A DNA stretch of 64,000 nucleotides from assembly GCF_003363715.1 (NCBI RefSeq), contig NZ_QREV01000026.1, positions 1 to 64,000 of the forward strand, written 5' to 3'. Shown here piece by piece: positions 1-64,000 of the stretch; position 1 is the stretch's first letter; every line of letters starts with the position of its first letter. The DNA is from Parabacteroides acidifaciens (GTDB lineage: Bacteria; Bacteroidota; Bacteroidia; Bacteroidales; Tannerellaceae). Position numbers and translations under genes: made by a program. The notes below the pieces were generated by a model. That model had not been told where the DNA came from. It made no database searches and saw only the letters and a list, made by a program, of their open reading frames with translations.

Positions 1-857
1 TGCTTAAACTCTTCCGGACTGATAGAAGTGGTCCAACGATTAGCATCCAACAGTTCGATATCATTCTTATAGTCGATAATCTGTTCCGGGAATGCTTCCC
101 ACTGGACAAGGTCTACCAAATGGGTCGTTACATCGACGATACCCTCGCCCTGCTGGGTCACATCGAAATACCAAACCGGACGTGTCAACGGTTTATTGTC
201 TACCAGCTTGAACAGATGGTGTACACTTTCTTTTACAATAGCCGGTTCTTCGGGAGAACCTTTCAACTGTTCACCATAGATTGCCGGAATAGTAGAAAGT
301 TCACGCTGCAACATAGTTGTGATCTCATTTCTTTCAGTCATGATATCATACAACATGATGTTCTTCTGCTTCGCAATATCGAAACATTCTTCGAGCAATT
401 TGAAATTCTGGCTATTAATAGCCATCGGCTTATCTGAAAGCACATTGATACCGGCTTCAAGTGTTTTTTTAATGTATTCGGTTTTCTTTCCATTATTTCC
501 TGCCTGAATCATGACATTGCCTTTCTTTTCAGCCAGCATTTTTTCCAGATAATCCGAACCGGTATAAACGATTTCATTCCACTGCGTCGGATTCTCCGCA
601 CGTGTATTAAAGCCCTCGATACGCTTTAGATGTTCATTCACATCGAAGCCAGTGGGTGCGTACACATAAACATCTTTAGAAACTTGCGGATAAGACACTT
701 TCTGCACTAACGCAGCATGGAAATGTCCCGGATCAAGCGTAATCAACTTGACCTCACCCGGCGCACCGGTAAAGCCTTCAGCCGCTTTTTCCTGTTTTGT
801 GTTACAGGAAGCTCCTACCAACAGAGCCGCCATAGAGAATAGAAGATAGTTTTTCAT
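1..857 (-). CDS. Gfo/Idh/MocA-like oxidoreductase, lipoprotein (partial, C-terminus outside window)
   Basis: The frame is open from an ATG at 857 to the window edge, giving about 285 residues. It starts MKNYLLFSMAALLVGASC, a signal peptide with a clear lipobox (VGASC), so the protein is probably lipid-anchored. A Rossmann-type NAD-binding half follows, with the DKPMAIN motif near residue 140; a D/E-K-P motif is the hallmark of the Gfo/Idh/MocA family. Exported members in Bacteroidetes are thought to act on sugars, but the substrate here is unknown. A TATCTTTG -7 element lies just upstream (913-920, minus). It is the last gene seen in the leftward cluster behind the susCD genes, so a role in glycan use is an inference from context. 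Confidence 0.8.
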   Translation of the reverse strand, partial: MKNYLLFSMAALLVGASCNTKQEKAAEGFTGAPGEVKLITLDPGHFHAALVQKVSYPQVSKDVYVYAPTGFDVNEHLKRIEGFNTRAENPTQWNEIVYTGSDYLEKMLAEKKGNVMIQAGNNGKKTEYIKKTLEAGINVLSDKPMAINSQNFKLLEECFDIAKQKNIMLYDIMTERNEITTMLQRELSTIPAIYGEQLKGSPEEPAIVKESVHHLFKLVDNKPLTRPVWYFDVTQQGEGIVDVTTHLVDLVQWEAFPEQIIDYKNDIELLDANRWTTSISPEEFK

Positions 858-912
858 ACTATTATTATTAAATTATTTGTAAGCTTTTCACTTCAAACTG
901 TATATATCGGGG

Positions 913-920
913 CAAAGATA
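913..920 (-). promoter_or_regulatory. Candidate -7 element for the Gfo/Idh/MocA gene
   Basis: On the minus strand this reads TATCTTTG, a perfect match to the Bacteroidetes -7 consensus TAnnTTTG. It lies about 55 bp upstream of the ATG at 857, in the short gap after the plug-domain gene. No good -33 TTTG is seen at 19-20 bp, so confidence is limited. Confidence 0.4.
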
Positions 921-931
921 ATAAAACATTT

Positions 932-1633
932 CTATTTTTTCGTCTTTATCACAATCACTCCATTCGCCCCTTTCGCTCCATAGCCTAAACCATCCTTAAT
1001 CACCTCTATCATCTGAACATCATTCACATGACAACCTTGATTTGCGGCACTGAATGTCGTTTCTGCGCCATCCAGGATAACCAGCGGATCAGTTGAAAGA
1101 TTCAAACTCTTTGAACCTCTGATGACAATCTTATCCTCCCCGTCCGAATAATTAAAACTAATACCCGGAATACAAGCTTTAATCGCCTCTTTTATTGTCA
1201 AATAGCCATTACGTTCTATCATTTGTGCCGTTATGACAGAGCCGCTACCGTATCTTTTAAAAACCAGTGTTTCAACGGATACGGAATTGGTAGAACCCTT
1301 ACCGTTATCGATCACCAGAGCATCACTTTTCACTTTCAGCAAAAGCTGCGTAACATCACCTAACAGAAATCTGGACCCCCTATTTCCTTTCAGATAAATG
1401 ACCACGCTATCCGTTGGCAACACATTCTTCAAAGAAAATTCGCCTTTCTTATCCGTCTTCTCTATGATCTTCGTATTGACAACACCAATACGAGCCCCTT
1501 TGACAGGTTTTCCATCCATATCGACAACACATCCTGTCACATCCTTCTTCTGTGCACACAAATCCAAACAATTTGAACTTGCAATAAAAACGACCAATAA
1601 TAAAAACACGATCTTTTTCATATCCATATTCAT
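932..1633 (-). CDS. Plug-only TonB-receptor-like protein with carboxypeptidase-regulatory-like domain
   Basis: The product is 233 aa with an N-terminal signal peptide ending near LDLCAQ. Residues about 33-110 form a CarboxypepD_reg-like domain (VTGCVVDMDGKPVKGARIGV). Residues about 130-233 resemble a TonB-receptor plug (PLVILDGAE, then GLGYGAKGANGVIVIKTKK). The chain stops where the outer-membrane beta-barrel would begin, so it cannot be a transporter by itself. Its start overlaps the stop of the upstream beta-propeller fragment by 4 bp (ATGA), which implies translational coupling. Possible roles are a periplasmic accessory protein or a scaffold; it could also be a stabilised receptor remnant. 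Start choice among the closely spaced Met codons is uncertain. Confidence 0.7.
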   Translation of the reverse strand: MNMDMKKIVFLLLVVFIASSNCLDLCAQKKDVTGCVVDMDGKPVKGARIGVVNTKIIEKTDKKGEFSLKNVLPTDSVVIYLKGNRGSRFLLGDVTQLLLKVKSDALVIDNGKGSTNSVSVETLVFKRYGSGSVITAQMIERNGYLTIKEAIKACIPGISFNYSDGEDKIVIRGSKSLNLSTDPLVILDGAETTFSAANQGCHVNDVQMIEVIKDGLGYGAKGANGVIVIKTKK

Positions 1634-1929
1634 TTTAAAGTTACTATCATTAACACCGGATTATCGTCCGGACTCAATTTCTTAACCAGCGCTTTCAATT
1701 CTGCAGACGGATTCGGTAACTGTTCATAAATAGCCAAAAGCTCGTCTGCCGTGAACCAAGTGACCATTTCATTTCCAGATGAAACAAATTTTGGCCAGAA
1801 GACAGGGCCACCATCAAGATCATTGCGGAAACCTAAGTATTTATGCTTGACAGGTTGGTCCAATAAAGTTAGCACACCCGATTCCTTATCAAATAAAGCA
1901 TGTACATTTGTAACTTTCACTTCCTGCAT
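1630..1929 (-). CDS. C-terminal fragment of a 6-bladed beta-propeller lipoprotein
   Basis: From the ATG at 1929 this gives 99 aa starting MQEVKVTNVHALF. The sequence resembles only the last quarter of Bacteroidetes 6-bladed beta-propeller proteins: a GFRNDLDGGPVFWPKF segment, then NPSAELKALVKKLSPDDNPVLMI at the extreme C-terminus. There is no signal peptide and the first blades are missing. The complete neighbour upstream ends in a related way (DLPDESNPIAVIVE). It is best read as the 3' remnant of a tandem paralogue, left by deletion or recombination. A longer form starting at TTG 1978-1980 would overlap the upstream gene and is less likely. Whether it is expressed is unknown. Confidence 0.55.
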   Translation of the reverse strand: MQEVKVTNVHALFDKESGVLTLLDQPVKHKYLGFRNDLDGGPVFWPKFVSSGNEMVTWFTADELLAIYEQLPNPSAELKALVKKLSPDDNPVLMIVTLK

Positions 1930-1969
1930 ATATCCACGAGAATTATGTCTTTTATAATTGAAAAAACAT

Positions 1970-3226
1970 CTATTCGACAATCACAGCAATCGGGTTACTT
2001 TCGTCAGGTAAATCAGACAAGAGCTGCCGTACTTGATTATCTTTTTTAGAAGGATTATCTTCGATCCATTCTTTCACTTCGGTTACGTCCAATAATCCAG
2101 CCAATTCACCTTTGGCGGTTGCTGTCTGGAGTGATTTAATGAAAAGCCCGTTTGCCGAATCGCTTATCATTCCTTTCGCCATGACCTTAACCTTTCCATT
2201 TCCTTTATCATAAATACCCCAGTACGTTTCGTCTTTGCCCAATCCTTTATAGTTAATCTCATAATAATTGGTTTGGAAAACAAAAAACAGGACTTTTTCA
2301 CCCTCCAGCACATAGTTGAAAGCAATCTTATCCTCGTTCCCTTCCGGATTATACCGCTCTTCATAAGGCCAATGCCTGAAACCTAAGTCAAAAACATATC
2401 GAGGTTCCAACAACTGATCCGATACACAATAAATGGTATCGTTAAAGTTCTCTTTAAAATAGACTTGATCACCGAATGTCCATAAACAAGGTTCCTTTGT
2501 ATAATCAAAGACGACTTTGTCGTTTTTCAAATACAAAATCAGGCAACGAGTAGAAACAGGAATATTTCCATACCCTCCCAAAAAAATTGGTGTCCTGAAG
2601 AGTTCAAAAGGTATCGTATCATCTTGATTCACGATTTCACTTTGTACCTTTTTATTCGGGACATTATATGAAAATATTTTGTCTTCATACTTGTTGAATA
2701 GAGTTTTTGAGTAAAAATACAAATTGCCTCCGTTTCCGATTATAGACAATCCTTGCAACCTTGGCATCCCTTCCGGCAGATTGATATGCTCCAACGGATT
2801 TCCATCCGCATCAAAACGTAAAATCCGTTGACCTTCTGTCTGGATATAGATGATGCCCGACACATCGTCCGTCCAAAAAACTGGAAGACCATCCTGCAAT
2901 AGATATTCATCCGCCCCTTGCCCGATCTTCCCGATGCATCTGATAAATTTACCGGTCTTACGATCGAACATTTTTACCGGTTGCTCACGAGAGCCAACAA
3001 GCAATCTATCTTTCAATATCCTGATATAAGCCCTATCTCCTATCAGAGACTCATCTGTTGTTTCCAACGACACATAATCAATATGATACCCGATGTCCTC
3101 CACCGAAATTTCTTCAAGTTGTTCCAATGCTTGACTCAAGTTAATGGTCATGGTTTTCTCTTCCACTTTTTTACTTGAACAAGCCCACCCGACTACCACC
3201 AATATGACAAATACGATTTTCTTCAT
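1970..3226 (-). CDS. 6-bladed beta-propeller lipoprotein
   Basis: The product is 418 aa. It starts MKKIVFVILVVVGWACSS, a lipoprotein signal with the Cys at residue 16. The mature part carries repeated beta-rich segments (KMFDRKTGKFIRCIGKIG, ILRFDADGNPLEHI) typical of the Bacteroidetes 6-bladed beta-propeller family. These proteins are common beside susCD genes and are presumed surface or periplasmic binding proteins without known catalysis. The gene follows the second susCD pair after about 195 bp that contain a terminator-like hairpin, so it may have its own promoter. A truncated paralogue lies directly downstream. The family call is fairly sure; the ligand is unknown. Confidence 0.75.
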   Translation of the reverse strand: MKKIVFVILVVVGWACSSKKVEEKTMTINLSQALEQLEEISVEDIGYHIDYVSLETTDESLIGDRAYIRILKDRLLVGSREQPVKMFDRKTGKFIRCIGKIGQGADEYLLQDGLPVFWTDDVSGIIYIQTEGQRILRFDADGNPLEHINLPEGMPRLQGLSIIGNGGNLYFYSKTLFNKYEDKIFSYNVPNKKVQSEIVNQDDTIPFELFRTPIFLGGYGNIPVSTRCLILYLKNDKVVFDYTKEPCLWTFGDQVYFKENFNDTIYCVSDQLLEPRYVFDLGFRHWPYEERYNPEGNEDKIAFNYVLEGEKVLFFVFQTNYYEINYKGLGKDETYWGIYDKGNGKVKVMAKGMISDSANGLFIKSLQTATAKGELAGLLDVTEVKEWIEDNPSKKDNQVRQLLSDLPDESNPIAVIVE

Positions 3227-3318
3227 GATTAACTCTTAATATATGGTTTTATTTGAATTCCCATCTTGAGGGTGTCTATTAAAATCAATACTAACAATAA
3301 TATCGATACCCACATAAA

Positions 3319-3404
3319 AAGAGGCATGGCTTACGGGAGATTAGCTCGCTTGCAGTCTTCCCGACGGCACATGCCTCTTACGCGTTGTTGTTATGTGTAT
3401 CGCG
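3319..3404 (-). terminator. Two-hairpin 3' element / terminator behind susD (copy 1)
   Basis: Read on the minus strand after the susD stop, this holds a small hairpin (CGCG arms at 3381-3384 and 3401-3404). A long one follows, with 10-bp arms AAGAGGCATG and CATGCCTCTT (3319-3328 and 3370-3379) and a T-run. Inside the long hairpin a second stem forms between CGGGA and TCCCG segments. The same element, with loop differences, follows the other susD at 8646-8738. It most likely terminates each susCD transcript; conservation of the inner part suggests it may do more. Confidence 0.7.
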
Positions 3405-3420
3405 CTTTTTTGTCGACTTG

Positions 3421-5310
3421 TTATTTAGCCGGCGTTTCTTCGCCCACTTTCAACGGGGTTATGTTGTTTTCAGCGCCCGGATAACCGATGTTCTGGTTCA
3501 GTACACCACCATAATTGGTATTGATGGCACTTGCCGGAACCGGCCACAAAATATGATGTACGCTAATCTTATATTCGGCCCATTTATGCTTAACTCCTTT
3601 ATTATAGAAATTATTCTTAGCCGTTACCCAGTCATACCAAAAGTTATAACCTGTTTCTTTGATATTCGAACCTGTACCTCCAGGACCGGACAGATTATCC
3701 AATTTATATACCCGTCCGCCAAAAACTTCACAAGGTTTTCCTGTTCTTGCATAAATATAGGATATACGCACCAACTCCAAATGACGGTTTTCTTCGTAAT
3801 ATAGTTCGCGGGCACGTTCGTCCAGAATGGCTCCAATATTAATATCAGCAGCTGTCAGTGGATCTGCACCCGCACGCTCACGAACCACATTCAGCATATT
3901 TGCTGCTTCCTGAAGCTGATCTTTCCAATAATAGCATTCTCCCATCATCAGATACACTTCTGCCGAGCGGTAAATATACCAAGGAGTTTCACCTCCTGCC
4001 CATTGTTGTTGCAGTGGATCCGGGACAAATACTTTATAATGCGGCCACATAAACCAGCAACGGATGGAATCTTCCACTGACATAGCCGGATTCTTTACAA
4101 AATTCTTACCGTACCACTCATTCTTCCCTTTCAAGCTCGGATTATTATAATGCAAATCCTCCATACGCCTCCAACTATCGTGATTGTTCGGACTTCGCAA
4201 ATCATTTTTCTCCTTATCCGTCCAAATCGTATACTGGAAATAATTTGTCGGACGAGCACGTCCGATACCACGACCGTATGTTTTATTCAAATCCATTTCC
4301 GGATCTGTCTCGTCGGCTGCGATGTTTACGCTCGTTCCGGTTTGACCATCCGGCGTTTTAATCGCACCGCTATTCCAAAAGGGGACACCGTTACGCATCG
4401 TCTGTATACGGTCGGAACCATCCACTTCCGGATAGGCTACAACATACATCAGACCTTCCGTATTACTCATATCCAGTTTGGCCTCCACACTATGCAAATC
4501 ATGCATCAAATTTGTATGGGCTTTTGACTGGTTAGCTGTAAAACGAGTAGTCATCAAAGGATGATTGGCAACTATTTCTTTTCCGACAGCCAATGCCCGG
4601 TCAAAATCACCTAATGTCATGCAGATTTTCATCAATAAAACCCCACAAGCCGCTTTTGAAGTTTTTCCTCGATCCACTTTTTCAGGAACCCATTGGTAGG
4701 CGTACTCCATTTCTTCCTTCATCTTCTCCAAAATACTCCAACGGTCATAAGAATAGAAATCATATTTCGGAATAGTAAGCTCCCCATCTATAAACGGGAC
4801 ATCTCCGAACTGATGCGTTAACTTGAAATAGCGATACGCACGCTGAAAATAAGCAGCTCCTAAAACGGCATTTTTTTCCGCCTCGTTTTTAAAGGTGGCA
4901 GCGTCCAAACGGGAAATAACCACATTGGAATACTTTATTGCTTTAAAGCCCTCGTACCAATACCAACCGGTTTTGGTTTTATCCCCATTATTCAGATCCA
5001 TATCCGGCAGTAATGTATTATCCATATCCATCTGCGGACCGGCTTTATCAGTCGTTCCCTCCACACAAATATCGGACTGTACCATCTCCGTTACAATAGG
5101 AGCTGCATCCCCGAAAAACTCATGACGCATATTACGTTCGCAGGAAGTCAAGGCGCCATAAAGCCCTTCAGCATTTACATATGCATTTTCAGGTGTATAA
5201 AATGACAGTGGTTTGGGTTCCAACCAGGAGTCACTACAAGCCACTATTGTCGTCAACAAAGCTGCAGTACCGCCCAAAACCGTATATTTTCTTATATTTA
5301 TCTTTTTCAT
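3421..5310 (-). CDS. SusD/RagB-family outer-membrane glycan-binding lipoprotein (pair 2)
   Basis: The product is 629 aa, starting MKKINIRKYTVLGG, with a lipobox at TTIVAC (Cys about residue 25) followed by SDSWLEPKPLSFYTPENAY. This N-terminus and the TPR-rich helical body (AAYFQRAYRYFKLTHQFGDVPF; RSAEVYLMMGECYYWK; ERARELYYEENRHLELVR) are diagnostic of SusD-like nutrient-binding proteins. SusD forms a lid on the SusC transporter and captures glycans or other large nutrients. It is a close paralogue of the SusD at 8754-10646 and shares its C-terminus (NIGYPGAENNITPLKVGEE). It starts 19 bp after the stop of its susC partner. Substrate is not deducible; no glycoside hydrolase is adjacent. Confidence 0.93.
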   Translation of the reverse strand: MKKINIRKYTVLGGTAALLTTIVACSDSWLEPKPLSFYTPENAYVNAEGLYGALTSCERNMRHEFFGDAAPIVTEMVQSDICVEGTTDKAGPQMDMDNTLLPDMDLNNGDKTKTGWYWYEGFKAIKYSNVVISRLDAATFKNEAEKNAVLGAAYFQRAYRYFKLTHQFGDVPFIDGELTIPKYDFYSYDRWSILEKMKEEMEYAYQWVPEKVDRGKTSKAACGVLLMKICMTLGDFDRALAVGKEIVANHPLMTTRFTANQSKAHTNLMHDLHSVEAKLDMSNTEGLMYVVAYPEVDGSDRIQTMRNGVPFWNSGAIKTPDGQTGTSVNIAADETDPEMDLNKTYGRGIGRARPTNYFQYTIWTDKEKNDLRSPNNHDSWRRMEDLHYNNPSLKGKNEWYGKNFVKNPAMSVEDSIRCWFMWPHYKVFVPDPLQQQWAGGETPWYIYRSAEVYLMMGECYYWKDQLQEAANMLNVVRERAGADPLTAADINIGAILDERARELYYEENRHLELVRISYIYARTGKPCEVFGGRVYKLDNLSGPGGTGSNIKETGYNFWYDWVTAKNNFYNKGVKHKWAEYKISVHHILWPVPASAINTNYGGVLNQNIGYPGAENNITPLKVGEETPAK

Positions 5311-5329
5311 ATTTGCTCTGATTTTTTAA

Positions 5330-8300
5330 TTATAAAGTAAAGTTCACACTCAAATTATAGGTACGAGGAGTCGGAACTCCTGTTTCCGGATCCCAGAAAT
5401 CCCAATGGGGAGAGAATACAGCTACATTACGTACACTCATAGACACACGCATATCTTGTACGAAGACTTTCTTTAGGAAATTCTTCGGGACATTATAAGA
5501 CAGGGTGATATTGTCCAAACGGATAAAAGACTTTTCAAGATAATTAGTTCCTATATTTTTAGAGCCGATACGGGCATAGTCATTTATCGGATTTTCCGGC
5601 ATCCAGTGAGGCTGGACATACTCAGTACAACGGTCCGGGAAGTTAGAAACATTGGCTGCACGGTTGAAAGAAGCATAATGCCCCCACTGCGAATACATCA
5701 TGAATGATAAAGACAAATTCTTATAAAATGTGAACTCATTCCGGAACGTCCAACGGAACTGCGGAGTTTTGTTTTTCTGGAATACTTTATCCTTATCCGT
5801 CATCACTCCATCTTTATCCAAATCCAGATATTTGAAGTCGCCAGGCTGGCAACCATATTTGGCAGCCTCCTCCGCTTCATCCATCTGCCATACACCATCG
5901 CGTACATAGTCCCAAATCTGTTCGGTGTCATGCCCGATAAACCATTTGTTTTTAATGTCATCTGCCTCTTTCTGTCCGATAACATTACCATTATCATCTA
6001 CAACATCTACCATTTCCCCATACAAATGAGTGACCTTTCTACGGTTCAAAGAAAAGTTGCCGGTTGCCGACCATGAAAAGTTTTCCTTTTTGATAATATT
6101 GGCATTGAGAGATATCTCGAATCCCTTATTCTTGATTTCACCTAAATTAGATGCCACACTGTTGAAACCGGTAATTTCCGGTAGGACACGGTCCACTAAC
6201 AAATCGTTTGTTTTCGACACATAAAATTCCATCGATCCACCGATGATATCGTTAAACAGGGAATAATCCAATCCGACATTATAAGATGTCGTCCTTTCCC
6301 ATTTTAAAGCTCTATTCGACATACGGTTTACGTACAACTGGGAAGAAGTATAAATAGTACCGTTTTGATCGATGTAAGGATGTAATCCTGAAGTCAGGTC
6401 GGAAAGAGCTTCATACTGGCCGATATCACGGTTACCATTCTGTCCCCAGGATACTCTCAATTTACCATAATTCAACCAGGAACTCATATTTTCCATAAAC
6501 CTTTCAGAGCTAAAGGTCCATCCTAATGCAACAGCCGGAAAAACGGCTCTCGGATGCATTTGTCCAAAAGCAGAATAACCATCGCGACGAACAGATGCTG
6601 TTAACATATAACGGTTTTTAAAGGAATAGAATAAACGTCCCATCAATGCATCACCTGTTTTATACGTATCGTCACTCTCTACCAAAGGAACGGTTCCGGC
6701 TTGTAAGCGGTGATATCCCAAAATATCGCTTGGTGAATAATTAGATGCTTTTGCCGTCTGTTTCCAGGATTGGCCTTTTTCCGCGTTAATCAAAAACGTA
6801 GCTTCGACAGTATGCAATTTATTAAATTCACGCCTCCAGCTGAAGATATTATCAATCTGCCAACTGAATTTCTTACGTGTCGTACGCACAGAGCTACCGC
6901 CTTGACTTGCCCAGTTTTCATTTTCAGAAGACTCATGGCTGTATAATTCGTAAAATTCATAATGCGGAGTAAAATTCATCTGATATTCAATACCAAACGG
7001 CAGTGATACTTTGGCATACATATTAGCATCCAATGTAGAATACATCTTTTTTCGGTCGCGATACAAATTATCATAAAACGGATTCACAGGAGTAGCGTCT
7101 CCTGTCGGCCAACGGCGGTATGGGCTGTCCGGATCGTCCAAGTTATTAGAGCCGTACGGGGAAATCCGAATCATTTGTTCCCAATCACAAAGCCAGTATT
7201 TATCTTTATCGTTATTCCCGTTCGAATCATAATTATTTAAATCCTTCTCATCACGTGAAGAAAAGCTGGACCGCAAACCTACTGTCAGGAAATTGGTAAT
7301 CTTCGATTCCAGATTCAAACGTGTACGGAAATTTGTCATTTTGTCGCCCGTTATAATTCCTTCCCGATCTGAATAACCCAATGACCAGTAATATGACATA
7401 TTATCCGTACGATTTGAAACACTGGCTGTATAGTCTTGCTGGAAACCTGTCTGAAAGACCAGATCATCCCAAGCGGTCTCATTTCCTATCATATAATTAT
7501 CTATTTCCGGCGCCTTAAAATCCAAACGAGCCAACCAGGAACGAACCAAATCATCTTCTGAAACGGAGGAAACCGGAGTCTTTTGCGTATAATTATACCA
7601 AGTTAACTGATCAACATTCTGCAACTTGCGAGGATCACTAAAAATCTCCGGATACTTAGCCAGATATTCGGCCGAATTACGGGTAACTTCATAATCCTGA
7701 CGATATTTCACAAAACCTTCACCATCCAATATTTTTTGTTGATTAGCAACCTGTACAAACCCTATGTTTGTATTAAAATTAACAACAGGTTTACCAGCTT
7801 TTCCTTTTTTTGTCGTAACAACAACTACCCCATTTGCGGCCTTTGCTCCATAAACAGCTGCAGAACTGGCATCTTTCAAAACATCAATCGCCTCAATATC
7901 AACCGGATTAATATCATTAAGAGATCCTTCAAAAATCACTCCATCCAAGACAATCAGAGGAGATGATCCAGCCTTTAACGTATTTTTCCCTCGAATTTGC
8001 AAACTTGATTGGTCTTTTGCACCAGTCGACATACCAATATTTAAACCCGGAGAATTAGCACGCATCAAATCCTGAATGGAACCAGGAGCTTCGGCAACCA
8101 ATTGATCAGTCTTAATAGTCGAAATCGCACCAGTTAAATCTTTTTTCTTTGCCGTACCATAACCAATAACAACGACTTCTTCCAGATTTTGTGTATCTTC
8201 CTTCAATTTCACATTAATCTTGTTTTGCTTACCTGCCGGAATTTCCTGTGCCAGATAACCAATGTAAGAAAAGACCAATACGACATTCTTACCGGAAACG

Positions 8301-8533
8301 GAAATACTGTATTCCCCATTAATATCGGTTATGGAACCATTAGTCGTCCCTTTCTGTAAAACATTAACCCCGATAAGAGGTTCGCCCGACATGTCTACGA
8401 CTTTTCCGGTAATCGGTAAGTTCTGAGCAGATACTCCTCCAATATTTATTATACAGAGGAAGATTATCAGGAGATATGCATATCTCCTGATAGCCAAGTA
8501 ATTACTTGGAGATTCAGTTGTCCATTTTTTCAT
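5330..8533 (-). CDS. SusC/RagA-family TonB-linked outer-membrane transporter (pair 2)
   Basis: The product is 1067 aa with a signal peptide ending at GGVSAQ. A CarboxypepD_reg-like domain follows (residues about 40-115, PITGKVVDMSGEPLIGVNVL), then the EEVVVIGYGTAKKKDLTGAI linker, the plug (about 135-250, AANGVVVVTTKKGKAGKP) and a long beta-barrel ending in YNLSVNFTL, the usual SusC terminus. It imports the ligand captured by SusD, energised by TonB-ExbBD. There is no N-terminal STN domain, so it is not of the anti-sigma-signalling type. It is paralogous along its length to the SusC at 10666-13803. About 220 bp with a terminator separate it from the upstream susD, so it likely has its own promoter. 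Confidence 0.95.
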   Translation of the reverse strand: MKKWTTESPSNYLAIRRYAYLLIIFLCIINIGGVSAQNLPITGKVVDMSGEPLIGVNVLQKGTTNGSITDINGEYSISVSGKNVVLVFSYIGYLAQEIPAGKQNKINVKLKEDTQNLEEVVVIGYGTAKKKDLTGAISTIKTDQLVAEAPGSIQDLMRANSPGLNIGMSTGAKDQSSLQIRGKNTLKAGSSPLIVLDGVIFEGSLNDINPVDIEAIDVLKDASSAAVYGAKAANGVVVVTTKKGKAGKPVVNFNTNIGFVQVANQQKILDGEGFVKYRQDYEVTRNSAEYLAKYPEIFSDPRKLQNVDQLTWYNYTQKTPVSSVSEDDLVRSWLARLDFKAPEIDNYMIGNETAWDDLVFQTGFQQDYTASVSNRTDNMSYYWSLGYSDREGIITGDKMTNFRTRLNLESKITNFLTVGLRSSFSSRDEKDLNNYDSNGNNDKDKYWLCDWEQMIRISPYGSNNLDDPDSPYRRWPTGDATPVNPFYDNLYRDRKKMYSTLDANMYAKVSLPFGIEYQMNFTPHYEFYELYSHESSENENWASQGGSSVRTTRKKFSWQIDNIFSWRREFNKLHTVEATFLINAEKGQSWKQTAKASNYSPSDILGYHRLQAGTVPLVESDDTYKTGDALMGRLFYSFKNRYMLTASVRRDGYSAFGQMHPRAVFPAVALGWTFSSERFMENMSSWLNYGKLRVSWGQNGNRDIGQYEALSDLTSGLHPYIDQNGTIYTSSQLYVNRMSNRALKWERTTSYNVGLDYSLFNDIIGGSMEFYVSKTNDLLVDRVLPEITGFNSVASNLGEIKNKGFEISLNANIIKKENFSWSATGNFSLNRRKVTHLYGEMVDVVDDNGNVIGQKEADDIKNKWFIGHDTEQIWDYVRDGVWQMDEAEEAAKYGCQPGDFKYLDLDKDGVMTDKDKVFQKNKTPQFRWTFRNEFTFYKNLSLSFMMYSQWGHYASFNRAANVSNFPDRCTEYVQPHWMPENPINDYARIGSKNIGTNYLEKSFIRLDNITLSYNVPKNFLKKVFVQDMRVSMSVRNVAVFSPHWDFWDPETGVPTPRTYNLSVNFTL

Positions 8534-8645
8534 ACTAATATTATTTAAATTTAACCTGACACAATATTAGAGAGAAAAGAGACTTGTAACATAGCCTTTT
8601 TTTGCAAATAATAAGACTATGTTTGCAACTTCAACTACAGAAAAA

Positions 8646-8738
8646 AAGAGGCATGGCCTGCGGGAGTAATAAAGCTCGCTTGCTGTCTTCCCGACGGCAC
8701 ATGCCTCTTGCGCGTTGTTGTTGTTATGTGTATCGCGC
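8646..8738 (-). terminator. Two-hairpin 3' element / terminator behind susD (copy 2)
   Basis: This is the second copy of the element at 3319-3404. The long hairpin has the same 10-bp arms (8646-8655 and 8700-8709) followed on the minus strand by a T-run. The small hairpin here has 5-bp GCGCG/CGCGC arms (8710-8714 and 8734-8738). Loop lengths differ between copies while stems are kept, which supports an RNA function. It should separate transcription of the two susCD pairs. Confidence 0.7.
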
Positions 8739-8753
8739 TTTCTTGCCGATTTG

Positions 8754-10646
8754 TTATTTAGCCGGCGTTTCTTCGCCTACCTTCAACGGGGTGATATTGT
8801 TTTCAGCGCCCGGATAACCGATGTTCTGGTTGATTACACCACCTGTATTTGTCGAGATTGCGGTATTCGGAATCGGCCACAAAATATGGTGGACACTGAT
8901 ACGGTATTTTCCATAAGCAATTTCAACGCCGTCACGGAAAAAGTTATTATGTGTCATCATCCAGTCATACCAGAAGTTATACCCCATTTCTTTCACATTA
9001 GAACCTGTTCCGCCGGGGCCTGATATATTATCCAGTTTATAAACACGGCCACCGAAAACTTCACAGGATTTACCCAGTTTAGCATAAGTGTAAGCTATAC
9101 GAACCAACTCTACATGACGGTTTTCTTCGTAATACAATTCACGGGCACGCTCTGCGAGAATTGCACCGATATTAATCTCAGATGCTGTCAAAGGTTCTGC
9201 ACCGGCACGCTCACGAACAACATTCAGCATATTGGCAGCTTCCTGTGGTTGGTCTTTCCAATAATAACATTCGCCTAACATCAGATAGACTTCTGCCGAA
9301 CGATAGATATACCAAGGAGTTTCCCCTCCGCTACGGTCTGTTGCCTTTGTTGGATCCGGAACAAAGATTTTGTAATGCGGCCACATGAACCAACAGCGTA
9401 CAGAGTCGGAAACACTTATATTAACAGGACGTACCAAATGCTTGCCATACCATTCCGACTTACTTTTCAACCCCGGTTCGTTATAATACAAATCAGTCAT
9501 ACGTCGCCAGCTATCATGGTTATTAGGACCACGAAGGTCATTCTTCTCTTTATCGGTCCAGATTTCATACTGGTAATAATTTGTCGGACGGCAAGTTCCA
9601 ATACCACGGCCAACATTAAAATCATTATCTATTTCTGTCTCTTTATCTGCAGAAGCCGGTGAAATAGCGGTTCCAGTTTCCCCGGCAGGTGTCATGATCG
9701 CAGCACCTTTCGCCCAATAAGGAGTTGCATTACGCATGGTTTGTATCCTGTCTCGACCTTCCACATCCGGATAGGAAACAACATACATCAAGCCTTCCGT
9801 ATTCGACATATCCATCTTTGCCTCTACACTATGCAAGTCATGCATCAGGTTCGTATTCGGCTTTGTCTTGTTTGTCGTAAAACGGCTTGTCATCAACGGA
9901 TTATTTGCAACGATTTCTTTCCCGACTTCAATTGCCCGATCAAATTCACCCAAGCACATGTAAATTTTCATCAATAATACTCCACAGGCAGCCTTTGATG
10001 TTTTGCCACGATCAACTTTCTCCGGAACCCATTGCCAGGCAAACTCCATATCAGACTTACACTGTTCAAGAATACTCCAGCGGTCGTGTGAATAGAAGTC
10101 CAGTTTCGGAGAGGTAATTTCTTTATCGAGAAAAGGCACATCCCCAAACTGATGAGTCAGCTTATAATAGCGATAGGCGCGCTGGAAATAGGCTGCACCC
10201 AAAACGGCATTCCGTTCCGCTTCATCTTTAAACGTAGCGGCATCCAGGCGGCTAATTACGATATTGGCATATTTGATACCTTTAAACCCTTCATCCCAAT
10301 ACCATTTCATTTTATTTTTAGCATCACTTCTCGATTGAGTCGGAATCATGTAATTATCAAAATCAACGAGAGAACCGCTTTCATCCGTCTTTCCATGGAC
10401 CGCGATATCCGAAGTGTACATTTCTGTTAAAATCGGAGATAAATCACCGAAGTACTCATGCCTCATATTACGCTCGCAAGCAACAATAGCTGCGTATAAA
10501 CCATTTGCATCCACATAGGTATTTTCCGGCGTATAGAACGAAAGAGGCTTCGGATCCAACCAACTTTCTTTACAACCGGTCGTCAGTAAAGGTAATACAG
10601 CTAACGCTCCTATTACACATTTCTTTATATGTTTATTCTTTTTCAT
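8754..10646 (-). CDS. SusD/RagB-family outer-membrane glycan-binding lipoprotein (pair 1)
   Basis: The ATG at 10646 gives 630 aa starting MKKNKHIKKCVIGALAVL, with lipobox LLTTGC and then KESWLDPKPLSFYTPENTY. A longer reading to 10685 would overlap the susC stop and lacks a signal-peptide start, so 10646 is preferred. The helical TPR motifs match the SusD family (AAYFQRAYRYYKLTHQFGDVPF; SAEVYLMLGECYYWK; ARELYYEENRHVELVR). It is the binding-lipoprotein partner of the SusC immediately upstream and a near duplicate of the SusD at 3421-5310. The differences lie mainly in the middle and around residues 300-350, where ligand specificity could differ. Confidence 0.93.
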   Translation of the reverse strand: MKKNKHIKKCVIGALAVLPLLTTGCKESWLDPKPLSFYTPENTYVDANGLYAAIVACERNMRHEYFGDLSPILTEMYTSDIAVHGKTDESGSLVDFDNYMIPTQSRSDAKNKMKWYWDEGFKGIKYANIVISRLDAATFKDEAERNAVLGAAYFQRAYRYYKLTHQFGDVPFLDKEITSPKLDFYSHDRWSILEQCKSDMEFAWQWVPEKVDRGKTSKAACGVLLMKIYMCLGEFDRAIEVGKEIVANNPLMTSRFTTNKTKPNTNLMHDLHSVEAKMDMSNTEGLMYVVSYPDVEGRDRIQTMRNATPYWAKGAAIMTPAGETGTAISPASADKETEIDNDFNVGRGIGTCRPTNYYQYEIWTDKEKNDLRGPNNHDSWRRMTDLYYNEPGLKSKSEWYGKHLVRPVNISVSDSVRCWFMWPHYKIFVPDPTKATDRSGGETPWYIYRSAEVYLMLGECYYWKDQPQEAANMLNVVRERAGAEPLTASEINIGAILAERARELYYEENRHVELVRIAYTYAKLGKSCEVFGGRVYKLDNISGPGGTGSNVKEMGYNFWYDWMMTHNNFFRDGVEIAYGKYRISVHHILWPIPNTAISTNTGGVINQNIGYPGAENNITPLKVGEETPAK

Positions 10647-10665
10647 ATTTCTGATTATTCTTTTA

Positions 10666-13600
10666 TTAAAGAGTAAAGTTAACACTAAGATTATAGGATC
10701 TCATTGTATAATCGCCGCCTTCTACGTCACCGAATGACCAATTTGAAATCACAAACGGATTGCGGGCACTTAAAGAAAGACGCATATTCTGCACCTTAAA
10801 CTTGCTCAGGAAGGTCTTCGGCACATTATAAGACAAAGTGATGTTTTCCATACGGACAAACGTCTTCTTTACATAATGGCTACCTAAATTATAGGAACCG
10901 ATACGTCCGTAGTCGTTTGTAGGATTATCGATTGTCCAACGCGGTAAATCGACAATTGAATATCGGTCATACGTACCACCGGTATTTGCCGCGCGATTGA
11001 ATGTTCCATATTGTCCGACATGGGAGTATACCATAAAAGAAAAACTGAAGTCTTTATAACTGAATTCATTTCTCCATGACCAGTAGAAACGGGGAGTCGT
11101 ATATCCCTGGAACACCTTGTCGTCGTCATTCATCACACCATCATTGTTTTGATCGATATACCGGAAGTCACCTGGTTTACAACCATATTTGGCTGCTTCT
11201 TCTTCTTCACCCAATTGCCATACGCCTTTTCCTTCATAATCCCAGATCTGGTCGGGATCATGGCCGATAAACCATTTGTTTCCAATATCATCTGCTTCCT
11301 TCTGTCCAATGACATTACCATCTTTATCCAAAACATCAACCATGTCACCATACAATTTTTTCAATTTACGACGGTTAAAGGAGAAAGTTCCGGAAGAGGT
11401 CCACATAAAGTCATTCGTACTGATGACATCACCATTCAAAGATAATTCAAACCCTTTATTTGCCAATTTACCCAAATTAGCCTTAACGTCTGCAAAACCT
11501 AAAATAGAAGGCAAAGAACGGTTGACCAACAAATCCTGAGTTTCAGTCATGTAAGTTTCAACAGAACCTCTCAGGCGATCTCCCAACATCGAAAAATCCA
11601 AACCGATATTGTAAGATGCCGTACGTTCCCACTTCAAATCGGCATTAGCCATACGGCTAACATAAATTTGTGATGTGATATATATGTTCCCGTTCTGATC
11701 GATATAGGGATGTAAGCCGGAAGTAAGACTTGCCAATGCATCGTACTGGCCGATATCGCGGTTTCCGTTCTGCCCCCATGAGAAACGCAACTTTCCATAA
11801 TTCAACCAATTACTTGCCGGTTCCAGGAACTTTTCGGATGTAAAAACCCATCCTAAGGCAACAGCAGGGAAAGTGGCACGCGGATTCGCCTGTCCGAAGG
11901 CAGAATAACCGTCACGACGAACAGATGCAGTCAACATATATTTATCTTTAAAAGAATAGAAGACACGTCCCATCAGAGCATCACCCGTTTTGTATTTATC
12001 TTCACTGGAGACAACTGGAACTGTTCCGGCCCCGATATTATGATAGCCAAGGACATCACTCGGTGAAAACTGTGTATTTTTTGCAGTTGTGCTCCAATAC
12101 TGTTCTTTTTCAGCATTAGCCAGGAAAGTAGCTTCGAGTCTATGATCCTTTCCAAAGTCCATTTTCCAACGGACAATATTATCCAGCAACCAACCGAATG
12201 TTTTCTGATTGGTACGCTCCGAGTTACCTCCTTCTCCTGCCCATTCGGGATGTTGGGATGATTTATGGTTATAATATTCATACCATTTATAAGTCGGAGT
12301 AAAGTTCATCTGATACTCGAAACCGAAAGGCAATTTCACTATACCATATATATTAGCATTCAAAGTATGCGTAATTTTTTTACGATCGGTATACAGATTG
12401 TCAAAAAACGGGTTCTTCGAATTATTATCACCATTAGGATACATCCGGTACGGGCTCTCCAAATCATCTATATCATTAGTTGTATATGGTGAATTACGTT
12501 CGCGCTGAACGGCATCTGCGGCTAATGCACTTTCATCTTTGGTAGCAAAAGAAGAAGTCAAACCAATTGTCAGGAAGCTATTTACTTTAGATTCTAAGTT
12601 CAAACGGGTACGGAACGTCTTGTACCAATCACCTGTTTGAATCCCGTCACGATCCGCATAGCCTAAAGACCAGTAATAAGAGAAATCATCCGTACGGTTT
12701 GAAACACTTGCCGTATAATCTTGCTGAAGACCTGTCTGAAAAATATAATCATCCCAATTAGTCTCTATCCCATTCAAGTAATTCTCTACTTCAATATTTT
12801 TAAAGTTCAAACGGGACAACCAGGTTGTAATCATCTGCTCATTGGAGGGTAAAGATGTAGCAGGAGTCGACTGATCGTAGTTATACCATGATAAAGGATC
12901 TATTCCGCTATTACTCAACAACCTCGGATCGGTATACATACCCGGTTTAGCGGCTAACTCTTCCTTTGTCAGCAGGCTTTCAGAATATTCCTGTCGAAAC
13001 TTGATAAAACCGGCACCATCAACAACAGATGGTATGCGGGAAGGCTGCACCAAACCCAGATTGGTATTAAAATTAACCACTGGTTTTGAGGTCTTACCTT
13101 TTTTAGTCGTAATTGCAATTACACCATTTGCTGCTTTTGCTCCATAAACAGCAACGGAGCTGGCATCTTTCAATACATCAACAGATTGGATATCTATTGG
13201 ATTTATATCGGAAAGATCTCCATTAAAAATAACACCATCCAAAACATATAGCGGACTGGATCCGGCTGTCAATGTATTTTTTCCACGAATCTGAACATCC
13301 CCTGTCCCTGCTGCATTCGTAGACATTTTAATTGATAAACCGGCTGCATTTGCACGCAGAAGATCCTGAACAGAACGAGGACTTTCTTTCTCCAAGTTTT
13401 CTGTTCTTACAGAAGAAATCGCCCCGGTCAAATCCTTTTTCTTAGCCGTACCGTAACCGATTACTACCACTTCTTCCAATTCCTCAGAATCTTCTTTCAT
13501 GGTCAAATTAATCACTTTTCGATTGGATACCGGTATTTCCTGAGTCAAATAACCGATATAGGAAAAGACTAAAATGGGGTTTTTTCCTGTTACAGTAACA

Positions 13601-13803
13601 CTGTACTTTCCATCTATATCCGTGATAGAACCATTTGTTGTTCCTTTTTCCATCACGTTCACGCCAATCAACGCTTCGCCAGATTGGTCTTTCACAACTC
13701 CCGTTACTGTTAATCCTTGAGCGCTCGCATAACACGCAAAAACACTCATCAACAATAATACAAAAGTACAACGGGACACAAGACTAAACACATGTTTTCT
13801 CAT
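10666..13803 (-). CDS. SusC/RagA-family TonB-linked outer-membrane transporter (pair 1)
   Basis: The product is 1045 aa with a signal peptide ending at CYASAQ. The order is CarboxypepD_reg-like domain (TVTGVVKDQSGEALIGVNVM), linker EEVVVIGYGTAKKKDLTGAI, plug (about residues 130-245) and a beta-barrel ending YNLSVNFTL. It acts in the outer membrane as the TonB-dependent channel of a SusCD pair. It is the first gene of the leftward cluster; its 5' side opens onto a 946-bp region with an apparently invertible promoter (13972-14184), so its expression may be phase-variable. No sensor or sigma/anti-sigma gene lies next to it. Confidence 0.95.
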   Translation of the reverse strand: MRKHVFSLVSRCTFVLLLMSVFACYASAQGLTVTGVVKDQSGEALIGVNVMEKGTTNGSITDIDGKYSVTVTGKNPILVFSYIGYLTQEIPVSNRKVINLTMKEDSEELEEVVVIGYGTAKKKDLTGAISSVRTENLEKESPRSVQDLLRANAAGLSIKMSTNAAGTGDVQIRGKNTLTAGSSPLYVLDGVIFNGDLSDINPIDIQSVDVLKDASSVAVYGAKAANGVIAITTKKGKTSKPVVNFNTNLGLVQPSRIPSVVDGAGFIKFRQEYSESLLTKEELAAKPGMYTDPRLLSNSGIDPLSWYNYDQSTPATSLPSNEQMITTWLSRLNFKNIEVENYLNGIETNWDDYIFQTGLQQDYTASVSNRTDDFSYYWSLGYADRDGIQTGDWYKTFRTRLNLESKVNSFLTIGLTSSFATKDESALAADAVQRERNSPYTTNDIDDLESPYRMYPNGDNNSKNPFFDNLYTDRKKITHTLNANIYGIVKLPFGFEYQMNFTPTYKWYEYYNHKSSQHPEWAGEGGNSERTNQKTFGWLLDNIVRWKMDFGKDHRLEATFLANAEKEQYWSTTAKNTQFSPSDVLGYHNIGAGTVPVVSSEDKYKTGDALMGRVFYSFKDKYMLTASVRRDGYSAFGQANPRATFPAVALGWVFTSEKFLEPASNWLNYGKLRFSWGQNGNRDIGQYDALASLTSGLHPYIDQNGNIYITSQIYVSRMANADLKWERTASYNIGLDFSMLGDRLRGSVETYMTETQDLLVNRSLPSILGFADVKANLGKLANKGFELSLNGDVISTNDFMWTSSGTFSFNRRKLKKLYGDMVDVLDKDGNVIGQKEADDIGNKWFIGHDPDQIWDYEGKGVWQLGEEEEAAKYGCKPGDFRYIDQNNDGVMNDDDKVFQGYTTPRFYWSWRNEFSYKDFSFSFMVYSHVGQYGTFNRAANTGGTYDRYSIVDLPRWTIDNPTNDYGRIGSYNLGSHYVKKTFVRMENITLSYNVPKTFLSKFKVQNMRLSLSARNPFVISNWSFGDVEGGDYTMRSYNLSVNFTL

Positions 13804-13970
13804 ATTCTCATTTAAATTGGTATTAAATAATTAGTTAGTAAAACTCTTTCTTGCATTAAACCATCACATTGTGTACGTTCACACAAGCCATCAAACACGC
13901 ACAATAGATTATCCACTATTCATAATAATAAATATTAAGATTCAACACTTTATACATTTTCTTCATCTAT

Positions 13971-14010
13971 AAAATGACTAAAAAAAACGTACGTTTTTTT
14001 TAGTCATTTT
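13971..14010. repeat. 40-bp perfect palindrome with ACGTACGT centre
   Basis: Each 20-base arm (left arm AAAATGACTAAAAAAAACGT) is the exact reverse complement of the other, with no loop. It includes the left repeat of the putative invertible promoter and, in its right arm (13989-14009), a direct copy of the right repeat. It could be a recombinase crossover site, a strong operator, or both. Confidence 0.85.
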
Positions 14011-14184
14011 TCAAAAGCTATTTTTACTAAATATCTCTGTATATATCTACTTCCAATATACACATTAAACAATTGTGCTATAGATATTTATCACAAATCA
14101 TCAAAAAAAGCAAAGAAAGTTTTCATTATTCAATATAAGTTAATATCTTTGGCGAAAATAAATGTACGTTTTTTTTAGTCATTT
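13972..14184. promoter_or_regulatory. Putative invertible promoter (inverton) upstream of susC, currently OFF-oriented
   Basis: A 21-bp sequence (AAATGACTAAAAAAAACGTA plus C) at 13972-13992 recurs as an exact inverted repeat at 14164-14184, enclosing 171 bp. The enclosed segment has a perfect -7 element TATCTTTG (14144-14151) on the plus strand, reading away from susC; no perfect minus-strand element is visible inside. Inversion would place it at about 14005-14012 facing susC, roughly 195 bp from its ATG. The repeat core AAACGTACGT fits the ARACGTWCGT core recalled for Bacteroides fragilis invertible promoters. The invertase is not in this window. Confidence 0.6.
14144..14151 (+). promoter_or_regulatory. 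-7 element inside the putative invertible segment
   Basis: TATCTTTG, a perfect TAnnTTTG match on the plus strand; the -33 region 19 bp upstream is TTTC rather than TTTG. Transcription would begin near 14158 and run directly into the right inverted repeat and then toward dnaK 590 bp away. In the inverted state it would serve susC. Confidence 0.5.
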
Positions 14185-14749
14185 ACAATCAGTATAAAAT
14201 TCTTATATTCAACACATTACACACTTCAAATCAAAAATATACTTTAAAATCACATTTACACGATCTTAAAACACAAATAGCTATACATCAATATTTTATT
14301 ATCAAAAACTGATTCTCATAATGATTTACCAAATCCACACATTAACCGGTTTTAAGCTCATTTCATCTATGGACTACATGGAAAGAAGTATTTCAGGAAG
14401 AGGTATATAAATGCAAATCTGCTACTAAGCATAGATTTAATGTAACTTTGTTTCGTACACATCACTTTTAGAGTACAGAATAGAACCAATATCAATAGAG
14501 ATTGCTTTACTAATTTTAAAGGCTGTCAGAATGCCTTTGCCTCTCCCCACTAACATACATATAATAATAAAAACCACATTTTAGTTAGAAGCCAATCCGA
14601 AAACTGACGTATTGTCACACTTTCTGTCAGCTAAACTTTTCCAAAGGCATCCTTGTTACTTTGGCATACGATTTGTAAGATAATTAGTGCAGCTCGAAAG
14701 AGAAAAGCAAATACAAGGAAAATAATAACAATTAAAATAGAAGAAAATT

Positions 14750-16666
14750 ATGGGAAAAATTATCGGAATCGACTTAGGAACAACCAACTCGTGTGTTGCC
14801 GTACTCGAAGGTAACGAACCGGTTGTCATTGCAAACAGCGAAGGTAAAAGAACGACTCCTTCAATCGTTGCATTTGTAGAAGGTGGCGAACGCAAGGTAG
14901 GTGATCCGGCAAAACGTCAGGCAATCACCAACCCTGAAAAAACAATATTCTCTATCAAACGATTCATGGGTGAAACCTACGATCAGGTACAGAAAGAGAT
15001 CAACCGCGTACCTTACAAAGTAGTACGTGGCGACAACAATACTCCGCGTGTCGACATCGAAGGACGCCTATACACACCGCAGGAAATCTCAGCTATGATC
15101 CTGCAGAAAATGAAGAAAACAGCAGAAGACTATCTGGGACAGGAAGTGACAGAAGCCGTTATCACTGTTCCGGCATACTTTAGCGATGCACAGCGTCAGG
15201 CAACAAAGGAAGCAGGTGAAATTGCAGGTTTGAATGTTCGTCGTATCGTAAACGAACCGACAGCTGCATCTTTAGCTTATGGTCTGGATAAGACGAACAA
15301 AGACATGAAAATCGCCGTATTCGACCTTGGTGGCGGTACATTCGATATCTCTATCCTGGAACTGGGCGACGGTGTGTTTGAAGTTAAATCGACTAACGGT
15401 GATACTCACCTGGGTGGTGATGACTTCGACCATGTAATCATCGACTGGTTGGCTGAAGAATTCCTGCGCGAAGAAGGTGTCGACCTGCGCAAGGACCCGA
15501 TGGCTTTGCAACGTTTAAAAGAAGCTGCTGAAAAGGCTAAGATCGAATTGTCAAGCACAACAAGCACGGAAATCAACCTTCCGTATATCATGCCGGTTAA
15601 CGGTATTCCAAAGCACTTGGTTAAGACACTGACTCGTGCCAAATTCGAACAATTGGCAGACAGCCTGATCCAGGCTTGTATCGAACCGTGCCGCCAGTCT
15701 TTGAAAGATGCAGGTTTGAGTACTTCCGACATCGACGAAGTAATCTTGGTAGGTGGTTCAACACGTATCCCGGCCGTACAAGCTATTGTTGAGAAGTTCT
15801 TCGGCAAAGCTCCGTCCAAAGGTGTTAATCCGGACGAAGTGGTAGCTGTAGGTGCTGCTATACAGGGCGGCGTGTTGACAGGTGAAGTAAAAGACGTTCT
15901 GTTGTTGGATGTGACTCCATTGTCATTGGGTATCGAAACAATGGGTGGCGTTATGACCAAGTTGATCGAAGCCAATACGACTATTCCGACTAAGAAGTCT
16001 GAAACATTTACGACAGCCGTAGACAATCAACCTTCTGTGGAAATCCATGTATTGCAGGGTGAACGTTCATTGGCTAAAGACAACAAATCGATCGGACGTT
16101 TCCACCTCGATGGAATACCTGCCGCACAGCGTGGCGTGCCTCAGATTGAAGTTACTTTCGATATCGACGCAAACGGTATCCTCAACGTCTCTGCGAAAGA
16201 TAAAGGTACCGGTAAAGTCCAGAGCATCCGTATCGAAGCATCCAGCGGATTGAGCGACGACGAAGTAAAACGTATGAAAGAAGAAGCTCAGGCTAACGCT
16301 GAAGCCGATAAGAAAGAAAAAGAACGTATCGACAAGCTGAACCAGGCCGACAGTATGATCTTCCAAACTGAAAAACAGTTGAAAGACCTGGGCGACAAGC
16401 TCCCGGCTGACAAAAAAGCTCCGATCGAAACTGCTTTAAATAAATTGAAAGAAGCTCACAAGGCTCAGGATATCGCCGGTATCGATGCTGCTACTGCAGA
16501 ACTGAACAGCGTATTCCAGGCCGCAAGCCAGGAAATGTACAACGCACAGAATGCACAGGGTGGTGCACAACCGGGTCCTGATTTCGGTCAGCAGGCTGGT
16601 GGCAACGCTGGAAATGGCAAACAGGATGGTGGAGTAACTGATGTAGACTTCGAAGAAGTGAAATAA
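14750..16666 (+). CDS. dnaK: Molecular chaperone DnaK (Hsp70)
   Basis: The product is 638 aa, normal for the family. The N-terminal ATPase domain starts [19 protein letters not shown], with phosphate loop 2 at [11 protein letters not shown] (about residue 190) and the adenosine motif [13 protein letters not shown] (about 335). The substrate-binding domain begins near residue 385 ([17 protein letters not shown]). The C-terminal tail is glycine/glutamine-rich and ends DVDFEEVK, close to the EEVD-like end of bacterial DnaK. It binds unfolded peptides in the cytosol in ATP-driven cycles with DnaJ and GrpE, neither of which is adjacent. A strong terminator follows, so it appears to be a single-gene unit with a long leader. 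Confidence 0.98.
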
Positions 16667-16696
16667 ATAGTTTATCGGAAACGATAAGCAATGATT

Positions 16697-16740
16697 AAAA
16701 AATCGCAGTAGAATAACTTTTTACTGCGATTTTTCTTTTT
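16697..16740. terminator. Bidirectional intrinsic terminator after dnaK
   Basis: The arms AAAAATCGCAGTA (16698-16710) and TACTGCGATTTTT (16722-16734) form a 13-bp stem with an 11-nt loop, with T-runs on both strands. It lies between dnaK (plus) and the convergent gene that ends at 16758, and can serve both. Confidence 0.85.
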
Positions 16741-16757
16741 ATGAAGTTCTTCACCGA

Positions 16758-19061
16758 TCACTGTGGTTTTTCTATATCCTGTCCCCAGTTTGCCGACTGT
16801 ACGTGTGAATAAATATCATTATAGTATTTACGATTTTCCCAACTCATCTTCTCTACTTCTTCCATATTCGGTGTACCAAAGGCATCTTTGAAACGGAACA
16901 TCGGGTCAAGATGTGCGGCATAATTCCAGTTGAGACAGGTAAATGCCCCATTTTCACGCCTACGCCCACTCACATTGAAGACCTCCATTTGTAATCCCCT
17001 TTGCTGCCCGGGGAAAAGAGATTGATCCCAGTTCATGGACTGTTTGGAATTATGGGCAGAGATGCGTGCCACTTTCAGGTAATGTTCATTGCCGGTTTCC
17101 AGGTAAAGGCGATAAAAAGCAAAGGAACTCCATGCAAACCCGAGGTCTGCTCCAGCATGTCCTATGGCAATAATGTGTTGTCCCACGATGCTACGGTCTC
17201 TTGGGAATTTCGTGGGGCGGTTACCCTTATCATTTTCAACGGGTATCTCCATGCAATGGACCCAACTTTCCGTATAAGTTGCAGCTTGTTCGGCTGCCGT
17301 CAGCCATTTAGCATCTTTCGTCAGGTCGTAAAGGGCCAGGAATCCATTGAGAGCCATTTGACCCGATTCGCTGTCATACGTCCGGGGATTATCAATCACA
17401 CAGGAAACATAAGTATAGGTATTATGTATATTCCTATAGCAAAAATCGCCTGCCTTTTCAGCCGCTTCCCTATACTTATTATCACCGGGACTATCCGCTT
17501 GTGCTGCGATATGAAGTTCCACCAAATAACGGACCGCACAAATTGTCAGAAACTTATTTGAATTCGTAACCGGATGTTTTCCCTGAGCATTTATGGCCCT
17601 ATGATTATAAGAAAAATAATAGCTTCCATCTCTGTTCTGGTTATCTATAAGCCAGTCGCCATATCTTTTGCAGGCATCCAGCCATTCGGGCTTTTCGATG
17701 CCGCTACGTTTGGCAAACGCCCAAGCGGCAATCAGGCTTTCCATGCCTCCTGTATTTACACGCAGGTTGCTTCCGTCGCGGAAAGTGCCGGTATTTCCCC
17801 ACCAACCCGGATCATACCAATCACGTGGTAATCCTAAAGATGTCTGGCTTTTGGATGCCCAGAAGTTCAACACGGCTTCCCCTTTTTTTATCATATCGTT
17901 ATTGCCGGTTTCCACTCCTTCCCGATAGATATAATATCCGGTTGCAACCTGCATGCCTACAAATCCCATTTGATAATCATAGTTCCTGGGTTCAAAAGTG
18001 GTAAGGTCTACCTCGAAAGGCCAGCCCGCTGCATCGTACTTACCTCCCATACTCGTGTCTTCCCCATAATAATGCATTAAAGTTTCGATGACACCATTAT
18101 AGGTTACATCGAGATCGACCGGATAAACAGTCGGATTGTATAATTCGAAAGCATGTCCCCATGAGTCTTTCACTGCTGTAGCATAGTTATTTACACTTGA
18201 GAAACAAAGTTCCAGATTATATTCATGCACTAAATCATCTTGTATGGGATGATAGCGTGGGCCGCGTCCCCCTCGTCTCTCTGCCTCCGAACCGGGGTAT
18301 ATAAAATTCGTATAAATCACTTTATTTTCTCTCTTTATACCCAATGAACCGAACTGATAACCGGCATCAGTGTAAATCCCGTTTCCATCGGCGATAACCG
18401 TTTCGCATTTGGAATCTTTATGAATGATCGAAAGGGTAAAATTCGTTCTTGGATTGCGAAACATAACAAGAGGCAATGTGATTCTATCTTCCCGATAATA
18501 AAAATAGGTATCGTTGATCTGCGGGATATACTCTGGAATATTCCCGGTTACAGTGAAATTACCTTTATACCATACGGCAGGTATGAAATATTCGTTCCGG
18601 GTAAGATCCGTTGCTTGCTCATCAGTACGAAAGCCGAAAAAGGAGTTGAAGAAACGATCACCTGCTTTGGAGTTTGATAATCGGATTTTGCGCTGGAGCT
18701 CAATGATTCCGTTGCCTTTGGCAATATATATATCAGAAACATTAAAGTTCGTTCCTAAGCTTGTCGTGAGCAATGCTTGACAGGTAAGCATATTGCTATT
18801 AAGCACACACGAGCTATAGTTTCCCGAGAGCACCTTTGAGCCGGCTAATTCCAGAAAAATCGTAGCATCCGGGTTGATTGTGGGTATCGGGGTTCCCTGA
18901 TAAGAAAAATTTAATTTATAGAGCCCTCCTTCCACGGCTTTCACCGTTATCGATGCATCGCCGGAAACCAAAACGACACCGTCATTTGCAGATAGAGAAC
19001 AAGGCATTACTAAAATGGAGATTGAGAAAATGCAAATGTATTTTATAATTCTATTTGACAT
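16758..19061 (-). CDS. Secreted protein of unknown function with predicted (alpha/alpha)-toroid catalytic-like region
   Basis: The product is 767 aa with a signal peptide (MSNRIIKYICIFSISILVMP, cleavage near SLSA). Residues about 25-300 look beta-rich. The rest resembles the (alpha/alpha)6-barrel architecture of several glycoside hydrolases and lyases: repeated helices with aromatic and acidic residues (WPFEVDLTTFEPRNYDYQMG, GLPRDWYDPGWWGNTG, NQNRDGSYYFSYNH, YTESWVHCMEIP). I cannot assign it to a named CAZy family, and no catalytic pair can be pointed to safely. It stands alone with its own candidate promoter. A role in breaking down a polysaccharide outside the cytoplasm is inference from fold type only. 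Confidence 0.6.
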   Translation of the reverse strand: MSNRIIKYICIFSISILVMPCSLSANDGVVLVSGDASITVKAVEGGLYKLNFSYQGTPIPTINPDATIFLELAGSKVLSGNYSSCVLNSNMLTCQALLTTSLGTNFNVSDIYIAKGNGIIELQRKIRLSNSKAGDRFFNSFFGFRTDEQATDLTRNEYFIPAVWYKGNFTVTGNIPEYIPQINDTYFYYREDRITLPLVMFRNPRTNFTLSIIHKDSKCETVIADGNGIYTDAGYQFGSLGIKRENKVIYTNFIYPGSEAERRGGRGPRYHPIQDDLVHEYNLELCFSSVNNYATAVKDSWGHAFELYNPTVYPVDLDVTYNGVIETLMHYYGEDTSMGGKYDAAGWPFEVDLTTFEPRNYDYQMGFVGMQVATGYYIYREGVETGNNDMIKKGEAVLNFWASKSQTSLGLPRDWYDPGWWGNTGTFRDGSNLRVNTGGMESLIAAWAFAKRSGIEKPEWLDACKRYGDWLIDNQNRDGSYYFSYNHRAINAQGKHPVTNSNKFLTICAVRYLVELHIAAQADSPGDNKYREAAEKAGDFCYRNIHNTYTYVSCVIDNPRTYDSESGQMALNGFLALYDLTKDAKWLTAAEQAATYTESWVHCMEIPVENDKGNRPTKFPRDRSIVGQHIIAIGHAGADLGFAWSSFAFYRLYLETGNEHYLKVARISAHNSKQSMNWDQSLFPGQQRGLQMEVFNVSGRRRENGAFTCLNWNYAAHLDPMFRFKDAFGTPNMEEVEKMSWENRKYYNDIYSHVQSANWGQDIEKPQ

Positions 19062-19172
19062 ATTATTAGATTTAAATGGATCGGATGATCCGGTTTGTTT
19101 ATTGTTATTCTGAATCTTTTATAAAACTTGTATAGAGGTATCGATTTCATTTGTTACATCTTAATTGATTGA

Positions 19173-19180
19173 CAAATATA
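19173..19180 (-). promoter_or_regulatory. Candidate -7 element of the secreted toroid-like protein
   Basis: Minus-strand TATATTTG fits TAnnTTTG and lies about 112 bp upstream of the ATG at 19061. No clear -33 at the right spacing. Confidence 0.3.
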
Positions 19181-19295
19181 CATTTTTAGAGCAAAAGGTT
19201 TGCTTTTTCTGCACCGAAAAAAAGCATATGAATAAACAAAGAGAAATGTTCTATAAACTGCCGTTTTTTTGGGCTTTTGAGGGGGTTAACTTAAA

Positions 19296-19367
19296 AGAAA
19301 ATCCCTGAAACACAATGTATTTCAGGGATTTTCTTTTTCTATGACTCTTGTTAAGTGGTGCCACCAG
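19296..19367. repeat. Left direct repeat of the mobile element (attachment site with terminator hairpin)
   Basis: It contains a 15-bp perfect hairpin (AGAAAATCCCTGAAA at 19296-19310, TTTCAGGGATTTTCT at 19320-19334) and then AAGTGGTGCCACCAG (19353-19367). The latter 15 bases are identical to the 3' end of tRNA-Phe and its flank at 29628-29642. Hairpin and att core recur in the same order at 29572-29642. This copy is probably the original downstream flank and terminator of tRNA-Phe, displaced by integration. Confidence 0.8.
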
Positions 19368-19650
19368 CAAGAAAACTATTATCTTCTCTCTGTTGATTAT
19401 CACCGTTTTATAGTTTCTTCCATTTGGAAATCCACATGATTTAGCACACGATTATCTTTTATCGTTTTGCTCGCTATAAGAACGATTCTTAATTCAAATA
19501 TCTCATTGTTTATATATCGCCTGGGATTCTCCCAAGAGAGTTACCACGCTGATATTTAAAACTTTATATTTCTTGCTTCAAGCATATCCCATGAATTATC
19601 CCACTAAATTTCTACGTGCTTTTGCGGTAGTTTGCTCATGGAGAATACTG
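19335..19650 (-). ncRNA. Candidate structured non-coding RNA at the left end of the mobile element
   Basis: A full consensus promoter (19655-19685) points into about 300 bp without a reasonable reading frame. The predicted transcript ends at the 15-bp hairpin at 19296-19334. It contains several local stems: CTTGGGA/TCCCAGG with a GAA loop (19520-19536), TAAGAA/TTCTTA (19477-19491), ACGAT/ATCGT (19448-19465) and a TTCC/GGAA hairpin near 19420. I do not recognise it as tmRNA, 6S, RNase P or a retron RNA. It could alternatively be the untranslated leader of a lost gene, or structured arm-site DNA for the integrase. Confidence 0.4.
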
Positions 19651-19654
19651 GGGG

Positions 19655-19685
19655 CAAAGTTATTTGTTTTTATTGTATTAGCAAA
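19655..19685 (-). promoter_or_regulatory. Full-consensus promoter directed toward the left end of the element
   Basis: On the minus strand: -33 TTTG (19682-19685), exactly 19 bp, then -7 TAACTTTG (19655-19662). Both boxes match the Bacteroidetes consensus. It lies just after the stop of the NdpA-like gene and has no protein gene downstream inside the element. Confidence 0.65.
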
Positions 19686-19699
19686 TAAAAATATAAAAT

Positions 19700-20731
19700 C
19701 TATTCTTCATCTCTAAAGAAAAGCTTATAGAAATTTAATTTGCGATGTTCATCGAAACCTTTCTCTAAATATCTAATATCACCATCTATTGTTATTTTGA
19801 AGTTTTTATCTAATTTGATTATGTTTTTAATGCTTCTTGATTGTTTCTTAGTCGCATTTTCTGAAATTGTAAAATCATCCGCAATTACAACTTCTCTTTC
19901 TTCTTCAAATGTTTTCTTGTAGCTTTGAAATTCATCTCTAAGACTTTGTTCCTGAATTATTTGGTTAGAGAACTCGTCTATATCAAAGAAATCGTTTTTC
20001 TCAAAAAACGATACAGCTTTATTAAGTATATCTGCTTTTTGTACATTATCTATATTTTTGTTTTTAGACACAAAATTTTTGCATAATGAAATAATATTGT
20101 TAGTATAATAATATTCATCATTTCTCTGCTTTACATGCAAAAATTCATCTTTCCAATAACGAGCTTCTGAACCTTTACTGGAATTATCAACGATACCAAC
20201 TAAAAAACCTTTCTCTCTCTCTAAATTAAAGATCAAACACCCCTTGTCCAATTTATTAATATTAATACCAAAATCACTATTAATTTCAAAATCATCCCCT
20301 GTAGAAAAAACTCTTAGATAGGTTTCTTTGGTTTCAGATTTAAAAATTCCAACTCCATCTGTTAATTGACCATCTATTACACAGTCTTTAAAATATGCAA
20401 TATAAAGCTCTCCTCCATTAATTTTAGGATGCATAGACTTGTTATATAGGTGCTTTGCTATATTTTTAGATTGTTGTAGAATAGAATCTTTATTGTCAAA
20501 TATATTGCTTGCATATACGAAAATCTCATTTAAATTGAGATCAGAATCATGAAATAGGTTATAATACTCATTGCTCTTGAAATTAGCAAAAAAATAATTA
20601 ACAAGCAACTTACTGATATTCTCATTTACACACAATGGTGATTTTGAAAAGATTACGCCTTCCTCTTCTACTTTATTACCTACTTTATGTAAGCATATCT
20701 TGTCTAAAATAACATTATCTATATGTATCAT
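19700..20731 (-). CDS. NdpA/YejK-like nucleoid-associated protein
   Basis: The product is 343 aa. Motifs match the 37-kDa nucleoid-associated protein family (PF04245): LCLHKVGNK-like N-terminus, AKHLYNKSMHPKINGGELYI (about 89-108), DGVGIFKSETKETYLRVF (about 122-140), ININKLDKGCLIFN (about 154-168) and the stretch DNSSKGSEARYWKDEFL. E. coli YejK binds DNA and locates to the nucleoid; the biochemical role is unclear. Here it is the last gene of a three-gene unit, 1 bp from the upstream 4-TM gene. Inside a mobile element it may sense or bind DNA as part of a defence or maintenance module, but that is inference. Confidence 0.75.
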   Translation of the reverse strand: MIHIDNVILDKICLHKVGNKVEEEGVIFSKSPLCVNENISKLLVNYFFANFKSNEYYNLFHDSDLNLNEIFVYASNIFDNKDSILQQSKNIAKHLYNKSMHPKINGGELYIAYFKDCVIDGQLTDGVGIFKSETKETYLRVFSTGDDFEINSDFGININKLDKGCLIFNLEREKGFLVGIVDNSSKGSEARYWKDEFLHVKQRNDEYYYTNNIISLCKNFVSKNKNIDNVQKADILNKAVSFFEKNDFFDIDEFSNQIIQEQSLRDEFQSYKKTFEEEREVVIADDFTISENATKKQSRSIKNIIKLDKNFKITIDGDIRYLEKGFDEHRKLNFYKLFFRDEE

Positions 20732-20732
20732 A

Positions 20733-21236
20733 CTATTTTTTTGTAATTACAAAATAAAAATCCAAAATCAATCTCAAAGTCATTAATATACAATGAATCA
20801 ATAAAAATACATTAAATGAGAATAATATTTTCCCGACTAAGAAAGTAGTTGAGAAAAATATTGGATAAATCATGCCAATCAACAGCAAAAAGCCTTCTAC
20901 TACAACTATATAAGTGAAATTAATAGTAATAGCTCTATATAATGAAACAGGTTCAGAACCTAACTTTACTTTTTCTATATAACTATTTCGAGCTTTTTCT
21001 ATATTTGCTCCTTCGGAAGTTAAAAATATAGCAAATACAGAAATTGTAAAACCTAATAGAATGCCAATGACTGAAAGAATATCACTCTGAATAGCATCAA
21101 CAACGCTATAGAAGCGGCATGAATCCGAATACAAAAAAACAATAATACTTACAATCAGTGGAATAATAACATTCACTAAGAAAATCCTTTTTTCACGTGT
21201 CCTTAGAAAATCTATAAAAAGTAATATATACTCCAT
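20733..21236 (-). CDS. Small membrane protein with four predicted TM helices
   Basis: The product is 167 aa with four hydrophobic segments at about residues 17-38, 48-73, 104-129 and 132-164. There is no signal peptide beyond TM1, and a basic-acidic loop lies between TM2 and TM3 (EGANIEKARNSYIEKVKLGS). I do not recognise the family. It sits between the 301-aa unknown protein (3-bp gap) and the NdpA-like gene (1-bp gap), so the three are surely co-transcribed. Small multi-TM proteins paired with cytosolic nucleic-acid-binding proteins are a frequent layout in anti-phage systems (Kiwa is one case); similarity here is only architectural. Confidence 0.6.
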   Translation of the reverse strand: MEYILLFIDFLRTREKRIFLVNVIIPLIVSIIVFLYSDSCRFYSVVDAIQSDILSVIGILLGFTISVFAIFLTSEGANIEKARNSYIEKVKLGSEPVSLYRAITINFTYIVVVEGFLLLIGMIYPIFFSTTFLVGKILFSFNVFLLIHCILMTLRLILDFYFVITKK

Positions 21237-21239
21237 AAT

Positions 21240-22145
21240 TTACAAAGGCAGAATTAAAGATTTAAGAAAACGATATATTTCCATAGTTTGCACTTGACCT
21301 GTTGATTCATTTATAGACACCTTAATAGGTTCTATTTTTTCCATGAAAGTTGTATCAATAAATGTATCTTTGTCATTTTCGTTTTTTCCATAAATTCTTA
21401 TTTTGGAAACCTCTTGTGCATTATTCTTCTTTTGTCTATTCAAGCGATTAAAAATATCAATACCTACTTCTTTTGCACTTTTATTTCTTTCCGCTTTTAA
21501 AGTCAATTTAACTTGGTCTTGTATAGCTGACGTTCTTTCTGAAAACTGAAGAGCGCGACTTCCTAATAATGATTTATTGAAGAAGACATCAATAGATGTT
21601 GCTCGTTTTAACTTTTCAAGCTCTGATATAAAATTATCACGAGCTATTTTTGTATATTCTACCGTAAAATTCTTCGTTTTTTTCTTTTTCTTCAAATATT
21701 CCCGTGTAAATTGATTTAAATAGCTTATGATATTATTGACTGATACACCATTTCCATTAACTTCTACCAATAAGAAAACCTCATCATTTGTTATTTTTAT
21801 TGCAAAATGTGTTTTTTCTTTTTCTCCTTCTGTTTGTTTTTTAGGACTCTCTCGTTCTTCGTCTGTTTCCGTATCCCAATAGGGGGGACGATATTTATAT
21901 GCAGCACTTTTAAATAGCCCTGTTATCAAGATAGAAGAATCTTTAGAATCTTGCTTCATACTAAATGACTCCAAAGAACAAGCTTTGTTACTTTTCAACT
22001 TTAAAGATCTTCTTTTGCGCCCATCAATGTAATTAAATACTTCTTTTATTTCATAAAAAGGAATTAATCCTTCTAATCCGTCAGCATTATTAGCCCACAT
22101 ATCTTTTACTAAAGTGTAAAAAGCAATTTTTCGTTCTTTGTCCAT
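21240..22145 (-). CDS. Hypothetical protein, first gene of the three-gene cassette
   Basis: The product is 301 aa from the ATG at 22145, cytosolic, with no signal peptide or TM. The N-terminal half has beta-strand character and an acidic, low-complexity insertion (about residues 90-112, DTETDEERESPKKQTEGEKE). The middle has a lysine run (about 152-157), and a charged helical C-terminal half follows. No catalytic motif is evident and I do not recognise the family. A minus-strand TATTTTTG -7 element lies about 25 bp upstream, which makes this the promoter-proximal gene of the cassette. The general shape recalls uncharacterised phage/defence-associated DUF proteins; this is an impression, not a match. 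Confidence 0.5.
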   Translation of the reverse strand: MDKERKIAFYTLVKDMWANNADGLEGLIPFYEIKEVFNYIDGRKRRSLKLKSNKACSLESFSMKQDSKDSSILITGLFKSAAYKYRPPYWDTETDEERESPKKQTEGEKEKTHFAIKITNDEVFLLVEVNGNGVSVNNIISYLNQFTREYLKKKKKTKNFTVEYTKIARDNFISELEKLKRATSIDVFFNKSLLGSRALQFSERTSAIQDQVKLTLKAERNKSAKEVGIDIFNRLNRQKKNNAQEVSKIRIYGKNENDKDTFIDTTFMEKIEPIKVSINESTGQVQTMEIYRFLKSLILPL

Positions 22146-22168
22146 TGTGTATCAGTTTTAAGTATGCA

Positions 22169-22176
22169 CAAAAATA
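22169..22176 (-). promoter_or_regulatory. Candidate -7 element of the three-gene cassette
   Basis: Minus-strand TATTTTTG fits TAnnTTTG. Transcription would start near 22162, leaving a leader of about 17 nt before the ATG at 22145. No clear -33 box. Confidence 0.35.
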
Positions 22177-22293
22177 ACAAAAAAACTATTACGTTATGCG
22201 ATGATCCTAAGAATTTTGTATAAAGTGAGGTTGAAAATATTAAAATTTGCTGAGGTATGCAAAAATGTAGCTTTCGCAGGATACAAAAGCAGT

Positions 22294-23274
22294 TTATAAT
22301 TTGCGATATTTTTTCTTTCTCTTTTGGGATATAGGTATTTGTTCTTCTGGAACATTTGAATTAATTAATAAGTTAGCCCCAAATGGAACTAAGGAGACGA
22401 GAGAATCAGAAGAAAAATAGTTTTCTTGATTATTAGATCGGTGGGGGGGAATTCGATTATCTTTTTCTTTATCAATATTATTGCCTGTATTGCAAGATGT
22501 ATGGTCTATTTCCTTGCTTTCAAGCTTGATAGAAAATAAGTTTTCTTGATTGCTATCTTGATCGATTTCTGTTTTTTTATCATTGGATTGAAGTTCTTGT
22601 CCTTGCAAATTGAGCCTTTCAAATATAGTGCCGTTCTTCATAGTGTTGCAATAGTCAAATGATTCTACTAGTTGACGTTTATAATCAAACAGTTTATCAA
22701 AGCCCTGTTCCGCCTGTTGGAATAGGTTCACACGGTCAAAACCTCCTGTTACTATTCCTTTCTTGGTATTCTTATGATTGGTGAGCGGTGATAGCTTCTT
22801 TTTGTTAGCTTGGTCTTTCCGGCTCACAATCAAATGACAGTGGATATTCAGCTTGTTGTCGGAACGACTACGGTCGAAATGAATTTTGCCGTAAAACTTT
22901 ATATCTGCTTCGGATAGCCCTTTGTTGAAATTATTGGCATATTCAGGAATGAATACTTCCCTGATATACCGCTTCATCGCTTCGGCTTTCTCTTGCTCGG
23001 TGTTCCCCATTGCCCGAAGTTCACTTTCCGATGGGCTGATATGGATAGCGTAAAACTTAGCATCCGTTTTTAGGAGTTGCCCGATATTGCCGTCTATATC
23101 CTTAATAACCTTTGATTTATAGATATTATCATCCATCAGGTTGAAAAAGCCATCGGTATAGATTCCTTTCTCCATCCGCTCCAAATCCTCATGCTCCATG
23201 TAAGAGACTAATTGTCGGCTACTTCCTGCATTGTTATATGTTCCACCCGATGGCGGGGCAAAATCTATATGCAT
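22294..23274 (-). CDS. BtgB-like relaxase / mobilisation protein (DUF5712-type)
   Basis: The product is 326 aa. The N-terminus MHIDFAPPSGGTYNNAGSSR and the central IHFDRSRSDNKLNIHCHLIV region (about residues 150-170) fit Bacteroides relaxases of the BtgB/DUF5712 type; the HCH pair is the likely metal-binding histidine motif. Such enzymes nick oriT and lead the strand into a helper's conjugation pore. The C-terminal third is low in order and rich in Asn, Asp and Lys. It lies 4 bp downstream of the BtgA-like gene and close to a hairpin-rich oriT candidate. The catalytic Tyr is not certain from inspection. Confidence 0.75.
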   Translation of the reverse strand: MHIDFAPPSGGTYNNAGSSRQLVSYMEHEDLERMEKGIYTDGFFNLMDDNIYKSKVIKDIDGNIGQLLKTDAKFYAIHISPSESELRAMGNTEQEKAEAMKRYIREVFIPEYANNFNKGLSEADIKFYGKIHFDRSRSDNKLNIHCHLIVSRKDQANKKKLSPLTNHKNTKKGIVTGGFDRVNLFQQAEQGFDKLFDYKRQLVESFDYCNTMKNGTIFERLNLQGQELQSNDKKTEIDQDSNQENLFSIKLESKEIDHTSCNTGNNIDKEKDNRIPPHRSNNQENYFSSDSLVSLVPFGANLLINSNVPEEQIPISQKRKKKYRKL

Positions 23275-23278
23275 GGCT

Positions 23279-23863
23279 CTATGTGTTTATCAGATTGCTG
23301 ATTTCAGACTTTAGGTTCTCTTTCTTCTTACTATCCATCACACCGCAAGCAGATAGTTCTGAATGGAGTTGTATCAGTTGAAATAACCTTTTATAATCTC
23401 GTTGATGTATCTGGTTGAGTGTGTTAATTTTTTTGGATTGGTTGTTTATTACATCAGCATGATTGCCGAACTGCTCACTTAGCTTTTTAAGCACGGCTGT
23501 TTGTCTCTCCTGACTGGCTTCCAATTGGGAGAGAATTAGAGTTTCCAAAGTTTTGCCAATAGCATCGAAACGCAAAGCAATAGAATTTGTAACCCGTATC
23601 ATGGGATTCAGTTGTTCTTCCTCGTAGTGACGGATGAACCGGATAATATCATCCTGTCTCTTATTTATTTTCGCCAGTTCTGATTTTACGGATTCAGGTG
23701 TTTCGGATGGGTTGATATGCGCCTTATCTATATACCCGAACGCCAGTTTTACAACTTCACTCTTTTTCAGTGAATAGCGTTTGCATATCTTCTCTACCAA
23801 AGCTGCCGTTTCCTTGTCTATGGAAATGGTAGTGAATATCGTTTTTCGACTGCTGTTTGGCAT
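23279..23863 (-). CDS. BtgA-like mobilisation accessory protein
   Basis: The product is 194 aa. The first 50 residues (TIFTTISIDKETAALVEKIC, YSLKKSEVVKLAFGYIDK) look like a ribbon-helix-helix DNA-binding domain. The remainder is predicted coiled coil (KSELAKINKRQDDIIRFIRH onward). This is the layout of BtgA-type accessory proteins that bind oriT and help the relaxase BtgB. It is upstream of and nearly contiguous with the relaxase gene, and its 5' side faces the oriT candidate at 23947-24058. Confidence 0.75.
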   Translation of the reverse strand: MPNSSRKTIFTTISIDKETAALVEKICKRYSLKKSEVVKLAFGYIDKAHINPSETPESVKSELAKINKRQDDIIRFIRHYEEEQLNPMIRVTNSIALRFDAIGKTLETLILSQLEASQERQTAVLKKLSEQFGNHADVINNQSKKINTLNQIHQRDYKRLFQLIQLHSELSACGVMDSKKKENLKSEISNLINT

Positions 23864-23946
23864 GGTAATTACTTTTTTATGGAAATATGAATAGATAAAT
23901 ACCTGATAATAAGCATTGCAAAGAAAATGCTTATTACAGGTGTCAT

Positions 23947-24058
23947 TACAGCGTGTTCTTGTAACACGCTAAAGCCGAAGGCTTTGCCCCGCAGGGCAAG
24001 AGGGAAGAACAGGACTTGTCCAGTTCCCTCTTGCTCGATTTAGTGAAACGGGCTGAAC
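23947..24058. other. Candidate origin of transfer (oriT): cluster of inverted repeats
   Basis: Four hairpins follow each other: AGCGTGTT/AACACGCT (23950-23969), AAAGCC/GGCTTT (from 23971), GCCC/GGGC around 23986-23998, and CAAGAGGGAA/TTCCCTCTTG (from about 23997 to 24034). They fill the gene-free stretch directly upstream of the btgA/btgB-like genes. Position and structure fit an oriT. The nic site cannot be placed. Confidence 0.55.
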
Positions 24059-24147
24059 CGATAGGTGAAGCAGTTTCTGCTAAATCGGGGTGGTAGCATA
24101 GAGGAATAGTCCGAACATAGGCTTCTTTCCTCTGCTGCTTTTTGCTA

Positions 24148-24480
24148 TCAGGGTTGATTCTCTAACTGATTGACTTTTTCGAACTGCTTGTAGGTTTGAG
24201 AATCGGCATACTCACGAACAAAAGCCCGGATGTCGCTGGCTCTATAGTACGTTTTCCGTCCAATGTTAAAGTAGGGAAGTACACCTTTTGCCCGATAGCG
24301 TTGTAGGGTTCTGAAAGATGCTTTTAGCAGAAAGGCTAAGTCTTGATTATCTAACAACTTCTCATTTTCATCGAATACGGTGTCGGTATTGATAAGAGAT
24401 TTCAGGTCTTGCCCGATCTCGGTGAGTTTTTTGGAAAGTTTCTCCATCCATTTCTCGAAGTTTTCATTGTCTATATACAT
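24148..24480 (-). CDS. Excisionase-like helix-turn-helix protein
   Basis: The product is 110 aa. An HTH_17/MerR-like domain covers about residues 42-93 (LDNQDLAFLLKASFRTLQRY, then YFNIGRKTYYRASDIRAFV). The N-terminal 40 residues are helical and acidic. Proteins of this kind act as excisionases or regulators of excision and mobilisation in Bacteroides elements. It is the fourth relative of the three HTH genes at 26958-28104, but lies on the opposite strand, next to the mobilisation genes. A 10-bp inverted repeat lies directly upstream. Confidence 0.75.
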   Translation of the reverse strand: MYIDNENFEKWMEKLSKKLTEIGQDLKSLINTDTVFDENEKLLDNQDLAFLLKASFRTLQRYRAKGVLPYFNIGRKTYYRASDIRAFVREYADSQTYKQFEKVNQLENQP

Positions 24481-24544
24481 TTTGCTTCATTTTAAGTTGA
24501 ACATTAATGATTTTCAATCGATTGATGAAGCAAAGTTCTAAAAA
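24481..24544. promoter_or_regulatory. Inverted repeat upstream of the HTH gene
   Basis: TTTGCTTCAT (24481-24490) and ATGAAGCAAA (24535-24544) are exact 10-bp inverted repeats 44 bp apart, immediately 5' of the minus-strand HTH gene. This may be an operator for the HTH protein itself (autoregulation) or an integration-factor site. Confidence 0.4.
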
Positions 24545-24625
24545 TGGCTGCAAATAAGTTCGGGGAATAGATCACCCATTCCCCGATAAATTATGATTAA
24601 TACCCTGAATGTCTGTATTTTGATT

Positions 24626-25267
24626 TTATGGAAGATATCCCTCTTCTTTACACTTTTCGATAATAGCGACTCTTAGTTTATCTAAAAAGGCTGTTCGTTT
24701 ATCAGGCTTACGTTTGATAACCTCTTCTTCTTTTTTATAAATATCACTGAATTTTATGTTAAACAGCTTTTCAAAAGCATTTGCTAAATCACTGAAATGT
24801 ATTTCCTTACCATCAACCGTTGTAATACATTTTAGATAATAAAGTCCACATACAATTTCCATTATGTCAATGTACTTTGCAATATCTTTATTTAGGTGTA
24901 AGGTAGATTTCCATCCAGCTTCAATGTTAATAAAGAATTTAGGAAATTCCATTTGATGATGGAGTAGGTCTAGTTCTTTATTAATAAATGAAAGTATCTT
25001 ATTGCATGTTATACTTTTTGTTTCATAACAGAAATCTCTTCTGATTTCTAAACTATTTTTTAGTGCTTCAAATTCTATGTAGGTAAGATTTAGTTCTCTA
25101 ATTAAAGTTTTGTAATCTGATTCATTATTCAAAAAGGTAATTACAGATTCAACAAATTCTCTATATGCCATAAGTAGTTGGGCTTCATCAAAATTTTCTT
25201 CTGTGCAAGAAGAGTTGAGAAGACTATATATATTTTGATCTGAAAGGCTCCATTTTGGCATAAGCAA
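24626..25267 (-). CDS. RteC-like regulator of excision
   Basis: The product is 213 aa. The C-terminal part (AFEKLFNIKFSDIYKKEEEV, RKPDKRTAFLDKLRVAI) matches the conserved region of RteC, the CTnDOT protein that switches on the excision operon. The N-terminal two thirds is helical, as in RteC. In this element it probably controls excision, perhaps in response to signals from a co-resident ICE. It lies alone between the HTH gene and the DUF2867-TetR pair. The start could be the second Met (residue 3). Confidence 0.7.
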   Translation of the reverse strand: MLMPKWSLSDQNIYSLLNSSCTEENFDEAQLLMAYREFVESVITFLNNESDYKTLIRELNLTYIEFEALKNSLEIRRDFCYETKSITCNKILSFINKELDLLHHQMEFPKFFINIEAGWKSTLHLNKDIAKYIDIMEIVCGLYYLKCITTVDGKEIHFSDLANAFEKLFNIKFSDIYKKEEEVIKRKPDKRTAFLDKLRVAIIEKCKEEGYLP

Positions 25268-25291
25268 TCAAACATGTGTTATACGTTTCGT

Positions 25292-25750
25292 TTATTGCCG
25301 TTCATTTTTATTCTTTATTCGTTTCAATAGAGAGTAAATGATAATTTTGTGAAATGGTCTAATAAAGAAAAAATACATTCGTCCAAGCCAATTGTTATAT
25401 TTCACAATAGTAGTAATCCTAAGTTCCTGTTTGCAATCTTTATATTCACCACACCACATTGAAACATGAAAATCCAAGTGGCTGTCAGGCATTCCAAAAA
25501 TTTCTTCATGCTCGTTTTTATCGGACACCATATTTGTAAATCTACTCTTTGTATCCAATCCCAATGGTTTTGCAATAGCGTTTCGTAAATTCATTAACCA
25601 ATCTATCCATTTAGGAAGTTGGTTAAAAGCAAGATTGCGAAATTTCTCAGGTGTTATTTTCTGATTACAAGCTATTTCCCTTGAATAGGAATCCACATAA
25701 TCGGCAGGAAGATACTTTTCAATCAAGCTGTTTGTTGGTATATTTTTCAT
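25292..25750 (-). CDS. DUF2867-like protein
   Basis: From the ATG at 25750 the product is 152 aa. The sequence LDFHVSMWCGEYKDCKQELRI with a C-terminal YFFFIRPFHKIIIYSLLKRI resembles DUF2867, a small uncharacterised family often paired with regulators. The start is 1 bp after the TetR stop, so the two genes form one transcript. A longer frame upstream lies wholly inside the tetR gene and is ignored. The function is unknown; the last 35 residues are hydrophobic and basic, which might mean membrane association. Confidence 0.65.
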   Translation of the reverse strand: MKNIPTNSLIEKYLPADYVDSYSREIACNQKITPEKFRNLAFNQLPKWIDWLMNLRNAIAKPLGLDTKSRFTNMVSDKNEHEEIFGMPDSHLDFHVSMWCGEYKDCKQELRITTIVKYNNWLGRMYFFFIRPFHKIIIYSLLKRIKNKNERQ

Positions 25751-25751
25751 C

Positions 25752-26288
25752 TTACTGCTCTTTAAATTTATTGATAACCATATCCTGTAACTCTTTAAAC
25801 TGTTTTGCTGATAGATCCGAGCAAACTTGTTGCATGCCAATCAGCATGGAATATTGTATTATCGCCAAATCCATTGCTTGTTTAGCATCCAATCCTGTTG
25901 CTTCATTCAGCTTGTTTGCATACTCCAGCCTGATACTGTCCGCTTGCGCTACATAATTTCGTACAATTGGATTTGAATACCCCCACGCCCGTATTACACT
26001 TTCGTTTCGGATAGAAGCGTATGCTGCCATATCAGCCAATTTCTGCTGTTGTTCTTTGGGAGTGTTCAATTTGTCCACTTCACGAATAAACTCAAAAGTG
26101 TTTACTTCCAACCAATACCTCATCAATGCATCCACATAGCCGTCTATGTTTTTAAAATGATGATAGAATGCACCTTTGGTGATTTGTAATAATCCGCATA
26201 GATTATCTATCGTGATTCTTGCAAATCCTTCTTTTTCCAAAACTGTTAGTCCTGTCACGAACCATTGCTTTTTATCTACTTTCTTCAT
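25752..26288 (-). CDS. TetR/AcrR-family transcriptional regulator
   Basis: The product is 178 aa. The N-terminal HTH covers about residues 18-60 (GFARITIDNLCGLLQITKGA, FYHHFKNIDGYVDAL), typical of TetR. The C-terminal ligand domain is diverged, as usual. A 9-bp inverted repeat with 3-bp spacer (26299-26319) lies in its promoter, so the protein very likely represses its own transcript together with the DUF2867 gene. A DinB-like remnant lies upstream on the same strand. Confidence 0.88.
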   Translation of the reverse strand: MKKVDKKQWFVTGLTVLEKEGFARITIDNLCGLLQITKGAFYHHFKNIDGYVDALMRYWLEVNTFEFIREVDKLNTPKEQQQKLADMAAYASIRNESVIRAWGYSNPIVRNYVAQADSIRLEYANKLNEATGLDAKQAMDLAIIQYSMLIGMQQVCSDLSAKQFKELQDMVINKFKEQ

Positions 26289-26298
26289 AATTTAAATA

Positions 26299-26349
26299 CA
26301 TACCATATAGTATGGTATGCAAATGTAATCACTTTATTAGAATAAACAA
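26299..26349 (-). promoter_or_regulatory. TetR promoter with overlapping operator
   Basis: CATACCATA (26299-26307), TAG, TATGGTATG (26311-26319) form a perfect 9-bp inverted repeat, the usual form of a TetR operator. Immediately upstream on the minus strand are -7 TACATTTG (26320-26327) and, 19 bp further, a TTG -33 box (26347-26349). The operator covers the start site, which explains repression. Confidence 0.75.
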
Positions 26350-26402
26350 TAGCTTGCCTGTCTCTTTTATTACCATTTCTTGTATTTAAGATACAACTAT
26401 CT

Positions 26403-26526
26403 TTATAGCCATTTGATAGGATAGCCGAGCATACGCTTTAGTTCTTCCATTTCTGCACTATGCCACATTTCATGTTTGAAGCACCAAGATAATGCTTCAT
26501 ATTTATTATAAGTCTGCTGATATTGA
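26403..26526 (-). pseudogene. C-terminal remnant of a DinB-like protein
   Basis: The minus strand reads about 40 residues including KYEALSWCFKHEMWHSAEME and ELKRMLGYPIKWL before a TAA stop at 26403-26405. This resembles the C-terminal helix and metal-site histidines of DinB-like (YfiT/DinB) proteins. A stop codon upstream in frame shows that the rest is lost. It may have been the ancestral partner of the TetR regulator. Confidence 0.55.
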
Positions 26527-26582
26527 AAGAATTATTGCAGACAGTGAAACACTGAATCAATCACCCAAACAAACCACGCCTT

Positions 26583-26876
26583 ATGAAAAGAACTAAAGAA
26601 GATTATCCGTCCTTCAACCTGTTTTCCATTGTTGGCACATGGGAAAGCGTTAATCTGAATCCTACGGTTATCATTTACCGGAATGACAAAAAACATCTCC
26701 TTTCTATTATATATGTATCGGAAACCACCAAACAGGCTTCTCCTGCTACGTATGAGATACAGAAAGATGGTAGCCAGTATTTTATTGCCACTGCATCCAA
26801 GCGGCTCTATATAGATTATGACCGGGTAAAAGATGTACTTAGCATTTCATCATTAGGTGATTATCTGCGTAACTAA
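26583..26876 (+). CDS. DUF3876 domain protein
   Basis: The product is 97 aa. The sequence IVGTWESVNLNPTVIIYRND with a following beta-rich part (KHLLSIIYVSETTK, YEIQKDGSQYFIATASKRLY) matches DUF3876, small proteins found almost only on Bacteroidetes mobile elements, usually beside HTH excisionase-like genes, as here. The function is unknown. The HTH gene 80 bp downstream on the same strand is probably co-transcribed. Confidence 0.75.
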   Translation: MKRTKEDYPSFNLFSIVGTWESVNLNPTVIIYRNDKKHLLSIIYVSETTKQASPATYEIQKDGSQYFIATASKRLYIDYDRVKDVLSISSLGDYLRN

Positions 26877-26957
26877 CTTATCAACCAGCTAATCATATAA
26901 CTGATTAGCTATCTAGCAATCTTGAAATCAATATTTCAATAAAACAATTTTTCAATC

Positions 26958-27251
26958 ATGGAACTAATAAATAAAGATACACCGCAAGTCAAAGAATTTA
27001 TTTCTTCGCTCGATTCAATGCTGAACGGTATTGAATCGATTGTAAAGCACTATAAGCCCCACCTGAACGGAGAATGTTTTCTTTCTAGCCATGAAGTTTC
27101 CAAGAAACTGAATGTCAGTTTACGAACCTTACAAGAATGGCGAGATACGGGATTAATCTCCTTCATCCAGATAAAAGGCAAAATCATCTATCGACAAAGT
27201 GATATTGATAAGTTGCTTCAAAAGCACTACTTTGACAGTAGGAAAGAATAA
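26958..27251 (+). CDS. Excisionase-like helix-turn-helix protein (copy A)
   Basis: The product is 97 aa: a helical N-terminus, then an HTH_17 domain at about residues 42-90 (FLSSHEVSKKLNVSLRTLQE, then RQSDIDKLLQ). It is one of three tandem paralogues (with 27499-27795 and 27802-28104), all with the same order of parts. Small DNA-bending proteins of this type direct excision by tyrosine recombinases; the integrase gene is convergent just downstream. Which copy is the true Xis cannot be told. Confidence 0.75.
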   Translation: MELINKDTPQVKEFISSLDSMLNGIESIVKHYKPHLNGECFLSSHEVSKKLNVSLRTLQEWRDTGLISFIQIKGKIIYRQSDIDKLLQKHYFDSRKE

Positions 27252-27397
27252 CCTGCTACCCTTAAAACATTGTTTTTCGGAATTTAATTTAAATCATTGA
27301 CTTTTCCAGTGAAGTATTTAGTCTGTGCAAGTCTTTAGATGAAAATACGCTCGAATGTTAATGAGAGGAAGATTTTTATCTAAACCGAAGGCTTGGA

Positions 27398-27429
27398 ATT
27401 GAACAGGCTAAATACGGAACTTACCTTTG
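27398..27429 (+). promoter_or_regulatory. Promoter for the tandem HTH genes B and C
   Basis: ATTG (27398-27401), 20 bp, then TACCTTTG (27422-27429), a perfect -7 element. Transcription would begin near 27436, about 60 bp before the ATG at 27499. The preceding stretch 27252-27397 shows nothing else. Confidence 0.6.
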
Positions 27430-27498
27430 TCAATGTTTCATATTGAGTTCTGAAAAACTTACTTTAAAAGAAAATGAATTTTGAAAAGTAATTTATAT

Positions 27499-27795
27499 AT
27501 GGATATAGTAGCAATAGAAAGAGTTTCCTTCGATTCTTTTAGAAAGAAGCTGGAACAGATTATATCATTGGCAGATAATACTTCTTTGTCTCCCTCTGAT
27601 ATGTGTATTGAGAAAGAATGGATAGAAGGCAAGACATTGGCAGCTTCGCTAAATATTTCTCTGCGAATATTACAGTCTTTACGGGAAAGCGGCAAACTTT
27701 CTTTTTCGACTGTTGGCAAGAAAGTCTATTATAAAGTAGCCGAAGTACAAAAAATATTGGATTCAGGTAGAATAAAAGTAACCATTAAAGAATAA
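27499..27795 (+). CDS. Excisionase-like helix-turn-helix protein (copy B)
   Basis: The ATG at 27499 gives 98 aa (MDIVAIERVSFDSFRK); a frame opened by TTG at 27481 is less likely. The HTH region is at about residues 42-88 (KTLAASLNISLRILQSLRES, then VAEVQKIL). It is paralogous to copies A and C and lies 6 bp before copy C, so the two are co-transcribed from the promoter at 27398-27429. Confidence 0.75.
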   Translation: MDIVAIERVSFDSFRKKLEQIISLADNTSLSPSDMCIEKEWIEGKTLAASLNISLRILQSLRESGKLSFSTVGKKVYYKVAEVQKILDSGRIKVTIKE

Positions 27796-27801
27796 TTGCC
27801 T

Positions 27802-28104
27802 ATGGATTTGTACACGAATGAAGATAGCAAAGAATTATTGCAATCTTTAGATAAGGCTTTACCTTATATAGAATATGCATTGAAGAATAATAAACCCATG
27901 TTTGAGGGTGAACGGTATCTGACAAGCGAAGAACTTTGTTCTATACTCAAAATTAGCCGTAGGACTTTACAGTATTATCGGGATGATGGCATTTTCCCAT
28001 TTATTCAACTTCCGGGCAAAGTACTATTCCGTGAATCGGATATTAGGAAGGTTTTAGAAAATAGGTTTCGTTCAGCCTATGATATAGGAGATTGTTCTCT
28101 TTAG
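27802..28104 (+). CDS. Excisionase-like helix-turn-helix protein (copy C)
   Basis: The ATG at 27802 gives 100 aa (MDLYTNEDSKELLQSLDKAL). The HTH motif spans about residues 42-90 (YLTSEELCSILKISRRTLQY, then RESDIRKVLENRF). It is the last of the tandem paralogues and ends about 60 bp before the stop of the convergent integrase gene. It probably acts in excision control with its neighbours. Confidence 0.75.
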   Translation: MDLYTNEDSKELLQSLDKALPYIEYALKNNKPMFEGERYLTSEELCSILKISRRTLQYYRDDGIFPFIQLPGKVLFRESDIRKVLENRFRSAYDIGDCSL

Positions 28105-28167
28105 TCTTTAATGGTGGATACAGAGAAACGACTACCGTCCGAATGGATTAGGTAGCCGTTTTCATCT

Positions 28168-29394
28168 TTAGGTCGTTTTAGTAGAGAAGCTCTCCCGTAC
28201 ATTCTGCATATCTCGGAGAATACTTTGATCTAATACTTTTGCGTATCGTTGTGTCATTTTCGTATTGGTATGACCGAGCATTTTAGATACATTCTCCAAT
28301 GATACATTATTAGCCAGAGTAACGACTGTCGAAAATGTATGACGCCCAGTATGCGTGGTCAGGTTCTTCTTAATTCCGCAGAAATCAGCTATTTCCTTCA
28401 AATAACTGTTTGCCTTTTGGTTGCATGGAACAGGTAATAATGTACCTTTCTTTTCGCAAAGCGGATAGCCTTTGTATTTATCCAATATAGCTAATGGAAT
28501 ATCCAAGAGTGGAATGTTACACATGATTTTTGTTTTTTGGCGAGCTTTTCTTATCCAGATGTTACCTTCATTATCTGTTACCAAATGTTCGGGTTTCAAT
28601 TCCGATACATCTATGAACGCTAAGCCAGTCCAGCACTGGAATAAGAAAATATCACGTACCAATTCCAAGCGTGGTACATTGAAAACTTTAGTCCGCAAAA
28701 TTTCTAATTCTTCTTTAGTTAGAAACTCTTTATGTACTTCCTGTTCATGAAAGTGTATATTCATAAACGGATTCTTATCTATCCAGTCGTTTGCAAGAGC
28801 CATGTTAGTAATCTTCTTGACTACTTTCATGTAGCGGATAACTGTATTTTCTTGCAGATTCTTTTTTGATTTCAAGAAATGAATATAGTCCTGAATAATG
28901 GCATTATTTATTTCTTTCATCGGAATATCCTTTAGATGGTACTGTTTTAGAAGCATTTCTTTAAAATACTTCAAGCATGTATCAAAGCGGGAGATAGTGA
29001 CCTTTGCATAATCCTTACCTATCAGTTCTCTGCATTTGTCGTTATGTTCTTGGAATACCTCAAAGAACATCTTATGTTTTTCATCCAGTCCGAGAAAACG
29101 TCTTTTAATCTCCATCGGATTAATTAGTTTGTTTTCATCTTCCAAAGTCCGATGAATCTCATACAAGCGTAATTTTACCGATTCCAGATAGCGGTTTACT
29201 TCTACAGATTTAGAATCTTTGCCTGTACACCGTTCTTTGGCTTGTGACCAGAGTTCAGGCTTAACGGTTCGTTTTAGCTGCATTTCAGCTAATTGACCTT
29301 GAATAGTTATCCGCAACATGATAGGGGTTTCACCTGATTTTACTGTTCTTGTTTTGCGGATGAAGAACAGCACATTGAAAGTCTGTCGTTTCAT
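28168..29394 (-). CDS. Tyrosine recombinase / integrase of the mobile element
   Basis: The product is 408 aa, the usual size for Bacteroidetes element integrases. An arm-binding-like N-terminus and SAM-like core-binding domain (about residues 110-210) precede the catalytic domain. Visible catalytic parts are HTGRH (about 349) and the LGHTNTKMTQRYAKV box with the Tyr nucleophile (about 382). At the first Arg position the sequence is WTGLAFIDV, so Arg I of the canonical TGLR motif is Ala, like the known change of that residue in IntDOT-type enzymes. Position next to the tRNA-Phe junction fits an enzyme that recombines at the tRNA 3' end. Confidence 0.92.
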   Translation of the reverse strand: MKRQTFNVLFFIRKTRTVKSGETPIMLRITIQGQLAEMQLKRTVKPELWSQAKERCTGKDSKSVEVNRYLESVKLRLYEIHRTLEDENKLINPMEIKRRFLGLDEKHKMFFEVFQEHNDKCRELIGKDYAKVTISRFDTCLKYFKEMLLKQYHLKDIPMKEINNAIIQDYIHFLKSKKNLQENTVIRYMKVVKKITNMALANDWIDKNPFMNIHFHEQEVHKEFLTKEELEILRTKVFNVPRLELVRDIFLFQCWTGLAFIDVSELKPEHLVTDNEGNIWIRKARQKTKIMCNIPLLDIPLAILDKYKGYPLCEKKGTLLPVPCNQKANSYLKEIADFCGIKKNLTTHTGRHTFSTVVTLANNVSLENVSKMLGHTNTKMTQRYAKVLDQSILRDMQNVRESFSTKTT

Positions 29395-29480
29395 ACTCTA
29401 AAAATTAATGTTTAAAGTTACTGAATCGTGCAGAATAGCAAGAATCAAACGATAAGACAATCAACGACTTACGGTACAAT

Positions 29481-29536
29481 TCGTGGACATTTTTTTCGAG
29501 ACTAAAGTTGTCCACGATTTAGCACTACGGAAGTGC
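29481..29536. promoter_or_regulatory. Inverted repeats between int and the att site
   Basis: TCGTGGACA (29481-29489) and TGTCCACGA (29509-29517) are exact 9-bp inverted repeats; GCACT/AGTGC (29522-29536) follows. They lie between the integrase start and the attachment repeat. Likely uses are integrase arm-type sites or an int operator. Confidence 0.45.
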
Positions 29537-29571
29537 GTTATTTTGCCAAAAATATGCGGATTAGGAGAAAA

Positions 29572-29642
29572 AGAAAATCCCTGAAATGTTTAATTTTCAG
29601 GGATTTACCAAATTTGAAGTCTTTTAAAAGTGGTGCCACCAG
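29572..29642. repeat. Right direct repeat of the mobile element (tRNA side)
   Basis: The hairpin arm AGAAAATCCCTGAAA (29572-29586) with TTTCAGGGATTT (29595-29606), then AAGTGGTGCCACCAG (29628-29642), repeat the order seen at 19296-19367. The last part is the tRNA-Phe 3' end. The hairpin serves as the terminator of tRNA-Phe, so the element brings a replacement terminator. Confidence 0.8.
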
Positions 29643-29703
29643 GAATCGAACCGGGGACACAAGGATTTTCAGTCCTTTGCTCTACCAACTGAGCTATGGC
29701 ACC
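29631..29703 (-). tRNA. tRNA-Phe (GAA)
   Basis: Read on the minus strand this is a 73-nt cloverleaf starting GGTGCCATAGCTCAGTTGG. The acceptor stem is GGTGCCA/TGGCACC, the anticodon loop CTGAAAA gives GAA, the T loop is TTCGATT, and discriminator A73 is at 29631. CCA is not encoded. The T stem has one C-U mismatch (CCCGG/CCTGG). Its 3' end is the integration target of the adjacent element and remains complete. Confidence 0.95.
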
Positions 29704-29931
29704 GTTGTTTTGTTTAACGGGTGCAAAGATATGGACTTTTTTTTATTCTGCAATAGGTAGAGGATCTTTTTGTTGTTTTTTTACACGGCTCTTTCATTTA
29801 AAACGTGTTTGTATTCTCTTTTTGTCTCTTATTTTATAGCGAGCATTTGCAGAATATCCCATCTGAACCAATATAGATGTTGGTGTTCGAAAATATAGTA
29901 AACAATCAGCCGTTTTATCCATGAAAACAGC

Positions 29932-30052
29932 TAAATTTGCACACAGCGATGCCGAAGCACCGCCTTCGGTGTTTCTTTATCATAAAATTAAATTTTGAAG
30001 AGGCGGAGTGGCCGAGAAGGCTCTTCCGCCTCGATTTTCGCTATGCGAAAAT
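29932..30052 (+). promoter_or_regulatory. IS leader: promoter and three strong hairpins before the transposase
   Basis: TAAATTTG (29932-29939) fits the -7 consensus. Between it and the transposase ATG at 30135 are CCGAAG/CTTCGG (29952-29969), GAGGCGGA/TCCGCCTC with an inner GCC/GGC (30000-30032), and ATTTTCGC/GCGAAAAT with a 3-nt loop (30034-30052). Such stems may limit transposase expression or impinging transcription. Confidence 0.5.
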
Positions 30053-30134
30053 AAGTATTAATTCGCTGATTTCCAATTTTTTCGGCTTAATACACACTAA
30101 AAAGAAACACCTTTTTTGTCCTTCGGGCAGCATC

Positions 30135-31270
30135 ATGGAAAGACTGATTGATTTTGCCCGGTCAGTGCCCGATTTCCGCAGATCAGACAAGGGAAACATC
30201 CGTCACAGACTCGCTGATATCATCATGTTAATGATACTTGGCCGTGCCTCCGGGTGCGTCGGACGCGCCGATATAATAGAGTTCGGCAGGCACAATATCA
30301 ATAAATTCCGTAAAATGGGGATGTTGAAGAACGGCGTACCCTCGGAAGCCACTCTTTGCCGTGTAGAAAATGGCATCGATGATCTGGCTATGGCAGACAA
30401 AATGCAGGAGTTTGCCGAGGTATTTCATAAAAAACTGCACAAGACATACAGCGGTAAAGAGACAATCTGCATCGACGGCAAAGCCGAGCGCGGCACAATC
30501 CAGCCGAACGGACGCAATCCGGATATAGTGTCTGCGTATTCGTTCAATACCGCATCATACTGGCAACGGAGGCGTGTCAAGAAAAAAGCAATGAGATAAA
30601 GGCTGTTCCGCTGCTTTTGGATAAAATCGAAATATCCGGAAAAGTTGTAACAGCTGACGCCATGTCCATGCAGAAGGACATAATTGACAGAATCAGAGAT
30701 AGTGGCGGCGATTTCCTCATCGAACTCAAGGCTAACCAGCGTTCGCTGCGCTACGGAGTGGAAGACAGTCTCAAATGGCGCTCACCGGTACATTCATATA
30801 CGGAAGGTCCGGAACTCGGACACGGCAGGATCGAGACCAGAACCTACCGTGTATATGACGGGCTTGATTTCATCGCGGACAAAGAGAAATGGGGCGGTAA
30901 TATGACGATTGTAGAATACGAAGCCGATACGGTCAGGAAGTCAACAGGCGCTCACACCTCTGAAAAAAGGCTTTATGTGAGCAGCATGCCGACGCTCACA
31001 CCTGCGTTGGGCTCCTTTGTGCGCAATCATTGGTCTATAGAAAGCATGCACTGGGGGCTGGACTTCAATCTTCAGCAGGACAGGATAAAACGCAAGTCAA
31101 ACAAATCCGCACGCAATCTTGATACAATCCTGAGAATTGTCTACTCTGTGTTCTCGATTTGGAAAGGACTGCGTAGAAAGAAATCCGACAAAGGAATGGG
31201 ATTGGCCGAACTGATGAGACACGTTTCTATGAGTTTTATGAAACTCTTCCGCTTTCTATGTCAAAAATGA
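30135..31270 (+). pseudogene. ISAs1-family transposase, frameshifted
   Basis: The ATG at 30135 starts MERLIDFARSVPDFRRSD; the first frame runs to 30599. Around 30552 the coding frame moves by +2 (or one base was lost). The continuation ATEACQEKSNEIKAVPLLLD, which lies in the other frame, joins smoothly to KIEISGKVVTADAMSMQKD and runs to 31270. The joined protein would be about 378 aa, normal for ISAs1. DDE parts are visible: CIDGKAERG, VTADAM and HWSIESMHWGLD. The single-base lesion suggests a dead copy, although a sequencing error or programmed frameshift cannot be excluded. Confidence 0.85.
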
Positions 31271-31400
31271 AAAAAAATATGAATTTAGTAAACAGATAAC
31301 TTTCTGACATACAGACGTAACAATCCACCCGATTCTCAGCGGACCGGGTAAGGGCTGTTATGTCTTAATTTTTAGCTTAAATGAAAGAGCCGTGGTTTTT

Positions 31401-32432
31401 TTATTCGTTCAGTGAATTCCAGCCCTGGGCTTTTAGCTCTACTTCTCCACCATCGCGGCCAACCAAGTAATTGCCAAGCTCCGGTTTTGTGATATGGCCG
31501 ATTACTTTAACGCCCTTCATTTCAGAGACTTTATCGTGGTCGGTAAGAGGAACGGTGAAGAGTAATTCATAGTCTTCGCCCCCATTTAAAGCGGCTGTTA
31601 CCAGATTCATATTAAACTGTTCGGCCATTGCTGCTGTTTGATAATCAATAGGAATACGGTCTTCATAGATACGGCAACCGACATTGCTTTCTTTTGATAT
31701 ATGCAAAAGTTCAGATGAAAGACCGTCTGAGACATCCATCATTGCAGTAGGAATGACCGCTGCATTACGAAGTGCTTCGATAATATCCTTTCGTGCCTCC
31801 GGCTTTAGCTGGCGTTCCAGCAAATATTCTTTACCCGTAAAATCAGGGGTGAAATCTTTTTCTCCTTTAAATATTCGTTTTTCCCGCTCCAATAACTGCA
31901 ACCCCATATAGGCAGCTCCCAAATCCCCGGAAACGCAGATAAGGTCCGTCTCTTTGGCACCACTGCGGAGAATGACTTTTCCCTCCTCACCTTCTCCAAT
32001 GCACGTGATACTGATGCAAAGCCCAGTGAGAGAAGCGGATGTATCTCCTCCGACAATATCGACTCCGTACACGTCACAGGCCAGTTTTAGCCCGGCGTAG
32101 AAATCCTCAATCTCTTCAACAGAAAAACGTTTGGAGATTCCGAGTGAAACGGTGATTTGTTTAGGCAAACCGTTCATTGCGTAAATATCGGAAAAATTCA
32201 CAACAGCCGATTTATATCCGAGATGTTTTAGTGGAACGTAGGTCAGGTCGAAATGAATCCCTTCCAACAACAAATCGGTGGTGACAAGCACTTGCTTATC
32301 CCCATACGAGAGTATGGCGGCGTCGTCACCTACGCCTTTTATGGTACTGCTATTTCTGATTTCAATTCTGTCTGTCAGGTGGCGAATCAATCCGAATTCG
32401 CCTAATGTTGAGATTTCTGTTCTGTTACTCAT
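31401..32432 (-). CDS. thiL: Thiamine-monophosphate kinase ThiL
   Basis: The product is 343 aa, starting MSNRTEISTLGEFGLIRHL. Family signatures are VGDDAAIL (about residues 34-41), TTDLLLEGIHFDL, YAMNGLPKQITVSLG, VGGDTSASLTG, SGDLGAAY and MMDVSDGLSSEL. It phosphorylates thiamine monophosphate to the active cofactor thiamine diphosphate in the cytosol. It starts 8 bp after the lpxK stop, so the two form an operon. Its stop codon lies in the 9-bp duplication made by the ISAs1 insertion, and any downstream partner is now separated by the IS. Confidence 0.95.
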   Translation of the reverse strand: MSNRTEISTLGEFGLIRHLTDRIEIRNSSTIKGVGDDAAILSYGDKQVLVTTDLLLEGIHFDLTYVPLKHLGYKSAVVNFSDIYAMNGLPKQITVSLGISKRFSVEEIEDFYAGLKLACDVYGVDIVGGDTSASLTGLCISITCIGEGEEGKVILRSGAKETDLICVSGDLGAAYMGLQLLEREKRIFKGEKDFTPDFTGKEYLLERQLKPEARKDIIEALRNAAVIPTAMMDVSDGLSSELLHISKESNVGCRIYEDRIPIDYQTAAMAEQFNMNLVTAALNGGEDYELLFTVPLTDHDKVSEMKGVKVIGHITKPELGNYLVGRDGGEVELKAQGWNSLNE

Positions 32433-32440
32433 ATCTATGA

Positions 32441-33538
32441 TTATAAAATACTTTTCTTTTGGACTGCAATTATATGTTTTTTTATTGTCTCATCAAAGCT
32501 CTGTCCATTATGAAACTTGATGGTGATTGGTAAATAATATAACGATTTCTTCCAGCTTTCCGGGACAAGCGGATTGTCTTTCAGGCGAGCTGCGTCTTTT
32601 TCTGTAGTCAGAATCAGTTTCCCCGGAGAAGTCATCATTTCGTATGTCTCGTCTAATTTCTTGAAATCCGATTTTATGAACGTATGATGATCTGGAAAAA
32701 TTACCGGCAAAACTTTTTTTGAATATTTTTTTGCTTCGCGAATAAAAGGTGAAGGAGAGGCTATTCCTGATATTAACAGAATATCTTCTTCTTTGCCAAT
32801 ATCTTTCCTACGTAGAGACTGAGCCATTGAAGGAAATACCGGCTTGATTTCATCGTAAACAATGCTGGTGAAAAAGAGTAATTGATGAGCCCTCAATTTC
32901 ATATTTTCTTCGATAATGCGAAAATCGATAGGCTTCATATCTTCCTCACATTTAGTGACAACTACAATATCGGCCCGATTTATTCCGTTTATCGGTTCAC
33001 GCAGCCTTCCCGTTGGCATCAGCTTGTCATTGTAAAACAAGCGATGATAATCACTCAATACAATTGAAAGGGACGGACAGACATAGCGGTGCTGATAAGC
33101 GTCATCCAGCAAGATTACTTCCGGCCTTTCCTGCTCGGGCAAGGATAAAAGAATTTGAATACCCCGTCTTCGATTGGCGTCGACAGCAATAAGTACATCA
33201 GGAAATTTATTTTTCATTTGAAAGGGTTCGTCTCCGATTTCCTGGCTGGAACTTTGCGGGTTGGCAAGAATAAAACCGGAGGTTTTCCTTTTATATCCTC
33301 GGCTCAATACGGCAATACGGTATTGCTTTTTTAGCAAATCGATAATATATTCGGTATGAGGAGTTTTTCCTGTACCTCCTACAGATAAGTTTCCTATGCT
33401 AATTACGGGAACAGGATATTGCTCGGAATGTAGAATATCCCAATCAAAAAGTCTGTTTCGTAACCGTATTCCAATTCCGTATAAAAAGGAAATTGGATTT
33501 AGGTAGTAATTAAGCTTAATTTCGTTGTTTGTCAGCAT
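32441..33538 (-). CDS. lpxK: Tetraacyldisaccharide 4'-kinase LpxK
   Basis: The ATG at 33538 gives 365 aa (MLTNNEIKLNYYLNPISFLY); a TTG 21 bp upstream is an unlikely start. The N-terminal hydrophobic segment associates with the inner membrane. The Walker A is SVGGTGKTPHTEYI (about residues 53-66), followed by LSRGYKRKT and LLDDAYQHR. It phosphorylates the 4' position of the lipid A precursor. Operon with thiL. A promoter was not identified with confidence. Confidence 0.95.
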   Translation of the reverse strand: MLTNNEIKLNYYLNPISFLYGIGIRLRNRLFDWDILHSEQYPVPVISIGNLSVGGTGKTPHTEYIIDLLKKQYRIAVLSRGYKRKTSGFILANPQSSSQEIGDEPFQMKNKFPDVLIAVDANRRRGIQILLSLPEQERPEVILLDDAYQHRYVCPSLSIVLSDYHRLFYNDKLMPTGRLREPINGINRADIVVVTKCEEDMKPIDFRIIEENMKLRAHQLLFFTSIVYDEIKPVFPSMAQSLRRKDIGKEEDILLISGIASPSPFIREAKKYSKKVLPVIFPDHHTFIKSDFKKLDETYEMMTSPGKLILTTEKDAARLKDNPLVPESWKKSLYYLPITIKFHNGQSFDETIKKHIIAVQKKSIL

Positions 33539-34329
33539 GTGATTCCTATCTGCATACAAATATAGTTAACTTATTGAAAGTAATCGGCTTTTTATTCGTT
33601 TATTTGAAAAATAAGGATGACTATACTGCTCTGATTATTCATTTTCAAGGATATCAAATTTAGAAATCATATCTTTGCAAGGAAGATCCTTGGGTAGGTC
33701 CTGTCGATCCGAAAGACCTCTCCTAACTTTCAATTTTCAACTCTTAACTTTCAACTATCGGGGGGGCTTATTGTATAAAACGTATTTTTCAGGTTCGAAA
33801 AACATCCGAAACAAAACAAATGTTAATCCGCTTTTTTGACCTCAAAAAGGGATTTTTTCGCCTTTTTTGAGCGTTCCCAGCCATTACGACCGTCCTCTTT
33901 GCCATTACGACCGTGCTAATATGTAGTGCACTCGGCACCTCGCGAAGATTAGCACGGTCGTAATGGCGATTTGGACGGTCGTAATTGAAAAGAGGACCGT
34001 CTTTAGGGCAAAAAACACCCTGAATTTCCTTGGGATATTTGAAACGCCGTCCGTTTTATTTTCAAATATTCGATTCTCCGGGAGTTAAGCTTTATCACTT
34101 TGTCGGCGTTTCTGCCTTCCAACAATCAAAAAGAATGCTTTTCAGAACGGACTGCGCACCTCTTTTTTCCTATTGTCAGAAAGGGGAGCTTAAACCGTGA
34201 AAAGAGTCAATCCAAAATCGATCAAGATTTCAGATGAAATAGAAAAACGGCCGAAACAGGGGGTTATTGTAATATTTATATTTTATTCGGGAACTAATAA
34301 TTACAGTTCACAAAAAACGGCGCATAAAC
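33539..34329. other. Gene-free region between lpxK and the sensor kinase
   Basis: About 790 bp without a credible coding frame. It holds a TTTCAATTTTCAACT-type low-complexity stretch (33728-33762), also seen in other intergenic regions here. It also holds the ATTACGACCGT repeat cluster (33880-33986) and an A/T-rich approach to the kinase promoter. A 45-codon GTG frame near 34197 has no support. Confidence 0.5.
33880..33986. repeat. Cluster of four ATTACGACCGT units forming a large inverted repeat
   Basis: GCCATTACGACCGT occurs at 33880 and 33901 in direct orientation and at about 33954 and 33974 inverted. The inner pair GCCATTACGACCGTGCTAAT (33901-33920) and its exact complement (33948-33967) gives a 20-bp stem with a 27-nt loop; the outer units extend it imperfectly. 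The DNA could extrude a cruciform or the RNA fold into one long hairpin. No gene is nearby to explain it. Confidence 0.85.
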
Positions 34330-34361
34330 TTTGATTTTCAAACAATAATCACCTACCTTTG
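34330..34361 (+). promoter_or_regulatory. Promoter of the sensor histidine kinase
   Basis: -33 TTTG (34330-34333), 20 bp, -7 TACCTTTG (34354-34361); both boxes are perfect. Transcription starts near 34368, about 55 bp before the ATG. Confidence 0.75.
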
Positions 34362-34423
34362 CCGAAAAATAAAAAAACAACATTAAATCTTAAATGATCT
34401 ATTAGGGTAGAATTTTAAAATTT

Positions 34424-36736
34424 ATGCAAAAAAATCAGACACTACATATTTATTTTCTGATTTGTATTCTATCAATCCTGACAGGTACATCCTGCAACGA
34501 TTCCTATGAAAAGAGGAGGATATTAGTTATTCACTCATATGAAGCGGAATATGCCGGCTATAAACATAACGGAGAAAAGATACAACAACAGTTCCACCGG
34601 CAAAAAATCCACGCCGATATCCGGACTTTCTATCTGGACTGCGACAGTTATCGGGAAAAAGACGAACTCAACCGGATGTATAACTTTCTGGACACCACTG
34701 CCAACTGGAAACCGGAGATTATCCTGGTGTATGACGACCAGGCCACTTATTCCCTGATGGCTTGCGAGCATCCTCTGGTAAAGCAGACACCGGTCGTATT
34801 CGCGGGAGTCAACTATCCGAACTGGAAACTGCTCAAACAATATCCTAACGTTACCGGATTCTGGGACAAGCCGGAATTCATGAAAACCGTCGAACAGATA
34901 GAAAAGTTGTTCGGCCCCATGAGAATCCATTTTTGGCTGGACAACACCTATTTGGGTCGGCAAACCATGGAGCTATTTATCAGTGAGATAGACCCCTTAC
35001 GCATGAAAGAATATGCCCCTTCTCTCAACGTCATAAATGAAAACGGTTTTTTTCACGTGCTAAGAGATACCATCCAACATAATAACCAACTATTCACAAA
35101 CAACAACATACTGCCGGCAAAGCCAGCACATACAATTTTCAATTTTATCAATTCAAGGGAAACCAGTTCCAATAATTTATTGTGGGTCTTATCCGGCTTG
35201 CACCGGCACTCGGTCTTCGTACAGAGCAAACGTGATTTCACATCCAAACGCCTCGGCCTGTTTGCCAGTAGCCCCACCTTTACCGTTATAAACGAAGGAT
35301 TCGGAGTCGGAGAAGGATTGACAGGCGGATACCTGACCTCTACGGAAGATGAAATAAAGATATCTGTAGACAGGGCTATCGAGCTGTTAAGAGGCAAAGC
35401 CATATCCGAAACTCCCATCACCCAATCTCCCAAACAATTCGTACTGGACTGGATAGAAATGCAACGGTGGCATATCAGCAGAAAAAACATTCCAGCTTCC
35501 TACCAGATTATCAATATGCCGCTGACAGAGCGATATAAAACACTGTTCATAACGCTCGGCATCCTTTTGTTACTCATTGTCACGACGGTAATCCTGTCCC
35601 TTTTACGTCTCTACCGGAAAGAAAACAGGACCAAGAAAGAAACACAGAAAAGCCTGAGGAAAAGCGAACGGTTCCTGTCTCTCGCCTTGAGCGGAGGAAA
35701 AGTTTTTGCCTATCAGCTCAAGGACTACACTTTCTATTTTGACAACGAGTTTTATACGAATGCCGGACTTGAACAAAAACCGATTCTGATAAACGAATAC
35801 CTGGACCATTTGCATCCCGGTGATATCCAAGTCTTTAAAAAGGATATACAGAGAGCTTATTCCGGAGAAATCATGGAAAACATATCCCAGATACGTTGTA
35901 ATTTCGATGGGAAGGGATACCAATGGTGGGAGTTCCGCTATACATATAATAAAGAAGACGATGCCTTCAACGGCCTCTGCCTGAATATCCAACAAAAAAA
36001 GAAGGCAGAACAGGAGCTTATAGAAGCCCGGCAAAAAGCGGAAGAATCCGATAAGATGAAGTCTACATTCCTGGCCAATATGAGTCACGAGATACGAACT
36101 CCTCTAAATGCCATCGTTGGCTTTTCCAATATCATCGCCAGCAATGAAGTTGAATTGGAGATAGAAGAAAAGGTTGAATTTGTCAGGCTGATTAACAACA
36201 ATTGCGATTTACTTTTGAAACTGATCAATGATATCCTTGATTTATCACGCATCGAATCCGGCCGTATGGAATTCACCTTCACCCGGCAAAATCTGACAAC
36301 CTTGATAAACGACATTTATCAGACGCACCAGTTATTGCTTCCTGCCGAGGTCAAATTGATACAGGAAACACCCGAAACCCCTATATTCATAGAGACAGAC
36401 CGGCATCGCCTGACACAAGTCATCACAAACCTCATTAACAATGCGGTCAAGTTTACCCAAAAGGGATATATTAAACTGGGCTATAAATACAGTGAAGCAG
36501 ATTCGTCCGTATATATTACGATAGAAGACACAGGCATCGGTATCCCTAAAGAAAAGCAGAAAGCTATATTCGAGCGTTTCAACAAACTGGACGAGTTCGC
36601 CCAGGGGACAGGGTTGGGATTATCGATTTGCCAAGTGATTGTCAAACGCTTAAAAGGCCATATCACGTTGCAATCGGAAGAAAGAAAAGGCAGCCGGTTT
36701 ACCGTCTGCCTCCCCTTGATAGATCATCAACAATAA
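34424..36736 (+). CDS. Sensor histidine kinase with extracytoplasmic ABC-substrate-binding-like sensor domain
   Basis: The product is 770 aa. An N-terminal membrane or lipoprotein-like signal (ILTGTSC) leads into a periplasmic domain (about residues 30-345) resembling the ABC-substrate-binding (PF04392-like) fold: RRILVIHSYEAEYAGYKHNG, then TPVVFAGVNYPNWKLLK. A TM helix lies at about 374-396 and a PAS-like region at about 415-530. HisKA has MSHEIRTPLNAIVGFSNII (His near 555); the ATPase domain has NLINNAVKF, DTGIGIP and GTGLGLSIC. There is no receiver or DNA-binding domain, so it is not a hybrid two-component protein and its response regulator must be elsewhere. The ligand is unknown. Confidence 0.9.
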   Translation: MQKNQTLHIYFLICILSILTGTSCNDSYEKRRILVIHSYEAEYAGYKHNGEKIQQQFHRQKIHADIRTFYLDCDSYREKDELNRMYNFLDTTANWKPEIILVYDDQATYSLMACEHPLVKQTPVVFAGVNYPNWKLLKQYPNVTGFWDKPEFMKTVEQIEKLFGPMRIHFWLDNTYLGRQTMELFISEIDPLRMKEYAPSLNVINENGFFHVLRDTIQHNNQLFTNNNILPAKPAHTIFNFINSRETSSNNLLWVLSGLHRHSVFVQSKRDFTSKRLGLFASSPTFTVINEGFGVGEGLTGGYLTSTEDEIKISVDRAIELLRGKAISETPITQSPKQFVLDWIEMQRWHISRKNIPASYQIINMPLTERYKTLFITLGILLLLIVTTVILSLLRLYRKENRTKKETQKSLRKSERFLSLALSGGKVFAYQLKDYTFYFDNEFYTNAGLEQKPILINEYLDHLHPGDIQVFKKDIQRAYSGEIMENISQIRCNFDGKGYQWWEFRYTYNKEDDAFNGLCLNIQQKKKAEQELIEARQKAEESDKMKSTFLANMSHEIRTPLNAIVGFSNIIASNEVELEIEEKVEFVRLINNNCDLLLKLINDILDLSRIESGRMEFTFTRQNLTTLINDIYQTHQLLLPAEVKLIQETPETPIFIETDRHRLTQVITNLINNAVKFTQKGYIKLGYKYSEADSSVYITIEDTGIGIPKEKQKAIFERFNKLDEFAQGTGLGLSICQVIVKRLKGHITLQSEERKGSRFTVCLPLIDHQQ

Positions 36737-36739
36737 GTT

Positions 36740-37522
36740 TTATTGTATAGAAAAGGTATCTGCATCTTTCCATGCCGGAAACTTGGCACGCAGATCATCC
36801 AGTTCGGTACGGGTTAACGTACAGGTCCGGGTTACCTCTTCACGTTTGCCGGCATCGGCCATCTTCTTCCCTTTCGGGGAAAATACCATCGAGTCGCCGC
36901 GATAGACAAAACCTTTCCCGTCAATGCCTACCCGGTTTACGCCACAGACATATGCCATATTCTCCATTGCACGTGCCTGAAGAAGCGTTTTCCAAACCTT
37001 TTTGCGGGCTTCCGGCCAGTTGGCGACATAAATCAACAGGTCATATTCGTTGTTCACATTCCTGCTCCACACCGGGAAACGCAGGTCATAGCAAACTTGC
37101 AAACAGATATTCCAGTCCTTATACCGTACGATCGTCCGTGTATCTCCGGCCGTGAAATGCCGGTCTTCACCGGCCATCCGGAACAAATGACGTTTATCAT
37201 ACAAATACGTTTCTCCTTCAGGAGTGATGAAAAAAGCACGGTTAAAATATTTACCATCCTCTTTTGCAATAAAACTACCGGCCACAGCCAGTTTATACTT
37301 CTTCGCCCATCCTTTAATAGTGGGGATAGTCGGGCCGTCCATCGTGTCGGCCAGTTTTTCAACTTCCATAGAGAAACCGGTTGTGAATGTCTCCGGCAAA
37401 ATAGCGATGTCGGTCTTTCCACTGACACGCCGGAGCAATTCTCCATAATAACCCAGGTTTTCATCTCTGTCCTCCCAGATAATATGGGACTGGACCATAC
37501 TGATTCGCAAATTGTCTGCCAT
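36740..37522 (-). CDS. Carbon-nitrogen hydrolase, omega-amidase-like (YafV type)
   Basis: The ATG at 37522 gives 260 aa (MADNLRISMVQSHIIWED). The nitrilase-superfamily triad is visible: Glu in LPETFTTGFS (about residue 40), Lys in YDKRHLF (about 107), and Cys in CLQVCYDLRFPVWSR (about 143). Family knowledge: YafV/Nit2-like enzymes hydrolyse alpha-ketoglutaramate and repair deaminated glutathione. The gene starts inside the 3' end of the acyltransferase gene region with 4 bp spacing, so the two form an operon. It converges with the kinase gene with only 3 bp between stops and no visible terminator. Confidence 0.88.
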   Translation of the reverse strand: MADNLRISMVQSHIIWEDRDENLGYYGELLRRVSGKTDIAILPETFTTGFSMEVEKLADTMDGPTIPTIKGWAKKYKLAVAGSFIAKEDGKYFNRAFFITPEGETYLYDKRHLFRMAGEDRHFTAGDTRTIVRYKDWNICLQVCYDLRFPVWSRNVNNEYDLLIYVANWPEARKKVWKTLLQARAMENMAYVCGVNRVGIDGKGFVYRGDSMVFSPKGKKMADAGKREEVTRTCTLTRTELDDLRAKFPAWKDADTFSIQ

Positions 37523-37526
37523 AATA

Positions 37527-38072
37527 TTAAATTTGAACAAAGTTTTCAGGATGACAAGCTGTCACCCCTCTGTAGTTCTTACGGATTTCATAGAGATCTT
37601 TCTCCACGTCACCCGTCGGATAGAATATCCCTTTAAAACCGGCCTCTTTCTTTTTATAATCCAAATAGGCCACCAGGATAGGAACATTGGCTTTCTGCGC
37701 GATAAAATAGAACCCCTTTTTCCACTCTTCCGCCCGCTTACGGGTTCCTTCCGGAGTAATGGCCAGCTGAAACTCTTCCCTGCTGTTGAAAAGTTCAACC
37801 ATCTGGTCCGTCACCGACGTCCGTTTATGACGGTCGACAGGCACACCTCCCAGCCAGTTAAACAACAAATTGAACGGGAAAAAGAACCATTCTTTTTTAA
37901 TCAGAAAACGAGCATTACGCCCGATCGAGGTGTAAAACAGTTTTCCGACTAAAAAATCCCAGTTACTGGTATGCGGCGCTACACATATCACGCATTTAGG
38001 CACATCTTCGACCACAGGTCCGAGTTTCCAACCCGCCAGGCGAAGAAGCGCCTTACTAATCGCTTTCTTCAT
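37527..38072 (-). CDS. Lysophospholipid acyltransferase-like protein (PlsC superfamily)
   Basis: The product is 181 aa, short for PlsC proteins (usually 200-250). The HX4D catalytic motif is HTSNWD (about residues 34-39), with the later family blocks FPFNLLFNWLGGVPVDRH and ITPEGTRKR (about 104-112). It should transfer an acyl chain to a phospholipid or related acceptor at the inner membrane. It is upstream of the omega-amidase-like gene (4-bp gap) and 29 bp downstream of the small conserved gene at 38102. Confidence 0.82.
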   Translation of the reverse strand: MKKAISKALLRLAGWKLGPVVEDVPKCVICVAPHTSNWDFLVGKLFYTSIGRNARFLIKKEWFFFPFNLLFNWLGGVPVDRHKRTSVTDQMVELFNSREEFQLAITPEGTRKRAEEWKKGFYFIAQKANVPILVAYLDYKKKEAGFKGIFYPTGDVEKDLYEIRKNYRGVTACHPENFVQI

Positions 38073-38101
38073 TATTTGCGTTAATTTGCTCTTATTTGCC
38101 C

Positions 38102-38386
38102 TTATTTGCTCAGCTCACCTATTTCTGTAGCGATAGCGTTTACTTCTGCTTGCAGATCAGCGAGCAATTTATTATAATACTCTTTCACACGCGCTTTGTT
38201 ATCCTTTCCATCCGGACGGTTGGCACGACGAATATATTCATCCTGCATATCGAGTATTCTCGACATCACTGCGTCTGCCTTATCCGAATCCACGCCTGGG
38301 ATATACAATTTACAAACCAATGCTTCTGAAAACAAATCGCCAGCCACATAGCTGATGTCTTTCTTTAAAATTCTTCTTTTAGCCAT
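38102..38386 (-). CDS. Small conserved hypothetical protein
   Basis: The product is 94 aa: MAKRRILKKDISYVAGDLFS at the N-terminus, then a charged helical body (VMSRILDMQDEYIRRANRPD, KEYYNKLLADLQAEVNAIAT). No signal peptide or known motif. It is a basic to amphipathic cytosolic protein, conserved in kind in Bacteroidales as far as I recall, with no function. It leads the unit that includes the acyltransferase and the omega-amidase-like gene, and is divergent from the glycogen synthase gene. Confidence 0.7.
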   Translation of the reverse strand: MAKRRILKKDISYVAGDLFSEALVCKLYIPGVDSDKADAVMSRILDMQDEYIRRANRPDGKDNKARVKEYYNKLLADLQAEVNAIATEIGELSK

Positions 38387-38446
38387 AGTCGTTTATATTA
38401 AAATACCCACAAATCTACATATTTCATTTATTAAACAAGCTCTATA

Positions 38447-38477
38447 GTTGAAAAAAAGACAAAAATTCGTATCTTTG
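38447..38477 (+). promoter_or_regulatory. Promoter of glycogen synthase
   Basis: GTTG (38447-38450), 19 bp, TATCTTTG (38470-38477). Start expected near 38484, 30 bp before the ATG. Confidence 0.7.
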
Positions 38478-38513
38478 CCCCCGCAAAATATCTGATTATA
38501 AACAAAATCGTTT

Positions 38514-40172
38514 ATGGATAATATAACAACAACGCCAGAATATCTTTTTGAAAGCAGTTGGGAAGTGTGTAACAAAGTCGGAGGTATCTATACCGTCCTT
38601 TCAACAAAAGCGCATACGTTACAACAATCTTTTAAAGATAAATTAATCTTTATTGGACCAGATGTGTGGGCTAACACAAACGCCCCCGACTTTATCGAAG
38701 ATGATATTCTGTTCGCTGAGTGGAGAGCTTATGTAAAGACCACGGGCAACCTGAAAGTAAAAGTAGGCCGATGGAATGTTCCGGGAACACCACCCGTAAT
38801 ATTAGTTGATTTCAAACCATTCTTCAAGGAAAGGGATGCCATCTTCTATTCTATGTGGGAAAATTTCCGCGTAGACTCTATCCACGCATACGGCGATTAC
38901 GACGAGTCTTGTATCTTCGCCTACTCCGTAGGTAAAGTAATTGAAAGTTTCTACCATTTCTATAAGTTGGAAGACAAAAAGGTCGCAGCCCTGTTCAACG
39001 AATGGATGCTGGGAATGGGTGCTCTTTACATCCAGAAACAAATTCCGGCAATAGCGACGCTCTTTACGACACATGCCACTTCCATCGGACGTTCCATAGC
39101 GGGCAACAACAAAGCATTGTACGCCTATATGGACGGCTATAACGGCGACCAGATGGCGAAAGAGCTGAATATGGAAGCCAAGCATTCGCTGGAAAAACAG
39201 GCCGCCCATTATGTGGACTGCTTCACAACAGTGAGCGACATCACGGCCCGCGAGTGTAAACAATTGCTGGACAAAGCGCCGGACATCGTGACCCCGAACG
39301 GCTTCGAGCCGGATTTCGTACCGGAAAAAAAGGAATATGAAAAGAAACGTACCGAAGCGCGCCATGCCCTGCTGAATGTAGCGGAAAAGTTATTAGGATG
39401 CCCCATTTCACCGGATGCATTCCTTGTCTCTACAAGCGGCCGTTACGAATATCGCAATAAGGGCATTGATGTTTTTATCGAAGCGATGAACCGGGTACGC
39501 ACATCCGGCAAGTTGCAACGCGAAGTGGTAGCCTTCATCATGGTACCCGCCTGGGTGCGCGATGCCCGTGCAGACCTGAAAGAAGTGATCGACAAAAATA
39601 TCCGTACCACCTCCCCCATGCAGATGCCGTTCGTCACGCATTGGCTGAACCTGATGGAGCAGGACAAGGTACTGAACTATATCTCGCATTCCGGATTCAC
39701 CAATTCGGCAACCGACAAACTGAAAATCATTTTCGTACCCTGTTACCTGGACGGACGCGACGGCATCCTCAACAAACCGTACTACGACCTGTTGGTCGGT
39801 ATGGACGCAACGGTCTATCCTTCGTATTACGAACCGTGGGGATACACTCCGTTGGAAAGTATCGCTTTCGGAATCCCGACCATCACGACCGATCTGGCCG
39901 GATTCGGACTCTGGGCTAAGAGACACGTGACAGGCAACGACATCAGCGAAGGTGTTGCAGTCGTGAACCGTGACGACTTTAATTATTTCGAAGTAGCAGA
40001 TGCTATCACATCCTCCATCCTGACTCTCGTCAGCAAGAATAAAAAAGAAACGGTCGAGATACGGAAACGCAGTTTCGACCTGGCGGCAAAAGCGGAATGG
40101 AGCAAATTTATCGTCTATTATGAAGAGGCTTTCAGGATCGCTTTGGAGAATGCGGCCAAAAGAAATAATTAA
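38514..40172 (+). CDS. Glycogen synthase, GT3 type
   Basis: The product is 552 aa. It starts MDNITTTPEYLFESSWEVCN and then KVGGIYTVLSTKA, the signature of eukaryotic-type (GT3) glycogen synthases, which Bacteroidetes use instead of GT5 GlgA. The GT-B donor site is visible at YYEPWGYTPLESIAFGIPT (about residues 438-456). It extends alpha-1,4-glucan from a nucleotide sugar donor in the cytosol. It precedes an alpha-glucan phosphorylase (108-bp gap with its own -7 element), giving a synthesis and breakdown pair. I leave the symbol empty because glgA normally means GT5. Confidence 0.92.
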   Translation: MDNITTTPEYLFESSWEVCNKVGGIYTVLSTKAHTLQQSFKDKLIFIGPDVWANTNAPDFIEDDILFAEWRAYVKTTGNLKVKVGRWNVPGTPPVILVDFKPFFKERDAIFYSMWENFRVDSIHAYGDYDESCIFAYSVGKVIESFYHFYKLEDKKVAALFNEWMLGMGALYIQKQIPAIATLFTTHATSIGRSIAGNNKALYAYMDGYNGDQMAKELNMEAKHSLEKQAAHYVDCFTTVSDITARECKQLLDKAPDIVTPNGFEPDFVPEKKEYEKKRTEARHALLNVAEKLLGCPISPDAFLVSTSGRYEYRNKGIDVFIEAMNRVRTSGKLQREVVAFIMVPAWVRDARADLKEVIDKNIRTTSPMQMPFVTHWLNLMEQDKVLNYISHSGFTNSATDKLKIIFVPCYLDGRDGILNKPYYDLLVGMDATVYPSYYEPWGYTPLESIAFGIPTITTDLAGFGLWAKRHVTGNDISEGVAVVNRDDFNYFEVADAITSSILTLVSKNKKETVEIRKRSFDLAAKAEWSKFIVYYEEAFRIALENAAKRNN

Positions 40173-40201
40173 AATAGGCTCATAATTAAACAGATAATCC
40201 C

Positions 40202-40209
40202 TATCTTTG
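40202..40209 (+). promoter_or_regulatory. -7 element of alpha-glucan phosphorylase
   Basis: TATCTTTG, a perfect match, 72 bp upstream of the ATG at 40281; no TTTG at -33. It suggests the phosphorylase can be transcribed separately from glycogen synthase. Confidence 0.5.
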
Positions 40210-40280
40210 CAGCGTTTTAAACAAAGATCAGAGATTCTATAATATTAAATTGAAATTGAAACATTTTAAACTTCACAATA

Positions 40281-42851
40281 ATGAAAATCAAAGCGAATAA
40301 CGCAAACAGCCCGATTTGGAAAGATGTTTATTCTCATTCTATGCTCCCCGAGCCATTACAGCCATTATACGAAATGGCAACAAACCTATGGTGGGTGTGG
40401 AACCATGAAGGAGCCAAATTATTCGGTAAGATCGACCCGGAACTGTGGGCCTCTACAGAAGGTAACCCCGTACTTTTACTTCAAAGCTTATCCTATAAAC
40501 GTATTGAGGAAATTCTGGCAGATAACGTCCTGATGGCCGAAATTAAAGCTACTTACTCAATATTCAAGGATTATGTAAATGTTAAGCCGGACAAGACGAA
40601 ACCGTCTGTAGCCTATTTCAGTATGGAATATGGCTTGACAAACGTTCTGAAGATTTACTCCGGTGGTCTGGGCGTATTGGCAGGTGACTACCTGAAAGAA
40701 GCCAGTGACAGCAATATCGACTTGACTGCTGTCGGTTTCCTGTACCGTTACGGTTATTTTACCCAATCCCTGTCTATGGACGGACAGCAGATTGCCAACT
40801 ATGAACCGCAGAATTTCAACGCACTGCCTCTTACACAGGTGATGCAGGCTAACGGCGAACCGATGGTACTGGAAGTACCTTACCCCGGCCGTACCGTTTA
40901 TGCCCACATCTGGAAAGTAAGCGTAGGACGCGTTCCTTTATATTTGATGGATACGGACATTCCTCAAAATAGCGAATGGGACCGCTCTATCACCCACCAG
41001 CTGTATGGTGGCGACTGGGAAAACCGTATGAAGCAAGAATACCTGCTGGGCATTGGTGGTATCTTGATGCTGAACAAGTTAGGTATCAAAAAACAGATCT
41101 ACCACTGCAACGAAGGACATGCAGCCCTGATCAACGCACAGCGTTTGGTAGACTTCATCCAGAACGACGGTCTGACATTCAACCAGGCTCTGGAAGTTGT
41201 CCGCGCCTCTGCACTGTACACGGTTCACACTCCGGTTCCCGCTGGTCACGACTACTTCGACGAAGGTTTGTTCGGCCGCTACATGGGTGAATTCCCCGGC
41301 AAGTTAGGTATCAGCTGGCAGGAATTTATCGACATGGGACGTGAAAACCCGGGGTCGAACGAAAAGTTCTCCATGAGTGTATTCGCATTGAATACATGCC
41401 AGGAGGCAAACGGTGTAAGCTGGTTGCACGGAAAAGTATCCCAGCGTATGTTCGCACCGGTATGGAAAGGTTACTTCCCCGACGAACTGCACGTAGGATA
41501 TGTGACAAACGGCGTACACATGCCGACATGGGCTTCTACGGAATGGAAACGTTTCTTCGCAGAACATTTCGACAAGAAATTCTTCAAAGACCAGTCTAAC
41601 AAGAAATACTGGGAAGCCATCCAGAACGTACCGGACGATGAAATCTGGGAAATCCGCAAGAGACTAAAGAACAAACTGTTCGAATACATCAAGAATCAAT
41701 ATAAGAGCAACTGGCTGAAAAACCAGGGCGATCCGGCAAAGGTTGTTTCCATCTTGGATAAGATCAACCCGAACGCTTTGATTATCGGTTTCGGACGCCG
41801 TTTTGCAACATACAAACGTGCTCACCTGTTGTTCACAGACCTGGACCGTCTGGCTAAGATCGTAAACAACGAAAAATACCCGATCCAGTTCGTATTCACA
41901 GGTAAAGCTCACCCGGCTGACGGTGGTGGACAAGGCTTGATCAAGCACATTGTCGAAATCTCACGCCGTCCGGAATTCTTAGGAAAGATTATTTTCCTGG
42001 AAAACTACGATATGCGTCTGGCCCGTCACCTGATTGCAGGTGTGGATGTTTGGTTGAACACTCCGACACGTCCTTTGGAAGCATCCGGTACATCTGGTGA
42101 AAAGGCAGAAATGAACGGTGTTCTGAACTTCTCCGTATTAGACGGATGGTGGTATGAAGGTTATAAAGAAGGTGCGGGTTGGGCTTTGACCGACAAGCGT
42201 ACTTACGAAAACCAGCAGTATCAGGATCAGTTGGATGCTGCAACAATCTACCATACACTGGAGACACAGATCATCCCGACTTACTATGCAAAGAACAGTA
42301 AGGGATACTCTCCCGAATGGATCCAGTACATCAAGAACTCCATGTCTGAAATCGCTCCTGACTATACAATGAAACGTATGTTGGACGATTACATCAGCCG
42401 TTTCTATGACAAACTGGCAACCCGTTCCGCCCACTTGCGCGAAAATGACTTTGCTGAAGCAAAATCTCTTGCAGCATGGAAAGAAGAAGTGGTTGAACAT
42501 TGGGATAGCTTCCAGGTAGAATCGTTTACAAGCTCTCAGGATTTGTCTATCGATGGCCCGGTAGTAGGAAAAGAATACACATTCAACCTGGTCATCGACC
42601 GCCACGAACTGCAAGGCATGTTAGGTGTAGATATGGTTGTTACCAAAGAAAACTCTGACACCCACCAGTTGGAACTGCTGTACGTCGAACATTTCAAACT
42701 GAAAAAAGAAGAAGGTTCCAAACTGTTCTTCGAACTGAAAACAAACCCGAGCGAAGCAGGTCTCCATAAAATCGGTTTCCGCGTTTACCCTGTAAACAAA
42801 GAATTGCCTCACCGCATGGACTTCGCTTACGTTCGCTGGATTCAGTTATAA
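40281..42851 (+). CDS. glgP: Alpha-glucan phosphorylase (short GT35 type)
   Basis: The product is 856 aa. It starts [20 protein letters not shown] and shows [20 protein letters not shown] (about residues 114-133), a hallmark of the bacterial short alpha-glucan phosphorylases. The pyridoxal-phosphate region has [20 protein letters not shown] near 607 and [16 protein letters not shown]. It releases glucose 1-phosphate from glycogen or maltodextrin in the cytosol; phosphoglucomutase (62364) would process the product. A strong terminator follows. Confidence 0.94.
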
Positions 42852-42875
42852 TCGAAACGATCCGATCCAAAATAA

Positions 42876-42910
42876 AAAAGGTTGTTCTCCGAAAGGGGGG
42901 ACAACCTTTT
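42876..42910. terminator. Intrinsic terminator after glgP
   Basis: AAAAGGTTGT and ACAACCTTTT arms around a G-rich loop (42876-42910). It sits 25 bp after the glgP stop. Confidence 0.8.
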
Positions 42911-43200
42911 GTTGTTTATGTCCACAAATCAGTATAAAAAACCGAAATGCCACAAGGGAATCGTATTGCCAAAACCAAATTCTATATCATCTTTGACAAC
43001 AAAAGCGTTATCCAAACCTTGCAACTGTGCATTTCATTTGGGATTTCAGATATTCTTCCATAATTTTGTTACAGTGGTAACAGTTACCGCTGTAACAAAA
43101 TATAATGTATATATGAGGACGCCAAAGTCGAACACATCAAACACAAACTTCTGGCTAAATATGAGATCGAACAACGATGCCTCTCATTAGAGGATATGTA
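42911..43200. other. Intergenic region with a near-perfect palindrome and possible gene remnants
   Basis: No intact gene is seen. At 43063-43101 ATTTTGTTACAG and CTGTAACAAAAT enclose GGTAAC/GTTACC, a 39-bp almost perfect palindrome. The plus strand just before 43200 reads ...KVEHIKHKLLAKYEIEQRC... up to a stop, without a start or a plausible N-terminus; this looks like the tail of a decayed gene. A 39-codon frame near 42947 (MPQGNRIAKTKFYIIFDNK) may belong to it. I cannot name the ancestor. Confidence 0.35.
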
Positions 43201-43231
43201 AAAAGGGGGAATTGCAAAGCATCCCCTTTTT
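43201..43231. terminator. Intrinsic terminator of the FadL-type gene
   Basis: AAAAGGGGGA (43201-43210) and TCCCCTTTT (43222-43230) pair across an 11-nt loop, 20 bp beyond the stop of the minus-strand gene at 43253; it works in both directions. Confidence 0.75.
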
Positions 43232-43252
43232 CACTGATATAATATTTATCGA

Positions 43253-44683
43253 TTAAAAAGCATAAGAAAGTCCGATAGCCGGCATTAAGGCCACCGTATC
43301 ATAGTTGCCACCGAATGTTCTCGGCTGTTTCAGCAAGTCAAGGTCCGTATAGGATCCGTCACGATCGAAGCCGCTTACATAAGAGAACGCGACATCCACA
43401 GACAGGTTTGTCAACGGACGGAAACTCAAACCGGCTGTCAACCCCAATTTATTCATACTCGGAGTTTCCGGATTCAGATAATCCTTTTCAACCGGTGATT
43501 CATCCAGGTAAACACCCAAACGGACATCCAGACGGTTGGTAGCAGCAAACTGACCGCCGATACGATAAATACAGGAATTCTTATATTTCTTCGGAGCATT
43601 GATATCATATTCGCCTAACTCTTCCGTAGGATTGAAATTGACCGTTAGTGCATCATAAGCACCCCATCCAATTACCTGAACCTCACCGGAAAGCGTCCAG
43701 CGATTTGTCGGACAATAGGTAATCCCTACACTCCAGACACTCGGCAAAGGCAGTTCTGCTGAAAAAGTTCCTTTATCCAGTTCCGGTACTTCAATTTTTT
43801 CCGGCACGCCTGGAGTTCCCGGAGGCAGCATTCCCAGCAGACCGTTTACCTTCTGTAACAGTCCTTTTAACTCCAACTCATTAGCATAATCTAACGCAAC
43901 ATCGCCCTCTTTAACGCGAGCCATCACCTTTGAACGATAAGAAGCTCCGATAGTAATCTTCTCGTTAATATCGAACATCGCTCCGACATTATATCCCAAG
44001 CGTACACCGGCATCACCTTTCAAACCAACGGAAACAGCTGAGATATTGTCATATTTAGCCATAATTTGCTTCAACTCCTGAGGGATCATGGCGTCCAAAG
44101 CCGGATTGCCTGCCGTCAGTTTGTTTGCCAAGTCGCTCATGGCTCCCGGAGCAATCAGTGAACGATTCAGCGAGATATTACCAAACTCCATCATCAGACC
44201 TGCTCCAATACTCAGGCGATCCATGATTTTCCAAGAAACCGTAGGTTGTATATTAAACGCTTTCAAAGAAATATCCTGGATCAGATGCGAACCCCTCCAG
44301 TCATTTCCCCAATGGATGCCACTGCCAAACGGGGTGTTTACCATCACTCCGGCAGCCAGATTATCATAAATCTTAAATCCGGCATATAGATATAAAGGCG
44401 TACTGGCCTTATTATCCGTTTCAAAAGAATAATCGTCTGTTAATGATTTATATTTTGCCGTAGCAAAAACGCCTGATACACCGGCAGACAAGTCTATACT
44501 ATTTTCCATAAACGCCAATCCGGCAGGATTGAAGTGCATGCTTTCCGCACCCAACTTCATAGCAACACCTACATGTCCCATACCGGCCTGCTTCGTACTT
44601 TGTGCATTTACTTGATAGCCTTCTGCGGCCACATACGTCATTGGAAGCATGGAAAGACATGCTAACGCGATAACTTTCTTCAT
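43253..44683 (-). CDS. OmpP1/FadL-family outer-membrane transporter
   Basis: The product is 476 aa with a signal peptide ending at TYVAAE. Directly after it comes GYQVNAQSTKQAGMGHVGVA, then the HFNPAGLAFM motif, which are typical of FadL/OmpP1 proteins (N-terminal hatch, 14-strand barrel). It ends in the aromatic residue of GLSYAF, as expected for an outer-membrane barrel. Family members take up long-chain fatty acids or other hydrophobic compounds. The middle has a Gly/Pro-rich insertion (LGMLPPGTPGVPEKIE). It is a single gene with its own terminator. Confidence 0.92.
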   Translation of the reverse strand: MKKVIALACLSMLPMTYVAAEGYQVNAQSTKQAGMGHVGVAMKLGAESMHFNPAGLAFMENSIDLSAGVSGVFATAKYKSLTDDYSFETDNKASTPLYLYAGFKIYDNLAAGVMVNTPFGSGIHWGNDWRGSHLIQDISLKAFNIQPTVSWKIMDRLSIGAGLMMEFGNISLNRSLIAPGAMSDLANKLTAGNPALDAMIPQELKQIMAKYDNISAVSVGLKGDAGVRLGYNVGAMFDINEKITIGASYRSKVMARVKEGDVALDYANELELKGLLQKVNGLLGMLPPGTPGVPEKIEVPELDKGTFSAELPLPSVWSVGITYCPTNRWTLSGEVQVIGWGAYDALTVNFNPTEELGEYDINAPKKYKNSCIYRIGGQFAATNRLDVRLGVYLDESPVEKDYLNPETPSMNKLGLTAGLSFRPLTNLSVDVAFSYVSGFDRDGSYTDLDLLKQPRTFGGNYDTVALMPAIGLSYAF

Positions 44684-44955
44684 AAAAACTTTATTTGTTA
44701 ATACTTTATTTATTATGCCTTCCCGGGCATAAACGGCGGCAAAGATAAAGACTTTTTTCTAATACTGCACACTTTTAACAAGAATGTGCAGCACAAAACC
44801 CGAAAAGTTGTGCAGTCCGCAATCGGTTTTGTCCTCTAATTTTTAATTTTCAATTCTCAATTTTCAATTTTCAATTAATAAAGTATCTTTGCAGTGAAAA
44901 GGAACGTTTCCTTTTCCGTGTGCTTGCTAAACCACGTACTAAAAACAAGAAAGAT
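44684..44955. other. Divergent intergenic region between the FadL-type gene and queC
   Basis: It holds a TTTTCAATTCTCAATTTTCA-type low-complexity tract (44838-44878), the queC -7 element and the queC leader hairpin. Nothing else is seen. Confidence 0.5.
44884..44916 (+). promoter_or_regulatory. queC promoter and leader hairpin
   Basis: TATCTTTG (44884-44891) is a perfect -7 element. A hairpin with GAAAAGGAA (44896-44904) and TTCCTTTTC (44908-44916) arms sits exactly where the RNA should begin. I could not fit the following 40 nt to the preQ1-I consensus, so no riboswitch is called. Confidence 0.5.
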
Positions 44956-45621
44956 ATGAAACATCAAGAAGCCGCTTTGGTCTGCTTCTCAGGTGGACAA
45001 GACTCCACGACCTGCCTGTTTTGGGCAAAGAAGCATTTTTCCCGCGTAGAAGCCGTTTGTTTTACTTACGGACAAAAACATTCCCTGGAAATCGAGGTTG
45101 CACGAAAGATCGCAGCCGACGCCCATGTTCCCTTCCAAGTGTTGGATGTATCGTTGATCAGCCAGTTAGATGCGAGCTGCTCGCTGACCCATACCGACAT
45201 TGCGATGGATCAGGAAAAGCCGGCAGACAGCTATCCGAACACGTTCGTTCCGGGACGTAACATGGTATTCCTCACCTTCGCCGCCATCCTGGCACGCAGC
45301 AAAGGGATCTTCAACCTGGTGACAGGCGTTTCGGAAGCCGACTACAGCGGATATCCCGATTGCCGCGATACGTTTGTGCGTTCCCTTAACGTCACGCTAA
45401 ACCTCGCGATGGATGAACAATTCGTAATCCATACCCCGTTGATGAACCGCGATAAAAGCGAAGTATGGGAACTCTCCGACCAGTTAGGCGTATTCGACCT
45501 CGTACGGACACAAACCCTCACCTGCTACAATGGCGTTATAGCCGAAGGCTGCGGCCATTGCCCTGCCTGCAAATTGCGCAACGAAGGATTAAAAAAATAT
45601 ATAGAGAGAAAAGGTAAATAG
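44956..45621 (+). CDS. queC: 7-cyano-7-deazaguanine synthase QueC
   Basis: The ATG at 44956 gives 221 aa ([18 protein letters not shown]). The PP-loop SGGQDSTTC (about residues 12-20) binds ATP, and the C-terminal Cys set GCGHCPAC (about 201-208) holds zinc. It converts carboxy-deazaguanine to preQ0 in queuosine synthesis. A frame reaching 36 bp further upstream is not supported because it would begin inside the leader. It is followed after 1 bp by queF, making a two-gene operon; the other que genes are not nearby. Confidence 0.95.
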
Positions 45622-45622
45622 T

Positions 45623-46087
45623 ATGGATACAAGAAAAGAAGAAAACGAACTGCATCTCTTAGGCGGTTCAACGGTCTACAAGCAAGATTATGCACCGGAA
45701 GTGTTGGAAGCTTTTACCAATAAACATCAAGGAAATGACTATTGGGTACGTTTCAACTGCCCGGAGTTTACCAGCCTTTGCCCTATCACGGGACAACCGG
45801 ACTTTGCCACGATCTATATCGACTATATTCCCGACGTGAAAATGGTGGAAAGCAAAAGCCTTAAACTGTATCTGTTCAGTTTCCGCAGTCATGGAGCCTT
45901 CCATGAAGATTGTGTCAATATCATCATGAAAGACTTGATACGCCTGATGGACCCGAAATATATCGAGGTCACCGGAATCTTTACCCCTCGCGGCGGTATC
46001 AGTATCTATCCGTATTGCAACTATGGCCGTCCGGGTACAAAATATGAACAGTTAGCCGAACAAAGGCTGTTCAACCATAAACAATAA
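45623..46087 (+). CDS. queF: NADPH-dependent 7-cyano-7-deazaguanine reductase QueF
   Basis: The product is 154 aa, the unimodular QueF size. The nucleophilic Cys and catalytic Asp lie in [20 protein letters not shown], and the substrate/NADPH motif is [20 protein letters not shown]. It reduces the nitrile of preQ0 to preQ1. It is separated from queC by a single base, so translation is probably coupled. A terminator follows. Confidence 0.95.
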
Positions 46088-46112
46088 AGGACATTTTTAA
46101 ATGATTCCATAA

Positions 46113-46150
46113 AAAAACGGCAATATGGGAACTATAGTATTGCCGTTTTT
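46113..46150. terminator. Intrinsic terminator after queF
   Basis: AAAAACGGCAATA (46113-46125) and TATTGCCGTTTTT (46138-46150) are perfect 13-bp arms with a 12-nt loop and T-runs on both strands. Confidence 0.88.
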
Positions 46151-46152
46151 TA

Positions 46153-46160
46153 TACATTTG
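46153..46160 (+). promoter_or_regulatory. -7 element of the DUF1080 gene
   Basis: TACATTTG, a perfect match, 39 bp upstream of the ATG and overlapping the end of the queF terminator. No -33 TTTG. Confidence 0.5.
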
Positions 46161-46198
46161 CAACTAATAAATTCTAAACCATATAAAATATTTAGACC

Positions 46199-46978
46199 AT
46201 GAACAAAAGCATTACAATGAAGACGGCTCTGGCCGCCTTGGCTTGTACAGCCTGCATCAGTGCAAGTGCACAAAAACAGTATCCCGAACAAGAAAAGATG
46301 AGACCCGGTATGTCCGAATACTGGACACCGCAACCGAAAATCGTCACTCCGGGTGACATAAAGACGAACAGCGCTCCTTCAGACGCTATCGTTCTATTTG
46401 ACGGCAAAGATCTTTCAGCGTGGGAAACACCGAAAGGCGGTCCGGCTGAATGGACTGTAAAGAACGGAGCTTTTACAGTCAATAAGGAAAAAGGAGACAT
46501 CCAGACAAAACAAAAATTTGAGAATTTCCAATTGCATATCGAATGGTGTGTTCCGAAAAACATAAGCGGAAAAAGCCAGGCACGTGGAAACAGCGGTATC
46601 TTCCTGCAAGATATGTATGAAATCCAGGTATTGGATTGCTACGACAACGAAACGTATGTAAACGGACAAACCGGTAGTGTTTACAAACAGACTCCTCCTT
46701 TGGTAAATGCTATGCGCAAACCGGGTGAATGGAATGTATATGACATTATCTATACCGCACCGATCTTCAAGGAAGACGGAACTTACCGCGTTCCGCCTCA
46801 TGTAACAGTGATCCAGAACGGTATCGTACTGCAAAACAATACGACTATCCTGGGAACTACGGAATATGTCGGCTTCCCGAAAGTTATCAAACATGGTGCA
46901 GGCCCGATCCGCTTGCAGTCACACGGAGATCCGAGCGAACCGATCAGTTTCCGTAATGTTTGGATCCGGGAAATGTAA
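46199..46978 (+). CDS. DUF1080 (3-keto-disaccharide hydrolase-like) secreted protein
   Basis: The product is 259 aa with a signal peptide ending at CISASAQ. The DUF1080 fold (beta-jelly-roll, concanavalin-like) shows IVLFDGKDLSAWETPKGGPA (about residues 65-84), GNSGIFLQDMYEIQVLDCYD and the terminal PISFRNVWIREM. Family members cleave 3-keto-disaccharides or act as glycan-processing lectin-like proteins outside the cytoplasm. A Met at residue 7 could also be the start. It is a single gene between two terminators. Confidence 0.88.
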   Translation: MNKSITMKTALAALACTACISASAQKQYPEQEKMRPGMSEYWTPQPKIVTPGDIKTNSAPSDAIVLFDGKDLSAWETPKGGPAEWTVKNGAFTVNKEKGDIQTKQKFENFQLHIEWCVPKNISGKSQARGNSGIFLQDMYEIQVLDCYDNETYVNGQTGSVYKQTPPLVNAMRKPGEWNVYDIIYTAPIFKEDGTYRVPPHVTVIQNGIVLQNNTTILGTTEYVGFPKVIKHGAGPIRLQSHGDPSEPISFRNVWIREM

Positions 46979-46993
46979 TTCAGGTGAAAGGTA

Positions 46994-47042
46994 AAAGGTG
47001 AAAGTTTGATTGATATTAATATCTCTTTAAACTTTCACCTTT
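46994..47042. terminator. Bidirectional terminator between DUF1080 gene and dnaX
   Basis: AAAGGTGAAAGTTT (46994-47007) and AAACTTTCACCTTT (47029-47042), a perfect 14-bp inverted repeat between convergent genes; T-rich tails on both sides. Confidence 0.75.
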
Positions 47043-47056
47043 CAATTTTCAACTAT

Positions 47057-48868
47057 TTAATCGAGCGTCAGATTAAACTCATCCTTCAGCTTAGCCAAAA
47101 CCGGATTTATACTCAATAAATGCTCATACTTTTCAGCGGATGTGTAGGCCAGATGCTTCTGGTTCGTTTCGTCTATACGGACACGCATCTGGATACGGGT
47201 ATTCTTCAACTGCCCCCGCAGATAGCTCAAAATATCAAGGCAGTTATTCGTCAATTCGTCCTGTTGTCCGGGATTGTGCACACAGACCTCAAAATAATAA
47301 TTATCTTGCAAAACCGGTTTGCAGTTGATCATCGTATTCTTCAGATAGACTTTCTTATCGATAGAAGCGGCAAACGCATCCCAATAATGCACCAAGGCTT
47401 CCTGGCTGAACGGGCTCTGCATCTCTTGCACGACAGTTTCCACATGTGTGGCAGACTGCGCCTTCGGGTGCTCCACTCCTATCTCCTTTATAGATGTTCC
47501 GAATTGCGGCGGACGCGCCACTCTTTTCGGAGCTGTAGCGGGAGGCGCTTGCGGAATAGCTGACGAAGGCGGCACATGGGTGGAGACAACCTGCTGACGA
47601 GGTATAGCTCCTGTCATTTCCTGCGGAGACTGTACGGGCTTCTGCAAAGGGGGAGCCGATTGCACGGTATAAGTCTGACCGGCTGCCTGTTGGGATTGCG
47701 GCTGGACAGGAGCCTGCCCATTAGAGGCTATCGGTTCAATCAGGCCTTTTTTTTTATCCTCGACCGGTTGTCCGGTACTGCTCAATTGGCAAAGTTGGAT
47801 AAGCGTCAACTCCAGCAACAGCCGTTTATTCCGGCTGGCGCGGTAATTCAGGTCGCAGGTGTTAGCCAGTTCAATCGCTTTGAACAGCAATTGATCCGGA
47901 CAACGTTTTGCCATTTCCTTATAACGTTCGCGTATGGATGCTCCTACCTCAAACAAAATCAAAGTCGACTCATCCTTGCATACAAGCAAATCGCGGAAAT
48001 GCGATGCCAACCCCGTTATAATATTCTGCCCGTCGAAGCCTTTGCTTAAAATATCATTCAATATCAGAATGGCGGAACGGACATTTCCTGAAAGCATGGC
48101 ATCCGTCAAACGGAAATAGTATTCGTAATCCAGCACATTCAGGTTATCGATCACCGCCTGATAGGTAATGTTACCATTCGTAAAGCTGACAACCTGGTCA
48201 AAGATAGACAAGGCATCGCGCATACCTCCGTCTGCCTTTTGCGCAATCACATTCAGGGCTTCCGGTTCAGCCGTCACTCCTTCACAAGAAGAGACATACT
48301 CCAGATGCTCCACCATATCGGCAATCGAGATACGCGAAAAGTCGTATATCTGGCAACGCGACAGGATGGTTGGCAAGACTTTATGTTTTTCCGTCGTAGC
48401 CAGGATAAACAAGGCATGGTGGGGCGGTTCTTCCAGCGTCTTCAGAAACGCATTGAAGGCTGCCGAACTCAGCATATGTACCTCATCGATGATAAACACC
48501 TTATATTTTCCGATTGGAGGCGGAATACGCACCTGGTCAATCAGCGAGCGTATATCGTCCACCGAGTTATTGGAAGCGGCATCCAGTTCATGGATGTTAT
48601 ACGAACGCTGCTCATTGAAAGCCTTGCACGATTCGCATTCGTTGCAGGCCTCTCCGTCGGCAGTCGGATTCAGACAGTTGATTGTCTTGGCAAAGATACG
48701 GGCACAAGAGGTCTTGCCGACTCCGCGCGGACCGCAAAAGAGATAGGCATGAGCCAGCTTGTTACTTTGTATTGCATTTTTAAGAGTAGTAGTCAAAGAC
48801 TTCTGTCCCACCACGCTACGGAATGTAGAAGGACGATATTTCCTTGCCGATACAATATAATTATCCAT
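47057..48868 (-). CDS. dnaX: DNA polymerase III subunit gamma/tau
   Basis: The product is 603 aa. The AAA+ core has Walker A GPRGVGKTS (about residues 46-54), a zinc module (CLNPTADGEACNECESC), Walker B FIIDEVHML and the sensor SRCQIYDF. Residues about 370-460 form a Pro/Gln-rich linker, and a C-terminal domain ends KLKDEFNLTLD. It is the motor of the clamp loader. It is divergent from the DivIC-like gene, with both -7 elements in the 70-bp gap. No obvious internal frameshift signal for a separate gamma form was noticed. Confidence 0.95.
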   Translation of the reverse strand: MDNYIVSARKYRPSTFRSVVGQKSLTTTLKNAIQSNKLAHAYLFCGPRGVGKTSCARIFAKTINCLNPTADGEACNECESCKAFNEQRSYNIHELDAASNNSVDDIRSLIDQVRIPPPIGKYKVFIIDEVHMLSSAAFNAFLKTLEEPPHHALFILATTEKHKVLPTILSRCQIYDFSRISIADMVEHLEYVSSCEGVTAEPEALNVIAQKADGGMRDALSIFDQVVSFTNGNITYQAVIDNLNVLDYEYYFRLTDAMLSGNVRSAILILNDILSKGFDGQNIITGLASHFRDLLVCKDESTLILFEVGASIRERYKEMAKRCPDQLLFKAIELANTCDLNYRASRNKRLLLELTLIQLCQLSSTGQPVEDKKKGLIEPIASNGQAPVQPQSQQAAGQTYTVQSAPPLQKPVQSPQEMTGAIPRQQVVSTHVPPSSAIPQAPPATAPKRVARPPQFGTSIKEIGVEHPKAQSATHVETVVQEMQSPFSQEALVHYWDAFAASIDKKVYLKNTMINCKPVLQDNYYFEVCVHNPGQQDELTNNCLDILSYLRGQLKNTRIQMRVRIDETNQKHLAYTSAEKYEHLLSINPVLAKLKDEFNLTLD

Positions 48869-48891
48869 TCTCTGCTTTTTTATTAATAAGA

Positions 48892-48923
48892 CAAAGATAC
48901 AGATAAAATTTTATTTACCTTTG
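48892..48923. promoter_or_regulatory. Divergent promoters of dnaX and the DivIC-like gene
   Basis: CAAAGATA (48892-48899) gives TATCTTTG on the minus strand for dnaX; TACCTTTG (48916-48923) lies on the plus strand for the gene at 48939. Both -7 boxes are perfect. The plus transcript would have a leader of only about 10 nt. Confidence 0.6.
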
Positions 48924-48938
48924 CAAAAAGCAATTCCG

Positions 48939-49244
48939 ATGTCACGCATAAAAGACTTTTATAATAAGTATCTATCTCGAATCAATGCCTACTGGCTGAT
49001 AACGATTCTGTTTCTTGCCCTAACTTTTACGATGGGCGACAGCAGCTTGTATAAACGTTATACCTATGATGAAAGGATTCGCAGCCTGGAAAAAGAGATT
49101 AAACATTATCAGAAAGAAATTGAAGTCAACAGCAAAAAGCTGAACGATCTGCATACCGACAAGGAAGGACTTGAACGCTTTGCCCGGGAAGAATATTATA
49201 TGAAGAAGCCAAACGAGGATGTCTATATTATCAAGAATAAGTAA
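48939..49244 (+). CDS. Septum-formation initiator (FtsB/DivIC-like)
   Basis: The ATG at 48939 gives 101 aa (MSRIKDFYNKYLSRINAYWL); a TTG start 18 bp upstream would fall in the promoter box. One TM helix (about residues 19-38, AYWLITILFLALTFTMG) is followed by a coiled coil (RSLEKEIKHYQKEIEVNSKK) and the closing KEGLERFAREEYYMKKPNED typical of FtsB/DivIC. It is probably part of the divisome linking membrane and periplasm. The next gene starts right after its stop codon. Confidence 0.88.
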   Translation: MSRIKDFYNKYLSRINAYWLITILFLALTFTMGDSSLYKRYTYDERIRSLEKEIKHYQKEIEVNSKKLNDLHTDKEGLERFAREEYYMKKPNEDVYIIKNK

Positions 49245-49571
49245 ATGAACGAAAAAGCAAGAACAATCGTTTTTAATATCTCCGCCCTCCTGTTACTCGC
49301 CGGAGCCGGATTATATCTGGCATTGCCTGTTGTCGCACCTTATCTGTTTGCCGTAGGAGCTGCAGGTATAGCCGTCAGCTATCTGACAATGTCGACTAAA
49401 GAGATGGATTTCCGCAGGCGCAGGCTCCACCGTTATAATATCTTTGCCGGACTGTTGTGCATATTTGCCTCCGCACTGATGTTCAGCGGACGGAAAGAAT
49501 GGGTGATCTGCCTGACCATTTCAGCACTGTTGCAGTTATACACAGCATTTGTCGCCCCTAAACAAGAATAA
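49245..49571 (+). CDS. Small membrane protein
   Basis: The product is 108 aa with four hydrophobic segments (about residues 10-27, 29-46, 62-80 and 85-103) and a basic loop (EMDFRRRRLHRYN). It starts directly at the stop of the DivIC-like gene, so it is translationally linked to it. No family is recognised; a role in division or envelope biology is inference from position. Confidence 0.7.
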   Translation: MNEKARTIVFNISALLLLAGAGLYLALPVVAPYLFAVGAAGIAVSYLTMSTKEMDFRRRRLHRYNIFAGLLCIFASALMFSGRKEWVICLTISALLQLYTAFVAPKQE

Positions 49572-49748
49572 CGTTTTTTCTGTATCCGGAGAAAAGAGAC
49601 CACACACAAAATACCTACTTATAGTTACAATACTGTCAAAAATATAATTACAGAGACAAGTAAAATTACCTAAAATCCGCGATTGATGCGCTTCCCTTTT
49701 ATAAAGACCTTTGCATCGTTTTATTAACGATACAAAACTCTTTATAAA

Positions 49749-52127
49749 TTGAAAGCAACGATTCTTAAGATTTCCTTTTTATTCATACTCTTGTTACCTG
49801 CCTCATTTGTCTATTCACAGGACAGGGCAATGGTTTCCGGGAAAGTATTATCGACGGAAAAAGAAATTGTAGATTTTGCTACCGTCTATCTGAAAGGCAC
49901 CACCTATGGAGTCACGACAAACGAACAAGGCATCTACCATCTGAAAGCGCCTGCCGGCAGCTATACCCTAATTATATCCGCCATCGGATATGAGACGGTG
50001 GAGAAAAAAGTCACGCTCTTCGAGGGTGAAAGAGTGAAACAAAACATCACAATCGCACCTAAGACAGAAGAGTTGGAAGAGGTTGTCGTTGTCTCAAACG
50101 GGATTAGCCGCCTGAAACGTTCAGCCTTCAATGCGGTGGCACTTGACACCAAAGAGCTGCAAAACTCAACCCGGAGCTTGAGCGACGCATTGGCTAAAGC
50201 GCCAGGAATGAAAGTACGCGAATCCGGCGGTGTCGGCTCGGACACACAGCTTACGCTGGACGGCTTCAGCGGAAAGCATGTCAAAATATTTATCGACGGC
50301 GTGCCGCAGGAAGGTGTGGGAAGTTCTTTCGGGCTGAACAACATTCCTGTAAACTTTGCCGAGCGCATAGAAGTATATAAAGGTGTTGTCCCGGTAGGCT
50401 TCGGGACAGACGCTATCGGCGGTGTCATCAACATCATCACCAAGAAAAAACGTGACAGATGGTTCCTGGATGCATCCTATTCTTACGGCTCGTTCAACAC
50501 ACATAAATCCTATGTAAATTTCGGGCAAACATTCAAAAACGGTTTCACTTACGAGATCAATGCTTTCCAGAACTATTCGGACAATGACTACTACGTAAAC
50601 GCCCCGGTAGAAAACTTCGAAACGGGAAGCATCGACAGAAGCAAGAAAGAGCGTGTAAAACGTTTCAACGATACATATCACAACGAGGCAGTCATCGGCA
50701 AGTTAGGCATTGTAGACAAGAAATGGGCGGACCGCCTGATCTTCGGTTTCACCTACTCGAATATGTACCAGGACATACAGACCGGCGTGCGCCAGGAAAT
50801 CGTGTACGGCCGGAAACACCGCAAAGGCCATTCGCTGATGCCGTCATTGGAATACGGCAAGCGCGACCTGTTCACCAAAGGATTGGACATGGTGTTGACA
50901 GCCAACTATAACAAGAACCTGACGACAAATGTGGACACCTCTTCCTACGAATACAACTGGCGCGGAGAAAAACACCTGATGAACTCCGCCGGAGAACAGT
51001 CCAGACAGTATTCACGGGCAGACAATAACAACTGGAACGGAACAATGACCCTCAATTACCGGATCGGCAGAATACACACATTCACCTTCAATCATGTGCT
51101 GAACACCTTCCACCGTTCCAACACCTCCCTGCTCGCAGCAGAAGAGATGAAAAGCGCCATTGCCAAAGAAACCCGAAAGAATATATCCGGTTTGTCTTAC
51201 CGGTTGATGCCGTCCGAACACTGGAACTTCTCCGCATTCGGAAAATATTACAACCAGTTTGTAGCCGGTCCGATGGCTACTTCTTCCGCACAAGATGAAT
51301 ATATCCGGAACAGCCGTACCGTCAACTCATTCGGATACGGGGCGGCCGGAACTTATTTCATCCTGACCGGCCTGCAGGCAAAACTGTCTTACGAGAAGGC
51401 TTACCGCCTGCCGACTATCGAAGAGATGTTCGGCGACGAAGACCTGGAGATGGGCGAGTTAGGCATCAGACCGGAGAACAGCGACAACGTAAACCTCAAC
51501 CTGAGCTACAACAAAACATTCGGCAAGCATTCCATATATGTGGAAGGAGGCGTCGTTTACCGCAATACAAAAGATTATATCCAACGCAACATCACAGACC
51601 TGAGCGGTGGCAAACAGGCCGCCACTTACATCAACTACGGCAAAGTGGAGACTAAAGGCTTCAACCTCTCCCTCCGTTACAACTTTGCGGGCTGGGTGAG
51701 TGTCGGAGGTAACTTTACCCAGATGGACGTGCGCGACAGGATGAAAACCTCCATTTCCAGCAGTGCCGAAAACCTGGCCTATGGGGAACGGATGCCGAAC
51801 CTGCCATACCGCTTTGCGGATTCGGATGTATCGTTCTACTGGCGCAACCTCTGGAAAAAGGGCAATGTGCTGACCGTTACCTACGACAATCAGTACCTGC
51901 ATCGTTTCACTTACTATTCTTCCGCCATCGGAGCACAAAATAACGACTATGTGGTGCCCAACCAGTTCTCTCATAACCTGTCTCTTTCTTACAGCCTTCA
52001 GAACGGGCGGTACAACCTGTCATTCGAATGCCGCAACTTCACAAATGAAGACCTGTACGACAACTTCAGTTTGCAGAGAGCCGGACGTGCTTTCTACGGC
52101 AAAGTAAGAGTTTACTTCGGAAATTAA
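49749..52127 (+). CDS. xusA: XusA-like TonB-dependent xenosiderophore receptor
   Basis: The product is 792 aa, starting at TTG (49749) because no ATG fits before the signal peptide (KATILKISFLFILLLPASFV, cleavage after YSQ). A CarboxypepD_reg-like domain (about residues 28-110), the plug (LSDALAKAPGMKVRESGGVG) and a 22-strand-type barrel ending VRVYFGN follow. The gene order receptor, DUF4374 lipoprotein, PepSY membrane protein matches the XusABC locus of B. thetaiotaomicron, which captures enterobactin-type siderophores made by other bacteria. Iron control is likely, but no Fur box could be confirmed; a small hairpin (ATCGTT/AACGAT, 49714-49730) lies in the leader. Confidence 0.85.
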   Translation: MKATILKISFLFILLLPASFVYSQDRAMVSGKVLSTEKEIVDFATVYLKGTTYGVTTNEQGIYHLKAPAGSYTLIISAIGYETVEKKVTLFEGERVKQNITIAPKTEELEEVVVVSNGISRLKRSAFNAVALDTKELQNSTRSLSDALAKAPGMKVRESGGVGSDTQLTLDGFSGKHVKIFIDGVPQEGVGSSFGLNNIPVNFAERIEVYKGVVPVGFGTDAIGGVINIITKKKRDRWFLDASYSYGSFNTHKSYVNFGQTFKNGFTYEINAFQNYSDNDYYVNAPVENFETGSIDRSKKERVKRFNDTYHNEAVIGKLGIVDKKWADRLIFGFTYSNMYQDIQTGVRQEIVYGRKHRKGHSLMPSLEYGKRDLFTKGLDMVLTANYNKNLTTNVDTSSYEYNWRGEKHLMNSAGEQSRQYSRADNNNWNGTMTLNYRIGRIHTFTFNHVLNTFHRSNTSLLAAEEMKSAIAKETRKNISGLSYRLMPSEHWNFSAFGKYYNQFVAGPMATSSAQDEYIRNSRTVNSFGYGAAGTYFILTGLQAKLSYEKAYRLPTIEEMFGDEDLEMGELGIRPENSDNVNLNLSYNKTFGKHSIYVEGGVVYRNTKDYIQRNITDLSGGKQAATYINYGKVETKGFNLSLRYNFAGWVSVGGNFTQMDVRDRMKTSISSSAENLAYGERMPNLPYRFADSDVSFYWRNLWKKGNVLTVTYDNQYLHRFTYYSSAIGAQNNDYVVPNQFSHNLSLSYSLQNGRYNLSFECRNFTNEDLYDNFSLQRAGRAFYGKVRVYFGN

Positions 52128-52166
52128 TTCATTATCATAATTACTAAATATAAATACATTTACAAG

Positions 52167-53567
52167 ATGAAAAAGAATCATTTACTCATCGGTATCACCT
52201 CTGCCCTGTTGGCGGGTGGCATGTTTATTTCCTGTAGCGACAACGAGATTCCGGCACCAAACCCGGAACCGGGAACAGGCGATGCACAAAGCGCATTCAT
52301 CATCCCGGCTTCCGTTACGGCTTCCGGAAATACGACCAATGTCCTGCTAACAGCCGAAAGCATAGACGAAGGAACGATCACGACACAAAATAACGGCCTC
52401 GTCAATGACGGTGCGACACAATGGGTGTTCTACAAAAATCAGTATCTGTATGGTTTGACTTACAACCAGGGCAACGCCGGAGACACCCGTTCGTATGTCC
52501 TGAATGCAGATGGCAAACTGGAGACACGTTCACAGAGTTATAAGGTGAAGCGGTTCACAACCTACGGCATTTACGACAAGTATATCATGACCCTTTCATC
52601 GGGCGACGGTCCTACGGAATGGGCGGACGAAAACGGCTACGTGCCTCAGTCGTTCCTGGTTTCATGCCTGGACGTGGCAGCCGAGACGAAGAAAGACAAC
52701 GATACAAAGGATAAGAACTACCTGTCCGAGAACTTTCTGGGCAACGGCGAGTACGTGACACTGGCGGGCATCCTGGAACACAACAGCAAGATTTACAGCG
52801 TGGCAGTCCCGATGGGATTGAGCCAGTACGGAACGAAAGACGGAAACGGAAAATGGATCTTGCCGGGCAACGAAGACCTGGTTAAGACCGAATCCGGAGG
52901 CTCAAACAGCAGCGCCTACGAAAAAGACGAATTGTTGTGGACACAATACCCCGATTCCTGCTGGGTGGCAATCTTCAACGACGAGACATTCGCGACGAAG
53001 AAAATCATCAAGACCGGTAAAATCAGCTATGCTTGCGGACGTTTCAAATCTCAATACTACCAGATGATCTGGGCGGCTGACAATGGCGACATTTACGTAT
53101 TCTCTCCCTCATACGCCAAGACCATGACTGATCCGCGCCAGCAAACCAAACTGCCGGCCGGTGTAGTCCGCATCCCGAGCGGAAGCGAAGACTTCGACGA
53201 TTATTATTGTAATATCGAAGAGCAAAGCAACGGAAAATCATTCCTCCGCAGCTGGCATATCACGGAAGATTACTTCCTCTTGCTGATGTACGACCGCCCC
53301 TTCAGCGAAACCGGTTATACGGCAAATCAATTGGCTGTATTCAAAGCCGGCGACAAAAAGCTGACCTACGTCACCGGCCTTCCTTCATCAGACCTGATCT
53401 CAGGCTTCGGCAGTACACCGCATATCGAGAACGGCAACGCTTACATTGCAGTGACCTTGACCGACGGAGACCCGGCTATCTATAAAATCAATCCGGCAAA
53501 TGCCAGTGCAACGAAGGGTGTAACGGTAAAAGCAACTCAAATATCCGGTATCGGTAAGTTGAAATGA
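52167..53567 (+). CDS. xusB: XusB-like DUF4374 siderophore-binding lipoprotein
   Basis: The product is 466 aa. It starts [18 protein letters not shown] with a lipobox near MFISC (Cys at residue 23) followed by an acidic stretch ([18 protein letters not shown]), as in surface-exposed lipoproteins of the phylum. The body is a DUF4374 beta-propeller ([40 protein letters not shown]). In B. thetaiotaomicron the equivalent XusB binds ferric enterobactin or salmochelin. It overlaps the next gene by 4 bp (ATGA). Confidence 0.85.
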
Positions 53568-54712
53568 AAAAGATCTTTGCAAAAATACATCTCTGGTTAT
53601 CGATTCCTTTCGGTATCATCATTGCGATTGTCTGCCTGACAGGGTCGATCCTGGTATTTGAAACGGAGATACTGGAGTTCTGCTATCCCTCCCGCTATTT
53701 CGTAAAAGAGGTAAAAGGGGAACCGCTGTCGCCGGCTGCATTAATGGATGCAGCCCGGCAACAGCTGCCCGACTCCATAAAGATAACGGGCATACGCATC
53801 TCCGCCGATCCTGAGCGGACCAGCCAACTGGTTTTACCCGGAAAAAAAGCAGCTTGCTTTATCAATCCTTATACGGGAGAAATAACCGGAATAGACGATG
53901 GCAAAGGGTTCTTCATGAAAATGATGCGCCTCCACCGCTGGTTGTTCGATGAATACAAACGCGACGGCAGCTTTGCCTGGGGAAAAGCAATTGTCGGCTA
54001 TTCGACGCTGGCACTGGCAATCATCATCATCAGCGGACTTGTCATCTGGTATCCGCGAAACAGGAAAGTACTGAAGAACCGGCTGAAAATAAAGACGAAA
54101 ACCGGCTGGTTCCGCTTCTTCTACGACCTGCATGTTTCAGGAGGTTTTTATGCAGCCCTACTCCTGCTTGCCCTTTCGTTGACAGGATTGACCTGGTCGT
54201 TCGGTTGGTATCGTGATGCATTTTACACCGCGTTCGGCGTCAGCACAAACCAGACGCAGCAGGCTCATGCGCCGGCCCCGTCTACGTCAAAAGAAGCTCC
54301 AGCCCGAGGACATTCAAACTCTTCCGAAAGAGAAGGGAGACAACAGAAAAAGGTGGATTATCTCCAATGGGATGAAGTCTTATCCGAACTGCAAAGCCGT
54401 TATCCGAAATACAACTCGATTACGCTCCAGAAAGGCTCGGCAACAGTCTCTACTGCCAATTACGGGAATACAAGAGGTAGTGACCGTTATTCATTCGATC
54501 CGGCTACCGGAAAGATAACCGACATCCAATTGTATAAGGACCTTCCCAAATCAGGGAAGATCAGAGGATGGATCTACTCCGTTCATGCCGGAACATGGGG
54601 TGGCATGACGACCCGGATATTAAGTTGCCTGGTCTCATTCCTCGGAGCAGTCTTTGCCATAACAGGTTACTATTTCTGGATCAAAAAGAGAATCAGGAAG
54701 AGAATACCCTAA
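53564..54712 (+). CDS. xusC: XusC-like PepSY-associated TM protein (putative iron reductase)
   Basis: The product is 382 aa. TM1 (about residues 10-32) follows the His of [15 protein letters not shown], and the RLHRWLF motif (about 123-129) and [15 protein letters not shown] (about 188-202) carry the conserved His residues expected to hold heme. TM helices continue near 144-166 and 190-215, with a last one near 350-370. A Ser/Ala-rich linker lies around 230-255. Such proteins are thought to reduce iron from siderophores. Its start overlaps the xusB stop. Confidence 0.85.
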
Positions 54713-54723
54713 GTCCTACAAAC

Positions 54724-54762
54724 AAAAAAGCCCGGAGTCGTTTCAACTCCGGGCTTTTTTTG
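54724..54762. terminator. Intrinsic terminator after xusC
   Basis: AAAAAGCCCGGAGT and ACTCCGGGCTTTTT arms around a short loop, with a T-run on each strand; it separates xusC from the convergent OmpH-family gene. Confidence 0.9.
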
Positions 54763-54791
54763 TTTCAGGCTTTGAACGCCTTTTTTATATC

Positions 54792-55394
54792 TTACTTGGC
54801 GGAAGAATAGTTCTTATTCAACACCTCAAGAAATTCAGCTGTGATATCATACGCATGGTTCGCCAACAAAATATTGTCACCCATTGTATTGCTGAAAATA
54901 ATCTGGTAACCTTTTGTCTGGTTGTAAGCAGTCAACTGTGCAACGATCGTATCGCGAAGTTGTCCGTTCAGTTCCATCTGCTTGGTTGCCAACTCCTGTT
55001 CTTTCTTTGCTGCATAATCTTGAAGTTCCTGCTGCTTTTTCTGCAAACGGTTTCCTTCCTGTTGAGCTCTTTCCGTAGTCAGGAAAGCATTTGCTTCATA
55101 TTTACGCTGAAAATCATTCAACTCAGTCCGTAAAGCATTTGACCGCTGGGTCATATCTAAACGATAATCTTCCTGCATTTTGAGAATACGTTCATTCAAA
55201 TCCTTTGAATAATTGTAATTCGATAAAAGAGAGTCTACATTTACATATGCTACAGGAAGCAAATTAGTAGAATCTCCCTCCGTTGTAAAAGCCGGAGTTA
55301 CTGTGGATTCTTTTTTTCCGGAAAACTGCATAACGAACAAAATTATGACAGCCACCGCGAGCACACCATTAATTACGTAGTTAATGTTCTTCAT
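54792..55394 (-). CDS. OmpH/Skp-family protein
   Basis: The product is 200 aa. An uncleaved-looking N-terminal helix (VINGVLAVAVIILFVMQFSG) is followed by the OmpH start VAYVNVDSLLSNYNYSKDLN and a long coiled coil (FQRKYEANAFLTTERAQQEG). It ends with the small domain IIFSNTMGDNILLANHAYDI, TAEFLEVLNK. Skp-like chaperones hold outer-membrane proteins in the periplasm; the retained helix suggests this member stays anchored to the inner membrane. It is followed on the same strand by nothing until the xus terminator. Confidence 0.88.
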   Translation of the reverse strand: MKNINYVINGVLAVAVIILFVMQFSGKKESTVTPAFTTEGDSTNLLPVAYVNVDSLLSNYNYSKDLNERILKMQEDYRLDMTQRSNALRTELNDFQRKYEANAFLTTERAQQEGNRLQKKQQELQDYAAKKEQELATKQMELNGQLRDTIVAQLTAYNQTKGYQIIFSNTMGDNILLANHAYDITAEFLEVLNKNYSSAK

Positions 55395-55421
55395 AAAGTG
55401 TAAATTAAATCTTTATTTATT

Positions 55422-55640
55422 TTATTCTTCTATTTCTTTTATCTTATCATATAGATTCTTCTGCATACTATCCCGCCTATGCTGGGTTTTAGCACAACAT
55501 ATACCCTTTTCCCTTAGTGCTGCGTTACCCTCGATATGTGTATTGGGAAATCTTCCTCCTTTTTTGAAAAGGACTTTTACACTGAGCAACACAACACAAA
55601 TAACAAGAATTATGACCGTAATCAATAACGTTGCAAGCAT
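55422..55640 (-). CDS. Small conserved membrane-anchored protein
   Basis: The product is 72 aa: one TM helix (about residues 3-24, ATLLITVIILVICVVLLSVK), then RFPNTHIEGNAALREKGICC and AKTQHRRDSMQ. Proteins of this shape with the N-x-ALR-x-KGI-x-C motif recur in Bacteroidales as far as I recall, without a known function. It lies 27 bp upstream of the OmpH-family gene on the same strand. The Cys-Cys pair could bind a metal or form a disulfide, but this is speculation. Confidence 0.65.
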   Translation of the reverse strand: MLATLLITVIILVICVVLLSVKVLFKKGGRFPNTHIEGNAALREKGICCAKTQHRRDSMQKNLYDKIKEIEE

Positions 55641-55787
55641 TTTCTCTATATTTGTGGACGCAAATATAAGAGTTTAAGTGATTGGAAAGTATGTTTTTGG
55701 TATTTAATTGTACTTTTTTTCATACCGAACTCTGTTTATAGCGGTATTATTAACTATAGAGTAGCATCTATAATATATTGTAACATT

Positions 55788-57245
55788 ATGAAGATTACTG
55801 ATTTAAAACCTGAGATCGTCTGGAAGTTCTTCCACCAAGTAACACAAGTGCCCCGTCCTTCAAAGAAGGAAGGAAAAATGATCGAATTTCTCGAATCATT
55901 CGCCAAACAGTATAAAATAGCAATCAAGAAAGATGCCGTAGGCAATATCCTGATGTCAAAACCGGCAACCCCCGGAAAAGAAAGCCTGCCGACAGTAGTC
56001 CTGCAGTCACATATGGATATGGTATGCGAAAAAAATAACGGGACTGCCCACGATTTCGACAACGATCCGATCGAAACAATCGTCGACGGCGATTGGCTTC
56101 GTGCCAACGGGACGACGTTAGGAGCCGACAATGGCATCGGTGTCGCCGCCGAGCTTGCAATCCTTGCTTCCGATGATATCGAACACGGTCCGATCGAATG
56201 CCTCTTCACGATTGACGAAGAAACCGGGCTGACCGGAGCAAAAGCCCTCGAAAAAGGCTTTATGACAGGTGACATCCTGTTGAACCTCGACAGCGAGGAC
56301 GAAGGCGAAATCTTTATGGGTTGCGCCGGAGGTAAAGACACGCAGGCAGTTTTCCACTACGAATCGCAACCGACAAATCCGAACATGCAGTATTTCATCA
56401 TCGACGTGAAAGGCTTGAACGGCGGACACTCCGGAGGTGAAATCCATAAAGGATTGGGGAATGCCAATAAAGTGCTGGTACGCTATCTGTATCTGTTAGG
56501 TGCACAGGTCGATTTCACACTCTGCTCGATCAGCGGAGGCAACCTGCGTAACGCAATCGCCCGTGAAGCGCATGCCGTAATCGGCTTGTCGCCCAATGAA
56601 AAGGAAACGGCACGTGTCCTGCTCAACCATTATACGGCAGACATCGAAAACGAGCTGAAGCATGTAGACCCGAACGTTCGTATTTCCATGGAATCGACCG
56701 AACAGCCGGAAAAATGTATCGGCAACGCATGGAAAGACAAAGTTATCTGGGCCCTGCACGCCTGTCCGCACGGCGTAATCGGCATGAGCCATGATATCGA
56801 AGGATTGGTTGAAACCTCTACCAACCTGGCCTCTGTTAAGATGGGACCGGACGATACGATTATCGTAGGTACAAGCCAGCGCAGTTCGATCGAATCCTGC
56901 AAGAATATGATTGCCAACCAGGTAGCATCCGTATTCAAACTGGCGGATGCAGTAGTTACTCACGGTGACGGTTATCCCGGATGGGCGCCTAACCCGGACT
57001 CAAAGATACTGAAAGTGGCTCAGGAGACTTACAAACGTCTGTTTAATAAAGATGCCAAAATAATGGCGATCCACGCAGGATTGGAATGCGGCCTGTTCCT
57101 TGAAAAATATCCGAATCTGGATATGATTTCATTCGGTCCGACACTTCTCGACGTGCATTCGCCCAACGAACGCATACAGATCGATACCGTAGGTTTGTGG
57201 TGGTCGCACCTGCTTGAATTATTAAAGAGCATCCCTGCAAAATAA
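55788..57245 (+). CDS. pepD: Aminoacyl-histidine dipeptidase PepD
   Basis: The product is 485 aa. The M20 metal-site motifs are seen: VVLQSHMDMVCEKN (about residues 73-86), GADNGIGVAAELA (about 110-122), TIDEETGLTGA (about 143-153) and LNLDSEDEGEIFMGCAGG. It is a cytosolic dipeptidase of the carnosinase type. It stands alone, with a terminator downstream. Confidence 0.94.
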   Translation: MKITDLKPEIVWKFFHQVTQVPRPSKKEGKMIEFLESFAKQYKIAIKKDAVGNILMSKPATPGKESLPTVVLQSHMDMVCEKNNGTAHDFDNDPIETIVDGDWLRANGTTLGADNGIGVAAELAILASDDIEHGPIECLFTIDEETGLTGAKALEKGFMTGDILLNLDSEDEGEIFMGCAGGKDTQAVFHYESQPTNPNMQYFIIDVKGLNGGHSGGEIHKGLGNANKVLVRYLYLLGAQVDFTLCSISGGNLRNAIAREAHAVIGLSPNEKETARVLLNHYTADIENELKHVDPNVRISMESTEQPEKCIGNAWKDKVIWALHACPHGVIGMSHDIEGLVETSTNLASVKMGPDDTIIVGTSQRSSIESCKNMIANQVASVFKLADAVVTHGDGYPGWAPNPDSKILKVAQETYKRLFNKDAKIMAIHAGLECGLFLEKYPNLDMISFGPTLLDVHSPNERIQIDTVGLWWSHLLELLKSIPAK

Positions 57246-57265
57246 AACGGTATATTTTCCGTTAT

Positions 57266-57306
57266 AAAAAGAGGATTAACATTTCACCGATGTTTTTCCT
57301 CTTTTT
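57266..57306. terminator. Intrinsic terminator after pepD
   Basis: AAAAAGAGGA (57266-57275) and TCCTCTTTTT (57297-57306) pair across a 21-nt loop; an A/T-rich run follows. Confidence 0.75.
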
Positions 57307-57336
57307 TTATGTTAAGACGTGAAAACTTATTTATGA

Positions 57337-57344
57337 TAAATTTG
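57337..57344 (+). promoter_or_regulatory. -7 element upstream of the lipoprotein gene
   Basis: TAAATTTG matches TAnnTTTG, about 90 bp before the ATG at 57433; no -33 TTTG seen. Confidence 0.4.
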
Positions 57345-57432
57345 TTTTCATAAAACATAATATGACAATCAGGCAATATCTCAACACGTAGAAGCAGAAT
57401 GGGTATATTGCCACATTATTAAATTGAATAAG

Positions 57433-58908
57433 ATGAAAAGATTAGCCGCTCCGTTACTCATACTATTTTTAATGGTATTCAACCTGTTGTCGTGCGACGG
57501 GCTGGACGAAAACTATTCAACCAATCCGAACCACCAACTGAGCTTCTCGGCAGACACGCTCTCTTTTGATACGGTGTTTACGACAATAGGTTCCGCGACC
57601 AAAGAGTTCATGATCTATAACCGTAACGACCAACCGTTGATGATCGGCGAAATCATGCTGGCAAGCGGTGAAGAGACCGGTTTCCGCATCAATGTGGATG
57701 GCCGCAAAGGCGACCATTTCCAGGATGTAAGAATACAGGCGCAAGACAGTTTGTATGTCTTTGTTGAAGTCACAGTCAATCCGAATGCCTCCAACCAACC
57801 GTTGCTGATCGACGATTCCGTGATCTTTATAACAAACGGAATCAAACAATCCGTGCGCCTCGAAGCATACGGGCAAAATGTAAACCTGTATAAAAATGGG
57901 ATAACATTAACACAAGACACTCATTTCACAGCCGAACGCCCCTATCTGATTTACGACAGCCTGATGATAGCTCCCGACGTTACGCTGAATATAGACCCGG
58001 GATGCATCTTCTATATGCACGACGCGGCAAAGATCATCACCTATGGGACCTTGCTCGCCAAAGGGACACGCGAACAGCCGATCCTGTTCCGGGGAGACCG
58101 CCTGGATTTCATTTTGGACGACGTCTTGCCTTACGACCGCACGCCATCCCAATGGGGAGGCATCTTCTTCCGTCCGGAAAGCTATAATAATATAATGGAC
58201 AACGTGATTGTACGGAACGGAAAAACCGGCCTCACATTTGAGAAATCATCTCCGGAAGAATCCAAATTGAAATTGAGCAACTCCCAAATCACGAATATGG
58301 GCGAGAACCTCTTCTCCGCAATCAACTGCAATATCGAAGTCAGCAATACGGAACTGACCAATGCGAAAGACTGTGTCGTGGTCCTGATCGGAGGAGAATA
58401 TCATTTCGTCCATTGTACGCTTGCCAATTTCATGACACTGAATAAAAGGGAGCAGCCTTGCCTGACCCTGACCAATAATAAAATAGTCGATTCGCAAAAA
58501 GAGACGTATCCGCTGAAAGCGACTTTCGACAATTGCATCATTGACGGCAGCTTCAGTGCCGGCGAAAAGGAACACCAGGGAGAGCTGAACTTGTCTATCG
58601 ACGGCATCGCTTCGTTCGACTACCTGTTCAACCACTGCGTGATCAAGACATCGGGCAGTAATAACGACCAGTTCAAAGATGTACTGTTCACCAAGACAAG
58701 CCCGTCTTACCGGCTGAAAGGCGGTGAAAAGAATAAATACCGTTTCGACTTCCGCCCGGATTCGGCGACGACATTAGGCGTAGGCAAAGCCGATATATTC
58801 ATCACGCAACAATATCCCGTGGACCGCTACGGCGTAAACCGCCTCACGAATGACGGCCCGGATATCGGAGCATACGAATTTGTACCGAAAGAAGAAGATG
58901 AAAAATAA
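57433..58908 (+). CDS. Lipoprotein with right-handed beta-helix-like body
   Basis: The ATG at 57433 gives 491 aa (MKRLAAPLLILFLMVFNLLS, lipobox Cys at residue 21); a TTG 9 bp upstream is not needed. Residues about 30-140 look like an Ig-like or abnormal-spindle-type domain (FDTVFTTIGSATKEFMIYNR). Residues about 165-440 have the short repeated strands of a parallel beta-helix (LNIDPGCIFYMHDAAKIITY, IMDNVIVRNGKTGLTFEKSS). Related Bacteroidetes proteins are annotated as choice-of-anchor or right-handed beta-helix lipoproteins without known function. The next gene starts 6 bp downstream. Confidence 0.75.
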   Translation: MKRLAAPLLILFLMVFNLLSCDGLDENYSTNPNHQLSFSADTLSFDTVFTTIGSATKEFMIYNRNDQPLMIGEIMLASGEETGFRINVDGRKGDHFQDVRIQAQDSLYVFVEVTVNPNASNQPLLIDDSVIFITNGIKQSVRLEAYGQNVNLYKNGITLTQDTHFTAERPYLIYDSLMIAPDVTLNIDPGCIFYMHDAAKIITYGTLLAKGTREQPILFRGDRLDFILDDVLPYDRTPSQWGGIFFRPESYNNIMDNVIVRNGKTGLTFEKSSPEESKLKLSNSQITNMGENLFSAINCNIEVSNTELTNAKDCVVVLIGGEYHFVHCTLANFMTLNKREQPCLTLTNNKIVDSQKETYPLKATFDNCIIDGSFSAGEKEHQGELNLSIDGIASFDYLFNHCVIKTSGSNNDQFKDVLFTKTSPSYRLKGGEKNKYRFDFRPDSATTLGVGKADIFITQQYPVDRYGVNRLTNDGPDIGAYEFVPKEEDEK

Positions 58909-58914
58909 AACGAT

Positions 58915-59988
58915 ATGATCAGAATCTTAACTATGACGTTTTTCATCCTGCTCCTGTCCGTTATCTCTTCAAAAGGGCAAACGGATTTCCGGGTGATGAG
59001 CTATAATGTCGAAAACCTGTTCGACACGGAAGATAATCCGCTGACAGCCGACGAAGAATTTCTTCCTTCCGGCAACCGCCACTGGACGGGCGGACGATTT
59101 TACCATAAATTGCAACAAGTGGCAAAAGTGATCACCGCCGCTGGCGAATGGAGCACTCCGGCGCTGGTCGGTCTTTGCGAAGTGGAGAATGACTCCGTTC
59201 TTGTCCGGTTGTTGCACCAGACACCTCTCCGCCTGCAACATTACCGCTATTGCATGACACATGGAGAGGACACACGCGGCATCAACGTGGCACTGCTCTA
59301 CCAACGGGACAAGTTCCGTTACTTGGGACATGCCGAACAGCCGGTCCGTTTCACGCGGAAACAACACAAGCACACCCGCAACATTCTTCACGTATGGGGA
59401 GAAGTCCTCACCGGCGACCGTCTCGACATCTTTGTCTGCCATTTTCCCTCCCGCTACGGAGGAGAGAAAGAGAGTGAACCGGATCGCTTCGACGCCGCCC
59501 GCACATTACGGTCGTTATGCGATTCCGTCTACGCCCTCCACCCCACTCCGCATATCCTGATCATGGGAGACTTCAACGACACTCCGGACGACATCAGCAT
59601 CCGGCAAATATTGGATGCCCATCCGTTTCCAATCCGATGGGCATCCGTTCCGGATTCCATGCGCATCGAATCCCAAACGGACAGGCATCCGTTTCTCCGC
59701 CTGTGCAATCTCTTCGCCGAACGGAAGACACATCCTTCGGGCAGCCATAAGTATCAGGGCGAATGGAGCCAACTGGACCAGATCATTGTCTCTTCCGCCC
59801 TGGCCGACACGACAGCCGCCATGCACCTCGTTCCCGGAAGTGCCCGCATCTTCTCACCGCCCTTCCTGCTCACCAAAGATAAAACATGGCGCGGCGAACG
59901 CCCTTTCCGCTCTTACTACGGCTTCAAATACGAAGGCGGCTACAGCGACCACCTGCCTATAATCGCGGACTTTCTTTTATCGAAATAA
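58915..59988 (+). CDS. Secreted endonuclease/exonuclease/phosphatase-family protein
   Basis: The product is 357 aa with a signal peptide ending near SSKGQ. The EEP fold is shown by FRVMSYNVENLFDTEDN (about residues 23-40), LVGLCEVENDS (about 83-93), the INVALLYQRDKF strand, the ILIMGDFNDTPDD catalytic block and the final GGYSDHLPIIADFLL. Secreted members in Bacteroidetes may be nucleases or phosphodiesterases; the substrate is open. It is co-transcribed with the lipoprotein gene upstream (6 bp). Confidence 0.88.
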   Translation: MIRILTMTFFILLLSVISSKGQTDFRVMSYNVENLFDTEDNPLTADEEFLPSGNRHWTGGRFYHKLQQVAKVITAAGEWSTPALVGLCEVENDSVLVRLLHQTPLRLQHYRYCMTHGEDTRGINVALLYQRDKFRYLGHAEQPVRFTRKQHKHTRNILHVWGEVLTGDRLDIFVCHFPSRYGGEKESEPDRFDAARTLRSLCDSVYALHPTPHILIMGDFNDTPDDISIRQILDAHPFPIRWASVPDSMRIESQTDRHPFLRLCNLFAERKTHPSGSHKYQGEWSQLDQIIVSSALADTTAAMHLVPGSARIFSPPFLLTKDKTWRGERPFRSYYGFKYEGGYSDHLPIIADFLLSK

Positions 59989-59993
59989 ATTAT

Positions 59994-60001
59994 TACTTTT
60001 G
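59994..60001 (+). promoter_or_regulatory. -7 element of the toxin-antitoxin operon
   Basis: TACTTTTG fits TAnnTTTG, 24 bp before the antitoxin ATG, just after the EEP gene. No clear -33. Confidence 0.45.
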
Positions 60002-60024
60002 TAATCAACTATAATGTTACAAAC

Positions 60025-60291
60025 ATGACTACAATAGAATTACAAGCAAGAAAAGCGATTCTCATCCAAGAGATTCTAAATCTCAACACGGAAACAGCAA
60101 TTGCAAATCTGGAAAAATACATACGTAAACTTAGCAAAAGTGCGGAATGTCCAGATTTATGTTGCTATACGCACGAAGAAAAAATCAATCGGTTAAATAG
60201 TGCTGAAGCGGAATTTGAAAAAGGAATATACACTTCACACGATGAAGTCAAAAACCGTATTGAAAAACTGAAACTATCATGGAAACATTAA
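60025..60291 (+). CDS. Antitoxin-like protein of a type II module
   Basis: The product is 88 aa, mostly helical (MTTIELQARKAILIQEILNL, NTETAIANLEKYIRKLSKSA). The C-terminal half (RLNSAEAEFEKGIYTSHDEV) resembles the toxin-binding part of antitoxins paired with ParE/RelE toxins in Bacteroidetes. It overlaps the toxin gene by 13 bp, and its own -7 element precedes it. It should neutralise the toxin and repress the operon. Confidence 0.78.
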   Translation: MTTIELQARKAILIQEILNLNTETAIANLEKYIRKLSKSAECPDLCCYTHEEKINRLNSAEAEFEKGIYTSHDEVKNRIEKLKLSWKH

Positions 60292-60593
60292 CTGTTCGCT
60301 GGAACAATGATGCTTCGGATAAATTCATTGAATTGGCACAATGGTTCGAGACTCATATGGGAGAAAAAGCAGCCAGCAAATTCATTGAAGGTATCATGCA
60401 TAGCATTGAATTACTTACAACCAATCCTCAACTTGGATTTGTGGAGCCGGAATTGTCTGGACGAAGTAAGCAATATAGAGCAATTATCGAGCATAAACGC
60501 TACAAGATTATTTATTTCGTAGAAAATGACGCCATTCACATCGCTGATATATGGAATTGTCTACAAGATAATTCAAACTCTAAAATCAAATGA
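60279..60593 (+). CDS. RelE/ParE-family toxin
   Basis: The product is 104 aa (METLTVRWNNDASDKFIELA). ParE/RelE features are the central KFIEGIMHSIELLTTNPQLG and the closing strands YRAIIEHKRYKIIYFVENDA, IHIADIWNCLQDN. ParE members poison gyrase while RelE members cut mRNA; the sequence does not settle which. The gene overlaps the antitoxin gene at its start, and the M23 peptidase ATG follows 4 bp after its stop. Confidence 0.85.
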   Translation: METLTVRWNNDASDKFIELAQWFETHMGEKAASKFIEGIMHSIELLTTNPQLGFVEPELSGRSKQYRAIIEHKRYKIIYFVENDAIHIADIWNCLQDNSNSKIK

Positions 60594-60597
60594 TTAT

Positions 60598-62268
60598 ATG
60601 TATAAACTATATATTGCCATCCTCTTCTTTTGCATACAAACAATCAGCGCCCAACAACTCCGGCAGCCGCTCGATCTTCCGATTCTGCTGAGCGGGAATT
60701 TCGGGGAGCTGAGAAACAATCATTTTCATTCGGGAATAGACTTTAAGACACAAGGGGTAGAAGGAAAAGCGGTCCATGCCGTGCAGGAAGGATATGTGTC
60801 CCGTATTTCCGTCAGTCCCTGGGGATACGGAAACGGTCTGTACCTGACGCATCCCGACGGGACGACAACCGTTTACGGACACCTCCAGCGTTTCGCCCCG
60901 CCTATCGCCGAATATCTCAAAACCCAACAGTACGAACAGGAAAGTTTTAACGTCAACCTGTTCCTCACACCGGACCAGCTTCCGGTCAAAAAAGGCGAAT
61001 TAGTCGCCTACAGCGGTAATACGGGAGGCTCAGGCGGCCCGCACCTGCACTTCGAAGTACGCGACACAGAAAGCGAAGAAGTCCTTGACCCCATCGAATA
61101 TTTCAAAGAGAAGATTACCGACACCCGTTCCCCTAAAATACAAGGCATCCTGGTCTGTCCGATAGAAGGCAAAGGCGTTGTGAACGGCAGCAAACGGAAA
61201 CTGGAGCTGAAACCCGTCACAGCTAAAAACGGCAAGCAGGCACTCACAGGCAAAATAGAAGCCTGGGGAGAAATAGGGCTGGCAGTGAAAGCATACGATT
61301 ACATGGACAACACGACCAATATATACGGAGTAAGAGAAATCACCCTCCGGCTGGACAGCCAGATCGTCTATCACAGCGACCTGGACCGCTTCGCCTTCGA
61401 CGAGACACGTTTCCTGAACAGCTATGTGGATTACGAAGAGTGGAAGGAGCACCGTTCTTTTTATATGCGCAGCTTCGTCGAGCCGGGTAACCGCCTCCGC
61501 TTTATCGAAAGCGCCAACCGGGGAATCATCAACATTGATGAAGAAAAAACATATCATCTTACCTATACACTGGCCGACGTATTCGGCAACACCACCCAAC
61601 TATCTATTTGGATAGAAGGCAAAGAGCAGGAAATACCGGAAATCAAAACGGAAGGGACCGAACTGTTCCATTGGGTCGCGGACAACCGTTTCGGAGCAAA
61701 AGGCATCCGGATGACCCTTCCGAAAGGCAACCTGTATGATGACCTGTATTTCCGTTATTCCGTGAAGGAAGACAGTACGAAATTGGCCGATATACACATC
61801 CTGCATAACCGCCCCGTCCCGATTCACAAATCGGCGCAATTATCCCTGCGTCTGCGGATCGACACGCTGGAAAACAAACAACAATATGGCATCGTACGCA
61901 TCCAGAAAGGCCGTCAATCCTGGATAGGCGGCACTTACCGGAACGGCTGGATAGATGCGGATATCCGTGAATTAGGCAACTATACGATCAGTCAAGACAC
62001 GCAGGCGCCGACCATCACTCCGCTCAACGCCAATCTCTGGATCAGCAAACAGGCATTCACATTCCGCCTGTCCGACAACCTGAGTGGCGTGCAGACATAC
62101 CGGGGAGAGATAGACGGACAGTACGTTTTGTTTGAAATGAACAACAAATCAGTCATCACCTATCACTTCGACAAGGAACGGCTCGAAAGAGGAAAACACG
62201 CGCTCCGGCTGACCGCGACTGATGCCGCAGGAAACCAATCGGAGTACACATACTCTTTTACCTGGTAA
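60598..62268 (+). CDS. M23-family metallopeptidase (LytM-like), secreted
   Basis: The ATG at 60598 gives 556 aa (MYKLYIAILFFCIQTISAQQ), a signal peptide; a longer frame overlapping the toxin gene is not a real start. The LytM domain (about residues 25-185) has HFHSGIDFKTQGVEGKAVHA and the zinc-binding HLHFEVRD. It should cut peptidoglycan cross-bridges or act as an envelope regulator. The C-terminal 350 residues form beta-rich domains ending GNQSEYTYSFTW. It lies 4 bp behind the toxin gene, so read-through from the TA promoter is likely. Confidence 0.9.
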   Translation: MYKLYIAILFFCIQTISAQQLRQPLDLPILLSGNFGELRNNHFHSGIDFKTQGVEGKAVHAVQEGYVSRISVSPWGYGNGLYLTHPDGTTTVYGHLQRFAPPIAEYLKTQQYEQESFNVNLFLTPDQLPVKKGELVAYSGNTGGSGGPHLHFEVRDTESEEVLDPIEYFKEKITDTRSPKIQGILVCPIEGKGVVNGSKRKLELKPVTAKNGKQALTGKIEAWGEIGLAVKAYDYMDNTTNIYGVREITLRLDSQIVYHSDLDRFAFDETRFLNSYVDYEEWKEHRSFYMRSFVEPGNRLRFIESANRGIINIDEEKTYHLTYTLADVFGNTTQLSIWIEGKEQEIPEIKTEGTELFHWVADNRFGAKGIRMTLPKGNLYDDLYFRYSVKEDSTKLADIHILHNRPVPIHKSAQLSLRLRIDTLENKQQYGIVRIQKGRQSWIGGTYRNGWIDADIRELGNYTISQDTQAPTITPLNANLWISKQAFTFRLSDNLSGVQTYRGEIDGQYVLFEMNNKSVITYHFDKERLERGKHALRLTATDAAGNQSEYTYSFTW

Positions 62269-62283
62269 ATATCAGCCTTAAAT

Positions 62284-62314
62284 GTTGGAGATTACCAATT
62301 TATTCGTACCTTTG
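62284..62314 (+). promoter_or_regulatory. Promoter of the phosphoglucomutase-like gene
   Basis: GTTG (62284-62287), 19 bp, TACCTTTG (62307-62314); the start would be near 62321, 43 bp before the ATG. Confidence 0.7.
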
Positions 62315-62363
62315 TTAAATTTAAAAACATAAAATTCTAAATTAAAAAGCAAGCATATAGGTC

Positions 62364-64000
62364 ATGGAGAACAATGGACTGTTAGAAATGGTAAGAAGCA
62401 AAGCACAAAGCTGGCTTACAAAAAGTTATGACGCTGAAACACGTGCACAAGTACAGGCTCTTTTGGACAACGAAGATCCGACAGAACTTATCGAGTCATT
62501 CTACAAAGACCTGGAATTCGGCACAGGCGGCCTGAGAGGCATCATGGGAGTCGGTTCAAACCGCATGAATATCTACACGGTAGGAGCAGCTACACAAGGC
62601 TTATCCAACTATCTGAAACAGGAATTTGCAGGTCTGGACCAGATCAAAGTTGTAATCGGCCACGACTGCCGCAACAACAGCCGCAAATTCGCTGAAATCT
62701 CCGCAGATATTTTCTCCGCTAACGGCATCAAGGTTTATCTGTTTGAAGACCTTCGCCCGACACCGGAAATGTCATACACAATCCGCAAGTTAGGATGCCA
62801 GAGCGGTATTATCCTGACAGCTTCGCACAATCCGAAAGAATACAACGGCTACAAGGCTTATTGGGATGACGGCGCACAGATGATCGCCCCGCACGATAAG
62901 AACACGATCGCCGAAGTAAACAAAATCCGCAATGCCAGCGAAATCAAGTTCAAAGGCAACAAGGAACTGATCGAAATCATCGGTAAGGAAATCGACGAAC
63001 AATATATCAACGATCTGACAAAGATATCATTGTCACCGGAAGCGATCGCACGCCACCACGACATGAAGATCGTGTACACTCCGATTCACGGAACAGGTGT
63101 CACTGTTGTTCCGCCGACATTGAAAGCATTCGGTTTCACCAACATCATCCACGTTCCCGAACAGGATGTGGTAAGCGGCGACTTCCCGACTGTTGTTTCT
63201 CCGAACCCCGAAGAACCGGCAGCATTGGCTATGGCCGTTGAAAAAGCAAAAGAAACAGACGCCGAACTGGTTATGGCTTCCGACCCGGACGCAGACCGCG
63301 TAGGTGCAGCTGTTAAGAACAACGAAGGCGAATGGGTATTGCTGAACGGCAACCAGACAGCCCTGATGTTCGTCTATTACCTGATCACCCGCTGGAAAGA
63401 ACTGGGCAAGATCAACGGTAAGGAATACATTGTAAAGACAATCGTTACAACCGAACTGATCCGCACGATTGCAGAAAAGAACGGCGTTGAAGTATATGAT
63501 GTTTATACCGGTTTCAAATGGATTGCCGACGTGATGAAAAAGAACGAAGGCAAGAAGAACTATATCGGTGGCGGTGAAGAAAGCTACGGTTTCCTGTGCG
63601 AAGATTTCGTCCGTGACAAAGATGCTGTTTCCGCCTGTGCTATCCTCGCTGAAATCGCAGCCTGGGCCAAAGACCAGGGCATCACGATGTATCAGTTATT
63701 GCAGAACATCTACGTTCAGTATGGTTTCTCCAAAGAAAAAGGTATTTCCGTTGTAAAGAAAGGCAAGAGCGGAGCTGAAGAGATCGAAGCGATGATGAAA
63801 CACTTCCGCGAAAACCCGTTGCAGGAAATCGCAGGTTCCAAAGTGACGTTATTCTATGACTACTCTTCCCTGAAAGGAAAAGACTATATCGAAAATGAAA
63901 CATTAAGCCTGGATATGCCGACAACATCCAACGTTCTGCAGTATTTCACCGAAGACGGTACCAAAGTATCCATCCGTCCTTCCGGTACGGAACCCAAGAT
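62364..64000 (+). CDS. Phosphoglucomutase / phosphomannomutase (partial, C-terminus outside window)
   Basis: The ATG at 62364 opens a frame that runs off the window after 545 residues. It shows GTGGLRGIMGVGSNRMN (about 52-68), the active-site serine loop ILTASHNPKEYNGYK (about 152-166), the metal-binding DPDADRVGAA (about 309-318), GGGEESYGF and the phosphate-binding RPSGTEPK at the end. It interconverts hexose 1- and 6-phosphates and would connect glucan phosphorylase products to glycolysis. Only about 35 residues should be missing. Confidence 0.94.
   Translation, partial: MENNGLLEMVRSKAQSWLTKSYDAETRAQVQALLDNEDPTELIESFYKDLEFGTGGLRGIMGVGSNRMNIYTVGAATQGLSNYLKQEFAGLDQIKVVIGHDCRNNSRKFAEISADIFSANGIKVYLFEDLRPTPEMSYTIRKLGCQSGIILTASHNPKEYNGYKAYWDDGAQMIAPHDKNTIAEVNKIRNASEIKFKGNKELIEIIGKEIDEQYINDLTKISLSPEAIARHHDMKIVYTPIHGTGVTVVPPTLKAFGFTNIIHVPEQDVVSGDFPTVVSPNPEEPAALAMAVEKAKETDAELVMASDPDADRVGAAVKNNEGEWVLLNGNQTALMFVYYLITRWKELGKINGKEYIVKTIVTTELIRTIAEKNGVEVYDVYTGFKWIADVMKKNEGKKNYIGGGEESYGFLCEDFVRDKDAVSACAILAEIAAWAKDQGITMYQLLQNIYVQYGFSKEKGISVVKKGKSGAEEIEAMMKHFRENPLQEIAGSKVTLFYDYSSLKGKDYIENETLSLDMPTTSNVLQYFTEDGTKVSIRPSGTEPK

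Follow-up and report, generated by a model that had tools for sequence, protein, structure and literature searches.

What lies between dnaK and the tandem susCD genes of Parabacteroides acidifaciens: an invertible promoter that switches the susCD locus on and off, or a static arrangement of repeats? We addressed this question in a 64,000-nt stretch of contig NZ_QREV01000026.1 (GCF_003363715.1), hereafter the window, in whose coordinates positions are given unless another locus is named. A preliminary description of the window had proposed a phase-variable promoter controlling the tandem susCD locus and captured in the OFF state.

Repeats, putative recombination sites and promoter between dnaK and susC

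The exact 21-bp inverted repeat on which the preliminary description was built is present at 13972-13992 and 14164-14184. The 64-kb window has 3 exact inverted repeats of at least 14 bp spaced 50-600 bp apart, of which this one is the longest. Dinucleotide shuffling of the 946-bp intergenic region, repeated 1000 times, gave no inverted repeat above 15 bp with 100-400 bp spacing against the real 21 bp, and chance is thus no explanation for the repeat. It had been missed that the left repeat forms one half of a 40-bp palindrome without mismatches (13971-14010), where the longest palindrome in 1000 shuffles of the intergenic region was 22 bp, and that both repeats are the outer halves of 32-bp dyad sites of the form TGAC-N11-TA-N11-GTCA, perfect on the left and imperfect on the right (Table 1). 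The outer halves of both sites and the entire left site fit the pattern perfectly. The inner half of the right site, which overlaps the end of the promoter -7 element, is off the consensus (TGGCG, AATG), and this could weaken the right site.

The core ARACGTWCGT, also claimed for the repeat, was found as AAACGTACGT at 13985-13994 and on the other strand at 13987-13996, the matches on two strands being one overlapping place. The window contains 2 such matches against 0.34 expected, and at least 2 were obtained in 3 of 100 shuffles. In the form of the motif given in the accessible part of PMC8375218, ARACGTTCGTN, AAACGTACGT has a one-base mismatch because the core here is TA. With such a palindromic core, recombination without a directing factor could give deletion as well as inversion.

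Table 1. Features of the susCD-dnaK region in window coordinates
Feature	Position	Strand	Remark
6-bladed beta-propeller protein (DUF5128/DUF4934)	1970..3226	-	behind second susCD; operon membership assumed
Second SusD-family protein, 629 aa	3421..5310	-	
Second SusC-family protein, 1067 aa	5330..8533	-	
SusD-family lipoprotein, 643 aa	8754..10685	-	
SusC/RagA family TonB-linked outer membrane protein, 1045 aa	10666..13803	-	presumed switch target
Left (susC-proximal) recombination site, putative	13975..14006	.	TGACTAAAAAAAACG-TA-CGTTTTTTTTAGTCA, inside the palindrome
Presumed crossover, left site	13990-13991		central TA
Presumed invertible segment	13991..14165	.	175 bp between crossovers; inversion inferred for this locus
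Promoter -7 element TATCTTTG	14144..14151	+	toward dnaK, away from susC (OFF)
Right (dnaK-proximal) recombination site, putative	14150..14181	.	TGGCGAAAATAAATG-TA-CGTTTTTTTTAGTCA
Central TA of right site	14165-14166		
dnaK	14750..16666	+	downstream of promoter as now oriented

A single -7 element facing away from susC had been described, and TATCTTTG indeed stands alone: neither strand has a second TAnnTTTG between the repeats. This -7 element is perfect; no clear TTG is visible by eye at -33, and most other elements of the site family have a TTG 18-24 nt before the -7. The gene in the present direction of the promoter, which had gone unnoticed, is dnaK, probably a neighbour of the switch and not its target. 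When the segment was flipped in silico at the TA cores, the -7 element moved to 14005-14012 on the minus strand and the right-hand site became the perfect one. The earlier proposal that inversion would place the promoter upstream of susC stood, with its distance of about 195 bp corrected to 201 nt from the -7 to the susC ATG. A terminator-like site or stem was looked for in 13600-14800 and was not found.

The second susCD pair that had been suspected behind the first is present on the minus strand. Near the contig start, a 233-aa ORF with a TonB plug domain (932-1633) is apparently just the front part of a third SusC-like protein. An operator-like sequence, TTGTGT-N6-ACACAA, was noticed by eye between the switch and susC (13870-13890), and TGTG..CACA-like sequences were likewise seen upstream of several homologues.

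The site family, its inversions and candidate invertases

We searched the 5.10-Mb genome for a degenerate pattern of the dyad site at up to 3 mismatches and obtained 28 copies, compared with 0 for the reversed control pattern. The family occurs in 20 of 38 Parabacteroides genomes, this one included (up to 2 mismatches). Seven of the 28 sites lie within 100 bp of a contig end, where about 0.16 would be expected by chance (144 contigs), an excess that fits assembly breaks at repeated or mixed-orientation sequence. Site pairs elsewhere are about 150-186 bp apart and surround promoters. Pfam placed DUF6383 at the C-terminal end of 11 (977-1421 aa) of 18 site-neighbouring proteins, and a DUF6383 gene lies behind 9 of the 13 paired elements in this genome. 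The other seven neighbours comprise glycosyltransferase-4, ApbE, GSCFA and DUF6261 proteins (one each), a purine-synthesis enzyme beside a contig-end site, a protein with a sub-threshold Big_13 match and a protein without a match.

The DUF6383 surface proteins behind sites in this genome (G000, loci L010-L027) share a common C-terminus, ...VKAIVK. All 9 paired DUF6383 elements were captured OFF or mixed, and to judge from the assembly it looks as if few of these proteins were expressed at a time; ON candidates before DUF6383 genes were noted in relatives by their C-terminal ends, L179 in G013 and L188 in G021. In relatives, sites also precede the genes of a sensor histidine kinase with a PAS domain (L166) and of an epimerase of polysaccharide biosynthesis (L167 by Pfam, L176 and L184 by similarity of ends). 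The promoter-proximal inner half contains TGGCG in the relatives' elements L178, L179, L181, L188 and L189, the last of which also has AATG.

Read in the inverted sense, the two sites share the central dinucleotide in 33 of 34 pairs drawn from 5 genomes, where partners were picked blind to the core, half-sites had to match at 12 or more of 15 positions, and one site per pair had to fit a pattern preferring A or T at the core. With permuted pairs, concordance averaged 15.4 pairs and did not exceed 27 in 20000 rounds. The cores of concordant pairs are of the types TA, AT and TT/AA, and the single discordant pair, L183 (G013), is without a convincing partner. Concordance could partly stem from common descent of the two arms, and the comparative evidence for inversion is therefore the stronger. 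Between L179 of G013 and L170 of G014, the flanks are collinear (98% over 148 bp and 81% over 127 bp), whereas a 207-bp segment matches on the opposite strand at 86%. Similarly, L176 of G013 is inverted relative to both L167 of G014 and L184 of G021, which agree with each other. Altogether, the segment is inverted in 4 of the 22 listed pairs with collinear flanks; one of these 4 (L172-L179) is a weaker match and probably paralogous. Two orthologous loci thus stand in opposite orientation in related species, so this site family inverts in nature.

The promoter orientation was tallied for 42 elements with target genes assigned by hand: 36 point away from the gene, 3 toward it (L176, L179 and L188), 2 are mixed and 1 has no motif, which indicates that the OFF orientation predominates and ON forms are rare in these assemblies. 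In this tally, the partners of L170, L174, L177 and L185 were placed by hand and the two sites of L187 were paired by hand; it leaves aside the contig-end single sites of G000 (L010, L011, L013, L018, the first L021 site, L023 and L026), L024 (no site at threshold), the second pair in L021, L183 (no real partner) and the sites G021:C3:927582 and G002:C94:200.

A search of the genome for a master invertase, which the preliminary description had recommended, led to an Mpi-family serine recombinase. Four of the 5 resolvase-family proteins in the genome were scanned with NCBIfam: the L047 protein on contig C35 scored 321.9 bits against 'master DNA invertase Mpi family' (curated cut-off 272), while L050 (187 bits), L051 (185 bits) and L048 (93 bits) fell below the cut-off. 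L050 and L051 are Mpi-like paralogues on contigs C5 and C134. The best match of the invertase was 96% to P. massiliensis in a listing that possibly leaves its own genome outside. At E 1e-20, 34 of the 38 Parabacteroides genomes contain a match to L047, and the identity of each genome's top match ranges from 30% to 100%. The presence of at least 2 sites was associated with L047 (at least 60% identity), L050 and L051 at Fisher p 0.005 each, relatedness being uncontrolled; as the three Mpi-like paralogues correlate equally with the sites, co-occurrence was rejected as a means to name the invertase. At the thresholds used, L047-type matches without L050- or L051-type matches were found in G002, G003 (a partial match), G023, G032 and G034, which carry 4-9 sites and of which four assemblies are just 83-90% complete. 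G004, with 15 sites, has good matches to L050 and L051 only. The genome also contains 19 phage-integrase family matches. Dyad sites whose two-base cores are concordant fit serine invertases, and on family grounds L047 is the first candidate for the invertase. A tyrosine recombinase of the phage-integrase family is encoded within the window at 28168-29394, about 12 kb beyond dnaK, and is probably part of a mobile element.

The dnaK-susC junction in related genomes

Comparison of the orientation in related genomes, which had also been recommended, was possible in one relative, G014, and there the orientation is opposite. G014 keeps the dnaK-susC order, with a dnaK match at G014:C1:415959-416310 (L200) and susC from 416878 (73% identity). 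A search of this region at up to 3 mismatches gave no family site, and the exact inverted repeats of at least 11 bp found between the two genes are limited to one 11-mer. Here lies TAACTTTGGCG, directed toward susC, within a 64-column alignment to 14103-14164 of the window. The alignment score is 48 in the susC-pointing orientation compared with 22, the chance level, in the dnaK-pointing one, and 48 was reached by 0 of 5000 dinucleotide shuffles (maximum 42) and 0 of 2000 base shuffles (maximum 46). The aligned stretch stops at the TA core, and the rest of the segment is unaligned. Among 13 upstream regions searched for promoter homology, a match was obtained in the dnaK-adjacent copy of G014 and none in the other 12. 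The homologous promoter of G014 points at susC, opposite to that of the window, which indicates that the window holds the OFF form, as had been claimed. The window promoter is thus a homologue of the fixed G014 promoter, turned round. We dropped the idea that TGGCG...AATG in the right site is a sign of its origin from the native promoter (G014 has TTTGGCG): in the same half-site, relatives' elements with other promoters often have TGGCG and one has AATG, and the letters are therefore no evidence for the origin of the site.

No site pair was found upstream of 12 susC homologues in relatives at up to 4 mismatches (L053 offers just 97 bp upstream), apart from which L060 has one lone 4-mismatch match, and no family site was found in 29 dnaK upstream regions of relatives at up to 3 mismatches. 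G002 also has the dnaK-susC arrangement, with a different exact 21-bp inverted repeat, AGTTCTATCTGAACTATGGTA, whose copies are about 160 bp apart (L055 1148-1168 and 1310-1330); in a plain alignment with the window, its intergenic region is conserved on the dnaK side only. The motif AGTYYYN4GDACT, which we take to be the consensus of the tyrosine recombinase Tsr0667, is located within 1.5 kb upstream of 5 of 12 susC homologues (L053, L054, L055, L056 and L058), against a background of 2 matches in 430,784 bp of other loci. L056 and L058 adjoin a phosphoglucomutase gene, not dnaK. There was no match to this motif within 1.5 kb upstream of susC in the P. acidifaciens genome. These motifs upstream of the relatives' susC genes, in G002 as the exact inverted repeat, suggest a possible tyrosine-recombinase switch; alternatively, the two copies of AGTTCTATCTGAACTATGGTA may well be operators for a transcription factor.

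In G013, dnaK and susC point toward one another across about 50 kb, while they are adjacent in G002, G014 and the window. At the edges of these 50 kb lies a 20-bp inverted sequence with AGTTCCTTAAGAACT (L229 574-593 and L230 9893-9912), which contains the AGTYYYN4GDACT motif, and a large insertion or rearrangement at this inverted sequence is possible.

One dnaK-susC junction thus appears fixed in one species (G014), bracketed by a possibly Tsr0667-like repeat in a second (G002) and by Mpi-type sites in a third (window). With somewhat less than even confidence, we propose this series of three arrangements for the same nutrient-uptake genes, in which a switch was built around an existing promoter and joined to a master invertase regulon, the recombinase system differing by species.

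A probable switch of the susCD locus and its known counterparts

The site family around promoters, its inversions in relatives, the Mpi-family invertase and the promoter orientation in G014 support the preliminary reading, and we consider it very probable that the locus is an Mpi-type invertible promoter controlling the tandem susCD genes, captured OFF. According to this model, the two 32-bp dyad sites would be bound by a Hin-like serine invertase, for which the Mpi-family protein on C35 is the likeliest candidate, and strand exchange at the central TA dinucleotides would flip the 175-bp segment. In the sequenced orientation the promoter would fire toward dnaK, leaving susCD without a promoter from the segment. 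After the flip, transcription would start inside the left site and proceed for about 200 nt into susC (ON), and the transcript would then run on through the tandem susD-susC-susD genes, such that cells of one clone may differ in carrying this nutrient-uptake pair. We infer flipping at this locus, the identity of the invertase and the extent of the operon from the comparisons above.

Palindromes are often protein-binding sites, and as the left site is a perfect palindrome, the repeats might be read as paired operators, or as a hairpin or terminator, instead of recombination sites. This is scarcely conceivable given that copies elsewhere are paired around promoters, have concordant cores and show natural inversions between relatives, and that no terminator-like site was found in 13600-14800. 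Another reading accepts the sites as those of a former switch now locked OFF, the right site having decayed and the segment being static. The off-consensus inner half of the right site and the promoter facing away from susC are what one would see in such a remnant, but the outer halves and the left site are perfect. Moreover, TGGCG is common in the inner halves of relatives and L189 has AATG as well, which makes the right inner half a variant with no clear sign of decay, and L179 is inverted relative to L170 even with both its sites off the pattern. We therefore regard the locked state as quite improbable.

The same sequence could also serve as a two-way switch, the present orientation raising dnaK and the other expressing susCD. 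The promoter does point at dnaK, about 600 bp off, with no terminator-like stem in the region searched. However, a loose motif search found a susC-like start beside dnaK in only 2 of 29 relatives, none with sites, and the window aligns to the 150-200 bp ahead of dnaK in 10 relatives, mostly without an adjacent susC, suggesting that this upstream DNA belongs to dnaK itself. For B. fragilis, a switch next to groES/EL is without effect on groES/EL transcription, according to the accessible text of PMC4747536. A role in dnaK expression is thus unlikely. Inversion might finally be real and yet be carried out by an Mpi-like paralogue (C5 or C134) or a tyrosine recombinase; the co-occurrence of L050 and L051 with sites is as good as that of L047, G004 combines its 15 sites with good matches to L050 and L051 only, and the genome has 19 matches to phage integrases. 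Against this stand G002, G003, G023, G032 and G034, where sites and L047-type matches occur without those of the L050 or L051 type, and the two-base concordant core in a dyad site, which suits a serine invertase. We consider another recombinase rather unlikely and retain L047 as the first candidate for the invertase of the Mpi-type switch.

Phase-variable SusC/SusD proteins and capsules shape how gut Bacteroidales feed, how sensitive they are to phages and how they meet the immune system. Members of the Mpi-type site family stand at genes for large surface proteins, a glycosyltransferase and a susCD pair, and in relatives also at those for polysaccharide synthesis (one gene) and a sensor kinase. 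As one site family extends across such varied surface genes, one invertase could diversify several surface functions. The kind of switch is already known; what appears newer is that one locus is apparently fixed, possibly Tsr-type, or Mpi-type depending on the species. The dnaK-susC series makes the birth and replacement of a phase switch directly studiable at one promoter, and this cross-species comparison lifts the case somewhat above routine. We found no description of this dnaK-susC switch in the mostly open literature, as far as the accessible parts of PMC4747536, PMC8375218, PMC12118408, PMC10773633, PMC2943079, PMC8748976, PMC9409006, PMC11892184 and PMC10939037 extend.

The Mpi regulon of B. 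fragilis resembles the window in its short promoter segments between inverted repeats with the core ARACGTWCGT, and the P. acidifaciens genome in the combination of an Mpi-family invertase with many distant sites; in the window, inverted repeats of about 20 bp (21 bp exact) bracket such a short promoter segment. Coyne 2003 is reportedly the primary paper on this regulon. Unlike those of B. fragilis, the sites here have TGAC/GTCA arms and TA, AT or TT/AA cores, and the targets are susCD beside dnaK and mostly DUF6383 genes (9 of 13 pairs), not capsule loci. In B. fragilis, one serine invertase acts on 13 regions, as stated in the available text of PMC4747536.

The Tsr0667 switches of B. fragilis share SusC/SusD as targets with the window but depend on a tyrosine recombinase; the same text reports SusC/SusD phase variation by DNA inversion for them (PMC4747536). 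In B. intestinalis, PVR7-12 are 183-186-bp capsule promoters between repeats overlapping the Mpi motif, and transcription starts inside the proximal inverted repeat (PMC8375218, in the part accessible). These repeats have the sequence GTTCGTTTAA and serve capsule operons, whereas the element in the window would serve susCD.

The glycoprotein switch of P. distasonis belongs to the same genus and likewise concerns large phase-variable surface proteins, whereas the target in the window is SusC/SusD. Fletcher 2007, cited in PMC2943079 and PMC10773633, reportedly deals with this family of phase-variable glycoproteins, presumed to form the S-layer. Its members presumably use invertible promoters, and we take the DUF6383 proteins found here to be that family. 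The window target lies outside this family, while other sites of the same recombination-site family adjoin DUF6383 proteins.
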